A stretch of DNA of 64,000 nucleotides from Polytrichum commune (Eukaryota > Streptophyta > Polytrichopsida > Polytrichales > Polytrichaceae): NCBI GenBank assembly GCA_950295325.1, contig OX485805.1:26587501-26651500 (forward strand). Reading direction: 5' to 3'. Made by a program: the position numbers and the translations under genes. This document shows, piece by piece, positions 1 through 64,000 of the stretch. Below the pieces are notes generated by a model that was not told where the DNA came from, did not search any database, and saw only the letters and a program-made list of their open reading frames with translations. The stretch's first letter is position 1. Every line of letters begins with the position of its first letter.

Positions 1-2165
1 CATCAATAATTTATGCAAGACTATATTTTATTTTACCTTATTTTAACATAAAATAATTTTACCTGTAACAATTTCATGCTTTATTATGAACTTCTTATAA
101 GTTGTGAGGGTCTTTAAGGATCCATTTATCTCAAATCTTCCCATTCAAACCTCCTAGCATGATGAATTCATCTAACAACCATACGGGTCTCTTCAATTAT
201 AAGTTTCTAGAATTAGCAAACATACCTTAATACCTTTCATGTCTTGTTAATGAAGATGGTATATATATATATATATATATGAGCAAAGAAAACAACATGC
301 TAATTGAACTCCTAAATCCCCAACGGAACTCGGGTGGTGCACTTAGTTCACATTTTCATGACTACATGTGTGCAACCAACAATTAAATGTAGCCTAATTG
401 TTTTGCTTTCAGTGTTTATAAAGAGGGCTATACTTGTTTCATTTCTCAAGATGGGTTGTTTTAAGTGACCCACTCTTTATTGGAAATATGGCAAAGTCCA
501 ATATACCTGGGGGGTGGCTACTTCATGGGAAACTTAAATGACGTGCTTGGGTCACTATGAAATCAAACCCCCTATATAAAAGAAGTTTATGAAGGAAAAC
601 ATATATGTATATGTACTAACATCAAGCTAAAAAGTGGACTCATGTATTTATACTAAGCTTTTCAATTTTATGTGATAAATGCCTCCACTACATATGTAAA
701 GTGTGCATGATGACTTAAGTTATCCTTTATTTATATACAAAATCCATTTTTACTTTTCAAATAGAAAGTCGTTGAATGGTTTTTATCCATAACATGTAAG
801 TCAATGATTGTACCAAACAACAAACAAAGATAAAGAGCACACACAATAAGTATGAGGTTCCATGTAGGCCGCTTGCCCACCGCATTCTAGTGTGAATAAG
901 GACAAACACACCCAAATATAGATGCCAACAATATATCCTTTCGATTGGCAGTGATGAAATTATATTAGGTTTACCTCCAGAGAAACTTGAAGGAAACACA
1001 CTTGAGTGTCAACCAAGCTTATATGGAACCCATGGGTTGCAAGATAAGAGCTCGGAGTGGGAGTGGCTTGTGGCTTTGTCATGGTGTTGGCTTTTGGCCA
1101 CTTCGAGATCTGTTACCAAGTGCTCTTATTGACCAAGCAAAACCTTAACGTAACAGTGCAGGCACCGGTTGCGCCTCTCCCCAATAATCACCCCCTACAA
1201 TACCCAAGTCTTTCACGCTATATAGTTCTTCATTACGGTACTCTCCAACAAGGTCCGTATTGAGCAACAATCAGCAAGACTAGTGTGGGTCATTCTAATT
1301 CATTACTCCCAGGTGCCGTGAATTCTTCCAATTCACAATCACAATGTGCCAAAATAGACATGCTAAATAAATCGAAATATTGTGGTTGTTTTTTAGTACA
1401 TTGTTGTACTTGAAATTGGTGGCACCAATAATATCATAGGGCAAAACAATTTAGTATCACCTTTACTATTTCCACCCCTCACTATTAGCCCACCTTCACT
1501 AATTGGGATATTTAGTGTACACCAAAACCTTCAAATATTTACTAAGATAAGTGGGTATAACTAAATTGTCCTTGTAAATGGGCACCTATGTTTGAGTAAC
1601 ATATGGTGATGTGTGGATCTAAGAACGGACATAAAAATACATGTGTTTCTAAAAACTTGGAGTACGTGCTCAAAACTACTTAATTGTTCTTAGTTCAATA
1701 GAGAACACAAGTGAAGAGATCCATATGACCATCTAATGGGAAAAACAATCTCCACTTTACAATGAATAAGATATTCATACGAGCTGAGAGTATCATAAGG
1801 AAAATGGGTATGGACACGATTTGAATTTGCTAAAGATCTCACACTAAAAACATATTTTCATCCCCCCCAACAAGTGGGTGCAGAGAGAAAAGCGTGTGCT
1901 TAATATTTGCTCACCTTATAATGACATAGAGTGTAACAAAATACGATTTGGAGAAAGATCTAGTCATAGAGAACGGGTGCATCAAGCTGCAGTAGAGATG
2001 GATGATAATCGCTCCATGTTTTCATCCACAAACCCATCCATCCATTGGTGGACTAATTTTGTTGAATGAATTGGTCGTGGAGAGACGAAATGTGAAGCTC
2101 AACAGTATGTGAAGACAAGATATTTGTTGTTGTTGATAAATTAATTTCTGGAAGTATTTCCAGAA
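1..2165 (+). repeat. R-family repeat, copy 1
   Basis: Non-coding AT-rich DNA that recurs with the same internal order at about 6866-8760, and in part at 10500-11190, 12700-14100, 20370-21600, 42930-43340, 50510-51790 and 53340-54726. Shared landmarks are GGGCAAAGAAAA-like text, GATGGGTTGTTT followed by GACCCACTCTTTA, GAGAAAGTCGTTGAATG, and AGAGCACACACA. Short ORFs inside, such as 1057-1263, are kept in some copies and broken in others, so I do not call them genes. Around 261-281 there is a (TA)n tract, which marks where copy 2 is joined to the gypsy element. I do not recognise the family. Confidence 0.8.
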
Positions 2166-2548
2166 AGTAAACGTTGTTGAAATAGTTTTATTCTTTTAAT
2201 GGGTTTCTTTGATTGAAGCAATAAATTGAAATCAAGGTGTAAATACAGTCAAGTACATGAAGGAATATAACATGATATTTATATTGGTGTATATACCCAT
2301 CATTTCTACACATGATTATATTTTCTTTCTCAAATTGTGTTACACACAACGTAGGCTAAATATAGAACATTAAGAATATATCAATGATTCTATATGTCTT
2401 CCCTTCATGGTGAGTTTCATGAAAGTTTCCTCTCATACAAAGGTGCATTGATGATGACTACAATCACAACTACAACTAAAATTACCTCATCAACTAAGAT
2501 GCAAAGCATAATAATTGAAGGTGGTCATGATGGTTGTAGTATAGGCCT
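2166..2548 (+). repeat. Segment S: paralogue of 39808-40198, interrupted by the gypsy LTR
   Basis: This stretch matches 39808-40198 closely (shared text includes TTTTAATGGGTTTCTTTG and GGTGGTCATGATGG). Here the match stops after ATAGGCCT, where the LTR begins at 2549. At 40199 the paralogue runs on into TTATTTTATT. The 39.8-40.2 kb copy is therefore an empty-site witness for the insertion. Confidence 0.8.
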
Positions 2549-4406
2549 TGTAAAACCACTTTTTGGGCTATCGCCTAGTCGAACGAAGCAATTTCAAAAT
2601 TTTGATGAGATTCATCCGGCTATTGGCCACTGAAGACAAGTCAGTGTGAAAACGAATGGCTATCGCCGTGGTGGAAGCGGTTACTAGGCTAACCGACTGT
2701 CTCTCTCCCTCGGCACTATGAGGAGAGAGCAGCCTAGGAAGAATTCAGGCTATTATCATTTTGTAGAACCCCACATAGTCTCAAGTAGTGTTAGCAATAG
2801 GCAATATAGGCAACAACTCTCGGAGATCGAAGTTGACTGGCTATTAGGCAAGTAAGTAGGAAATTAGCCAAGGAGAGGAAGACCAGAAGCCGTGAGATGC
2901 GGACTTCGGAAGAGTCTGAACTTGGACCTTGAAGTGGAAATGTGAAATTAAGATTATAATCTGAATGTGTTTGGAAGAGTTAGAATGCATGTGTGCAAGT
3001 ATGAGCAATATACGTGAAGAAGAGATTGAGTCTCAGTGATGTAAGTATGTGATAGTTGAATGTGAATTAGGCAAGTAATCTGGTGAGAAGTAAACAGTAA
3101 AAAGAAAGAGAGTAAAAAAATGTTGTTCTACAAAAAGAAGGAAGTAAAAGCTATATTGGGTGATAGGCTGGAAAGAGAGGAGACTTGAAGTTTGATTCTA
3201 TGAGAGTAAAGTTTGAAAAGATCGACATTGTATGAGAATATGAGAGCAACCTGTTGAAGGCAATATTCATCTGGGTGGAAGTTAAACTGACCACAAGGGT
3301 GCAAAAGCTGGAGTTAGTTGTGAGAGCCAAGTGGAGTCTGGAAGGAGTGAAATTAAGAGTAGGTATAGAGATTGACATTGTCGAAGGCCAAGATATAGTC
3401 AAAATCCTTAAGGGCAATAGCCGAGAGAATATTGAGTGATCAGAGAAGCAAGGAGAAGGTGAAGAGACTGTGAGAGCTTTAAGGCAATTGAGAGGGAGCG
3501 TTCCTCAGGCTATCACCAGAGAGGCAGAGAGGGAAATCGAGATGAGTCGCCTGAGAGGGGCGATCACCTGGTCGCGAGCAAGATATTCAAAATTAGGCTA
3601 AAGCTGAGAGAAGCTGAGCGGCCATAGCCAGAATCAAGTCCTAAGTTGGAGCGACAGCAATAGGCGTTACCTGGTAGTCACTGAGGTAGATTATAGCCAT
3701 GACAGGTCCTGTACTCCAGAGAGGGAAGGCAGAGGGACTCAGGCTATAGGCTAGCAAGGAATTACTTAGGAAAGAGAGGGCATTACCCCAGAGAGTGAGA
3801 CTATACCCTATGCAACTTTCCTAAGTAAACTACAGACTAAAGCTATCAATATAGGTTATCGCCTGGTAGAATATATACATATATAGACTCAAGTACAACC
3901 ATATGAATCATATTGAGCAGAGTTGCCAGGTTTACTGAAGAACTGAGGCGGTGGCTAATGACTCTGTGGAACTTACGTGATGGTAGTAAGTGATTAAAGA
4001 ATTAATTAAATCGTTGAATTATGCAATCGTGCATTCACATGAGCAAAGACTATACGGTTACTAAAGACCTTACCCCGGACTTTGTCCAGATTATGAGCCA
4101 TTGACAATTCGCCGAGCTCTTGAGCTTCATCACTGATATAGGTCGAAAACCTTAGAGTGATAGAGCATTTCCTTTGAGATAGGACAGACAACACTCACGA
4201 CTGAACCTACACATATGAATCAATAAGGATGGGAAATGAGGAAATAAGTTAAGATTGGAGAGCATAAACAATGAAAATCAACCATAATGTTATTAAGAAC
4301 CTTAATCCAAAGTGACATTAACCCTTATAGACACTAGCACAGTCTTCCTGGAGACCTTGTTCCCTGGGTTTTTTGTGGTTTTAAGACATAGCAAAAACTT
4401 ACTACA
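2549..4406 (+). mobile_element. 5' LTR of a truncated gypsy-type retrotransposon
   Basis: The LTR starts TGTAAAACC and ends AAACTTACTACA, with the canonical TG...CA ends. It is followed five bases later by a primer-binding site. It aligns at both ends with a solo LTR at 36444-38359 (TGTGAGACC...CTTACTACA) of similar length (1858 versus 1916 bp). The interior is rich in short GGCTATCGCC / GGCAATAGCC-like motifs. The left flank GGCCT should be the target duplication, but the right end of the element is missing so the pair cannot be confirmed here. Confidence 0.9.
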
Positions 4407-4411
4407 TTTTT

Positions 4412-4429
4412 TGGCGCCGCTGCCGGGGA
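4412..4429 (+). promoter_or_regulatory. Primer-binding site, tRNA-Asp type
   Basis: TGGCGCCGCTGCCGGGGA matches the complement of the 3' end of plant tRNA-Asp(GTC) with one mismatch at the tenth base. It sits just downstream of the LTR end CTACA. tRNA-Asp priming is typical of Athila-like Ty3/gypsy lineages. It fixes the element's orientation as plus and the LTR end at 4406. Confidence 0.9.
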
Positions 4430-4497
4430 AGGCTGTGGTCGTCTTTTAAGGTTAAATTGGAAAGGAATGTAATAACAAATGTTTAGTGTCAACCATA

Positions 4498-4905
4498 ATG
4501 AATATGCAAAACAAATGGAGGTTTAGAGGGCATAGTAATAGAGATAAGGTACGGGTTAGTAGGAGTCAAGACCAACATTACCCACCTGTCTCTAATCCTA
4601 CCCTTCCTCCTAGACCTTACAAAGTTTGTACAGTGCAAGAACCCATTGTGAGAATTGACAACCGAATTTATGAACTTTTGAGTATCTTTACCAATAGACT
4701 CACTAGATTAGAGCATTACGTGTATAACACGTCGGAGAGATTAAAGAGGAACCAGATTGAGAGGAAAATCTCCCAGGTGCAGAAGCACTGTGGTACCAAA
4801 TTCAGCGAGGGAAAGCGAAAGACTTTAGAGAGGGGATCAGTGTGTCGAGTGATCCAATTAGAGTTCGACCCAAACACCGTAGAGGATATTATAGAGATGA
4901 TTTGA
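4498..4905 (+). CDS. Leader ORF 1 of the gypsy element, unknown function
   Basis: An open frame of about 135 codons lies in the leader between the PBS and gag. I use the ATG at 4498; an upstream GTG at 4486 is in frame. The product is basic and polar (motifs WRFRGHSNRDK, NPTLPPRPYK, then YELLSIFTNRLTRLEHYV, a possible short helix). I recognise no domain. Some plant gypsy lineages (Ogre) carry an additional ORF before gag, and this could be equivalent, or it could be a decayed 5' part of gag in another frame. It is read in a different frame from both 4982-5473 and gag. Confidence 0.4.
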   Translation: MNMQNKWRFRGHSNRDKVRVSRSQDQHYPPVSNPTLPPRPYKVCTVQEPIVRIDNRIYELLSIFTNRLTRLEHYVYNTSERLKRNQIERKISQVQKHCGTKFSEGKRKTLERGSVCRVIQLEFDPNTVEDIIEMI

Positions 4906-4981
4906 CTGAGTCAAACGGGAAACCTAGAACCATCGACATAACTCAATGTCGTTATTGTTCTAGTTAATCCTTAACGAATTA

Positions 4982-5473
4982 ATGGAGTGGTGTTGGCAAG
5001 TTCCGGACTCTGTCAAACACAAAATTTATTCAGGGGGATATTTATTCTCAGCTTTATATAGATTTTTCCGTTTCAGCTATCACGGGAACGGGATCTATAT
5101 TACTCCTGATGTAGCCTTATCCAAAGACTTTATTGAGTCGTTTGTAGCATTACCTTTAGAGTTACAACGGGATATTACTAATCGTATTTGGAACAACGGG
5201 AAGGGATATAGACGAGTAATTGTTGACAACAATTCCCCTGTCTTACCTTTATCCCTTAGGTTCTTATTTTCTGTTTACGGAAGATTGAAGCATATAACGT
5301 CAGAAGTAGTACCCCCTGTTGACGGAACATGGCAAGGGACTAAGTTGTCCAGAACAGAGTATAAATTTGTGTTTGGGAAGCCGAACCCAAGGGCTACACC
5401 TTTTATACATGATTTCATGGACCGAAATCCTTTGTATTTTAACCCCATTGATTTTAGAACAATATGTTTGTAG
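4982..5473 (+). CDS. Leader ORF 2 of the gypsy element, unknown function
   Basis: An open frame of 163 codons starting at an ATG. The composition looks like a real folded protein (aromatic-rich YLFSALYRFFRFSYHGNG, then FVALPLELQRDITNRIWN and DRNPLYFNPIDFRT). I recognise no known domain. It precedes gag by about 130 bases and sits in another frame. Two explanations remain: an accessory ORF placed before gag, as in Ogre-type elements, or the 5' part of a longer protein broken by frameshifts. Nothing similar occurs elsewhere in the window. Confidence 0.45.
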   Translation: MEWCWQVPDSVKHKIYSGGYLFSALYRFFRFSYHGNGIYITPDVALSKDFIESFVALPLELQRDITNRIWNNGKGYRRVIVDNNSPVLPLSLRFLFSVYGRLKHITSEVVPPVDGTWQGTKLSRTEYKFVFGKPNPRATPFIHDFMDRNPLYFNPIDFRTICL

Positions 5474-5609
5474 GAAGTCAAGTGGATGATAAGAGACAGT
5501 CAAGCTGGAACCTGCTCATGAAAAATATCATTCTCAAACTGCATCCGTGAGGAAGGCAGCTAACGCTAAAGCTAGAGAAGATAGAGCGGCAGCTAGAGAA
5601 TATAGATGA

Positions 5610-6869
5610 CAATTACGTGAAAAGAGAAGAAGTTGGGTTAAACCATTTTTAGAAGTGGTGAAGGGAGATTATGGGGATACTACAGAAGGTGAACGTGAAA
5701 CATCCTCAGATAGACCTACAACAAGTGGTGAGAGAGATTTTTGGTCCCCAAAAGCTCTATTCGCTACAGAGGACTCATCTACTCCCCCGTTGTGGGCTAC
5801 TACTTATGAACGCACCCCATCTCCTCATATCAGTTTAAATATTAATGTACAAGGCAACCCGTTATTTACACCTTACACTCCACCTGTACACGTAGCACCA
5901 TTATTCAATATGGCAGCTAATCCACCGAGAATTAATAATGTAGTGAATTTGCCCTATTTCCAGGGTAGACCAGGAACAGACCCTGACGTCCATGTGAGGA
6001 AATTTGAGATTGCATGTGCTGCAAATAGTGTACCTCAGAACAAAATGATGGAGGTATTTGCAGCAACGTTGCAAGAGAATGCCTTCTTATGGTATTCCCG
6101 CCAAACACCATTTGCTGACTGGGATGCCCTTAAAGATGCATTCCTTGTCTACTTCAGACCCTTGGGGTTTGAAAACAGTCTGATGGAAAGATTAAGGACA
6201 ATTCGTATGGGTATAAGCGAGGCTGTTGACAGTTATTGGGGAAGAATGAGTGATATATTATTGAGAATGGGTGCGCACCAAATTCCCAATAATTTCTTAA
6301 GAAATATATTCATAGGAGGATTGTACCCTTTTGAGTTGAAATTATATGTGAGAGAGCGCACCCCAGCTACCGCACAAGATGCCTTTAATTTAGCAAAAGC
6401 TTGGGAGGAGTCTCGAGTGGAGGATCAATATACTTTTGAGAATTACAATTATGACCTCTATGACCAGCCCCTGAAGGATCAAACTTACTATCATGTTTTA
6501 CCTGGTCAATCTCTAACATACCCAGGTGCTAAGCCAATGATAGATGCCACACAGTTCAAGCACCCTAGCGCAGATTTGTTTAAACCCCCCAAGGTCCTAG
6601 TAAAACCTCCACCGGTTGGTCAATCCACATCTCAAGAATTAGCCTTGATGGATATTACTAAGAAACTTGCAGATCTAGAAGTTAAGATCACAAGAGGGGC
6701 TAACAAACGACCATCACCAACTGAGGAAAGAACCAATATATGGTGTAACAATTGTAAGGGTCATGGTCACTTAGCTAATGAGTGTCCTACTCCAAAAGGT
6801 TTGAGAGTTAAATGTACAGTTAAATATACAGTTAAATGTATATATATATATATATATATATATATGTGA
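5610..6869 (+). CDS. Gypsy-type Gag, C-terminally truncated (CCHC zinc knuckle present)
   Basis: Structural protein of a Ty3/gypsy retrotransposon. The central region has the Retrotrans_gag pattern: PYFQGRPGTDPDVHVRKFE, FAATLQENAFLWYSRQ, WDALKDAFLVYFRP and FIGGLYPFELKLYVRERTP. Near the C-terminus is a CCHC knuckle, CNNCKGHGHLANEC. The frame is open from 5610, just after an in-frame TGA at 5607-5609. The sequence before that stop (KAANAKAREDRAAAREYR) reads in the same frame, so the true start is probably further upstream. At the 3' end the frame runs into a (TA)n tract and stops in DNA that belongs to an R copy. Protease, reverse transcriptase, RNase H and integrase are all absent, so the element cannot move by itself. 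Confidence 0.85.
   Translation, partial: QLREKRRSWVKPFLEVVKGDYGDTTEGERETSSDRPTTSGERDFWSPKALFATEDSSTPPLWATTYERTPSPHISLNINVQGNPLFTPYTPPVHVAPLFNMAANPPRINNVVNLPYFQGRPGTDPDVHVRKFEIACAANSVPQNKMMEVFAATLQENAFLWYSRQTPFADWDALKDAFLVYFRPLGFENSLMERLRTIRMGISEAVDSYWGRMSDILLRMGAHQIPNNFLRNIFIGGLYPFELKLYVRERTPATAQDAFNLAKAWEESRVEDQYTFENYNYDLYDQPLKDQTYYHVLPGQSLTYPGAKPMIDATQFKHPSADLFKPPKVLVKPPPVGQSTSQELALMDITKKLADLEVKITRGANKRPSPTEERTNIWCNNCKGHGHLANECPTPKGLRVKCTVKYTVKCIYIYIYIYM
6838..6865. repeat. (TA)n microsatellite at the gypsy/R junction
   Basis: Alternating TA immediately after the gag zinc knuckle region. On the right the sequence TGAGCAAAGAAAAC matches the sequence that follows the (TA)n tract at about 261-281. 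It marks the breakpoint where retroelement DNA ends and R copy 2 begins. Confidence 0.85.
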
Positions 6870-9800
6870 GCAAAGAAAACATCATGGTAATTGAACTCCT
6901 CAATCCCCAACGGAACTCGGCCGGTGCGCTTAGTTCATATTTTCATGACTACATGTGTGCAACCAACAATTTCATGTAGTCTAATTGTTTTGCTTTCAGT
7001 GTTTATGAAGAGGGCTATACTTGTTTCATTTCTCAAGATGGGTTGTTTTAAGTGACCCACTCTTTATTGGAAATGTGGCAAAGTCCAATATACCCGGGGG
7101 GTGGCCTCTTCATGGGAAACTTAAATGACGTGCTTGGGTCACTATGAAATCAAACCCCCTATATACAAGAAGTTTATAAAGGAAAACATATGTACATGTA
7201 CTAACAACAAGCTAAAAAGTGGACTCATGTATTTATACTAAGCTTTTCAATTTCATGTGATAAATGCCTCCACTACATATACAAAGTGTACATCATGACT
7301 CAAGTAATCTTTTATTTATATACAAAATCCATTTTCACTTTCAAAGAGAAAGTCGTTGAATGTTTTTCATCCATAACATGTAAGTCAATGATTGTACCAA
7401 ACAAACAAAGATAAGAGCACACACAGTAAGTGTGATTTTCCATGTAGGCCGCTTGCCCACCGCATTCTAGTGTGAATAAGGACAAACACGCCCAAATGTA
7501 GATGCCAACAATATATCCTTTCGATTGGCAGTGGTGAGATTATATTAGGTTTACCTCGAGAGAAACTTGAAGGCAACACACTTGAGTGTCAACCAAGCTT
7601 GTATGGGCCCCATGGGTTGCAAGATAAGAGCCCGGAGTGGGAGTGGCTTGCAGCTATGTCATGGTGTTGGCTTTTGGCCACTTCGAGGTCTGTTACCAAG
7701 TGCTCCTATTGACCAAGCAAAACCTTAACGTCACCGTGAAGGCACCGGTTGCACCTCTCCCCAATAATCACCCCCTACAATACCCAAGTCTTTCACGCTA
7801 TATAGTTCTTCATTATGGTACTCTCCAACAAGGTCCGTATTGAGCAACAATCACCAAGGCTAGTGTGGGTCGTTCTAATTCATTACTCCCAGGTGCCGTG
7901 AATTCTTCCAATTCACAATCACGATGTGCCAAAATAGACATGTTTAATAATTTCGACATGTTGTGGTTGTTTTTGAGCACATTGTTGCACTTGAAATTGG
8001 TGGCACTAGTAATATCATAGCGTAAAGAAATTTTGTATCACCTTTACTATTTCCCACCCCTCACAATTAGCCCGCCTTCACTACTTGGGATATTTAGTGT
8101 AGACCACAACCTTCAAATATTTACTGAGATAAGCGGGTATAGCTAAACTGTCCTTGTATATGGGCACCAATGTTTGAATTACATGTGGTGATGTGTGGAT
8201 CTAAGAACGAACATAAAAAGACAGGTGTTTCAAAAGGCTTGGAGTACGTGCTCGAAACTTCTTAACTGTTCTTAGTTCAATAGGGAACAGAAGTGGAGAG
8301 GTCCATATGATCATCGAATGGGGAAAACAATCTTCAATTGACAATGAATAAGATATTCATACGAGCTGAGAATATCATAAAGAAAATGGATACGGACACG
8401 ATTTGAATTTGCTAAAGATCTCACACTAATTCTATATTTTCATCCCCCAACAAGTGGGCGCAAAGAGAAAAGTGTGTGCTTAAGACTCGCTTACCTTATA
8501 ATGACATAGAGTGTAACAAAATATGATCTGGAGAAAGATCTAGTCATAGAGAATGGGCGCATCAAGCTGCAGCAGAGATGGATGATAATTGCTCCATGTT
8601 TTCATCCACAAACCCATCTATCCATTTGTGGACTAAGTTTGTCGGGATCGGCCGTGAACTGTAGAGGTTTACTAATTGTCAGAAAACATTCGTGAATGAA
8701 TTGGTCGAAATGAAGCTCAAGCTCAACAATATGTGAAGACAAGATATTTGTTATGGATTCTTTTATAAATATTTCTGCAATCTACCTCAACCCTTTTCTT
8801 GAAGTTAATGAATTATTGGGAAAATTTTGCCCGACTTGCTACCAACCTATGGTATACCTCTTGTCCATCCACTTTAAGAACTTTACCTTCCCTAGGTTTG
8901 TGGTTGATTCCTCTCAGTGACTTCACCTGGAAACGATTCAAGATCTTTGAAGCTAAATCTAATGTCATATGAACCAACCAGTATTGAACGGGTATGTTGT
9001 AAAGTGCATACAGGGGAGGCCTGGTTTTGAAAATTTCTTGGAAATGTAGAACATCGAGGTATTGATATTACAAAGGTTTTGTATTTTCAAGGTAGGGTAT
9101 GTGTATGTGGTCTTGTAAAATTTCTTGAATTTTAGGGTACGTGTTATGGTGTGATTTTTTTTCATATACCAGGGTGCCCAGTGCAAGGGTATGGTATGTC
9201 ATTTTAAGGTTTTTAAGAGAGAATTTAATTAATTAATAATTTAATAAAATAAAAAATAAAAAATCCAAAACAGATGAAGCATGAACTTGAGCAAACTAAT
9301 CAAATTGAATCATGATTTGAATTTATCAAATTGTCATGCTTGACTAAGTATTGAATCGGATCAACATGGACTACTTCGACCAACATCGGTTTAGTCAAAC
9401 AAAGTTGAATTGATAAAAAACAATCAAACAATGCCCTCAAGCTAAATCTCACTCTAGCTCACCCGCTGCAATCAACTCCTCTTCACTAAACTTGTTTAGC
9501 AAACACAAACCCTAGTTGTTATATGAAGTTGGTGCTTCAAGCAAAGACAAAACGGAATTACCTCTTCTTGAAGGTGCAACACCCTCTCTCCCACATTAAT
9601 CAACGTTGCTAGCTTAACCCCAGCAACAAAGCTCCACTACTTGTAGTACGTTGTGCACACAACAAACCCGTACATCGCCGGAAGCAGGCATAATGAACAA
9701 AGACGTGCATGTTTAAGGGTTTCCAAGCTCATCGTTGAGCAAGGTACGGGTTAGTGACCATGTTTAGGGTTGGCAGTGAGTCCAGGGCCCGGGTATGAAC

Positions 9801-9955
9801 CTGGTATTTGCGCACTGCTTGGTAGTTCAAGCTGGTATCACAAACCAGTGTACATACCCTTTTACAGACCCGTGTGCGGGACATATACCCGTTCAACACT
9901 GGAACCAACCCTCCCTAAATTTTCTTTTAAAAAATGATTAAAAAATAAGAAGGTG

Positions 9956-9986
<31 letters not shown>

Positions 9987-10200
9987 CCTCGTTCCTCAAC
10001 CGTTCATTCCAGTCCATCCCCGTGAAGCCTACAAGCGGTCTGAGAGGGAAGTGTTGCATACGACTACACCTCTCATCCATCCAACATACAATCCTTGATC
10101 CCTTATAGGTTTGTGGTTGATTCATCTCTCAATGACTTTGCCTTGACGAATTCAAGATCTTCAAAACTAATTTCCATGTCAGATAGACTAACACAAAAAA
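6866..10200 (+). repeat. R-family repeat, copy 2, with downstream AT-rich segment
   Basis: 6866-8640 repeats the order of 282-2050 at high identity. From about 8760 (CCTCAACCCTTTTCTTGAA) the text matches segments at 17690-17790, 49970-50200 and 52080-52300. A (GAA)n tract lies at about 9949-9985. I see no gene in 8760-10200. Confidence 0.75.
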
Positions 10201-11190
10201 CCAACATCTGTAACATTATTTAGCTTAGTATGGAAGAATCATGCAGATTCATTGGTTTAAGGAGGGGTGGGGGAGGAACTCGGCTTTTATAATAAGAAAT
10301 TCATTTTTCAATATATTATGGTTATTTGCCTTTCAAATATCTTATTCTTCCAATGAATTTTGTCTTCTTGCAAAGATCGCGACAATATAAGTTTAATTAA
10401 ATTATCTCTTAACATGGTTGACCTCCATATTCATCATAAAGGCTAATGAAGGAGTAAAGAGGGAATCTATTATGCAAGGGTCACAAGATATAATAAATGT
10501 TTATGTACATCAATAAAAATATGCCTAGTTACAATTTATCATACCTTACTTTTACTTAAGATAATTTTATTGTAACAATTTTATGCTTTAATATGAACTT
10601 CTTATAATTTGTGAGAGCCTTTAAAGATCCATTTATCTCAAGATTTTCCCATTCAAACCTACTAGCATGATGAATTTATCTAACAACCATACAAGTCTCT
10701 TCAATTTTAAGTTCATAGGATAAGCAAACATACCTTAATACCTTTCATGTCTTATTAAAGAAGATATATACACATGCATATGGGCAAAGAAAATGGCATG
10801 GCAATTGAACTCCTAATTCCCCACCAGAACTCGGGTGGTGCACTTAGTGTATATTCTCATGACTACACGCGTGCAACCAACAATTAAATGTAGCCTATTG
10901 TTTTGCTTTTAGTGTTTATGAAGAGGGCTATACTTAAGTAATTTCTCAAGATGGGTTGTTTGATGTGACCCACTCTTTATTGGAAATATGGCAGAGTCCA
11001 ATATACTTGGGGGATGAACTCTTCTTGGGAAACTTAAATGATGTGCTTGGGCCACTATGAAATTAAGCCCCCCTTATCCATGAGAAATGTATAGAGGAAA
11101 ACATATGTATACGTACTAACCGCACGTTTAGAATGAACTCATGTACTTATATTAAATGTTCCTTTTTTTATGTGAGACATGCCTTATTAA
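10200..11190 (+). repeat. R-family repeat, copy 3
   Basis: Begins with GGAGGGGTGGGGGAGGAAC and continues through the same landmarks (AACATGGTTGACCTCC, CATGATGAATTTATC, GGGCAAAGAAAA). A close paralogue covers 20370-21280. No gene is seen. Confidence 0.75.
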
Positions 11191-11270
11191 GAAATTATTA
11201 AGAAATTAGAGGTTTGTGCCTTGATCCAAGCTTATTATTACATGCATATGTTTGTGTGTGGTGGTTGCAA

Positions 11271-11659
11271 TTGTACGCAAATTATGCTATAGGAAAGGAC
11301 GTGAAAGCCATGAAAGCGGTGGTGGGAGAGGAAGCTTTATCTTCAGAAGCTTACTTGGTAATCTCGGCACTTTCACCCATCCTTGTTACCATTTCCACTG
11401 AGCTTTTCATTTCTCGATTCTTTAGGAATTTAATATATCATGTACTAACGTATCGCTTGGTGTGACATTGCAGTTGTATTTGGAGTTCCTTGACAAGTTT
11501 GAGGGCAAGTTTGTTGCTCAAGGACCTTTTGATACCCAGGACATCTTCCAGTCTCTTGACCTCGCATGGTCATTGCTTCGAATTTTGCCATGGGAGCTAC
11601 TACGTCCTATTCCTGCCAAAACCCTAGACGGATTCTACAGCTGGAACTCAGACCATTGA
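11271..11659 (+). pseudogene. V-type H+-ATPase subunit B, C-terminal fragment (two exons)
   Basis: The B subunit is a non-catalytic nucleotide-binding subunit of the V1 sector of vacuolar proton pumps. Exon 1 (11271-11357) reads [20 protein letters not shown] then EALSSE. A GT..AG intron (11358-11473) follows. Exon 2 (11474-11659) reads LYLEFLDKFEGKFVAQG, IFQSLDLAWSLLRILPWELL and IPAKTLDGFYS before the stop. This is the conserved C-terminus of plant VHA-B. The expected acceptor before exon 1 reads TTGCAA rather than TTGCAG, the exon junction has an extra residue (EAYL where EDL is expected), and no upstream exons occur in the window. It looks like a captured 3' piece of a gene. A second decayed copy lies at 53066-53325. 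Confidence 0.85.
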
Positions 11660-11699
11660 TGGATTTCTGAACGTCACATTTTTCATTCTCATAACCTTA

Positions 11700-12223
11700 G
11701 GGCCGCTTTACACCTAGAGGCCAGGCCGATTCGTTGTGTAAGAGGATTGCAATCCTCACTTGTGATTGGCCAAAAGGCTAAAATCGGCCCCAACCCCTCT
11801 ACACCTAGAGGCCGGGTCGATTTGGTGGTATGAATTCTTTAATCAAAAAATGCATGTTCTGACATGGCCCGAGCTCGTTGAATTGGGTGCACCCAAAATG
11901 GAGGGCCAATTCTTGACCTTGGGGCCAATGTCATATTTCCATTAAAAAAATTTTAAAAGATTTTTTTCAACGAACCAGATCCGTTGAATCTTGCGAAAAT
12001 ATAAGCGGCTCTATGCTAGACTATGCTAGATCTATTGGATTATGCTAGATTTATTGAATCGGCCTGGCTTCTTGGCCCTAAAGCCTTTACATATGGGAAA
12101 ATTGCCCCCGTTATAATCTTATTGTAATGTGTAGTTGAGGCCGGCCTCCAACCCAAAAGGGGCTAAAATTTCATGCAATCGGCCTTAGGGGAATCAGCCC
12201 GGGCTCTAGGTGTAAAGCGGCCC
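11700..12223. mobile_element. PIF/Harbinger-like MITE, 524 bp
   Basis: The termini are inverted repeats: GGGCCGCTTTACACCTAGAG on the left and its complement on the right (CTCTAGGTGTAAAGCGGCCC). The element is flanked by TTA on both sides (11697-11699 and 12224-12226). TTA target duplications with GGGCC-type termini are the signature of PIF/Harbinger (Tourist-like) MITEs. There is no coding capacity. It lies just 3' of the V-ATPase B pseudogene. Confidence 0.9.
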
Positions 12224-12226
12224 TTA

Positions 12227-14084
12227 TTTTGTATTTAGCTTTCGTGTTTTTCAGCGTAGTAACAACAAGTTGTTGATTAGCACAATTGTTGTTACATTAG
12301 TGAATACACTGTCATGGATTTTAGGTGCAATATGTGAGGAAGTAATATGTCAGTAGTGTGTAAAGCTTGATAGTTTTTTAGAGTAAAGGATGAAATAACT
12401 ACCTTGTGGCGTGATGTCAGTATCCATATTTCTTCTTCTAATGCTTTGAAAATCATGTAGCGTCAATGTCCTAATGAGGGGTGGGGGAGAGACCGGTTTT
12501 TATAATAAGAGATTTATTTTTCGTTATATCATGGTTAATTTCCTTTCATAAATTTAATTCTTCCAATGAATTTTGTCTTATTGCAAAGAGCCCAACAAGA
12601 TGAGTCTAATTACATGTTTTTTCTTAACATGGTTGACCTCCATATCCACCACAAAGGATAATGAAGGAATAAAGAGGAAATTTACTATGCAAGGGTCAAA
12701 AGATATAGTTAAATAACTATAAACAACATTAAAATATGCCTAACTACATTTTGTTCTACCTTATTTTTACATAAGATAATTTTCTTGTAACAATTTCATG
12801 CTTTATTATGAACTTTTATAAGTTATGAGGGCTTTTAAGAATCCATATATGTAATATCTTTCCCATTCAAACCTATTAGCATGGTGAATTTATCGAACAA
12901 CCATACGGGATTCTTCAATTTAAGTACCCTAAATAAGCAAAACATGCCTAAATATCTTTTATGAAATCGTACATATATAAATGGGCAAAGAAAACGGCAT
13001 GGCAATTGAATTCCTTATTCCCCACTGGAACTCAAGAGGTGCACTTGGTGTAAAATTTTATAACTATGTGTGCGCAACCAACAATTAAATGTAACTTATT
13101 GTTTTGCTTTCAGTGTTCAACATGAGGGCTATAGTTATGTAATTTCTCAAGATGGGTTGTTTAATGTGACCCACTCTTTACCACGGGTAGGTCACTCTAA
13201 GGCATTTTTGTGCACCACGTGCGGCTGGGGTTTTTTTGTTTTGGGGCTATTTACCTTCAAGGGTTGAATTAAAGCCTCCCTATAATTACTTAAATTTCAA
13301 AAATGGCCCATTTGTTTGCACCCTTCCATTACTTATATTGTCCAAGTCATTGCAATTTTTTGTACTCTATATTTATTTTAAGTAATAAAAGCTAATCTAC
13401 TTCCTAACGCATTGACGAGTGTTAAGGGAAACCATGGAAACAAAGAAGGGTGCAAACAGTAATATCATTGCAAACAAAGTTATGAAGAAAACACATAGGA
13501 GACCATAGCAAATATACTAAACATACCTTCTAGGATCCTTAGCTTCAGCCCCTATATTAATTTTACAAAAAAATAATGGCCCACATTTTATGTTCATCTA
13601 ACTTACTTATAATGGGATTGTCTACATTTAATGGCCCCTTCATTATTTGGAATTCCTTTATAATTTTTATTTCAAATGATTTTAATCCTCTCTATATTAT
13701 GCCACACGTCACTTTTAAAATGCACTGAGTGACCTACCCGTGCTCTTTACTGGAAATATGGGTGTCCAATGTACCTAGGGGGTGGACTCTTTATGGGAAC
13801 CTTAAATGATGTGCGTGGGTCGTTGTTCAATTAAACCCCCTATATACGAGAAATCTATAGAGGAAAACGTATGTAAACATGCTAAAAACATGTGGAAAAT
13901 GAACTCATGTATTTATACTAAGATTTTTGATTTCATGTGATAAATGCCTCTATAACATATACAAACTATACATCATGACTTAAATGATCCTTTGTTATAT
14001 ACAAAATCCACTTTCACTTTTCCAAAGAGAAAGTCATTGAATTTTTTCATTCATAGCATGTAACTCAATGATTGTACCAAACAA
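12227..14084 (+). repeat. Family U scrap followed by R-family repeat, copy 4
   Basis: 12310-12480 is a degenerate relative of 20130-20370 and 31850-32110 (shared AAGCTTGATAGTTTTTT and GCTTTGAAAATCATGTAG). From 12480 (GGGGTGGGGGAGA) R landmarks resume. 13190-13740 is an interruption inside the R text: GACCCACTCTTTA is followed by unrelated AT-rich sequence, and CCCGTGCTCTTTACTGGAAATATGG picks the R text up again. No gene is seen. Confidence 0.6.
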
Positions 14085-17000
14085 TCAAAGATAAGAGCAC
14101 ACACAGTAAGGGGAAGTTTCCAAGTAGGCCGCTCACCCACCTGATTCTATTGTGAATAAGAACAAACACGACCATATGCAAATGGAACCTGGTGGGGTAG
14201 GGTTCATATGTGCCAACTTGCTACTCCCGTCTTCTCAAATTTGACCCGCCTACGAACCTCCTCCTCCCGGTTACCAAGGATGGAATTCTAGACCATCATT
14301 GGTTCTCTCGAGTCATCAATTGGTCTTAATTCTTTAGCGACTGACACTTGTAGGTTAAAAGATTCTTTAGTGGGCTTAACATGATAGTCTAGCGGCTTGT
14401 GTCAATAGCCCTCCACATTCTAGCAGACTGCCTGAATGTGGTTGGATTGCGGCCACAATCAAAAGAGCATAACTAAAGGAAACCTGTGAGAGCTCCAAGA
14501 GCCTTTGGTTTGTAAAAACCTAGAACCCAAATCTAACCTAACAATAAGATGCATGTCAGTCATTGAGGACTATGCCCATATGAAAACAATGGATGAAAAT
14601 GTGAAGTCAATGAAACTTACATGTCTATATTTAATATTGTCTCTCAACTTTAGGGCCCCCTTTTGGATATCTACCTTTGCTTCATTAAATATAATAGCCT
14701 TTTTAGATGTTCACATTTTTGGCGCACAAAACATGTAACAACCAACTAACTCAAACAAATCTCCCTCTAAACAATAGTTTTTGTCAATACCAACTGTTCA
14801 AAACCCTAACCCGGAGCTATAATGTTAGCAATTCCAAGTGCGAAGAGGAAGGCATACAACCCATGCAATTTGTGGATTCAAGGGAATAAGCATGAATCGC
14901 CAATATCCATATCCGTTCACACCCTCTTCTACAAGACTTACGCAATTTGGCAACATTATTGGCCTTGTATCCAATTTCATGGAGACCCATGTATTTTACC
15001 TACATATTCCCCAAGGCACCTATTCATATTTTTTTCCCTATAATTCATCCACAATATAAATCCATATATTCGAGGTATGTATATTTTGACAAAGTCTATT
15101 ACACATACTACCAAATCTTACATGGTGGTGGATTTATGGGGTTGTATCTTTGTACTTGTGGAGTTCAAAACTAAAGACTAAGTGCACCCCCCAAGCATTA
15201 TAATGGTCATGGAGGGCAATGAAGCCGTTGCCTCCACCTCCCTCTCCATTCCATCAAACACAAACAATACATTTATCGTCAATTTTTTCTCCAAACTTTT
15301 GGACCACCTTTTATACCTCTACCGCTACTTTTAAAATCTCAGTAGCATTCTAGTTCTAGAGACTATAATCAGATTTTGCTTCCCCTTCATGTATTATGTT
15401 CATTAATGCCTCAAGGAAAACCCTTTTCTACACTAACGGTAGTTTGTACATGGCATGAAGAGTGCATCCTAGTTGTGAAGCCTACTTACCTTATTATCTT
15501 TCTTCTCTTAGGGCCGGTTTACACTACGGTGGAGAAGTCCACCGGTCATGAAAAAAAGGGCGTTTCTCAATTGTGATTGGTCGAAAATGCAACTCTTGAC
15601 CGGTGGGTGTTTACACTAGTGAAGAAAACAATGGTGGTGAACTTTTCTCATGGATGATAAAATGACATGGCCGCCTACATGGCCGCCTACATGGCGGCAC
15701 TTTTTGGAGTTGGGCTTCTCCGGAGGAGGAGTTTCTTGTCCGGCCTCAAGAGGCCGGACAAGAAACTCCTCCTCCTGAGAAGCCCAACTCAATAAAAATA
15801 TTTTATTGCATTTAATTATTCTCCGGCACATCCACCATTTGCCTCATATAACCATGTCTTGGCCAAGCATTCTTGACCGACCGGAGGCCTTCTCCACCGT
15901 AGTGTAAACCGGCCCTTAATGTGGGCCTTTTAACTTTGAGCTAATTATTTATTGCACCAATTATCTCCTATCCAAATATTAAGAAGCTAAGCACTCTTTG
16001 ACAACAAAGTCCAAACTCTTGAATATGAGGAGAAATCGTGTCATGAGCATCCACTTTAGCTACCAAATTGTGGTTGGGAGACTTTGTACACTCCTTGTTG
16101 GCACACTAGCCTTCTTGGTTGCCGAGCACATTTATTGATGTGGCCTTTGTGAAAGTAATGAACAACTTGATCTTAACTACTGTTTTCTTTATTCTCAAAG
16201 CCACTTTGAATGGCAAGAGCATTGACAATATATCCTCTCAATTGGCAGTATTGAGATTATATTAAGTTGACCTAGAGAAAAACTTGAACGAAACACACTT
16301 GAGTGTCGACCAAGCTTGTGTGGGCCCCACAGGTTGCAAGACGAGAGCATGGAGTGGGAGTGACTTGCGGCAATGTCATGGTGTTGGCTTTTGGCCGCTT
16401 CGAGGTTTGTTACCAAGTGCTCTTATTGACCAAGCAAAACCTTAACATAACAGTGAAGGCATTGGTTGTGCGTCTCCCAGATAATCACCCCTACAATACC
16501 CAAGTCTTTAGCGTTATATAGTTCTTCATTACGGTTTGTATTGGGCAACAATCACCAAGACTAGTGTGGGTCATTCAATTTCATAAATCCCATGCGCCAT
16601 GAATTCTTCCAATGCACAATCACAATGTGCCAAAATAGACGTGTTTCATAATTTTGACATATTCTGGTTGTTGTTGAGCGCATTGTTGCACTTGAAATTG
16701 GTGGCACTAGTAATATCATAGTGTAAAGAAATTTAGCATCACCTTCACTATTTCCCACCCCTCACTATTAGCCCACCTTCACTACTTGGGACATTTAGTG
16801 TAGACCAAAACCTTCAAATATTTACTAAGATAAGTGGGTATAACTAAACTATCCTCGTAAATGGACACCTATGTTTGAGTGACATGTGGTAATGTGTGGA
16901 TCTAAGAACGAGCATAAAAATACATGTGTCTCAACAAAATTGGAGTACGTGCTCAAAAGTTGTTTACAATTCTTAGTGCAATAGAGAACATAAGTGGAGA

Positions 17001-17640
17001 GATCCATATGATCATCTAATGAGGAAAACAATCCTCACTTGACAATGAATAAGATGTTCATACAAGCTCAGTATATCATGAGGATAATGGGTACAAACAC
17101 AATTTGAATTTGCTTAATATCTCCCACTGGTTGCGTGTTTTCATCCCTCCAAGAAGTGGGTGCAAAAGAGAAAAGTGTGTGCTTAAGACCCGCTCACCAA
17201 AATGACTTAAGCGTGTAACAAAATACGAGCTCGAGAAAGATCTAGTCATAGAGAAAGGACGCATGAAGCTGCAGTGGAGATGGATGATAATTGCTCCATA
17301 GTTATATCCACAAACGCATCCATCCATTGCTGGGCTCATTCTGTTGGGATTGGCCGTCAAGTGTAGGAGCATTGAGTTTGAGGAATAACCGGTTGGAGTT
17401 GAAGACTGAGGGAAAATGACCCATCATTTTATGAGGAGCTTATAGAATATGCCTGAAATTAACAATCTAGGAAAACCGGAGGATGTCAACATGTAACCGG
17501 TTGGGCTTGCAAACACTAAGGACCTCAACTGATTATGAATGCTCAAAAATCTCTGCTCCATTCCAGCCCCGTGAATTTTCACATTCGAACGTAGCATCCT
17601 CTTATTTAGCATCCGACATGAAACCACTTTGTGGCTGATT
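14085..17640 (+). repeat. R segment, duplication copy A (partner 46725-49900)
   Basis: Near-identical over more than 3 kb to 46725-49900. Copy A carries a 405-bp MITE that copy B lacks. Copy B keeps about 90 bp (around 47070-47160) that are missing from A near 14450. Both end in the same GGAAAACCGGAGGATGTC segment, a third version of which is at 42780-42950. No gene is seen. Confidence 0.85.
15511..15915. mobile_element. PIF/Harbinger-like MITE, 405 bp, with a central hairpin
   Basis: Termini GGGCCGGTTTACACTACGG and its inverted copy ending at 15915, flanked by TTA (15508-15510 and 15916-15918). The duplicated region at about 48222 has the unoccupied site CTCTTAATGTGGG, which proves the insertion and the 3-bp duplication. 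The first 14 terminal bases differ by one base from those of the MITE at 11700-12223, so one transposase family probably moved both. The centre (15718-15790) is a long near-perfect hairpin built on GAGTTGGGCTTCTC. Confidence 0.95.
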
Positions 17641-18253
17641 CATCTCAATTAAAATTACTTATTTACATAGACCTAGACATGGCATATTTGCCTAATTTTA
17701 TGTAAATGTTTCTAAAGTCTGCCTCAACCAACCTCTTGAAATTAATCAATTATTCGGGATTCTTTTGCCCAACTTGCTATCAACCTACGGTAGGGCTACT
17801 AATTAAATTTTAGGATTAATTACTCTTACTTAATTTGGAAAGAATACTTTCTGATTTATTTGGGATTAATTAGGATTAATCAGAATTAATTAGACATAAT
17901 TACATTAAATCACACTTAATTAGAATAAGTGCGTATGAATATTCTTGAAAGTAGCCAGAATTATCTAAAATATTATAAAATATACATACCACATCAGCAC
18001 ACTAAATTTAAGTGTCATTTTAGAATGACGAAGACAATTTCAAATGGTAAGTCATAAAAATTATAACCTCAATGTTGATGAGGATTTTCTAATTTTTTGA
18101 CTTCCAAGTTAATTACATTCTTGGTTGATGGTTTCACTTCCGGAATGAAATCCCATTTAATGCCTTATTTACTAGGTGGAAGTGCACATATATATTGGAT
18201 TTGAGACCTTGAAGGTGAAGTGCACTCAATATGGGATTTGTAGTCAAGCGGCC
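17641..18253. other. AT-rich intergenic DNA
   Basis: 17690-17790 matches the 8770 and 49970 segments. 17810-17945 is rich in ATTAATTAGGATTAATC-like short repeats. No gene or structured RNA is seen. Confidence 0.5.
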
Positions 18254-18430
18254 TTCAAGAATGGAAGAGCAATGTTTTTTTCGTTTTCGGGCGGGGCGGG
18301 CAGCTATTTTCGGGCGGGTTTGGAAAAAATCCAGGCGGGGGCAGAAATTTCGTGGGAGGGCTGCCCCCGGCCGAATATGGAATCCCTATTAGTTCGTGGG
18401 GGGGGGTACTTAATGTCCCCCGTATGACAC
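18254..18430. other. G-rich segment replacing the 3' end of the Tc1-like gene
   Basis: The plus strand is G-rich from about 18288 (GGGCGGGGCGGGC) through GGCGGGGGCAGAAA to a run of nine G near 18400. It is unlike the AT-rich surroundings. The Tc1-like reading frame on the minus strand loses similarity to the family exactly where this segment starts, so it marks a deletion or insertion breakpoint. Its origin is unknown. Confidence 0.5.
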
Positions 18431-19922
18431 AAGAGGGGTTGAAATGGTACCATTCAATTGTCTTCATGACCCCATCTTCAAGAATGCTAAGATACAAAGC
18501 TTGTGTCATCTTCTTCTCTATCTTGCACATGTAACCCATACAACAAGAAGTCATACAACCCCACACAAAAATTGCACCACCTCCATGTTTAATTGTCTGG
18601 TTCACATGATGAGCTGGTAATCATTCACAATCCCTCACCCAACACCAATCGCAACCCTTAGACTAAAATCCATTGATTCTTGTCTCATTACAAAAAAATC
18701 ACTCTATACCAATCATGGATACTCCAATCTTGCTTACGTTGAGAAAATTCCCACTTGCAACGCAAATTCTTGGCTGTGAGCAACAACTTTTTTTACTTCT
18801 CTATTCACCGAACAGTTGCTTCACGAGATTACATTGGTGCTCACTACCACATTCCCGGGGAGGGCACTCGCGAAAATTTATTAAACCATGTGCGAAAGAA
18901 TGTAGGGTACTTTTTATTCATTTGTGATAAAATTTATACAATTCTTCGATATAATGAAGCACCTCTACAAATACAAAGTTGTGTGTATAAATAAATAAGG
19001 GTACCATATAATGCATCAATTTATCTAATTCTTTCAATCTAAAATAGGGTGGGGAATAGTAGGTAGAGAAAAAAATGTTGAGGCAGAGGTATACAATGCA
19101 TTTTATGATGGTCAATGGATGAAAAACTATCCATTTTGAATCCAAATTCCCGAACGAAAAATTTGGATGAAGAGGGTTTTGGTGTTCTTTGCTTTGTGCG
19201 TTGCCTAGGGTTGCTTGCACCAATGCAACGCTGTTTGTGAGGCAGGATTTGGTGTTGAAGTTCTTGACGTGCATTTTGTGGTTGTGTGTGGTTTTCTGAG
19301 TTCTAGTGGTATGCTTGTGGTTTTCGGAGTTGTAGTAGTAGAATCATTTGATTGTTTCTCTGTGGGCAACCGACGCCGAAGTTTCTCACGATACTGTACC
19401 AGACGAGAGACACTCTGCACAAGAGTCCTATGCGTTGTCATTCATGGGGTCAAATATAAAAATTATAAGGAACATAGGGTACTAGAAACTAGTTGAGTTG
19501 CGACTTTATAAATACAAATAGGGTCATCTAAAATGACAAAATTTAGATTTATCTGTACTAATAGGGTGTAAAGAATTCCAATTTCTTAGATAAATAGCCC
19601 CATGATAAATACCCTTCCGTCGCAGATGGGTTATTAAATACATGTATGAGTGCCCTCCCCGGGACCACATTCAAGTGCTCATTCAAAGCATTCCTTGTGT
19701 CCACCAACTATGATGGCTCTTACACAGGCTCGTTGTTGAGCAAAGGTTAACCCTTCTTGCACACCTTCCTCTAGAAGGCTCCACGTGAGGAACACACTCT
19801 CTACAAATCCTAGAGCACGTAGATTGAGATATACCCACCAATTTTGACACTTCATGTGTGCTACGCCCATGTTGCAACATGGCCATAGCATTCAACCTCT
19901 TCACCTTTGGTAATGCTCTCAT
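18431..19922 (-). pseudogene. Tc1/mariner-like transposase, decayed and interrupted
   Basis: This DDE transposase remnant is read on the minus strand. The N-terminal part (19922-19672) has a helix-turn-helix pattern: AMAMLQHGRSTHEVSKLVG, then ISQSTCSRI, then after a frame change LTFAQQRACVRAIIVGG. The C-terminal part (18853-18431) has HLNVVVSTN, WEFSQRKQDWSIHDWYRVIF and then TIKHGGGAIFVWGCM, the hallmark block of Tc1-like enzymes, followed by YLSILEDGVMKTIEWYHFNP. The last catalytic region is lost at 18430. Several stops and frameshifts are present, and an 810-bp element sits between the two halves. Tc1-type (as opposed to plant mariner) elements are unusual in seed plants. Confidence 0.85.
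18854..19663. mobile_element. 810-bp nested element with 16-bp TIRs and an 8-bp target duplication
   Basis: Left end CCCGGGGAGGGCACTC and right end GAGTGCCCTCCCCGGG are perfect inverted repeats. They are flanked by ACCACATT on both sides (18846-18853 and 19664-19671). Removing the element and one ACCACATT restores continuity of the Tc1-like coding sequence (HLNVVVST motif on the minus strand). An 8-bp duplication suggests hAT, P or Merlin-type transposition, but the termini do not start with the usual hAT CAGGG. There is no credible transposase inside, so it is non-autonomous. Confidence 0.9.
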
Positions 19923-20039
19923 TCACACCTATAAGAGAAAATGTCCTAAGAGACCACACTACTCACCATAAGTGTGAGGAAGAACTTTAGGCGGTGTTGT
20001 GAACTTAATCTTGCAATTGAAGGTGAGCGATGAAAATAG

Positions 20040-20370
20040 TTCCAAAATTGTGTCAATAGACTTAACGATCAATACTCTTCTACATATTGCATGTTGCATG
20101 TTACATGTTGCACAAGGAGGGATTGATGAACATTAGGATGTGCCACTCTGGGGATTGATATTATCAATTATCATGATGTGCTTATTGTTGCAACAAATAG
20201 CCATGACAAGTGGAAGATGTATGTAAAACTTGATAGTTTTTTCAGATTTTGGCGTGATCTACTTCATAAACTTTGGTGCTTTTGGAATGAAATAAGTACG
20301 TAGTGGCGTGAAGTCGGTAACCATTTTTTTTCCCTAGTGCTTTGAAAATCATGTAGATTCATTGGTTTAA
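20040..20370 (+). repeat. Family U remnant (partly coding, unrecognised)
   Basis: Aligns with 31850-32110. Fragments of a shared protein read through in pieces: KLDSFFRFWRDLLHKLW here, and VKLDSFLRLW plus LLDVLWSEVVGRWREVGN there. This copy is broken by stops. The source protein is not recognised. Confidence 0.45.
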
Positions 20371-23300
20371 GGAGGGGTGGGGGACGAACTTGGCTTTTAT
20401 AATAAGAATTTTATTTTTCAATATATTATGGTTACTTGCCTTTGAAATATCTTACTCTTCCAATAGATTTTGTCTCCTTGAAAATAGCGCAACAAGATAA
20501 GTCTAATTAAATTATCTCTCAACATGGTTGACCTCCATATTCATCATAAAGGCTAATGAAGGTGTAAAGAGGAAATCTATTATGCAAGGGTCACAAGATA
20601 TAATAAATGTTTATGAACATCAATAAAAATAAGCCTAGTTACATTTTATTATACCTTAATTTTACTTGAGATAAAAAGATTGTAACAATTTTATGCTTTA
20701 ATATAAATTTATTATAATTTGCGAGAGCCTTTAAAGATCCATTTATCTCAAGATTTTCCAATTCAAACCTACTAGCATGATGAATTTATCTAACAACCGT
20801 ACAAGTCTCTTCAATTTTAAGTTTCGAATAAGTAGACATACCTTAATACCTTTCATGTCTTATCAAAGAAGATATATACACATGTATATGGGCAAAGAAA
20901 ATGGCATGGCAATTGAACTCCTAATTCCCCACTAGAACTCGGGTGGTGCACTTAGTGTATATTTTTATGACTACTCGCGTGCAACCAACAATTGAATGTA
21001 GCCTATTATGTTGCTTTTAGTGTTTATGAAGAGGGCTATACTTAAGTAATTTCTCAAGAAGGGTTGTTTGATGTGACCCACTCTTTATTGGCAATATGGC
21101 AGAGTCCAATATAGTTGGGGGATGAACTCCTCTTGGGAAACTTAAATGATGTGCGTGGGTCACATCATTAAACTATGAGATTAAGCCCCCTTATCCATGA
21201 GAAATGTATAGAGGAAAACATATGTATACGTACTAAGCGCATGCTTAGAATGAACTCATGTACTTAAAATAAATGTTTCTTTTTATGTGAGAAATGCCTG
21301 CACTACATACATACACTATACATCATGACTTAAATGATACTTTATTACATATAAAATCCACTTTCACTTTTGAAAGAGAAAGTCGTTCAACGTTTTTCAT
21401 CCATAGCATGTAATTGAATGATTGTACAAAACAAACAAAGAGAAGAGCACATACAATAACAGTGAGTTTCCAATTAGGCCGCTTGCCCACGAGATTCTAT
21501 TAGAAATAAGGACAAACCCGCCCAAAGGTAGATGGAGCATGGTGAGGTAGGGTTCGTATGTGCCAACTAGATACTCCCATCTTCTCATATCCATACCCAC
21601 CTACGAACCTTTTCCTCCCGGTTACTAAGGATGGAGTTCTATACCATCATTAATTCTCTTGAGTTTTCAACTGGTCTTAATCGTTCGGTGACCTACACTT
21701 GTAGGTCAAAAGATTCTTGAGAGGGTGCATGGAAGTCTAATGGCGTTTGTCCACAACCCTCCATATTCTAGGGACCACCATAATGTGGTTGGATGGTGGC
21801 TTGTTCTTAACTACATGAGAAAACACTCTACCAACTGTTATCTAGAATCAAGTGGGTGAGCGGCCTACATGGAAACTCAGCTTAACTTAGCGACAACCTA
21901 GAGAGCAGAAATAAAGGAAGCCCATGAGAGCTCCAACAACCTCTAGTTTGTGAAAACCTAGAACCCAAATCTAACATGATAAGAAGACACATGGTAGTCA
22001 TTGAGGACCATGACCATATGAAAACAATGGATGAAAATGTGAAGTGGATGAAACTAACACATTTATTGTTATTTTTGTCTCTAAACTTTAGGGCCCCCTT
22101 TTGTACATCCACCTTTGCGTCATTAAATATAATGACCTTTTTAAATGTGCACACTAGAGAAAAATAATACTTCTCCCTTATGTGTATTATGTACACTAAT
22201 GCCTCGAATAATACCCCTTCATACACTCACGTTAGTTTGTACGTGGTATGAAGAGTCCATCCCTTGGGCCAATATATTGGCTCTTAGTTACTGAAACTAT
22301 TATTTTTTATTTTTTTATTTTTTTTAAATTTCATAAATTTTGGGGCAAAGAACATGTAACAACCAACTAATTCAACAAATCTCTCTCTAAACAAGAATCT
22401 TTTCACAAACCAACTCTTTAAAACTCTAACATGGAGATATAAGCTTAGCAGTTCCAAGTGCGAAGAGGAAGGCATACAAAACATGGAATTTGTGGATTCA
22501 AGGGAATAAGCCAGAATCGCCAATGTCCATACCCATTCACACCCTCTTCTTCAAGACTTACGCAATTTGGCAACATTATTGGTCTTGTATCCAATTTCAT
22601 TGAAACCCATGTATTTTCCCTACAGGTTCCCCAAGACACCTATTCATATATTTCCCTATAATTCATCCACAATATAAATCCATATTTCGGGGTATGTATA
22701 TTTTGACAAAATCTATTATGAACACTACCAAATCTAACATGGTGGCGGATTTATGCTGTGGTATCTTTGAAGTTGTGGAGTTCAAAACTAAAGACTAAGT
22801 TGCAATTGAATTTTTAATTTGTGCCAAAAAAAGAAAACTAATACTAGGTGCACCCCCCATGCATTGGAATGGCCACGGAGGGGGTTAATGAAGACGTTGC
22901 CTCCATCTCCCTCTCCCTCTCCATTCCATCAAACACAAACAACACATATATCATCAATTTTTTCTCTAAACATTTGGACCACCTTTTATACCTCTATCAC
23001 TACTTTTGACATCTCAATAGCATTTTAATTTTTAGAGACTATACTGAAACATTACCTCCCCTTCATGTATTATGTTCATTTATGCCTCAAGCAAAACCCC
23101 TTTCTACACTCCTGGTAGTTTGTACATGGGATGAAGAGTGCATCCTAGTTGTGAAGCCTACTTACCTTACTCTCTTTCATCTCTTAGTGTGGGCCTTATA
23201 ATAGATTAAACTAATTATTTATTGCACTTGAGCACATTGTTGCACTTGAAATTAGTGGCACTAGTAATATCCTAGTGTAAAGAAATTTAGTATCACTTTC

Positions 23301-23990
23301 ACTATTTCCCACTCCTCACCATTAGCCCACCTTCACTGAGTGGGAAATTTAGTGTAGACCAAAACCTTCAAATATTTAATAAGATAAGTGGATTTTAATA
23401 AACTGTCCTCGTAAATGGGCACCTATGTTTGAGTTACATGTGGTGATGTGTGCATCTGAGAATGGACATAAAAAGACATGTGGCTCAAAAAACTTGGAGT
23501 ATGTGGTCAAAACTTGTTAACCATTCTTAGTTCAATAGAGAACAGAAGTGGAGAGATCCATATGATCATGCAATGAGGAAAACACTATTCACTTGACAAT
23601 GAATAAGATGTTCAAATGAGCTCAGAATATCATGATTAGGGAAATGGGAAATGGACACGATTTGAATTTCCTAACTATCTCGCACTAATTACGTATTTTC
23701 ATCCCTCAAAGAAGTGGGTGCAAGAGCGAAAAATGTGTGCTTAAGACCCGCTTACCTTATAATGACAGAGAGTGTAAAAAACTACGATCAGGAGAAAGAT
23801 CTAGTCATGGAGAAATGACCCATGAAGCTGCAGTGGAGATGGATGATAATTGCTCAATGCTTTCATCCACAAACGCATCCATCCATTGGTGGACTAAGTC
23901 TGTCGGGATCGGCCGTGAAGTGTAGAGCATCGTCGCCAAGTTTGTGAATTGTCGGTAAACATTCGTGAATGAATTGGTCATGGAGAGACG
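20371..23990 (+). repeat. R-family repeat, copy 5
   Basis: 20371-21280 is a close paralogue of 10230-11140. 21300-22800 parallels 14000-15200, and 23220-23960 parallels 16680-17350 and 1420-2100. All are in plus orientation. Short ORFs at 21976-22226 and 22458-22661 are repeat text. No gene is seen. Confidence 0.75.
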
Positions 23991-23999
23991 GGATGAAGT

Positions 24000-24640
24000 T
24001 CAAGCTCAAGCTCAAGCTCAAGAGTATGTGACGAGAGTTTTGTAGGGAAGTTATGTGCTCACAAGCTGATGAATTAGTCGGAGAAATATTGTCGGAGACC
24101 TGGCGGAGTTCTCAGAATCTATCGTAGTTGCAGTTCCAACAGGTTGAGGAAGAGAGGTGACTAAGATTGGAATTCTGGGACGTCCAAGTAATTATGTAGG
24201 AATTTCATTGCTCACAAATGGATGCACCTCAAATTGATGTGTTCTGGAAAATTGGGTATTAGATTCCAGTTGCACATAATGAGATTCTGAGTTTTCTTCA
24301 TTTAGGGATGTGATCAGGAAATTGGATTCGTGGAACATACAAGTTGATGCATCTGTTGAATCTTGTGCAGATGAAGTGGTGGAGTTGGACCTTGAAATTA
24401 TAGTTGCGGGCGAAGAAGTTGAGGGATCGAGGTATATATGAGAAGATTAGAATTGTGAGCCATCTTCTTTGTCAAATTTTAACTGCTCACAAGTTGATGC
24501 ATCGGCTGAGGTTTGCTCTGAAAACTTTGGAATAAGATCGCGGTTGCAGGCTGTGTTTCATTTAGAAGATCAAATTTTTTGGGACATCAGAAAATTGGGG
24601 TTGCGGAACATTGTCTATGGCTGGGCTATGGCTAGAAAAC
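24000..24640 (+). repeat. Family U repeats (degenerate, coding-like)
   Basis: Contains three related blocks that each start near CTCACAAGTTGATGCA or a variant (about 24208, 24315, 24480). Two share GAAAATTGGG..TTGCGGAACAT-like text. The middle one is open over about 40 codons (DVIRKLDSWNIQVDASVE, then CADEVVELDLEIIVAGEEVE), following a TTTAG that could be an acceptor. Paralogues lie at 36130-36440, 38360-38580 and 31760-31830. A short TCAAGC hexamer run is at 24000-24022. I do not recognise the protein. Confidence 0.45.
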
Positions 24641-26590
24641 TTCACTAGCTTCAGATTCGTGTGCACACTGTGATTGTTAATCATCCTTCCTTAACTCAAA
24701 TCTACCCATCTTTTGGACATTCAAAGGATTGCAAAACATACCCGCTCCGTTCCGTAAATCCAAAGAGTATGCTAAGACAGTGCCAGCTTAGAGGATTCTT
24801 GTGATTGTGCCCGTGTGTTGAGTTTCTTCCCCCACGCATTCTTGTTGATTTCAACCGGTTCTGGTTTTCCTCTTGTACGTGCATTCGAATGCCTTAGGAT
24901 TATAAAATTACAAGAGATTGCACTAAAATCTCATATTTCGGGAATTGCGACAATTTTTTGAGGAAGGCAGTGTGGAGAAGTCTAGAAAGATGAGTTAGAC
25001 GGATTGGTTCAGGAACCTTTCATGGTTGGACAGCTCGATTTTTTGAGCATCACGGCAGCTGCGCAGCATTTGTGATCGCGGGAAAACACAAGTAGCTTTA
25101 GGTTGTGTAGCATCGGCTGGTGACAAAGTGGAACCAAATGTTGCACTGTAAATTTTAGTGATCAATAGTTTCAAGTCTGGCCTACTTCGTTGGATCTCCT
25201 TCCAACAATTCTGCTTGTCTAGGTCTTGGCAATGGCAGCTGGCGCTGAAACGGGTTTGGGAAGCTTCCTTTCCACTCACAGCCTGATTCAATCACATGTT
25301 CCTACATCCAGTGATTTTCAGGAAAATAAGTATTCGCGCACCAGAGCTCGTAAATTCCTATAACCTACTAGAGCTTCTTTATGCCCATAATTTCAGTATC
25401 TGAGGACTAAGAACATTCTGATTTGCCTTGTAGATGTAAAGAATTATGTGACCTGCATGCAACCATTTCCTCAGACAAAACAACCCCCTCTTTCCTCCTT
25501 GAAAGTAAACATTCCCGAGTCCCCCTCTATCAGCACTACATCATTCATGCTTGCTGATATTAGTGGTATTGACTATGTACTCACACACCTGCAACCTCAG
25601 GGACATGTTAAGATTTGTTAGCACAAAAGCAGTGGGCTTAACTCAAATCTACCCATCTTTTGGACATTCAAAGGATTTGATTACAATTCTTGAATATGGC
25701 TGAGCAGGGGAGTACCAGGAGCTCTTTTGTGATGTCAGTGAGTACGTATTTGATCAAGTTCTTGGAATTTTCTCTCATTATGTTTTGTGCTAGTCTATTG
25801 TAACATTAGCTGAGATAAAAAAAAACTCGTTTTGGAAACCATTCAAAATGGAGGTCCATCATGTGATTGCATTCATAAATTGGGAGTAAACATGGTGGCC
25901 GGATTCTCTAGTGATGTGTGTTATAGACGTGGTTGCCTTGACATGGTGGCGTGGAGTTTGATTGTACTCTCCACATCAGTGTTGTAGATATTTGGCTTTC
26001 ATTTCCAGGATGATGTTTATATGAACTTGTGGCTGAACATCGTGTTTCCTATCTGGATTTGAGCGTTTCCTCACATGGTCAGGTTTGCTTTGATTTTCGG
26101 ATGTGATGGTGAGACAGAGAGACTTAAATTTAGTGTGCTGATTTAGTATGTATATTCTATAATATTTTAGTAACGCCGCCTACTTTTCACAAGTATTCAT
26201 AAACAAATAATTAATAAATTAAACTACTGGAATTAATTAAATGTAATTACTGAGATGCTGGCCTCTCATGCGGCCACGTCACCAATTCGTTTTAGGGTTA
26301 GGGTTAGGTTCGCCGTCGTCGGCGGACATGTGAGCATGTGGTGGCGATGATTTTTGCAGCCGAATCCGACCCTGTCCATTGGACATCAATCCCAATTGTG
26401 TGTTCACATCTTCCAGCAACCAGGCTCACGGATTCCCTTGGGAAATTCCTCCCTCTAGCTCAAGTACGGCAACCAAGGTGAGATGAGGTGCAGTGCAGGT
26501 CTTGGGAGTTGAGATGGCAGGAAATCCTCCAAGTCGCGACGTGAGTGTTTATTCAGGCCTCGAACCTGTTCAAATGCAAGCTTATTGGTT
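24641..26590. other. Intergenic DNA with weak coding-like patches
   Basis: 25436-25611 has an open plus-strand stretch of about 58 codons (KNYVTCMQPFPQTKQPP .. MLADISGIDYVLTHL) ending in TAG. No family is recognised. 25800-25945 matches 38655-38820 (TCCATCATGTGATTGCAT). At 26290-26310 there is a short TTAGGGTTAGGG telo-box-like run. Confidence 0.4.
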
Positions 26591-27019
26591 TTGCAGAGAA
26601 TTGAGAGCGCCATACTTACAACACAAAAAAATGCACAGATCTTGAAGGACGAGGATGTTTCTGATGGTAAGCAAACCCTCACTCTTTCTCTCACATACAA
26701 ATACATTGAATTCCACGATATATTTGTTCTCCGGTGGATAAGTTGCTCCCTTTTTGTAGAGGAATCGTTGTTTCGCCTATACATGGAAGACATGTTGCTA
26801 TATTGAAGTCAGACATTCACATGTATATTGTGCAGGTAAACGAAATGGCAGATTCTGGTGCGGGATGATATTGTAACCTACCGATCCATGGCCAACAAGA
26901 TCCAGTATGTGTACCCCTTGACGACGCCACTCGGAGATTTCAGAGCACAGCAGAAGCACATCAAAGCATTGGAAGATGAACTCGGTTGGGCAGTCCCAGA
27001 CTTCGACACTACCAAGTGA
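26588..27019 (+). pseudogene. Two exon-like pieces of an unrecognised gene
   Basis: After TTTTGCAG (about 26588-26595) the plus strand reads RIESAILTTQKNAQILKDED up to a GTAAGC donor near 26668. After TGTGCAG (about 26835) a second open piece reads WQILVRDDIVTYRSMANKIQ, then YVYPLTTPLGDFRAQQ and ending GWAVPDFDTTK with a stop at about 27017-27019. The two pieces do not join in phase through the obvious splice sites, so the gene is probably broken. I cannot name the family. It lies upstream of the minisatellite and the MORC 3' fragment and could be part of the same rearranged gene block. Confidence 0.4.
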
Positions 27020-27119
27020 TCCAGTTTCTTTTCTAGGTAATTAAGTCCTCGAAGACTTGTAAAGCTCAGAGAAATCAATCCCGCATGATTTTCGTACGTT
27101 ACATTGGATTAGGGTTTTG

Positions 27120-27645
27120 CCACGAATTCGCAACCCATGTAACTTTAGAGCAGTCCTTCCTGTGTACGACGACTGCACAATGAGGTAGTGGACCGGAATG
27201 TAAAGTTTTGCCATGATTCATAACCTTGTAAGCCTAAAGCAATCCTTCTTGTGTATGACTGCACATTGAGGTAGTGGAATTCGAATCTAGAGTCTTGCCA
27301 TGAATTCACAACCCTTGTAAGTCTAGAGCAATCCCTCATATGTATGATTGCATGGCGAGGTAGTGGAATCTGAAGGTAAAGTTTCACCATGAATGCAACA
27401 ACCATGTAAATGCAGAACGATCCTTCATGTGTATGATTGCAAAGTGAGGTAGTGCAATTGTAATGTAGAGTTTTATCAGGAATGCACAACGATCATATAA
27501 GCTTAGAGCTCTCCTCCTTGTGTGTGATTGTACATTGACGTAATGAAATTTGAACTTAGATTTTCGCCACAAATTCACAGTCCATGTAAGCTCAGAGCAC
27601 TCCTTCCTGTAATTCACAAATTCACAATCCATGTAAGCTCAGAGC
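27120..27645 (+). repeat. Minisatellite, about 90-bp unit, nearly six diverged copies
   Basis: The motif ACAACC(A/C)(A/T)TGTAAGC..AGAGCA(A/G)TCCTTC recurs at about 27128, 27218, 27308, 27394, 27484, 27577 and 27620. The units contain GAGGTAGTGGAAT and GCCATGAATTCAC. The last copy runs without a gap into AGCATTGGGGCCCAG, which is MORC coding sequence. Confidence 0.8.
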
Positions 27646-28014
27646 ATTGGGGCCCAGTTCGCCAAATTAGACATGAGTGATGGAACTGGCACCTGCATTT
27701 TTATATATAATCTGGAGCAGTGGGAAGGACAGTGTATTTTCAATTATTCAATGAAACCGAAAAATGATATCCAGATTCGTTCTAAGCGTGTTTGTGCTCG
27801 AGCTGGTCAGATCAGTAAGCAGGTACTGATTGAGGACACTATGATGTCACTTGAGGAGTTGCTCCGAATGGTATTCCAAAATGTTACGAGTGCTAAGGTG
27901 CATTTGTCTTTTTGTCTTTGCAGGTTCCCATGGATTACTCTCTGAGAGAATATGTTGAGGTCTTATTTTTAGTTCCAACCATGAAAATCTATCTACAAGG
28001 GACACCGGTATGGA
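27646..28014 (+). pseudogene. MORC-type ATPase gene, fragment from the middle of the protein
   Basis: MORC proteins are GHKL-fold ATPases that act in chromatin compaction and silencing in the nucleus. This fragment covers the S5-like half that follows the ATPase core. Exon 1 (to about 27822) reads GTGTCIFIYNLEQWEGQC and DIQIRSKRVCARAGQISKQ. After an intron (GTACTG...TTTGCAG, ending 27923), exon 2 reads VPMDYSLREYVEVLFLVP then TMKIYLQG up to a possible donor near 28013. These match plant MORC-like proteins in order. Its N-terminal partner lies downstream at 29107-30090, so the gene order is inverted relative to the protein. Both pieces share the SIGAQ(F/S)AKF overlap. Confidence 0.75.
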
Positions 28015-29106
28015 TCTTTAACTGCGTGGGTACCATGGTCCATGCTGTGTACAACAATCCTCACTGCTTATTACCATTATGCAATCTATCAGAAACCCTA
28101 TAAATATAGTGGATCCTATATGGTTGGTAAAAGTGTGGAGAGCTGTCTTTGTTGTTCCATATCTGGAGAGTTTCGATTTTGGTTGTGGCAGTGAAAGTGA
28201 AATTGAGAACTTACATAAAAGCTCAGGATCGTTTCCGTTCAGTTTTGTTGGTGGTGGTGTCTCAGGGTTTGTTGTTGTTGGTGGTGATGGCAAGGCTTAT
28301 TTTGTTTCTCTTTGCAATATTGTGTTGTGCGCGATTGTTCGGAGCCTCCGTCGTTATTGTTGGTGGAGGACAGTCGTGATTCGCTGGTGTAGAGCGTGTG
28401 AGTAGAATATGACCATAGGATAGTTAGGATTTCAAGAAGTCTCTCATTTTATTGATTTTTTTCACCATGACTTTATATCCAGACTCTCTCAAGCTGTCTG
28501 TGTGGGGCCATACCGACTCTCTATCTCTAAGCTTCTACTACAATTTTGTCAGACTTAGTGGTGACAGATGAGCAAGTGATCTCATTTTTCTCTTGAGTCT
28601 CGGACTACACGTCAATCCCAGCTGCAAATTTTCCCTCTTCATCAATTTTGTTTATGTAAGAACTTCATCCTCTTGACAGCTTGGAGGGACATTTGAGACC
28701 TAAGATTTAGAGGAAAGAAAAAAGAAATAAGAAAACTGCGTACATGACTGCTTATTTATCTGTAACGCAGCAACTAGAGGTTTTGATAAGCTTTGCATTA
28801 GTACATGATACAGTTCAGATACATGGTGACTGCTGCATTTTACAAGGGTTTATGCCAGGGAGGCTTTTCTTGGGGTTTATGACCAGGGCTTACAGAGAAT
28901 TCCGGTAGGAAATTGGTGGTGGCCGTGGTGATGTGTTTTTATTGGGGTGGAATGGGGCAAGTAGATATGAGTAGAGTTGTTCGAAGCTGCAAAACTCTTA
29001 CTGCAAATCAGAATGCTGCCATACAAGGCTTATTATAAACCTCAACTCAGTTTTGCTAGGTCACTGTAATTTTTTTGATGTTTGGTTATGGTTGGCTGTT
29101 GGGGCA
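28015..29106. other. Non-coding DNA between the two MORC pieces
   Basis: Mostly T- and G-rich sequence. An ORF at 28079-28405 (rich in V, G and F) looks like chance. I see no splice-linked MORC exon here. Confidence 0.4.
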
Positions 29107-30100
29107 GTCTAGACATTTCTATTGAGCAGATGACAGTAGAAGGGAACAAGACAATGCCAATTTTGCAAGTGGTTGACAATGGGCTTGGCATGACGCATGA
29201 AGATATCGTCCGAATGCTATCGTTGGGTCACAAAAGACCAGTGGAGACTGATGTTGAGCATATCGGTCATTTTGGTGTTGGGTTCAAGGTAATTTACGAA
29301 TTTGAAGTTTTCTGTGCAGAGATGAAATGACTTGCATGCTCAGCTAGCTTCAAGTGCAAGTCACGGGATAAGGTAATTATGATCTTTTGTAAAAGTTGAT
29401 AGAGCCTTGATTTAGTAAATGTTGTGAGCTATTCCTTTAACACCTGACTGCTGGTTATTTTTAAGAGCAGAAATGCATAGGCATCTTTGCAATTACAGAC
29501 TGGAGGATTGGACTTTGTGAATGTGTACAGACAGGGGCTATGCGACTAGGGAGCGATTCTCTGATCCTCACACAAACCAAGGAAACAAGCTCCATGGGCT
29601 TTTTGTCAAAGTCCTACAATGCCGACCTTGATGTAAGTTTAAAAGTATATTTTGGTTATTGCTACCTTCGATTTGGTATATTTCATCCACTTGTCGAGGA
29701 GGAGGCCTAGAGCCTCCTCCCGAAATGCTGGCCTCATTAGAACTTGTTATGTTTACATCATTGTTAATAGGAATGTCCAGTCTGCAGCAACAGCCAGCCA
29801 AAATCAAACTCAAAATGATCAACAAAAAGTTACCTGGAAATGATTCTTCAATATCTAGGATGAGTGAATAGTCCAACTGATGTTGGTATTCATGTTTTGC
29901 AGCTGCTTGAGGTTCCTATAGTCACGTATAAGAAGTTTGCGGATGGACGACTTGAACTTGATGAAAGTGTCTGAAAAAAACAGGAGGAAGAAAAGTGCAA
30001 GAAGGCAGTAACAAGACATTCTCCCTTCAAAAATGATATGAGCATTGGGGCCCAGTCCGCCAAATTCTGTCACCAAAGAAGATTGCAGCATCTCTGAGTA
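29107..30100 (+). pseudogene. MORC-type ATPase gene, N-terminal ATPase fragment
   Basis: Exon 1 (about 29107-29288) reads ISIEQMTVEGNKTMPILQVV, then the N2 box DNGLGMTHEDIVRMLSLGH and HIGHFGVGFK. A GTAATT..TACAG intron follows. Exon 2 (29531-29632) reads TGAMRLGSDSLILTQTKETS then MGFLSKSYNADLD, and joins in phase. Exon 3 (from 29903) reads LLEVPIVTYKKFADG, then meets an in-frame TGA just after LELDESV. Beyond it a shifted frame reads HSPFKNDMSIGAQSAKF. The DNGLGM and GHFGVGFK motifs are GHKL nucleotide-binding boxes; the N1 box is upstream and not seen. The gene is disrupted. It belongs to the same family as 27646-28014. Confidence 0.8.
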
Positions 30101-30346
30101 TCCGTTAGGAGCACGTCAGATTTTGATCTCTAATTCCCACTTGGTTTTGAATTGTTCTTGCTATTTTTCTTAAACTCCAGTGCTTTTGATTTGACGGAGG
30201 AACCTATAAAGTTGAGTACTACTTGATTGCATAGTCGTTCTTTGATCCTCACCTAACCACACACCAATCAAATACAGGTGTTCCATTGAGAAAATTAACC
30301 GAACAAAACCCGCATATCAAAGGGTCTAAGGTCAGATTTTACATAC

Positions 30347-30578
30347 CTGGTGCGGAGGGAGCATCAATATGTATGGATTCTCGAAACTTGTAAATGCGTC
30401 CTGCAGTGAGCAGATCAGTGTCAGTAAGCTCCGTGGTGTCATCGAGCAAAATGCCATCGAGTCCTAATTTCTTCTTCATGTTTTTGAGAACCTCGGCGAC
30501 AAAATTTCCCTGCGGCCTCGCCCTAAATCTGCCCAAGCTGGTTCTATCGTCCTTTTGTTTGACTTTGAAAGTCTCCAT
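30347..30578 (-). CDS. First-exon candidate encoding a ubiquitin-like-looking domain, gene unknown
   Basis: A minus-strand ORF starts with ATG at 30578 (METFKVKQKDDRTSLGRF) and runs 77 codons to a GTATGT donor just after 30347. It continues FVAEVLKNMKKKLGLDG, ILLDDTTELTDTDLLTAGR and IYKF. The layout (an initial strand, a helix, then an acidic loop and a final GRIYKF strand) resembles a beta-grasp/ubiquitin-like domain. That is an impression from pattern, not a family match. No downstream exon on the minus strand is evident. It sits between the MORC fragment and the TIR-NB-LRR gene, on the opposite strand. Confidence 0.4.
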
Positions 30579-30579
30579 C

Positions 30580-32279
30580 TCCGATAGGAGCTATAATGGA
30601 GAAATTTTGAAAAACAAAAAACAAAATTTCAGTTCATTATACTTACTCAATTGTCCCTTCATGAAACCTACTTGTTTGTGAATAAACCAGGTAATCTACT
30701 TGCGTACACAACTCCAAAATATTTGGAGAGGGGGAATTATTGCATACAGGCGTATATCTCATCCATCCAAAATCAAAACTTGACCCCCTGTAGGTTTGTT
30801 GTTGATTCACCTCATATCACTTGAACTAGATTAATTTGGGAAAGAAACTTAGATAATAAGGAGATATTGATGTTGGTATGAATAGCATGAATGTTGTGAA
30901 TAGTTTTTGTTGTGAGTATATTCCTTATAGTAAGTAATGCTCGTACTTTTAGTGACTACTGCCGGGATGAACAATGCTTCCTAGATCTTATGGTGGCACT
31001 AATTTCATAGCATGAAGAATTTTAGTATCACCTTCATTAATTACCCACACGCACTATTATCCCACCCTCACTAAATGAGATAAATAGTGTAGTCAAGTGT
31101 TTGAGTTTTATAGCAAGCCTATGTTTATTTTACAAATAAAAATTGCAGAAACACCCTACCACGGTAATTAATCTTCTTTTTACATGCTGGAAGGTTTTAG
31201 ATTTCGGGTTTCGTGTGCATGAGATTCAAATACTATGTGATCCTCAAACACGTAACTTGTACTTTGTTCTTGATTTGATCATTTAATCTTCCATGAAGTT
31301 TTGGTAGATTCTCTTTTGTTTGCTGAGGCTATCGATTACCTCCTTCGTGTAGTCCCAATTACCATCATCATTTTGCTATATATGATTGTGCTTTTAATGC
31401 ACGCTAGGGCCACCTCAAAATGTAAGTGGGATACCCCAAAGGAATTACATTAAGTTAAACTAATCATAAGTTCGCTCGAAATAGAAGCATGTTGTGAACA
31501 ATTTATGTCACGTTTTTTGGATGAGGAAATGTGAAGATCACAAAGCCAACATGTAATTATACCTCAAACATATCAATCTAAGTTTTTTTTTTTTTGGTTT
31601 TTTTGGCCCCCCGCTATCGAGCAAATCATGATTGAGTTTGGTCTTAACTTCACACCCGGATACGAATGAACCGCCTCTCCTACGAGGGGCCTCAGCCCCA
31701 AGTGGCTCGTTTAGGGATATGAGTAAGTTGGGGTTGGGGTTGGGGTTGTGAGGAATTTCATTACTCACAAATTGATGCACCTCAAATGTGTTCTGGAAAT
31801 TTGGAGACTGTGTCCTTGTGCTTGAGACCGATAAAAATGAAGGGTATATGTTGCAAAAGGAGGGATGGTGTCTGGATGTGGCATTCTGGAATTGACGCTC
31901 TTCATTGTTGTGATGTGTATGTTGCTGCACCAAAAAGCCAGGACATGTGGAACGTTGATGTAAAGCTCGATAGTTTTTTGAGATTATGGTGTGCGCTGTG
32001 ATCTGCTTGATGTACTTTGGAGTGAAGTAGTTGGCAGGTGGCGGGAGGTGGGTAACCAAATTCCTTGTTCTAGTGCTTTCGAGAATCATGCGGCTTCACT
32101 GTCCTAATTCCAAAAACATGGAGGAAATTGTTAGCTTTACCATGTGCTCAAGCAATTGTGTCATCCGAGATTTTATCACGCTTAGAGGGAAAGTATGAGC
32201 CGTGAGTTGCATGGAAGCACAACATAAATGATACGTTGTCTAACACCAATCAGGTCAAGGTGGTCATTTAACAAGAGAC
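30580..32279. other. Intergenic DNA with a dispersed inverted repeat and a family U remnant
   Basis: 31380-31720 is present in inverted orientation at about 43370-43640 (shared AAAATGTAAGTGGGATA and CCTACGAGGGGCCTC). 31760-32110 is a family U piece with coding-like text on the plus strand: SQIDAPQMCSGNLET, GVWMWHSGIDALHCCDVYVA, VKLDSFLRLW and, one frame over, LLDVLWSEVVGRWREVGN. The 183-codon minus-strand ORF at 31538-32089 overlaps these and is probably a shadow. Confidence 0.5.
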
Positions 32280-35200
32280 ATGGATGTTGACGTTGGAGAG
32301 GCCAGCACTTCGTCCGAGCCTCCACCTGCCAAAAGGCAACGAAGGTATACTTTGATTCATTCTTGTTTGAATGCAATTGATCTGATGAACTTCGAATTTG
32401 GGGTTATATTGAGATTTATGGTTCATTTAATAACAATCTAGAACCTGATTGACAAGGAGGGTATGCTATCAATCAAGTGAGTCTTGGTTTCCTAGGTCTT
32501 GGTGAGAACTTTGAAAGTGGGATTTAACAGGATAGACAGTGGCCCATGTGGGCTTGAGAAGAAACACAAGGTGTTCCTGAGCCACAATGGCGCAGACAAG
32601 GCTTTTGTGAGCCATCTGTGTCGTCGCCTAATTTCAGTCCATCACTACCCTTTCTTCGACGTGCGCGAGGACAGCTTGCCTCTGGGAGATAAGTTTGCAG
32701 ACATCATCTTTCAAGCTAGCAAACAATGTCGACTAGCAATTGTTGTAGTCTCGGACGATTACTTTAAGAGCAAGTGGCCCATGTTGGAGTTGGCTTCTTT
32801 TGTGGAGGCCAAGGATGGTGTCAATCCTGAGATGAAGATTTTGCCACTGTTTTATAGATTGACAGCTGTTGAATTCAAAGAGCCTGAACGACAAAGGGTT
32901 TGGTTTGAGAAGTGGAAGATGCTGAAAGAGTCTGAGGAACGTTTGGACATTTTGAGCTGGGAGAATGCATTGAGGGTTTTGGGTGGACATAAAGGCATTG
33001 TGTATTGCGGAACTCGACAGACTGAAGATGAGTACATCGAGAGTATAGTAGAATCAGTGTTCAGATCGGTTCCTCCAGATGTTTTATACGATGATTCTCA
33101 TGTGAAAGGTGGCACGCATTTGTGTGAAGTAAGTAACACAGCTTGAGATTTGCTGGAATAAGATTTCTAAGTTAACTCAAAAATTTGTTTTGTTTCAGTT
33201 GCTTTGAAGTATGTTGATGAACATGTTACTGGTCCGTCATTGAGTGTGCACAGATCCAACGTGCTATCTCAAAGTGGATAATCCAATGAGCACTCATCTT
33301 ATTTCAACTGTGTGTCATATTATGTGGGACAGGATATCGATGCAATGTTTGAGAAGTCCAAGGGATCCAGGCGGAGGGGGATGGTGCAATGTCCAATCAT
33401 TGGCATTTATGGACTGGGTGGCATTGGAAAAACCAACCTTTGCCAGATTGCTTACAATGAGTATGTCGGAGAGTATTTTGGAAGGGCATGTCTCATAGAG
33501 ATCAGAAGCAAAACCAAAAGCTCTCTTGAATCACAAAAAGAAGTGTTGAGAGCTTTGACGGGTGCACATGATGAACTCCTCAATTCCGTCACAGACGTTG
33601 ACAAGGTATTGTGAATTACTAGGTCATTGATTTATCTCGCATGGTCATAATCTGATTCTGGGAGGGCTTTGTAAGAGAGGGAATTCGTTTTCATCAATGT
33701 GTGGAGCTTGTTACCTGAAACCCTTTGTGTTGTGTAGGGGCGACGCCTATACAAGGAGAGAGTTGGAAGCCATAAGGTGTTTCTAGCGATTGACAATGTT
33801 TGGGATGACCCTCCATCACTTGAGGAAGCACATGGTTATCTAACTGATGAACTCCATCCGGACAGCAAAGTACTAGTGACGGCACGATGCAAGAAAACCT
33901 TGAGAAACTTGGATATTGAGGAAGAATGTTGCTTTGAGATGCCTGATCTTAGGGAGGAGGATGCCATGCGCCTATTCTTGCATAATGCATGTCCTAGCCC
34001 CTCACTCATTAAACTTGCAAATCTTGAGCATCTTGAAGTTGTTAGGAAATGCATCTCCTATGCTCGGTACTCCAAAAGAGGGTATACGAAACAGTTTCCT
34101 CTGGCATACCACTTTCATCCTTTGGCATTGAAAGTTCTAGGGTTGTTCATGAATACATTAACACCCTTCCCAAGCAAGTGGATTGAGAAGCTTAACAATC
34201 CAAAGATTTTGGGACGCAAAATGAAAGATGTCAAATCTATTTTGGGAACAAGTTTCGACATGCTGCCAGAAGATGATCATAGAGCCATGTTTCTAGATGT
34301 GGCTATATATGCACCCAAACTATATTGTCACGGAAATATTGCACCAACAGTGGAAGAAGTGTGTGAGTGGTTGAGCATCGTGTATGCACAAGAAATCGAG
34401 GTTGTTAAGGATATGGTGAGTTCACTAAGCATGTGTGACGACGCATTTATTGTGTACTTCCCACCGTTTAGATAGAAAAGTGCAATCTAAACAATGGCTA
34501 GTTGATAGTGGTCTAGGATGTCTTTTGTTTTACATAAATGATTGGAGAAATGCTCTTTAGGATCGAGAGATAGCCTAGTTCTGGCATCTAGAGATTGAAC
34601 ACATATATGACAATCTATAGATAGAATTTATCATTTCAGTACTCAACACTAATTTGTTTGGGGTGTAGTTGGAGGTTCTCAGTGCTCGAGGTCTTTTGAA
34701 CCAATGGGATGACCTCACACACTCTATCAGCATGCATGACCTTTACTTGGAATTTGCTGAAGCGGAGGTGAAGAGAAACGACAAAGAGCGGGGACAAGCT
34801 CATTTGTATCACAAGAATGAAAATAACATACCACAATGCCTTACAAGGAATCCGAGGGGGGCCAAATCATTTCCTTTTGAAAGGATGCGATTCAGCAATG
34901 TGTTTTATCTTTGAAAGCTTCAAGCAAGCCAGATTGGATAAGTGTGCAAATGTTGAAGTACTCAAGGTGGACTTTTGTTATGGATTGCAAAGCTTGGACC
35001 TAGATGGCCTTGAAGAATTACGAAGCCTGGAGTTGGTCGGGTGTCCAAACTTGGAACATCTTCAAGGGTTGGAGACTCGAGATAAGCTCGTCTGGATGAG
35101 ATTGGATCCTTGTTGTGCCAAAGTTGTAGATTACAAACCATTGACATCCCTGCGAGTGCTTCTATTGGCAAGGATATCTCACACCAGAGCAATCGATCTT

Positions 35201-35608
35201 CGAAATTGCCATAATCTTCAGGAACTGGCAATTTGGGACTCATATGGATTGGAGGACTTTCCCCTATTTCCAAATTCCAAGAGCATGCGCAAAATTTGCC
35301 TCAGAAATTGTTGGAAACTGAGACATTCTGGACGAGAACTTCTCAACCTGGAGGGATGGATAAATGTGGAGTTTCTTCAACTAGCAGAGTGCCATGATCT
35401 CACAAATGAATTGGAAAGCTGCCCCATCATGAAGAACTTGAAACATTTGGATGTATCAGGTTGCAGTAAGCTGAAAGCTTTGCCTGACCTCACGAAGTCC
35501 AAGAATTTGATGACCTTAAATGTCGCGACGTGGCATGGCTGTTCGAGGCTTGTGGTTCTTCAAGCCAATCTTCGGATTCAATGCCTACGGACCTCCATGT
35601 TCGCCTAA
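32280..35608 (+). CDS. TIR-NB-LRR (TNL) resistance-type gene, probably disrupted
   Basis: TNL proteins are cytoplasmic/nuclear immune receptors. A small first exon is likely (32280-32344): an ATG, acidic start and PPAKRQR. The TIR exon runs from about 32496 to 33108: KKHKVFLSHNGADKAFVSHL, KQCRLAIVVVSDDYF, KWPMLELASFVE. The NB-ARC spans 33199-33605 and 33738-34415: P-loop IYGLGGIGKT, kinase-2 HKVFLAIDNVWD, RNBS-B SKVLVTARCKK, a variant GLPL (HFHPLALKVLG), and RNBS-D FDMLPEDDHRAMFLDVA. After an intron (34416-34668) the MHD box is SISMHDLYLEF. The LRRs follow to 35608 (LQSLDLDGLEELRSLELVG, LKHLDVSGCSKLKALPDL). Defects: the first exon does not join the TIR exon in phase, there is an in-frame TAA at 33279-33281 before the P-loop, and a frame change near a G6 run at about 34855. 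The TAA could instead lie in a very short intron. The TIR ORF's nominal start at 32499 is TTG, not ATG. Confidence 0.8.
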
Positions 35609-36443
35609 ATACATCACGTGTAACATTGCATGCCCAATCTGTAGCATCAAGAATTATCAGGAAATTTGGAGTTTCCTCACAGGTGTGTTCCCTCCAATTT
35701 GAGGGTTGATGTGTGAGTGTTTTATTTGATAATGTGTTGTTGAATTACCGGAATAGTTCGAGTCAAATGCCTGATAGTTTTACACAAGTTCAATTGACAT
35801 GTAGGCCATCGAATGCTCTTCTATTATTGGAGGCTTATGATGAAAGGCAATGGCAAACACTGAACATAAGTTGCTAGACGAATATTTGTGCATATTACAT
35901 GAAATAATTTATAATTTTTTTGAATGATTTAGATGGTTGAAAAATGATTTGCATTCAGTTTGCATAGTGAAAGTCCATTGAATTTGTTTGGAAGTTAATT
36001 TAAGGTGCATATGGTGTTCTTCTTGTAGAAAGCACAACAAAGCTTGATTGACTCCCTAAAAATGGTAAGTTCAAGTAAGCACCTCAAATTATCTGAAGGA
36101 AGTGAGGAAGTACGCTGCATGATTTCGAGTTGATGCACCTCAAATTGATGTGTTCTGGAAAATTGGGTATTAGATTCCAGTTGTACATAATGAGATTCTG
36201 AGTTTTCTTCATTTAGGGATGTGATCAGGAAATTGGATTCGTGGAACATACAAGTTGATGCATCTGTTGAATCCTGTGCAGATGAAGTGGTGGAGTTGGA
36301 CCTTGAAATTGTAGTTGCGGGCGAAGAAGTTGAGGGATTGACATATATATGAGAAGATCAGATTCTGACCCATCATCTTCGTCAAATTTTTCCTGCTCAC
36401 AAGTTGATGCATCGACTGAGGTTTGCTCTGAAAACGTGGTGGA
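35609..36443. other. 3' flank of the TNL gene and family U repeat
   Basis: 35609-36120 shows no feature. 36130-36436 is a close copy of 24230-24530 (GATGTGTTCTGGAAAATTGG; GTTGCGGGCGAAGAAGTTG). It ends in GTGGTGGA, the last five bases of which (36439-36443) are the left target duplication of the solo LTR. Confidence 0.65.
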
Positions 36444-38359
36444 TGTGAGACCAATTTTTGGCTATCGCCCATTCGAATGAGGCAATTTTTGAAATCTGAT
36501 GATAATCATCCGGCAATTCGACTGTACCTGGCGTAGGAGAGTGACAGTTGGCGGCTATTGGCGTCAAGAATTGGTTATTGCCTCCAACCGTCTCCTCCTC
36601 CTTCGTCGTCATAAGGAGGAGGCGAGCCAGAAGAAGGCATGCTATTTTTCATTGTAGTATTAGACGTAGTCTCAAGTAGAAGCGATAGGCTTAGCGACAT
36701 AAGATCTCTGTGATAGAGTTTGAGGGCTATTAGCAACTCCATGATGGAGCAGTAGCAATAGGCATAGAAGGACTGAGTGATTCAGTTGTTAACAAATACA
36801 CTTTTGAATATTATTGAAGCAATTCTTGGATGAGCAATAGTCGTGTGAGTATGTGTTGTGTATCTTTTGGTCCTAAGTAATCATGAGACAGCGGCAATCG
36901 TCGATATCAGGGCGAGTTGTCTGGAGTCGAGTCGAGTCCTTAATGAGGGCAAGCGTTGAGATGTTTATGTTGCAGTCGGAGTGAAAGAAGTTTGAGGGCA
37001 ATTATATATTGTGAAGAATCTGGCGATAGGCCGAGAGAGAGAAATGTGATTGAGTCAAGGACTCAGAGAAGGCAAAGCCTGTTGAGGCAATAGTCTTTCT
37101 GAGGTAAAGATGTAGTTGTATGCCGGAAGGGCAATAGGCTGTAAGGTCCGAGAGCGGACACATCAGCAAGTAGTCAATTTTGTGGAAGAATGTCAGATTC
37201 TTGGCAAGTGGCCATGGAGTAAAGTCTGAGTGTGTGAGAGTATTAAGACTATTGTGAGTGGACGAGGTTTGAGCAGGCGATAAGCTGCAAGATAATCACT
37301 TACCCTGTGAGGGGGGGAGTGAAGACGAAAAGACGGCAGTAAGGCCATATTCTGAAGTCGTGGATAGAGAGACATGACCGCTGAGGGTCAAGAGATGAGT
37401 AACTCCTATGAGGGAGGTGTCGGGCAATTGGCCTAGAGCGAACTCTGTGGCGATAAGCAGAGAAGATGAGGCCCGAGCCAGAGGGCGATCGGTAGAGAAG
37501 GTGAAGTCTAAGAGAAGCCTGAGATGGACAGGGCTATCGCCGAGAGTAATTGATGGGCCATAGCCAGAGCAAAGTAGTCTGAGGGCTATAGGCATTTCCA
37601 GAGAGAGAGAGGCAGAGGAAATTACCCTGAGAGGGGATATCGCCTGGTAAACAAAATAATGACTATCGCCAGCCACTAAAGAGAGAGAGATTAAGGGATG
37701 ACGTAAGCCATGACTATGGAGTCACAATGAGAGAAGAAGCAGACCTTACCCTGTGAGATAAGATTATTGGCTTGCAAATATTGTGAATGATAGAAACTTA
37801 TTAATCAAGGGTTATAGCCTGATAAATTTATACATACCTGATGTATTGACGGAATGGATATTCTTTGAGATGTATCGCCAGGTCTATCGGAAGATGGCGG
37901 TGATGGTTACAGTCTTTTGAAGAATTGCCGATGAATGGAAGTAAGAATAATTGGAATTAATCTGAATTACATGCAAAGCCTAATTCATCACAAATAAAGA
38001 CGAAGATGGTTACTCAAAAGACGTTGCCCCGGACATGTTGTCCTGCCTATGAGTTACTTGACAATTTGCCAAGCTATTGAGCTTCACGACTGAATTAGGT
38101 CCAAGCCTTAGAGTGATAGCACCTACCTTGAAGATAGGACATACAACACTCACTACGGAACCATTACACATGAACCAATAAGGAAGAGAAAGAATGGGAT
38201 AAGTAACATTGAAGAGAGTAAAGAATGAGAATCACCCTAAAATGTTATTAAGAACCTTAATCCAATGTGACATTAACCCTTATAGACACTATCTCAGTCT
38301 TCCTGGAGACTTTGTTCCTTGGGTTTTGTTATTTTAAGCCATAGCAAAAACTTACTACA
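36444..38359 (+). mobile_element. Solo LTR of the gypsy family at 2549
   Basis: Starts TGTGAGACCAATTTTTGGC and ends AAACTTACTACA, as in the 5' LTR at 2549-4406. It is flanked by GTGGA at 36439-36443 and 38360-38364, a 5-bp target duplication. No PBS or internal sequence follows. The length is 1916 bp. The structure fits an insertion followed by LTR-LTR recombination. Confidence 0.92.
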
Positions 38360-39807
38360 GTGGAGTTGGACCTTGAAATTATAGTTGCGGGCGAAGAAGT
38401 TGAGGGATCAAGGTATATATGAGAAGGTTAGAATTGTGAGCCATCAGGTTCTTTGTCAGTGTTTTCGTGCTCACAAGTTGATGCATCGACTGAGGTTTGC
38501 TCTGAAAACTTTGGAATTAGATTGCGGTTGCAGGCTGGGTTGCACTTCCAAAATTAAATGTTTTTGGATCAACCTCCCTTAGGGACATCCGAAAATTGGG
38601 TTTGGGGAAGGTTGGCTTTGGCTTGGCTATGGCTAAAACCTCACCAAAAAACATTATAACATTAGCTGAGATTTAAAAAAAAACAAAACAAACAAAAAAA
38701 CTCGTTGTGGTGACCAATCAATGCAGGTCCATCATGTGATTGCATACATAAATCGGGAGTAAACAGGGTGGCCGGGTTGTCTAGTGATCGGTGTCATAGA
38801 CGTGGTTGCCTTGACATATTAGCAAATATAAGAAAATTAGGTAAGAATAGGGTGCTTAGAAACCCTTATGTACAAAATAATATCCTCCCAACAAAAATGT
38901 GCTTTGCCTCAAAGTGGCGGGGGTGGGGGGGTAGAACTTTAACAAGGGAGTGTGCACCCCATGCAACTAGGTTAAGTAACCATCATCATCTTGTTGAGGA
39001 TGGTAAGAGCCATCCCAAATAACCTTGAGTAGTGATGGTGGCTAGGCTAAGTTACCACAACCACCTCCTCCTCATTGAGGTTATTAAGTTGCCTCCCCAT
39101 GGGTTTATGGTTGAGTTATTCCAATCGAGTTCATACTTATGATTTCAGAGTCAAACTAGAAGCAAAAAATAACTTAACTTCACATCATGTGAATCATAAT
39201 GAAAGGAAGATGACTTTGATGTTGCCTCTCAAGTCAATTATGGTGTGCTTCATTTTTGAGTTTGTCTAAATCCCATGTGGATCATTAATACATCCCCTCA
39301 TCGAGTACAATCAACCATGGGTATTTGTCTTGCTCTTTGATTAAGAATTAATAATTTGCAATGATTGGAATCTACCAACATACGGCTGAGATACCACCTT
39401 AGGAATTTGCTGTAGAGGTTTGAACATTGTACAATAGAAATTTCTTCCCTATTCAACAACAATTCTGTTGATTTCCTCCGGAATGTGAAGTCCAAGTGTG
39501 AAGTGACTCCAAACTTGACCAAAGCCGTACGTTACTCATCCACCCATTGGTGAATCCAAGCCCAAAAAGAGAGAGAGAGGTGTAAGGTACGTGTGTCTAA
39601 TACAAAAGAGCGGACACTAGATAGACATGTGTTGAGAAGATATTAGATTACGTGCTCAAAATTTGTTAACCAATTTAATTATAGATCACTTTGTTCTCAT
39701 AACTCTAAAATAAGCGTTTAGGTTCCTTCTTTTCTAGACGCAATGATCAACATAATTGGAGGAACGTATATGGTTATTTAATAAACTCAAAGAATATCCA
39801 CTTTTAA
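38360..39807. other. Family U repeat and intergenic DNA
   Basis: 38360-38580 repeats 36290-36436 and 24355-24560. 38655-38820 matches 25800-25945. 38820-39807 shows no gene; 39540-39700 has weak R-like text (CACTAGATAGACATGTG). Confidence 0.5.
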
Positions 39808-40198
39808 TGAAAGTGAACATTGTTGAAATAATTTTATTCTTTTAATGGGTTTCTTTGATTGAAGCAATATATTGAAATCAAGGTGCAAATATAGTCAAGT
39901 GCATGAAGGAATATAACATGGAGTTTATATTGGTGTATATACCCATCATTTCTACACATGATTACATTTTCTTTCTCAAATTGTGTTACACACAAGTTAG
40001 GCTAATATATAGAAAATTAAGAATATATCAATGAATGTCTATGTCTTCCCCCCATGGTAAGTGTCATGAAAGTTTCCTCTCATACGTACATAGGTGCATT
40101 GATGATGAGTACAATCGCAACTACAACTAAAATTACGTCATCAACTAAGATGCAAAGCATAATAATTGAAGGTGGTCATGATGGTTGTAGTATAGGCC
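39808..40198 (+). repeat. Segment S, uninterrupted copy (empty site for the gypsy insertion)
   Basis: Paralogue of 2166-2548. It continues through ATAGGCCT into TTATTTTATTC with no LTR, so it records the pre-insertion sequence. Confidence 0.8.
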
Positions 40199-41716
40199 TT
40201 TATTTTATTCTATTATCAGTCAAGTACTCTTACGGAAAACTATACGCCAAAACCAACAAATTGTTTGCATCATCACGTGGGTCAATTTATAATGTCAAAT
40301 GCACTCTTCAACTACAAACTACCCCTTGTATGTAAACACAAAGAAATCCTAATTTATGAGTGATGGTGTGCCCAAACCACAACTAGAACCCTATAGTAGC
40401 TTGGTAGTTTTGTCAATTTGGTAAACAACCCTACAAACAACCATTTGAGTGTTTGCTTCATAAATCAAGGAAGTGTGAGGAGTTGTAAAAGTTTTGGTTT
40501 GATGTCGAGTGTGGCGTGAGCATGGGGAAGGTTTTCTAATTACTCGTTGACAAACTTTACACAAGAAACCATAAGTATCTTCACTCCACACTACGGATCA
40601 AACTAACATGAAGGATGATACTTGAGCACAAATCCACCTTACAACCTACAATCCAATGCTCAAATCTACTTCATGGTTTCACCTTGTTGTGTAAACGCAA
40701 AACAAATTTTGTCAATGGTTCAAGATGGACCCAAACCACGATCACAAGCAATTGAGTAATTTACCTACTAGTCAATGTTATCATCTTCAATTGTCATTGA
40801 CAAACTATACTACAAAATCCATAAATTGTTTGTCAACATTCCACGGGATAATATTGCACCAACAAGAGGAATGGTAATTGAGTTTAAATCCGCTCTTCAA
40901 CTACAATTCCACCTCATATGTAAAGACAACAAGATCATGGTTTATAATTGAAGGTGGACTCGAACCACAACCGCTTGAGTAAAGTCCTTAGTTGTGTGGA
41001 AACGATGGTCATGCACACCATCAAGCAAGGAATTAGGGAATACAAGTTATGGTTGAGCAAGTTTTGAGGAGCTGGTGACTTTGGTTTTCGTACCATGTTA
41101 CTCTTAAACAAACTCAACACTCTCAAGTCCATAAATTGTTTATCACTGCACTTAATATGATAGTTAGCGTGTGATTATATTTAATGTTGGTACCACCCTA
41201 TCGTACTGTACACTAATTTTTAGTTCCTTGACAATTAGTGTTACAAGAAATGCTAGAACTCTCCTTTTATCATTGTTATTTTTTTTCTTTTCCATATCCT
41301 TACTAATAGTAAATTCAAACATGTCACTTCCACATATCACCATAGTTGCTATTTAGTGTTTGAGTTTGCATTAAACGTTACTTACTTTCATAAGGTTATT
41401 GACATTTAGTGTATGCGCTCGTATTTAGTGTATCAAACACTAGATATCATATTTACTGTACTTCATGGATTGCACCAACAGGAGGGATGTTAATTGAGAT
41501 CAATTTCACTCTTCAACTATGGAGAGAGGGAATGATGACATATGAGCATACATCCAACATGGACGCCTTGAAAAAGTATGTGTTCCGTAGGTTACCATTT
41601 CTAGTTGATTTAACCCCCAACTTAGCTTTAAAAACCTCAATTGTCTTGTCGGAGTAATATGGAATGAATCAACCACAAACTTATAAACTGTCAAGCTTTT
41701 ATGTTGAATGGATGAG

Positions 41717-41752
<36 letters not shown>

Positions 41753-42780
41753 ACCAAGTCCACCTCGTATGTGAAGAGAAATTTGATTAAAACTCCTAGT
41801 TGGTGGTTGAGGATGGACCAAAATCATAACCACTAGCACTTGTGTATAGTAACTTACGTAACATTACATAGCTCCTTGGTTGCATTTTCGTGGGACTCGG
41901 TACCACATGAGCATACCTCTCCTCCAATTCTAAAATTCTTTGTTTAGGAGGAGCACGCAGGCTGTGTACTGGGAGCTTTTCGACAAGCTATCGTAAATTA
42001 CCAAAGATTTTTCTTTTGAAATGGAATGCCTCTTATCTTCAGAAGGAGACCATCATGTAGTAGCTGATTCTTATTGATGTAATGTCAACAGCGGACCTAC
42101 ACCCCAACCCAAGTGAGGGTCGAAATACGGGGGCTACAGCACAATAAGTAAGTTCATCAAGCAAGTGGTGCCAACGAGTGATTTTTTTTTAAAATAAAAT
42201 AAAATAATTTTTTTCTTATTGTCTTATTTTCTTATTCTTATTCTTATTCTTTTATTTATTTTTTCTTTTATTTTTTCGGTTGGAAGTGATGTCGAGGTGT
42301 GGCGAGCCGTTGATGAAATTCGATTCTGTTAGCGGGCCAAGTCAAACGTGGAGACTGAGTCGGAGTTGGAAAGAAGAAAGTTGCACTCTCGTCCACCGCA
42401 TTTCACACACAAACGTACTCTCGTCAAAGAAGTCCATTTTTTATTTTTAACTTTTTTTATTTTTAACTTTTTATTTTTTTATTTTTTATATAAATGCACC
42501 GGCTTCACATCCTCCAGTTTCCCACTTCAACCGGACTTTTTGACAAAACCAACCGACCGCCATTACACTAAATACCACTTCTCCCCGGACATTGCATCAA
42601 TCGCTCTGTCAGCAGAATCTAGGCCCCCCGTAGATTTCAGCAGCCCTCAACTGCCGGGGAGCTGACCTCCTACGGGTTGCCTGTCCAGCCCAGCCCCTGA
42701 CTATTCACATGCCATCTCATCCTCTGATCGGGGAGAACCGGCAGTTACTCACAGATGAAGCGGAATAACCGGAATAAGAT
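40199..42780. repeat. Degenerate tandem-like repeats and simple-sequence DNA
   Basis: 40236-41160 holds loosely repeated blocks of roughly 270-330 bp with shared phrases (AATCCATAAATTGTTTGTCA, CTCTTCAACTACAA, CCAAACCACAA); a further echo is at 41470-41530. A (CT)n tract lies at about 41718-41750 and T-rich low-complexity DNA at 42180-42490. The ORF at 42348-42665 is not convincing. No gene is seen. Confidence 0.55.
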
Positions 42781-43345
42781 TGAGGAATAACCGGTTGGAG
42801 TTGAAGACTGCTGGAAAATGACCCATCATTTTATGAGGAGCTTATAGAATATACCTGAAATTAACAATATAGGAAAACCGGAGGATGTCAACATGTAACC
42901 ATTGGGCTTGCAAACACTAAGGATCTCAACCGATTAGTATGCTCAAAGGTGGGTATGTAATTTCTCAAGGTGGGTTGTTTGATGTGACCCACTCTTAACT
43001 AGAAATATGGGAAGGTCCAATGTACCCAGGGGGTGGACTCTTCATGGGAACCTTAAATGACGTGCGTGGGTCGTTGTTCAATTAAACCCCCTATATACGA
43101 GAAATTTATAGAGGAAATCGTATGTAAACATGCTAAAAACATGTGAAAAATGAACTCATGTGTTTATACTAAGCTTTTCAATTTCATGTGATAAATGCCT
43201 CTATTACATATACAAACTATACATCATGACTTAAGTGATCCTTTATTATATACAAAATCCACTTTCACTTTTCCGAAGAGAAAGTCGTTGAATGTTTTCC
43301 ATTCATAGCATGTAACTCAATGATTGTACCAAACAAACAACAAGC
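42781..43345 (+). repeat. R-family fragments joined end to end
   Basis: 42781-42950 equals the 17370-17530 segment (GAGGAATAACCGGTTGGAG). From 42955 the text jumps to the R landmark CTCAAGGTGGGTTGTTTG and follows 13730-14090. The order differs from copies A and B, so this is a rearranged copy. Confidence 0.7.
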
Positions 43346-43369
43346 CACTCAAGGCCGAGGCCCCTCCGT

Positions 43370-43640
43370 TGGTGGGAGGAGGCCCCTCGTAGGAGAGGCG
43401 GTTCATTTCATGATCGGCGACTCAATAACAAAAATAAATAATTAAACGAACAACTTAGATTGAGATCCTCGAGGTAGATCTTCACGCATCCTCATCCAAA
43501 AAGCACAATTTAGATTGTTTACAATGGGCGTCCATTTTAAGCTAACTTATGATTAGCTTAATCCAACTCCTTTGGGATATCCCACTTACATTTTGAGGTG
43601 GCTCCAGGGAGGGTGAAGCCAATGATTTCAACTAGGTTTG
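43370..43640 (-). repeat. Inverted copy of 31380-31720
   Basis: Reverse complement of the 31.4-31.7 kb segment: CCCCTCGTAGGAGAGGCGG, TCCTCATCCAAAAA and TATCCCACTTACATTTTGA match. No clear terminal repeats or target duplication were found, so the type is undefined; a short non-autonomous element is possible. Confidence 0.6.
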
Positions 43641-45085
43641 TCCATGATATCTACATATGTGTGTTCATCTGAAACTTTGTTTTATATTGAACGGTTGAAA
43701 ATCACTTCCAATATCTAGTTATTAAGATAGGATTATTGTATTAGCAGGAACCTTGAGTGACCCAAAAACGACCCCTCTGTTCTATTTTGATGTACACCAT
43801 CGTCATGTCCTTTGAACTGAAATGCTCGATTATAAATAGTTGGATGCACATCTTTGTAGATCACACCACTTTAGATATTAGGAGTGCATCTACATCTATT
43901 TATCTATTGTCTATAATAGAAATATGTTATCATCACATCATGAAGAGCTTAAGTAGGTGGGTGTCGATCAAGTTAATTTCCTTCAAAAATTTCCTTTGTT
44001 TGAAATCCGGATTGTCCAAATTATAGGCGGGTAAATACTCTTTTTGATTCCACAACACAATTAACTCCTACATCGGCTGCTTGTTTAATTGTCAAAGGAC
44101 TTAGGGCCCCATCAACCTGCCAAAGACTCGGAACTCATGAGCATACACCCTAAAAAATTCTCAAATTCAACAGGAGATAATAACTACAATAGTGCAATAT
44201 ACAATGTTGGTACCATGTATTGTTGTTTCTACATTTGCATCCCCTACTTGCAAAATTTGAAGTTTTGGAGTATATGAAGTCCTCCAATGTATCACCACAA
44301 CCATGTATCACAGTCCCATGTAGAACATACTAGTTTAGAGTGTTTCTCCCACAAAAGGTAGTGGTGAAGTACCCCTATTTCAAAATGTGGAAACTTCCGC
44401 CGCAAAACATTCACTTGTATACAAATATAAACAATGATCACTTGAGGGAGAGCAATTGCCTGTGGTCAAGACATAGACTTGAAACAAAGATCTTGTCATG
44501 TCACATCTTCTTTTAAAATAGACAATTAAGAAGAAAGTAAAGCCAAATCGGGCATGACTACAAAGGTGCACAACTCCTATTTAATGGTCTATTGTCATTT
44601 GGATAATAAGAGGAATATGCAAGTCCCAATTGCTTTTAGAATGATCTTTTCTCTAGAGGGCCATTGTAGTAAGCGGCGGGCGTTCACCTCCCCGCTTTTT
44701 GGATATGAAGCGCCTCTTGCTTGGTCAAAATTGAAATTGTTTCAAGCGAAGTTGTTTGATGATGATAGTGGATTTTCCACTAACCCAAAAATATGGTTTT
44801 TATATATATATATATATTTATTTAAAATTAGCCCTGGTTCTTTTGTATGTTCATCAATAACATCCATAGCTTCCATCAACTATTCATTAGGAAACATAAG
44901 CCAAGGTGTAGCACAATATGGTAGAGACTCAGTTTTTAACTAAGCTCCCATCATCTAGCATCTGACCGTTATATTCCAAGGACCCGCATTGTTGAGTAAT
45001 GTTATGACTATTGCGTTGCTTATATACAATGTTATTCTGAACACAACTAAACAAATGTGCCTTCCAAGGTCTTCCTCAACAAAAA
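43641..45085. other. Intergenic DNA without a recognisable feature
   Basis: AT-rich. A short (TA)n tract lies at about 44803-44817. ORFs at 43757-44026 and 44554-44943 have no family pattern I can name. Confidence 0.4.
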
Positions 45086-45423
45086 TCAACAAATTATCAC
45101 AACCTTCTGCGGAAGACTCTTTGGCCAATTGTTTGCCCAGGCTGCAATGATACTATTATAACTGGAAGGAAGACTATAGACGATTTTAGTAATCAATATT
45201 TCTTCAGGGACTGGCTGTCCCAAATCTTTGAGTAAGTTTCCCATACTCATCACTTTGTTTATGTGTGTGTTGATAGAATCACCTATACCCATTTTGTATT
45301 CAAAGAAACTGTTCTGGGTCATATAGATGTTTTCTTTTGATTTCTGTTGGTAGAATGCGCAGAGGGTTGCCCACATGCATGCTGCAGTTGAGCAGTTTAT
45401 ACATTTATCTTCCCCTGTTATCC
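45086..45423 (-). pseudogene. Ty1/copia Gag (UBN2-type) fragment
   Basis: On the minus strand the open frame reads MWATLCAFYQQKSKENIYM, then FFEYKMGIGDSINTHINKV, MSMGNLLKDLGQPVPEEIL and KIVYSLPSSYNSIIAAWAN. This is the classic copia gag pattern (W..L...Y, hydrophobic helix, LPxSY). The frame is open back to about 45423 without an ATG near the family start. At the 3' end it hits a stop, while a neighbouring frame continues DNLLIFVEEDLGRH, so there is a frameshift. No zinc knuckle, integrase or LTR is recognisable nearby. Confidence 0.8.
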
Positions 45424-46724
45424 GTGGTTATTTTCCCTTCCAAGGCTGTTGAGTTGTTCCTCAATAGCAAATAAAGGACCTTGAGTGCGTCTTTACAGTA
45501 TTAAAGTGATTGCAACGGAGGTATACAAGTCAAGTGATTCTTAGCTCATTCTTCACACTATACAAGTCACTATTTTAACGTAGCATCGTCTGCTCAGAAG
45601 GTACTTACCAAAGAGCAGAAGTGATGTAGGCAACTTTGACCGTTTTTCCAATACTTGTATTGGATTAATTGAGTGACTGAGGGAGATCCAACTTGCTGAC
45701 ATTCTTTATCCCAAAAACTCCCCTGCCTCGACCTTCCAAAGACTAATTGGAAAATTAGTCTTTAGCCAGTAGCAGAAACTGAAACGCAGAACTGGAGGGA
45801 TAGGTAAAAGTAACGAAATGAAAACCATTGGACAGTTTGCGACAGAGTCTTCACAGTGTTCGACTCAAAAGTCATTATTGACTCACTTATCCGCAGATCA
45901 ACAGAGTCCTTCCACCTTCCAAAAGGTGATCACAGGCGTCCGGAAGCCGCAGCCAGCAATAAGTAATACTGCGGGGATGAGGAGCGAGCTTTAGGCTTAA
46001 TTTTCAGAACAAAATAGCAGTAGCATCCCTCGGCTGCCTGATGTAATCCTCTTTTGATCGGAGAAATACGACGTCCTCCTAGTCCTCCTCCTCCTCCTCC
46101 TGGAGCGATGTCTCAACGACTACCAAGATCCAAAAACGTAACGAAGCTGGCCGCAGAGCAGTCTGTATTCTTCTCCCCTTCTACACCAATCCTTTTGCGC
46201 CTTCCAACAACCACACCCTGCTCATCATCACCAAAAAACGATACTTACTGCGAGAGTCGCACTCTGAAGAGAAAGACGACCATTACTGGCACCATACACC
46301 GTGGAAAGGGCTCGGATTGCACCACACCAGATCATAAGTTGCAATAAGGAAGAAGCTCATGCGCAAATTCTGGTGCATGTTTTCAGGCATTTCCGTGCAA
46401 CACTCGCCACTCGCACGACACAATCTTTGGGGCGGTCGAGAAATTGTTGTTGACACGATTGGACATCACATCCGAGGAAAGGCAGCGTCTTTGGGGGCTT
46501 GTTGATCCTGCGAAGCTTAGCCCGGCCGTGAATGAGAGGGCCTTGAACAACCCTCCAACTTGCAAATCGCTCACCGAACCTACCTGCAGGAAAGTGAGAT
46601 TGATGGCTCCGAAATCTCCGAACACACAGTCTGACCCTAGCCCTAACGTGGTTGAGGTGACGTGGCCACCTCACATGCCTGCATTTTGGGAAAGGCTTAT
46701 AAGCCTCCTCCTCGAAGATAAGAG
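45424..46724. other. Intergenic DNA with unassigned ORFs
   Basis: 46054-46347 (plus) encodes a proline-rich start (PPSPPPPPPG over a CCTCCT repeat) and 46444-46782 (plus) encodes MLLTRLDITSEERQRLWGL onward. On the minus strand 46357-46767 is also open. This stretch is more GC-rich than its surroundings, which lengthens chance ORFs. I see no known domain and do not call a gene. Confidence 0.35.
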
Positions 46725-49700
46725 CACACACAATAAGGGTGAGTTTCTGTGTAGGCCGCTCGCCCACCTCATTCCAGTGTGAATAAGAACAAACACGCCC
46801 ATATGCAAATGGAACCTGGTGGGGTAGGGTTCATATGTGCCAACATGCTACTCCCATCTTCTCAAATTTGGCCCGCCTACTAACCTCCTCCTCCCGGTTA
46901 CCGAGGATGGAGTTCTAGACCATCATTGGTTCTCTCGAGTCATCAATTGGTCTTAATTCTTTAGCGACCGACACTTGTAGGTTAAAAGATTCTTTAGTGG
47001 GCTTAACATGACAATCTATCGGCTTGTGTCAATAGCCCTCCACATTCTAGCAGACTACCCGAATGTGGTTGGATTGCGGCTTGTGCTTAACTACATGTGA
47101 ATACCTCCGACCAACTATTATCCATAATCTAGTGGGCAACGGCCTACATGGAAACTCACCCTAACTTAGCCACAATCTAAAGAGCATAACTAAAGGAAAC
47201 TTGTGAGAGCTCCAAGAGCCTTTGGTTTGTAAAAACCTAGAACCCAAATCTAACCTAACAACAGGATGCATGGCAGTCATTGAGGACTATGCCCATATGA
47301 AAACAATGGACGTAAATGTGAAGTCGATGAAACTTACATGTCTATATTTAATATTCTCTCTCAACTCTAGGGCCCTCTTTTGGATATCTACCTTTGCTTC
47401 ATTAAATATAATAGCCTTTTTAGATGTTCACGTTTTTGGCGCACAAAACATTTAACAACCAACTAACTCAAACAAATCTCCCTCTAAACAATAGTTTTTG
47501 TCAATACCAACTGTTCAAAACCCCAATATGGAGCTATAACGTTAGCAATTCCAAGCGAAGAGGAAGGCATACAACCCATGCAATTTGTGGATTCAAGGGA
47601 ATAAGCATGAATCGCCAATACCCATACCCGTTCACACCCTCTTCTACAAGACTTACGCAATTTGGCAACATTATTGGCCTTGTATCCAATTTCATGGAGA
47701 CCCATGTATTTTACCTACATATTCCCCAAGGCACCTATTCATATTTTTTTCCCTATAATTCATCCACAATATAAATCCATATATTCGAGGTATGTATATT
47801 TTGACAAAGTCTATTACACATACTACCAAATCTTACATGGTGGTGGATTTATGGGGTTGTATCTTTGTACTTGTGGAGTTCAAAACTAAAGACTAAGTGC
47901 ACCCCCCAAGCATCAGAATGGTCATGGAGGGCAATGAAGCCGTTGCCTCCACCTCCCTCTCCATTCCCATCAAACACAAACAATACATTGATCGTCAATT
48001 TTTTCTCCAAACTTTTGGACCACCTTTTACACCTCTACCTCTACTTTTGAAATCTCAGTAGCATTCTAGTTCTAGAGACTATAATCAGATTTTGCCTCTC
48101 CTTCATGTATTATGTTCATTAATGCCTCAAGGAAAACCCTTTTCTACACTAACGGTAGTTTGTACATGGCATGAAGAGTGCATCCTAGTTGTGAAGCCTA
48201 CTTACCTTATTATCTTTCTTCTCTTAATGTGGGCCTTTTGTTTTTGAGCTAATTATTTATTGCACCAATTATCTCCTATCCAAATATTAAGAAGCTAAGC
48301 ACTCTTTGACAACAAAGTCCAAACTCTTGAATATGAGGAGAAATCGTGTCATGAGCATCCGCTTTAGCTACCAAATTGTGGTTGGGAGACTTTGTACACT
48401 CCTTGTTGGCACACTAGCCTTCTTGGTTGCCGAGCACATTTGTTGATGTGGTCTTTGTGAAAGTAATGAACAACTTGATCTTAAGTATTGTTTTCTTTAT
48501 TCTCAAAGCCACTTTGAATGGCAAGAGCATTGACAATATATCCTCTCAATTGGCAGTATTGAGATTATGTTAGGTTTACCTAGAGAGAAACTTGAACGAA
48601 ACACACTTGAGTGTCAACCAAGCTTGTATGGGCCCCACGGGTTGCACGATGGGAGCATGGAGTGGGAGTGACTTGCGGCAATGTCATGGTGTTGGCTTTT
48701 GGCCGCTTCGAGGTTTGTTACCAAGTGCTCTTATTGACCAAGCAAAACCTTAACATAACAGTGAAGGCATTGGTTGCGCCTCTCTCCTACAATGCCCAAG
48801 TCTTTAGCGTAATATAGTTCTTCATTACGGTTTGTATTGGGTAACAATCACCAAGACTAGTGTGGGTCATTCAATTTCATAACTCCCATGCGCCATGAAT
48901 TCTTCCAATGCACAATCACAATGTGCCAAAATAGACGTGTTTCATAATTTTGACATATTGTGGTTGTTGATGAGCGCATTGTTGCACTTGAAAATGGTGG
49001 CACTAGTAATATCATAGTGTAAAGAAATTTAGCATCACATTCACTATTTCCCACCCCTCACTATTAGCCCACCTTCACTACTTGGGATATTTACTGTAGA
49101 CCAAAACCTTCAAATATTTACTAAGATAAGTGGGTATAACTAAACTATCCTCGTAAATGGACACCTATGTTTGAGTGACATGTGGTAATGTGTGGATCTA
49201 AGAATGGATATAAAAAAACATGTGTCTCAACAAAATTGGAGTACGTGCTCAAAAGTTGTTCACCATTCTTAGTTCAATAGAGAACATAAGTGGAGAGATC
49301 CATATGTTCATCTAATGAGGAAAACAATCTTCACTTGACAATGAATAAGATGTTCATACGAGCTCAGTATATCATGAGGAAAATGGCTATGGACACGATT
49401 TGAGTTTCCTAAATATCTCCCACTAGTTGCGTGTTTTCATCCCTCCAAGAAGATGAGAAAAGTGTGTGCTTAAGACCCGCTCACCAAAATGACTTAAGCG
49501 TGTAACAAAATACGAGCTCGAGAAAGATCTAGTCATAGAGGAAGGACGCATGAAGCTGCACTGGAGATGGATGATAGTCACTCCATAGTTATATCCACAA
49601 ACGCATCCATCCATTGCTGGACTCATTCTGTTGGGATTGGCCGTGAAGTGTAGGAGCATTTGAGTTGGAGTTCAAGACTGAGGGAAAATGACCCATCATT

Positions 49701-49900
49701 TTATGAGCAGCTTATAGAATATACCTGAAATTAACAATCTAGGAAAACCGGAGGATGTCAACATGTAACCGGTTGGGCTTGGAAACACTAAGGATCTCAA
49801 CCGATTATGAATGCCCTAAAATCTCTGCTCCACTCCAGCCCCGTGAATTTCCACATTCAAACGTAGCATCCTCTCGTCTGGCATCCGACATGAAACCACT
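46725..49900 (+). repeat. R segment, duplication copy B
   Basis: Partner of 14085-17640. Lacks the 405-bp MITE (empty site CTCTTAATGTGGG near 48222). The short ORFs are repeat text shared with copy A. Confidence 0.88.
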
Positions 49901-52900
49901 TTGTGGCTGATTCATCTCAATTAAAATGACATATTTGCATAGACATAGACATAGACATAGACATATTTGCCTAATTTTATGTAAATGTTTCTACAATCTG
50001 CCCTCAACCAATTTCTTGAAATCAATCAATTATTCGGATTTTTTTTGCCCAACTCGTTATCAACCTACGGTATACCTCTTCTTTATCTGTTGTAAAAACT
50101 TTACCTTCCCTAGGTTTGTGGTTCATTCATCTCAATGACTTGGCCTTTGAAAGATGTAAGATCTTTGAAGCCAAATCTAATGTCAAATAGACCAACCCAC
50201 CCTATAATATAGAAAAATTAATCAAAGGAAAGAAAACAATAACTCCCTCAACCAATTGTCCATTCCAATCCATCCATGTGAAGCCCGCAAGCAATATGAG
50301 AGGAAAGTGTTGCGTGCGACATCCATCCAACATAAAATGCTTCATCCCTTACACGTTTGTGTTTGATTCATCTCAAATGACTTTGCCTTGACAAATTCAA
50401 GATCTTTGAACCTAATTTTGATGTCAAAATGAACCCTTGTTTTTTTATGCTTTTATAATGCTTACTAGAAACAATAATTGAGACCCTAAACGATTTATGA
50501 AAGTAACACGCACGTCATTTATAGAGGAAAACGTATGTAAACATGCTAAAAACATTTGAAAAATGAACTCATGTATTTATACTAAGCTTTTCAATTTCAT
50601 GTGATAAATGCCTCCACTACATATACTAAGTGTACATCATGACTTAAGTAATCCTTTATTTATATACAAAATCCATTTTCACTTTTCAAAGAGAAAGCCG
50701 TTGAATGTTCTTCATCCATAACATGTAAGTCAATGATTGTACCAAACAAACAAAGATAAGAGCACACACAATAACTGTGAATTTCCATGTAGGCCACATG
50801 CCCACGGCATTCGAGTGTGAATAAGGACAGACACGCATGTCATGGTGTTGGCTTTTGGCCACTTCGAGGTCTGTGACCAAGTGCTCTTATTGACCAAGCA
50901 AAACCTTACCGTAACAATGAAGGCACCGGTTGCGCCTCTCCCCAATAATCACCCCTACAATACCCAAGTCTTTCACGCTATATAGTTCTTCATTACGGTA
51001 CTCTCCAACAAGGTCCGTATTGAGCAACAATCACCAAGACTAGTTTGGGTCGTTCTAATTAACTACTCCCACATGCCGTGAATTCTTCCAATTCACAATC
51101 ACAATGTGCCAAAATAGACGTGTTTAATAAATTCAAAATATTGTGGTTGTTGTTGAGCACATTGTTGCACTTGTAATTGGTGGCACTAGTAATATCATAG
51201 CGTAAAGAAATTCAGTATCACCTTCACTATTTCCCACCCCTCACAATTAGCCCGCCTTCACTACTTGGGACATTTAATGTAGACCACAACCTTCAAATAT
51301 TTACTAAGATAAGCGGGTATAACTAAACTAGCCTCATAAATGGGCACCTATGTTTGAGTTACATGTGGTGATGTGTGGATCTAAAAACGAACATAAAAAT
51401 ACATGAGTTTCAAAAGACTTGGAGTACGTGCTCAAAACTTCTTCACTGTTCTTAGTTCAATAGAGAACAGAAGTGGAGAGATCCATATGATCATGTAATG
51501 GGGAAAACAATCTTCACTTGACAATGAATAAGATATTCATATGAGCTGAGAATATCATAAGGAAAATGGGAACGGACACGATTTGAAGTTGCTAAAGATC
51601 TCACACTAATTCCATATTTTCATCCCCCCAACAAGTGGGTGCAGAGAGAAAAGTGTGTGCTTAAGACCCGCTCACCAACATGACTTATAAGCGTGTAACA
51701 AAATACGATCTGGAGAAAGATCTAGTCTTAGAGAATGGGCGCATCAAGCTACAGTGGAGATGGATGATAATCGCTCCATGTTTTCATCCACAAACATGCT
51801 TGAGGGTTGACAAGTACGCTCGTATGCAATCCTTTCCTCTCGCTTGCACGAGGTTAAAGAGGCACTTGTCGTATGCAAATATTGTAGGCTAGTATCTGGT
51901 TCAACGAAAAATAATTCCAAACAATCAAGCCTATGTTTCTTGGAAAAGTTTTAGGGTGAGATGGCCTAAATGAAATAATCATCAAAATGTCTAAATTCTA
52001 AGAAATTTGGTGCATGGGAACAACCATTACCAAAGCACAACACAAGAACAACATAAAACATGGATATGTATGCCTTTTTTTTATATGAATGTTTTTACAA
52101 TTTGCCCCAACCATTTTCTTGAAATTAAATAATGTTTGTGCAAAATTTGCCCAACTTATTACCAACCTATGGTATACCTCTTGTCCATCCACTATAAAAA
52201 CTTTACCTTCCCTAGGTTTGTGGGTGATTCATATCAATGACTTTGCCTTGAAAAGATGCAAGATTTTTGAAGCTAAATCTAATGTCAAATAAACCAACCC
52301 ACCTACACATAGGTTTCTTGATAAAAAAAAACAACAGCAACAACTCCCTCAACCGTCCATTCCAATCCATCCCCATAAAACTTGCAAGTGATCCGAGAGG
52401 GTAGTGTTGCATACAACTACACCTCTCATCCATCCCACATAAAATCCTTCATCTCTTATAAGTTTGTGGTTGATTCATCTCAAATGACATCGCCTTGACA
52501 ATTAACATTTTGATGCTAGATGAACTAGCACAACAAAACCCCATCCTTTGTAACATTATCTAGTTGAATATGGAGGGTACAATAGGATAGTTGAGTAATA
52601 TAAACATGTACAATTTGATCAATTCATGCAATTAAACCTCCTAGTTGGAGGCTGTAAATTTGATGTGCAATCCTTGACCAATTCTTATCCTCAACTTGGC
52701 GGATAGAGCAATTTGACCTAACATTGACCGGTCAGCTGATGCAGATCTATCCACCTATCAACGTGCTCCCATCTCTGTCTCGATTGATGAAGGTGTGTTC
52801 CACCAAGGGGTGCTTCCATTTGATTTTTGTGAAATCAAGTAATCTTCCGTTCCTTCAGCCTTACTATTTCTATGCAACATAATGATCATTCTCAAGGACT

Positions 52901-53065
52901 TTACATAAAGACATTGATGCCTTTAGAAATACAGTGCTGATCAACCTCACAATCTGTTCATAGTTTGTTCATGGGTACATCCACATGTTTCATATTGTGT
53001 ATGGAGGTTTGTGCCCTGATCCAAGCCTATTATTATATGCATATGTTTGTGTGTAGTGATTGAAG
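49901..53065 (+). repeat. R-family repeat, copies 6 and 7 (rearranged)
   Basis: 49970-50200 and 52080-52310 are two versions of the CCTCAACCA..TTCTTGAAAT segment. 50510-51790 follows 7170-8610. An (ATAGAC)n run lies at about 49938-49967. 52540-53000 shows no feature. Confidence 0.7.
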
Positions 53066-53325
53066 TTGTGCCCAAATTATGCTTTAGGAGAGGACGTGGA
53101 AGCCATGAAAGCAGTGGTGGGAGAGGAAGGTTTATCTTCAGAAGATTTGGTAATCTTGGCACTTTCACCCATCCTTATTATCACTTCCACTAAGCTTTCA
53201 TTTCTCGATTTTTTAGGAGTTTATATCCTATACTAATGTATCGCTTGGTGTGACATTGCAGTTGTATCTGGAGTTCCTTTGAGAAGTTTGAGCGCAAGTT
53301 TGTTGCTCAAGGACCTTATGATACC
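53066..53325 (+). pseudogene. V-ATPase subunit B fragment, second copy
   Basis: Exon 1 (53066-53149) reads [20 protein letters not shown], then EGLSSEDL, ending at a GTAATC donor. Exon 2 starts at 53262 after TTGCAG with LYLEF, then a one-base gain breaks the frame (TTCCTTTGAGAAG). Similarity stops after the GPYDT position. It keeps the family-typical SSEDL junction that the 11271 copy has changed, so neither copy is a simple descendant of the other. The intron is shared and aligned. Confidence 0.8.
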
Positions 53326-54726
53326 TCAAGTGTTTCTCTTGTGTTCCCCACTGGAACTCAAGAGGTGCAATTAGTGTAAAATTTTATGATTATTTGTGTG
53401 CAACCAACAATTAAATGTAGTCTATTGTTTTTCATTCAATGTTTATGACAAGGGCTATACTTCTCAAGATGGGTTGTTTGATGTGAGCCACACTTGACTA
53501 GAAATATGGCAAGGTCCAACGTAAACAGGGGGTGGACTCTTCATGGGAACCTTAAATGACGTGCGTGGGTCGTTGTTGAATTAAACTCCCTATATACAAG
53601 GAATTTATAGGGGAAAACATATGTAAACATACTAACAACATGTTAAATAAGAACTCACATATTTACATAAAGGTTTTCAATTTCATGTGATAAATGCCTC
53701 CATTACATGTACAAACTATACATCATGACTTAAATGAACCTTTATTATATACAAAATCCACTTTCACTTTTCTGAAGAGAAAGTCGTTGAATGTTTTTCA
53801 TTCATAGCATGTAACTCAGTGATTGTAAGAAACAAACAAAGATAAGAGCACACACAATAAGGGTGAGTGTCCAAGTAGGTTGCTCGCCCACCCGATTCTA
53901 GTGTGAATAAGTACAAACACACCCATATGCAAATGGAACATGGTGGGGTAGGGTTCATATGTACCAACTTGCTACTCGCATCTTCTCAAATCTGGCCCGC
54001 CTACTAACCTCCTTCTCATGGTTATCAAGGATTGAGTTCTAGTCCATCATCGGTTCTCTTGAGTCTTCAATTGGTCTTAATCCATTGGCGACCGATACTT
54101 GTAGGTAAAAATATTCTTTAGTGAGCGCATGGAAGTCTAGCGGCATGTGTCCATAGCCCACCACATTTTAGCAGAGTGCTCGAATGTGGTTGGATTGCGG
54201 TTTGTGCTTAACTACATGCGAACACCTCCGACCAACTCTTATCTAGAATCTAGTGAGCGACGGCCTACATGGAAACTCACCCTAACTTAGCCACAATCTA
54301 GAGAGCATAACTAAAGGAAACCCATGAGAGCTCCAAGAGCCTTTGGTTTGTAAAAATCTAGAACCCAAATCTAATTTAACAAGAAGATGCATGGTAGTCA
54401 TTGAGGACTATGACCATCTGAAAATAATGGATGAAAATGTGAAGTGGATGAAACTTACATGTCTATATTTAATATTGTCTCTCAACTTTAGGGCCTCCTT
54501 TTGGATATCTACGTTTGCTTCATTAAATATAACAACCTTTTTAGATGTTCGCATTTTTGGCACATAGAACAAGTAACAGCCAACTAACTCAAACAAATCT
54601 CCCTCTAAACAATAGTTTTTGCCAATACAAACTAATCAAAACCCTAACATGGAGCTATAACGTTAGCAATTCCAAGTGCGAAGAGGAAGGCATACAAATC
54701 ATGCAATCTATGGATTCAAGGGAATA
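53326..54726 (+). repeat. R-family repeat, copy 8, cut at 54726
   Basis: Follows 13020-14890 (TCCCCACTGGAACTCAAGAGG onward). It breaks off after GGATTCAAGGGAAT, where other copies continue AAGCATGAATCGCC. The sequence then switches to the large mobile element. Confidence 0.85.
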
Positions 54727-57700
54727 TGTGTGGGGAGTGCTATCTTATGAGCGGTAACTTATGAGCAGTGAGGAAGATGAAAATTTTGGTAATAGGGCCA
54801 CCAATATCCTATAACCGTGGAATTGTGACCTTAAAAATGATGATTTTAGGGTTTAGTAATAAGAGGGTTGAGAAGGATAAACAACATGAAGTCCAAAAAT
54901 TTATTCATAAGTAGTAGCACTAGACATGAAACTATCTTTTGCCTCGTCATCTATATATATTCGAGCACCTTTGCATTGCGAATTGATTTTGGAACTATAG
55001 CAAGATTCTTCATTTGGATCCGAATCTTCAAGATTCAACATTGCAATTGCAACATTCTCGGCATATGATGGGAGGCGCGGGCTACGACTTGGACTTCGTA
55101 GGAATTGTCTATGTGCCCAAAACGGGAGACATGTCCTCTTTCCAATCGTATTCCTGAAATCAAATCGATGAAACATGTAAATAATGTGAAGAAATAAAAA
55201 TGAACCAATGAATTGAATGAAACGAATGAATTGAATAAAAAAAATTTGTATCAAAACTTACTCACACTCAAATTCAAGCATCTCCTCATCCGAGAGGTCA
55301 TCATCTTCTTTTGTGAGATCTTGTATATTCTCCTTAGATGACCCCTCTTTCAAACCTTTTCCAAAAGCGGTTTCAATATGTGCTCAAACATGTCATTATC
55401 ACCCTCAAATGCAAGAAGATGTCTGCCACATGCGCGTGTTGCTAGGATAGAAGCTCCAGTGGAACATGTCAAATCAACAACGCGTCCATTCGATGGTGTA
55501 AACAATTCAATAAGATCTTAAAAAAAACGCGGCGATTTTTGATATGGCCCCCTCCAAGGTCTTCCCGATTTTTGAAGAAGCGTGTTTTTTTCATCCACAA
55601 AATTGAAAAGCAAGTTTTTGCTTTTCAATCCAGTGCCGAAAAAAGTGGAGTTTGGTTGTCTCGTGGATTTTTTGGTAGTAAAATCCCTTACCAAGACATG
55701 AGCCATAAATGCCGGAGTCTACAAAAAAAATGTAAATTGTGTTAAAACTATATACAATGCAAATAACACCAAAATAATTAAATAGAAACAATTGTGATGT
55801 GTTATACTTACGGTGTAGGTTGGAGACTCCGGATCCTTGAACACCATGTACGAATTGAGGCAAATAAAAGTCCTAAGAACTTTCATGTTGCCGTTGTGTA
55901 AGGTTGAATTCAAAACCTTCTTGGTTTGCATATCGATAGCAAAAAATACTATGAGGACGCCATTATCAGACAAGATGGACTTGCACAAGGACATTGTTGC
56001 AACCATCCAGTTCTTGTCATATTTATTCCAAAGAGGAATTTCAGCAGGTCTATTGGAGAGGTTGAAGTCAAAACCGTCTGGAAATTGCAGAAAAACCAAG
56101 TCAACGGCAAATGGAGTCGGACTTCCCATGACATGAAATTCGCGATTGTCTTTGAACTGAAATACCACAACATATCACAATATAAGACACAAAATAAAAT
56201 CCAAATGAAAGTAAGAACATTACAGAAAATACAAAATGAAGATTACTTACATTTTCAAGAAATGTCCGCCATTGGATCCACTCAGGAGGGCCTACTTCAA
56301 CCCCTTCAGACTTGTTCTTGACAGCAGTAGATCGAGCAAAAGAGAGCGTAAGAAAGTTCTTCAGTATGAATAACTTTTTTTTCAAAACATTCGTTGGCGC
56401 ACGATGAATAGCGTCATAGGTGCTAGAGGAATGAAATTCCAATACATCGCACCCGGATTTTGAACTTTCGCCTCCAAGTGTATTCTTATCCAAATCATTG
56501 GAAAGAACAAGCAATTCTTCATGTTGTGAAATTTCCGATTGACCTTGTATTTTGGTTTCAGGAACATGTTTTCTCTTACGACGTTTTGTCTCTTTTGGTT
56601 CTGGCTCTCTAAGTTTAAGCTGCACAATTTGTGCTTGCAAAATTGCAGTATCACGAGGATCTACATTTTTGGCATCATTTATCTGACGGATTGTCTTCTC
56701 ACTTGACGGACATGCATCCTTAGGACAATCAAGATACCAATCACAATCCTCATAGTGGGAGCGACCAATCCAAACAAATCTCAGTAGTGAACATGCATGA
56801 GTCTTCCGCACCAGTGTCACGCCAATTTGGAAAAAAACGAGGTACTCCTATAACGCATTTGTGCGGAATCAAAACATATCAGAAATACCTACACACAAAA
56901 ATATTATGAGCCAAATATTGAATGAAAAGTAAAATGTAATGAAAAAATATCAAGAAATAGTAAAGAATAAATTGTACCTGTATAGAACACGCTTCATAGC
57001 AAGATCAATATTCGGTTGCTCATCCCAAACGTTGTGTTTTTTTACTTTTCTGCTTTTGAATTCACGATAGAATATTAAATTGAAAGCCGCAAACTTCCAG
57101 GTTTGGATATATTCGGAGAGAGTAGGCATATCTGCAGGCAATTGAAGAGGAGATGAAAGAATACTTTGAAGCTCTTCAATAGTTTTTTTCTCTAACTGTG
57201 CCCAATATGTAGCCTTTGATAACCAATCATCAAGTGCAGAATCAGAGAGGGGTGATTTCGGGAAATGCAATGCATCTTTGTCAAATCTATTGCCATTCCA
57301 AAGCTTGAGCCATCCGACTTTGACATCTGGATCCACATTACTAACAGCAACACGATGAAGTTTCTCTTGTAACATTTCAGGCACCGAAAATGAACCCCAA
57401 TGGTGCTTAACTTCTTCAAGAAAAGTAGGGGTGAGGTTGATGTCAGCAATTGCTAGTTGTTTTGTAAAACTAGAAGACAACATTGCACGTTTTTTGTTGA
57501 CAGCTGTGGACATTGCTTTAGAAACTCCTTCTGAAGTTCGTTCAAGAGGATGGGTTTCATTGTAAAGGTTGAGAGCAATATCGCTAGCCTCGGCAAGTTC
57601 TTGCTGAAAAATCAAACAAAATCCAAAATTAATAAGTACATATAGATGTGATCTAAATGAAAGATAAATAAACATTAAAAACATAGTAGGAAATGCTAGA

Positions 57701-58933
57701 AAAACTTACACTGTACATATAATCAAGAAAAATTGGCCGCGTCAAAGAATACCAAGTTTCAACGGACTTCTCCTCACATCGCTTATAACTTCTTGGATCC
57801 AGTTGTTTTTTAAAAGAAGTCAAAGGCATGGTACCAATACTTTGCATCCGATACAAAGTATGCACCAAATTGGTAGAAACGTGAGAGTTTTCTGTTGACC
57901 TGAAAAAATATTGAATTCATGGATTTAGGATGATATAATTCAAATAAAAAAATACAAACCAGAAATAAATGAAAATAAAGAAGTAAAAACATTACTTGTT
58001 GATGTCGTGCATAGCAGTCAACAAACTTGGAATGTCATCAAGCTCGGGCGCCAAAATGATGGAATCCACAAAGACATGACGCTCGTAATCTTTGGTATGC
58101 AAGCGGTCAATATAACTTTTCTAAGCAAAAAATCTGTGATTACCATCCCATATGAAGAACATCTTGTTCTTGTATGATGTAAATGAAGGATCGGCATTTA
58201 ATTCAGTTCCAAACACCGCATTAGCTTGAGCCCAATTTGGGCTCCAAGATGCACGAACCTCGTCATCCACAAATTGAAAATTTTCCTTAGAGTCGGTAGC
58301 CGATAGATAAAACACACGGTCACCATCACGATAACCATTGAAAAAGTCAGCCTCCAATTTAGTGATGTCGCCTCTCAAAGCAGGACGCACAATAGGCATT
58401 GGAACCATGCGACATAAAGGTACACGCAAACGAGATTTCGGTCCAGCACGGATTGAGGAAATTGTTGAAGTGGAATTAACCTTTCGCTTGTCCGTAAGCT
58501 CCCAGTCTTTCTGTTGATAGGTTTTATTGTCACCATCATTATCTTCATCCGAGTCAAAATCATCTAGAGATTCATTTTTCTTTTTCTTTTTCTTATTATG
58601 AAGATTTGACGATATATCCTGATGAACATGAACTTGTTGAGATGGACGATCTTGAGTTGAATGCATTGTAGAATCATCACCAGTAGAAATAACAGTCGTT
58701 CTCTCCAAATCCATTGATTGGTCCTAAAACAAATGAAATAAATTTCATAAATATTTCAAAACCAGTAGAAACACATTAGCAATAACATTACAAAAACAAC
58801 AGCAATAGCAACAACAATAACAACAGAATACCACGAACACATGGAAGAATAACAAAAATGATTCTAGACACTACCATTTGCACCTTTAAATATTGTACGA
58901 TAAGGGTGGCCGCTCACCCCAAAACTACAAGGG

Positions 58934-58998
58934 CAGACCCTGTGCGTTAACGCACAGGGTCTGTGTGTTAACGCACAGGGTCTGTGTGTTAACGCACA
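58934..58998. repeat. GTTAAC-centred palindromes, three copies at 21-bp spacing
   Basis: The first copy (58934-58963) is a 30-bp perfect palindrome with half-site CAGACCCTGTGCGTT. Two more GTTAAC centres follow 21 and 42 bp later within GTTAACGCACAGGGTCTGTG repeats. They lie in the 2.1-kb first intron of the minus-strand gene. Confidence 0.9.
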
Positions 58999-59032
58999 GG
59001 GTCTGTGTGTCCAACTACAGGTCTACAAAAGT

Positions 59033-59357
59033 TGGGCGCGAGGTTTGGGTTGAACGACCCAAACTGTCCACGCGGTTTCGATCGAGCGACCCAAACCGCC
59101 TACAGCCAGTTTGGGTCGAACGACCCAAACCATGCTCACAGTTTGGGTCGAACGACCCAAACCATGCTCACAGTTTGGGTCGAGCGACCCAAACTAGACG
59201 GACAGTTTGGGTCGAGCGACCCAAACTAGGCCGACAGTTTGGGTCGGTAGACCCAAACTAGGTCGACAGTTTGGGTCGAGCGACCCAAACTAGGCCGACA
59301 GTTTGGGTCGGTAGACCCAAACTAGGTCGACAGTTTGGGTCGACCGACCCAAACTGC
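59033..59357. repeat. Palindrome array, TTTGGGTCG-N-CGACCCAAA, 32-bp period, about ten copies
   Basis: From about 59033 the half-site TTTGGGTC and its complement GACCCAAA alternate with CGAACG, CGAGCG, CGGTAG or CGACCG centres. The spacer is variants of CTAGGCCGACAG or CATGCTCACAG. From 59108 the period is a steady 32 bp. The same palindrome occurs once more at about 63966-63985, inside the open frame of the transposase. ORFs here (such as 59005-59229) are translations of the array. Confidence 0.95.
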
Positions 59358-59572
59358 CCGCAATTTACGCCTAATTATGCGCAATTACCCAGTCATCACG
59401 AAAGTACAAACAAACCTTGTACTACACCTGTAGATGAGAGAGCTTGCAGCGACGAGCTCCGGTCCGATAGATGAGAGAAAAAAGACTGAATGCTTTGAAG
59501 GTGTGGCAATTTATACTACTCGTCCCTGCGGCCATATTTAGCGTGGCTCTTCGTGCCCCGCATAGCCGCTAG

Positions 59573-59628
59573 AAAGTTGCCAGCGCAGACCCTGTGCGTT
59601 AACGCACAGGGTCTGCGCTGGCAACTTT
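59573..59628. repeat. 56-bp perfect palindrome
   Basis: Half-site AAAGTTGCCAGCGCAGACCC followed by TGTGCGTT, centred on GTT|AAC at 59600/59601, with no mismatch. It contains the same 30-bp core as 58934-58963, extended on both sides. A degenerate relative (GGCCACTGTGCGTTAGCGCA) follows at about 59630. Confidence 0.95.
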
Positions 59629-60102
59629 GAGGCCACTGTGCGTTAGCGCATAAGGCTTGTGCGTTAATCGCACAGGGCCGAGACTTGAATTTGCTAAAAA
59701 CTTTTTTTTTTGAATTTGGAGATTGGTAGATTTGCCAAAACTTGTAAAATCTGGAAAAAATGCTAATGGGGTCCAAAAAAAAAAAAAAAATGCTATATTA
59801 TCTTAATTTCCGTAGCTACAAAATCTTCTTATATTTTGTTTTGGTTTGAAATCATTTTCTTTTCTCATTCTTCTATCTATTTCCTTGTTTTGGGTCACCT
59901 CGTAGATTTTGGGTTTCGGGGCAAAAAAAAAATTATGCTATTTTGTATCATTTTCTAGCTCCTATAACGTATTGCATGAATACTTGAATAGACATATTTC
60001 TCATTTCTTGCATTCTAACCCCGTTTTGAATGGTTTTTTTGTTCCTACGCTCTGAAGATCGATTTAAATTCATACAATAGATATTTGTTTACTTTTAGGC
60101 TC

Positions 60103-60680
60103 TCCTAGTCGTTTTACCTCCCAACTTTTGGCCTTCCTAAGTTGCTCTTACAAACCCTGTGCGTTAACGGACAGGGTTTCTCCTCCCAACTTTTTGCCTC
60201 CTAAGTTGCTCTTGCAAACCCTGTGCGTTAACGCACAGGGTTTCTCCTCCCAACTTTTTGCCTCCTAAGTTGCTCTTGCAAACCCTGTGCGTTAACGCAC
60301 AGGGTTTTTCCTCCCAACTTTTTGCCTCCTAAGTTGCTCTTGCAAACCGTGTGCGTTAACGCACAGGGTTTCTCCTCCCAACTTTTTGCCTCCTAAGTTG
60401 CTCTTGCAAACCCTGTGCGCTAACGCACAGGATTTCTCCTCCCAACTTTTTGCCTCCTAAGTTGCTCTTACAAACCCTGTGCGTTAACGCACAGGGTTTC
60501 TCCTCCCAACTTTTGGCCTTCCTAAGTTGCTATTACAAATCCTCTGCGTTAACGCACAAGGTTTTAGCTCCCAACTTTTGGCCTCCCTAAGTTGTTCTTA
60601 TAAACCTTGTGCGTTAACGTATAGGGTTTTACCTCCAAACTTCTCGCCTCCTAAGTTGCTCTTATAAACCCTGAACGTTC
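60103..60680. repeat. 64-bp tandem array, each unit with a GTTAAC palindrome
   Basis: Units read CTCCTCCCAACTTTTTGCC, CTAAGTTGCTCTTGC, then AAACCCTGTGCGTT/AACGCACAGGGTTT. The centres at 60165 and 60229 are 64 bp apart, and about eight units follow with rising divergence toward 60660 (ACGGACAGG, GCGCTAACGC, GTATAGG variants). The two best-preserved units are adjacent in the middle. The core is the same as in the other two GTTAAC sets. Confidence 0.95.
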
Positions 60681-61150
60681 TCCTCCTGACTTCTAGCCTT
60701 CCTAAATTTCTGTTATATACCATGTGCATTAACGTATAGGTTTTTTCCTCTCCAATTTATAACCTCTATAAATTGCTACTACATGATATGTGAGTGAACG
60801 TACAAGGTTCTCCGTCCTAACTTACAACTTATGCACTATCAAATTATGTGAACGTTGAACTGACTTACCTTTTTGTTTGTCGTCTTCTTTGAACCCGTCT
60901 TCAATTCGGACTCTGATATATGATCATCTATATCTTCTTTGTTTTTTGCACCTTCATCATCCTCCATCGCATCAAAATCCAGTGTCTTCATAGTTTCTTC
61001 TACCGTATTCAACAAGTTTCTTTTCCCTTCCTTATTTGCATTCTTCTTTCCCACACTCAGTCTGAACCTCTTTTTCTCGGAAGTGAAATACAAAGCTTTC
61101 CTACGTCTTCTCTTCGGCCTCACTGGTGTTCTCTCTACATCGTCCACCAT

Positions 61151-61672
61151 CGTTGGTGTCTATGATATGTTTTCTATCAGGTACTATCATTTATTCTTCC
61201 AATGTATCTATCTCACAAAATCCGGCGTATATTACGATCACATGTTGTAATTGGCGTTCAATGAGCGAGATATTTCGACGCGTTTGTCATTATGTGTTTA
61301 TTTTTGTTATATCCGCCAAAATTTTCTGACACCTACTTTGTTCTATTCATAATGAGCAATAATTTATTTTTCCAACCAATTTTAATTCTTTCTACATCTA
61401 CGTCAGTCCACACATATATATTTTTGTTTTCTACCAATACTTTTAGTATTTGACGCCATTTTGTGTATATCTTGCTCGTAAATATTCTCTGACTATTATT
61501 GTGTTATGTCCACTTCTGTATTATTAGATGCTATGTATCACACGCTTTCATCTCCATCCATTATTGTATCACACGTTTTTATTTCCATTCATTTCCTCAC
61601 ACAACTCTATACAAAACCAACATTCACCCCATATTTTTGTGATGTGTTGTTCATATGTTCTTTTGATTTTCT
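61151..61672. promoter_or_regulatory. Divergent promoter region between the two element genes
   Basis: 522 bp of AT-rich, T-rich DNA between the ATG of the minus-strand gene (61150) and the ATG of the transposase gene (61673). No coding signal is seen. Head-to-head placement implies a shared or bidirectional promoter; no individual box can be assigned with confidence. Unannotated upstream exons of the transposase gene could also lie here. Confidence 0.45.
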
Positions 61673-64000
61673 ATGGCTATCATAAGAGCTCATGGATCTT
61701 TTGTTCCCTTTATCTTGCCACTCCAAGATGATGGTCATATGAATGTTTCAGAGGATTTACTTAGTTTGAGATTCAACCTCCAGATAGGAACCATGTATTT
61801 AGAGCATGAGATGTACTCTGCAGATGGAGAGGTGTATGAAACGATTTTGGTTCCAAAAAATAGAACTGATGTTGGTTTTATGTGGATCTTAGGACCTGGT
61901 TCATTTAGGGTGATAGGACTTTCTGAGTCTCAGATGCAAGCTTCAACTGTCATTTTGACAAATGAATCCGGTACATCCACAGTTCAAATTCCCTCTATCG
62001 CACCTGTTAAGGTGGAACCCCTTGATGATAGTGTGTTTGTGCTATCAGATTCAGAAGATGACATTTGTCCATCTGTTGATCTTTCAAACACATCGCCATT
62101 TCCATTTAGAAGTGTTCATTCTACTCCTTCCCAACTTCCTATACATGTAGCCAAATCCCCTTGCGGTCTTATGTACAAGAAGGTGGTTCCCCAAATCTCA
62201 CCTTCTCAACGTCCTCCACTACACCCTTCACCTTCATCTACAGGGTTGACTATGGTTGATGCCTTGAAGCTGACAAAGTCAAGAAAAAGATCAAAGTCCG
62301 ATCTTGCATCCATTGATTTTGACAGTATAGATGTTCGTGAAGTCAAGTACTTACCATCTTCTTTTAATGGTGATGTTTTGTTTCTCTTGCCTCCTGTGGC
62401 ACTCAAAGCTCCAAGTACGTATGGTCGCTCAATGGACGGCATGGACAAGATGTGCGACGGTCATCCTTGGTGCACCACCAAAACCACGAATATCTAAAAT
62501 GACTTTGGACTGTCCTTTCGGCGCTCTACTTGTGCTGGTCATCTCCAATGTCATAATGACTACTGTGATTGCATGAATCGCAATGGGGGCCTCCGGAACA
62601 ACACTGAATGGGCCGGTTCAACTCCTATCCCATTTGCTGTGGGTGTTGTTCCCCCTACTAAGTCCACTGTCGAGTGTAAGGTATGTCGGTCCACACCTGT
62701 GTGCATTGCTTTGTGTAATGCTCGAATCATATACATCCACTCCACATCCGTTGGAATGTCCAGGGCTTGCATTCATCTTGGTGTACATGATCACCCTGTG
62801 GCCAATGGCACATGCCGTGAATCATTGGACATGGCATACCAATGCGTTGCAAATGAAGTATTGAAAACACCCACAGCAAAAAATTCAGCCATAGTTATGG
62901 CGGCGAGCAAACAATTCTTGGCCGATTACCTTCTCAAATCTCCCGCAAATGTCGAAGGCCATCACTTGGTTGGTTCATCCCTAGAGGTCGTCATGGACAA
63001 ATTCAGCACTCTTGCGTCTCCAAATTGTCGTAACTTTGTATCTGGATCAAAGCGTTTTTTGCGTAGTGGAATGGGAACTATGGATAGTATTATGGCGCTC
63101 AAAGACCACTCTGCTTTCAAATTCGTCCATGGTAGTCGGTTCCTAGGGCAGTCAAAGGACAAAGTGTTTGTTTTCAAGATGTCTGTAGACCTTCCAGGTA
63201 GTGGTGTGGAGCTTGTGAAGAGGATGCAAGTCGGTGGGGATATGGAGAATTCATGAATTATGTTTGACCATGTCAAACGTTTGAAGGACTGGATGACCAT
63301 GGCTTGCCATGTGTACGACAGTCGATATTGTAAAGTGTTGACTATTGCGTGTTGTGACATGCAATCTGAAGATGGTGCAGCACAAATTCTCTTATGGGAA
63401 AATTTGAATGCTGTCATGGCAGAAAATGGTGTACCATACGTAAACTTCAAAGGGTTTATGGCTGATAGTGCTCAAGCTAATTGGAATGCGGTGAGGGCGA
63501 TTTACGGGGATGGTGATCCAAGTCTACCCATGGTTGCACGTGAGCGTACATGTCTTTTCCATTGGTCCGCAAGCTTGGATAAGGTGACCCAAAAGTATAT
63601 CAAACCATCCTTGCAATTTCAACACAAACAAATATGCAAGGATTACAAAGACACGAAAACAATGGACGACGCTGAGACCAAGTACCATGTGATTCGTTCT
63701 TGGTGGTTGTCATCTGGAGCTGCCTCCGAGGAAGGCATCCTTGGCCTTTCAGAGTGGTTGGGATTTTGGCACTTTCGTTACAGACAATGGGGTGGCCATA
63801 TGCTACTTGTAAGTACATATCAAACTTCATTACTCAATGTAATATATCTTATGTTTTTCTTATCTTTGTCTTTCTGTATTGTTCATAGGATATGAACAAT
63901 AGAAGAGCGTATGGGAATGCCAACATGCAACCTTGCAGAGACTGTACACAACAAACAACAAATAGTTTGGGTCGTTCGACCCAAACCTTGTATGCAGTTT
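61673..64000 (+). pseudogene. MULE-like DDE transposase of the large element (3' end outside the window)
   Basis: One reading frame, broken by two in-frame stops (TAA 62495-62497, TGA 63254-63256), runs from ATG 61673 to a GTAAGT donor after 63808. A second exon starts at 63889 and is open to the window end. Regions in order: an N-terminal part without a known domain (SRKRSKSDL basic patch); a zinc-binding Cys/His segment CAGHLQCHNDYCDC followed by NNTEWAG, then CRSTPVC and HLGVHDHP (WRKY-GCM1-like); the catalytic region with KVLTIACCDMQSEDGAAQ (first D), GFMADSAQANWNAVRAIYGD (second D) and ERTCLFHW (CxxH), as in MULE-type enzymes; exon 2 has QQTTNSLG. The third catalytic E is not assigned. 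KDZ-type transposases also have CxxH and are the main alternative. Confidence 0.7.

Follow-up and report, generated by a model that had tools for sequence, protein, structure and literature searches.

To our knowledge, the means by which plant transposons escape silencing are known in detail for a single protein family, VANC. In the VANDAL MULEs that carry it, VANC binds motifs in tandem repeats located in introns and upstream regions, and the transposase is more conserved than VANC (PMC5735166, in the part of the text available). In Shigella, silencing is relieved by VirB, a member of the ParB family that binds to a palindromic site resembling parS and spreads (PMC10653881, available part). 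Our search of the literature on ParB, methylases, transposons and anti-silencing, judged by titles and abstract openings, found no ParB/methylase protein on a plant transposon, and a word search of the accessible part of one review (PMC13317346) did not find the word "ParB". Here we analyse a stretch of 64,000 nucleotides of Polytrichum commune DNA (the window, to which all positions refer) holding a DNA transposon in which a transposase is paired with a divergent ParB/methylase-like gene, a pairing that our data confirm as real. Plastid genes place the host among the green plants. From this analysis we propose that a ParB-type protein may load on parS-like sites of its own element and oppose silencing, a reading to which we give slightly better than even chances.

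The transposon is 11,757 bp long. Positions 54733-64000 of the window cover most of its length; its last 2.5 kb lie outside, with the right end 2,489 bases past the window. The first-pass annotation had placed the left end at 54727, and we move it to 54733 because the homology of the window copy with two other copies, A (L001+L002) and B (L003+L004), stops near there. At this position lies a short terminal inverted repeat, GGGAGTGCTATCTTATGAG (54733..54751, plus strand), and the right end of the window copy, read inwards, is GAGGGAAGCTATCTTATGAG. An 11-bp target-site duplication, GAATATGTGTG, is found on both sides, at 54722..54732 on the left and, past the window, directly after the right end. 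Duplications of 11 bp accompany all three copies (window copy, A and B), and those of MULEs measure 8-11 bp (PMC6446971, available part). TGAGCRR repeats occupy subterminal positions, here and in relatives (L012, L014, L107); they are distinct from the palindromes described below and are ascribed to the transposase.

Both divergent genes reported earlier were located in the window copy, the transposase on the plus strand and its partner on the minus strand. The first exon of the transposase spans about 61673..63889 and contains two in-frame stops in this copy, the corresponding frame of copy A being open over 742 aa; of the second exon, which bears a SWIM-like finger, hardly anything falls inside the window. 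The call of a MULE-like transposase holds in part: it is favoured by the length of the duplication, the CxxH motif and the SWIM-like finger (CLFHW and CxCx(n)CxH were found by eye), whereas a Pfam search of the protein gave no MULE or Transposase_mut match, and the two Pfam SWIM matches (E 0.016 and 0.012) both fell below the cut-off.

Exons 1-7 of the partner gene were placed in the window by tblastn with the exons of copy A. Exon 1 (60869..61150) lies 5' of a large intron. Exon 2 (57995..58723) encodes the ParB-like domain, with GNHR at 58144-58133, and has one in-frame stop here; exon 3 (57710..57898, also supported by the alignment) follows immediately 3' of this domain. After exon 4 (56977..57603) and exon 5 (56251..56890, with a frame break in the window copy) comes exon 6 (55812..56156), the methyltransferase motif IV region, in which QFPDG stands for DPPY at about 56087-56073. 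Exon 7 (55264..55718; 97% in tblastn, matched by PF01555) carries methyltransferase motifs X/I, with VVDLTCSTGAS at 55481-55449, and is interrupted by both an in-frame stop and a frame break. Exon 8 (about 54901..55153) was read from the sequence and its frame is open in copy A. The motifs DGNHR and VVDLTCSTGAS/GRHLLAFEGD are present as first described. The window copy is thus decayed. In copy A exons 1-7 are open and the transposase has one stop, and in copy B exons 1-7 and the transposase stretches show no stop or gap, so that both genes are open. Comparison of copies A and B gives a dN/dS of 0.41 for the partner gene, which is under purifying selection, and of 0.39 for the transposase.

The predicted C-terminus of the partner has the permuted fold of N4/N6-methyltransferases, and profile searches support the beta order proposed for it beforehand. 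PF01555 matches members of all four subfamilies (4/4) in permuted order, with a best E of 3.9e-9. The fam-1 member itself (E 9.9e-5, 22.8 bits) falls under the Pfam cut-off of 26.7, which is exceeded by two one-exon relatives, at 30.6 and 32.2 bits. CcrM and DpnA also match the methylase-like part with E about 1e-6, the aligned positions of CcrM being 13-230 of 238. The proteins of one further locus, L025, had no match in Pfam. Together with the dN/dS of the partner gene, the PF01555 match across the four subfamilies and the recurrence of the pair in the genome argue that the association is not due to chance: 104 of 150 scored transposase matches have a divergent partner within 15 kb (0.9 expected) and, in the reciprocal count, a divergent transposase match lies within the same distance of 89 out of 140 family-1 exon-6 matches, even though the scoring covered 150 out of 1,841 candidate transposases.

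The conserved fold does not extend to the catalytic motif. [DNS]PP[YFW] occurs in 0/13 aligned members and in neither of the two one-exon relatives; at the position of DPPY, 11 of the 13 aligned members have D-x-P-[E/D], and the one-exon relatives, very similar to each other by eye, have DIPYG in one case and DIPDG in the other. Since no aligned member has DPPY, the partner may bind DNA rather than modify it, as had been guessed from the degenerate motif of the window copy alone. An active methyltransferase marking the DNA of the element with 4mC or 6mA would account for the preservation of the fold and of the SAM motif, and for DIPYG in one relative, but the loss of the catalytic motif throughout the alignment and the DIPDG of the other relative make it very unlikely.

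The N-terminal part is harder to classify. GNHRxxAW is kept in 9/9 aligned members, the motifs follow one another in an order that, judged by eye, suits ParB, and the whole pattern (G-x-x-R following a beta strand, with R..alpha..beta around it) is one that we take to resemble the ParB superfamily. The profile support sought for the ParB call did not materialize. Searches of Pfam, NCBIfam and PDB, as well as hmmsearch, returned no match for this part, and hhalign against a narrow alignment of phage ParB proteins was negative; a PHROG named "ParB-like partition protein" was hit by 2 of 9 members, with a best E of 0.14, more weakly than two unnamed PHROGs. Structure prediction without an alignment was poor (mean pLDDT 35 and 39). 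With the ParB-like alignment, no relative was confirmed in viral contigs or in contigs of bacterial/archaeal genomes, and the methylase-like alignment likewise led to no confirmed relative in viral contigs. It is hence the motifs that carry the ParB reading, and membership of the plant protein in the family is putative.

The large intron of the partner gene contains arrays of palindromes of 16-24 bp, a new feature that the first-pass annotation did not mention. The array proper to fam-1 is made of a 20-bp palindrome, CCTGTGCGTTAACGCACAGG, with eight sites of at most one mismatch, five of them exact, at 58939..60495 in intron 1 (shuffle expectation 0.00). This palindrome occurs 490 times in the genome, against 0 for its reversed control, and all 50 sites among the listed places fall, in fam-1 elements, between the exons of the transposase and those of the methylase; 44 do so within a 15-kb span and 50 when spans up to 50 kb are allowed. 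A second palindrome, GTTTGGGTCGNNCGACCCAAAC, forms an array at 59109..59354 with six of the window's seven exact sites, the remaining one lying near the transposase intron (63965..63986). It is common to another repeat: it has 9,231 genomic occurrences, and among the first 100 listed, 77 lie outside fam-1 elements.

The position of the palindromes, in intron 1 of the partner and in or near the intron of the transposase, would fit autoregulation. The protein could then be a regulator of its own transcription or a cofactor of transposition, binding the palindromes to tune expression or the assembly of the complex and leaving host silencing untouched, and the similar selection on partner and transposase between copies A and B (0.41 and 0.39) agrees with such a role. 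Yet arrays of at least ten sites (13 in L016, 11 in L011) exceed what simple autoregulation needs, and the palindromes are not at the ends of the element, where the TGAGCRR repeats sit, so that we find this explanation unlikely. The arrayed palindromes and the ParB-like order of motifs also recall a true ParB/parS-like maintenance system, keeping together or partitioning excised or replicating element DNA; the window copy and copies A and B are, however, integrated and flanked by target duplications, which renders this extremely improbable.

Recurrent palindromes (clusters of at least four) are present in 14 of 17 element intervals and in none of 12 control intervals from the window, whose clusters do not exceed two; the 17 intervals were picked after the arrays had been seen, are not of the same length as the controls, and represent fam-1 as well as the L007/L013 lineage by two copies each. 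Two loci were left out of this count: L022, where neither an array nor a ParB-like exon was seen, and L023, which has four perfect sites. L005, L014 and L018 have no clear dominant array. A CG-N4-CG core is shared by 15 of the 17 listed palindromes and by 13/13 once doubtful ones are removed; in this count two palindromes were picked by eye, that of L008, whose cluster of 4 ranks second in size after one of 6 that has no such core, and that of L018, which occurs twice. Palindromes are more conserved than their 12-bp flanks in 10/10 arrays, a comparison biased by the choice of sites by match. Outside arrays, CpG changes at 2.7-3.6 times the rate of other bases, and inside palindromes at about 1.2 times that rate, from few changes (18 and 17 outside arrays), palindromes chosen by similarity and slightly different counting. 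Tandem repeats, non-palindromic ones included, were seen in all five further loci examined.

Dominant palindromes differ by lineage: CCTGTGCGTTAACGCACAGG in fam-1, GGTGGCCGTTAACGGCCACC in L011, GGCATCTCGGATCCGAGATGCC in L013, GGGTTTCGGTACCGAAACCC in L024 and CAATCCCACGGATCCGTGGGATTG in L020. Fam-1 and L011 have near-identical transposases (89% over the first 376 aa), while their ParB exons are only 43% identical and their palindromes differ; over ten pairs inside the fam-1-like transposase clade, half-site identity averages 0.46. When methylase exons are at least 0.7 identical (4 of 66 pairs), half-sites are 0.88 identical, versus 0.54 in other pairs (permutation p 0.002; 0.001 and 0.002 at thresholds of 0.5 and 0.6). 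Across the full range the match is partial. The Mantel test between ParB exon and palindrome was not significant in 10 loci (rho 0.14, p 0.18), and the rank correlation for the methylase exon was borderline in 12 loci (0.32, p 0.06); the nine loci whose palindrome is clear gave a non-significant value (0.24, p 0.20). Nearly the same half-site is found in five pairs with distant proteins (identity below 0.5), such as L007/L021 and L016/L024, and likewise in L006 and L024, and one palindrome is common to several lineages (L015, L017, L023). In L015 and L021, which have arrays (that of L021 being the largest), neither tblastn nor the GNHR pattern detected a ParB-like exon in the DNA that spans methylase exon and transposase.

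A rival view is that the palindromes are commonplace minisatellites, evolving fast and having no connection with the protein, and that the gene is a captured host or bacterial one; the two arrayed loci lacking a recognisable ParB-like exon, the similar half-sites beside distant proteins and the tandem repeats, some non-palindromic, of the five further loci all agree with it. It is nonetheless quite unlikely, because the palindromic form and the CG-N4-CG core are common across lineages, and arrays differ between elements with the same type of transposase and are missing from the control intervals.

We return to the anti-silencing reading. The second gene would encode a sequence-specific DNA-binding protein belonging to the transposon, whose ParB-like N-terminal part would bind the parS-like palindromes arrayed in the element's own non-coding DNA; that the protein does bind them is likely. 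From these sites it would spread along the element, keeping its genes free of host silencing, and chances are even that this is the main purpose of the protein. The C-terminal part would be a pseudo-enzyme that has kept the SAM-binding fold and lost DPPY, serving in the recognition of DNA or SAM or in dimerisation. As protein and sites diversify, the copies that a lineage releases from silencing would for the most part be its own. A bolder version, which we consider rather doubtful, is that of a eukaryotic ParB-type nucleotide-gated clamp joined to a SAM-binding pseudo-methylase, loading at the parS-like palindromes of its transposon, sliding over the element, and excluding or reversing silencing, with protein lineages and palindromes diversifying and being swapped between elements as modules. 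A single plant genome would then possess numerous anti-silencing systems that differ in specificity.

If the anti-silencing reading is true, this would be a second, unrelated system of this kind, present in a different plant, built from bacterial-type parts and directed at clear palindromic targets, and the strategy would have evolved more than once. It would also provide many natural protein-site pairs for tracing how specificity changes, and possibly sequence-specific tools for editing plant epigenomes. The escape of transposons from silencing becomes testable by simple binding assays.

Several known systems come close to this one. Half of the phage frames read (4/8) have an N-terminal ParB and a C-terminal beta-class methylase, the same order as here, and a search with the methylase profile A1 hits phage frames with a best E of 9e-7. 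Those four frames differ from the plant protein in having DPPY and a short linker, and the ParB part shows no detectable similarity to the phage ParB-methylase frames. As in VirB, a ParB-type protein would be combined with a palindromic parS-like site, although here ParB membership is putative and binding is predicted; VirB is bacterial and counters H-NS, whereas our protein belongs to a eukaryotic, plant transposon, and we know of no methylase part in VirB. The fungal TET/JBP transposons are also DNA transposons with a DNA-modification gene, of another enzyme class and in other transposon groups (PMC12730594, available part). As in Arabidopsis VANDAL21/Hiun, a MULE, the element is MULE-like and its second protein outpaces the transposase in evolution, and its tandem-repeated non-coding motifs differ between related elements, with exceptions in our case (PMC5735166 and PMC10398659, available parts). 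VANC is unrelated: it carries DUF1985/DUF287, without ParB or methylase-like parts, and DUF1985 is absent among the Pfam matches of exons 1-7. The VANC motif, YAGTATTAY, is short and non-palindromic, whereas the elements described here carry palindromes of 16-24 bp, most of them built around a CG-N4-CG core.

Our analysis of the element has demonstrated three things: a pair of genes that recurs, selection, and arrays of palindromes. The element is a single DNA transposon of 11,757 bp, running from window position 54733 to 2,489 bases past the window end, with short, imperfect terminal repeats and a flanking 11-bp duplication. The two divergent genes proposed by the first-pass annotation do share it: a transposase on the plus strand and, on the minus strand, a multi-exon gene that we read from the sequence as having the eight exons predicted. 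The genome searched (408 Mb in 64 contigs, the window being C3:26587501-26651500) holds two further copies, copy A on C6 and copy B on C3. Over the largest alignment pieces, identity is 97-99% between the two and between each of them and the window copy. Both have an 11-bp duplication, and in copy A TGAGCRR repeats lie close to either end. Neither stops nor gaps interrupt exons 1-7 of A or B, or the transposase stretches of copy B; the transposase of copy A has one stop. Between A and B, dN/dS is 0.41 for the minus-strand gene and near that, 0.39, for the transposase; copies A and B against the decayed window copy give 0.46 and 0.54. The ratio is uneven among exons (0.94 in exon 4). Three comparisons between related subfamilies with usable dS give 0.20-0.22, and loci L007 and L013 give 0.84, on few changes; pairs with L017 are saturated.

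The C-terminal part of the minus-strand protein (exons 6-7) had been taken for a beta-order N4/N6 methyltransferase-like domain, and this reading holds: motif IV precedes motif I, PF01555 matches in all four subfamilies (best E 3.9e-9, with the member from fam-1, the window's own family, under the cut-off), and the DpnA and CcrM entries of PDB are hit at E about 1e-6. Its DPPY-like motif is degenerate, as anticipated. DPPY is absent from 13 of 13 aligned members, all of which keep P-[E/D]-[G/N]; the first D is kept in 11, the exceptions being fam-1 (QFPDG) and L005 (EYPDG). Two one-exon relatives, L108 and L109 (C1:9662150 and C4:44111740), score above the Pfam cut-off, one reading DIPYG, the nearest to DPPY observed, and the other DIPDG. 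Strong PF01555 matches at C10:4592-5212 (98.5 bits), C10:15117-15353 (55.4 bits) and C12:29682-30278 (68 bits) may represent bacterial or organellar DNA within the assembly. Contig C8 carries rbcL with accD and atpB beside it (the latter two read by eye), which makes the host a green plant, and a plastid-type rbcL fragment sits inside chromosome C3 (C3:14137891-14138196).

The other two assignments are more tentative. In exons 2-3, GNHRxxAW is kept in nine of nine aligned members and we take the motif order to resemble that of ParB, but ParB membership was confirmed by none of the profile tests (Pfam, NCBIfam, PDB, hmmsearch, hhalign), and a PHROG ParB match is weak and confined to 2 of 9 members. 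The transposase, whose first exon is a 742-aa open frame in copy A and which has one further exon, judging from the open frames of relatives L014 and L024, we call MULE-like: a CxxH motif follows its second acidic residue and it carries a finger of SWIM-like type (E 0.016 in Pfam, which is below cut-off), but it matches no Pfam MULE model.

As the first-pass annotation implied, the two genes co-occur genome-wide. At least 104 of the 150 scored transposase matches have the partner gene divergent within 15 kb, against a mean of 0.92 and a maximum of 4 for random places, and one of the 46 scored as partnerless, L011, does carry a distant version of the partner. From the other side, fam-1 makes up 140 of the 150 exon-6 matches scored (59-100% identity; two are pieces of one place); in 116 of these 140, among the matches scored, a ParB-like exon is found on the same strand no more than 4 kb upstream, and a divergent transposase match lies within 15 kb in at least 89, among the matches listed. 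Querying with a distant exon yielded 1,112 candidates, of which the best 150 were scored. Eight of 11 further loci from this search and the next have a transposase relative beside them (one only in additional flanking DNA); none was found beside the other three, or beside L008, within the DNA examined.

Intron 1 of the minus-strand gene houses the palindromes: in the window copy, eight CCTGTGCGTTAACGCACAGG sites (none with more than one mismatch) alongside an array of a second palindrome, GTTTGGGTCGNNCGACCCAAAC, and at the same position in other lineages, different palindromes. A palindrome recurs four times or more in 14/17 element intervals versus 0/12 control intervals, and CG-N4-CG is central to 15 of the 17 palindromes listed (two of the 17 chosen by eye); the core of GTTTGGGTCGNNCGACCCAAAC is CG-N2-CG. 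The genome holds 490 CCTGTGCGTTAACGCACAGG sites (reversed control, 0), and the 50 listed all fall within fam-1 elements at spans up to 50 kb, 44 of them at up to 15 kb. GTTTGGGTCGNNCGACCCAAAC is found at 9,231 places, and fam-1 elements account for 23 of the first 100 in the list. It also clusters in another abundant repeat, L025 (C1:616000-625999; 35 palindromes in 10 kb), with 954 candidates, the best 150 scored at 91-100% identity. The L025 protein carries LIDGQHS, and a further frame has a possible degenerate methylase end (TLTKRGDCIFNVFGGSKPIFAAM; read by eye); neither matched Pfam. This repeat may be a second ParB-like system, its site common to fam-1. At window 58939-59354, fam-1 combines a palindrome of its own with one also present in the L025 repeat; the latter might, speculatively, have been taken up so as to make use of the protein of that other element.

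That the palindromes are the transposase's own sites seems unlikely, because its subterminal repeats are others, common to relatives L012, L014 and L107 (and not found in L024, L013 and L015 within the DNA examined there). Fam-1 and L011 are 89% identical over the first 376 transposase residues and 43% in the ParB exon, and their palindromes differ; L024, 80% identical to fam-1 in transposase exon 1 and 94-96% in exon 2, has a different palindrome again. Ten pairs inside the fam-1-like transposase clade have a half-site identity of 0.46. With methylase-exon identity of at least 70% (four pairs), mean half-site identity is 0.88, versus 0.54 in the other 62 pairs (p 0.002); p is 0.001-0.002 at thresholds of 0.5-0.7 and 0.004-0.011 minus L008, L014 and L018. 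Rank correlation of protein with palindrome is weak (methylase exon, 0.32, p 0.06, over 12 loci and 0.24, p 0.20, over 9; ParB exons, 0.14, p 0.18, over 10), and in five pairs the half-sites are almost identical although the proteins are distant. Therefore, close relatives agree in their palindromes and distant ones may also. At L015 and L021, arrays lie between the methylase exon and the transposase, and no ParB-like exon is recognisable there, being either lost or diverged beyond detection.

The window as a whole is poor in CpG (observed/expected 0.51; TpG+CpA 1.23). Depletion is weaker in the array (0.88) and in the minus-strand gene part of the element (0.79), and equally strong in the transposase (0.53). 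When copies are compared, the rate of change at CpG positions relative to other positions is 2.7-3.6 outside the arrays and about 1.2 within palindromes (43 CpGs changed out of 360 dinucleotides versus 110 changes at 2,238 other positions), the numbers being small and the palindromes having been chosen by similarity. This pattern fits either lower methylation of the sites or selection acting on them.

The explanation we favour, at slightly better than even odds, is that the minus-strand gene encodes an anti-silencing protein of ParB type that includes a pseudo-methylase, as suggested by the anatomy of VANDAL elements with their VANC protein and by the behaviour of ParB and VirB. ParB proteins load at palindromes and then spread, and VirB, a Shigella anti-silencer of the ParB superfamily, relieves silencing in this way, as outlined in PMC10653881. 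Here, the protein would load at the element's palindromes, spread from them and counter silencing, its methylase part acting as a pseudo-methylase. Binding to the palindromes is probable; spreading and anti-silencing are proposed by analogy. It is doubtful that a ParB-type clamp fused to a pseudo-methylase was diversified and exchanged together with its palindromes as modules. The odds that we give to the favoured explanation, to binding and to this modular exchange are tempered by the loose fit between proteins and palindromes.

Among the papers listed in our searches, no title or abstract opening describes a ParB/methylase protein on a plant transposon; as far as such listings tell, neither this type of protein nor its proposed palindromic targets were known before from transposons of plants. 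The closest likeness is to the VANDAL MULEs of Arabidopsis, in which, as outlined in PMC5735166 and PMC10398659, tandemly repeated short motifs in introns and upstream regions are the binding sites of VANC, which frees its own family from silencing, the motif arrays varying among related elements and the transposase being more conserved. The likeness is one of anatomy, a second protein with motif arrays that differ among relatives, whereas VANC is unrelated to the ParB/methylase-like protein. If our explanation is true, a strategy of the VANC kind would be carried out here by an unrelated protein.
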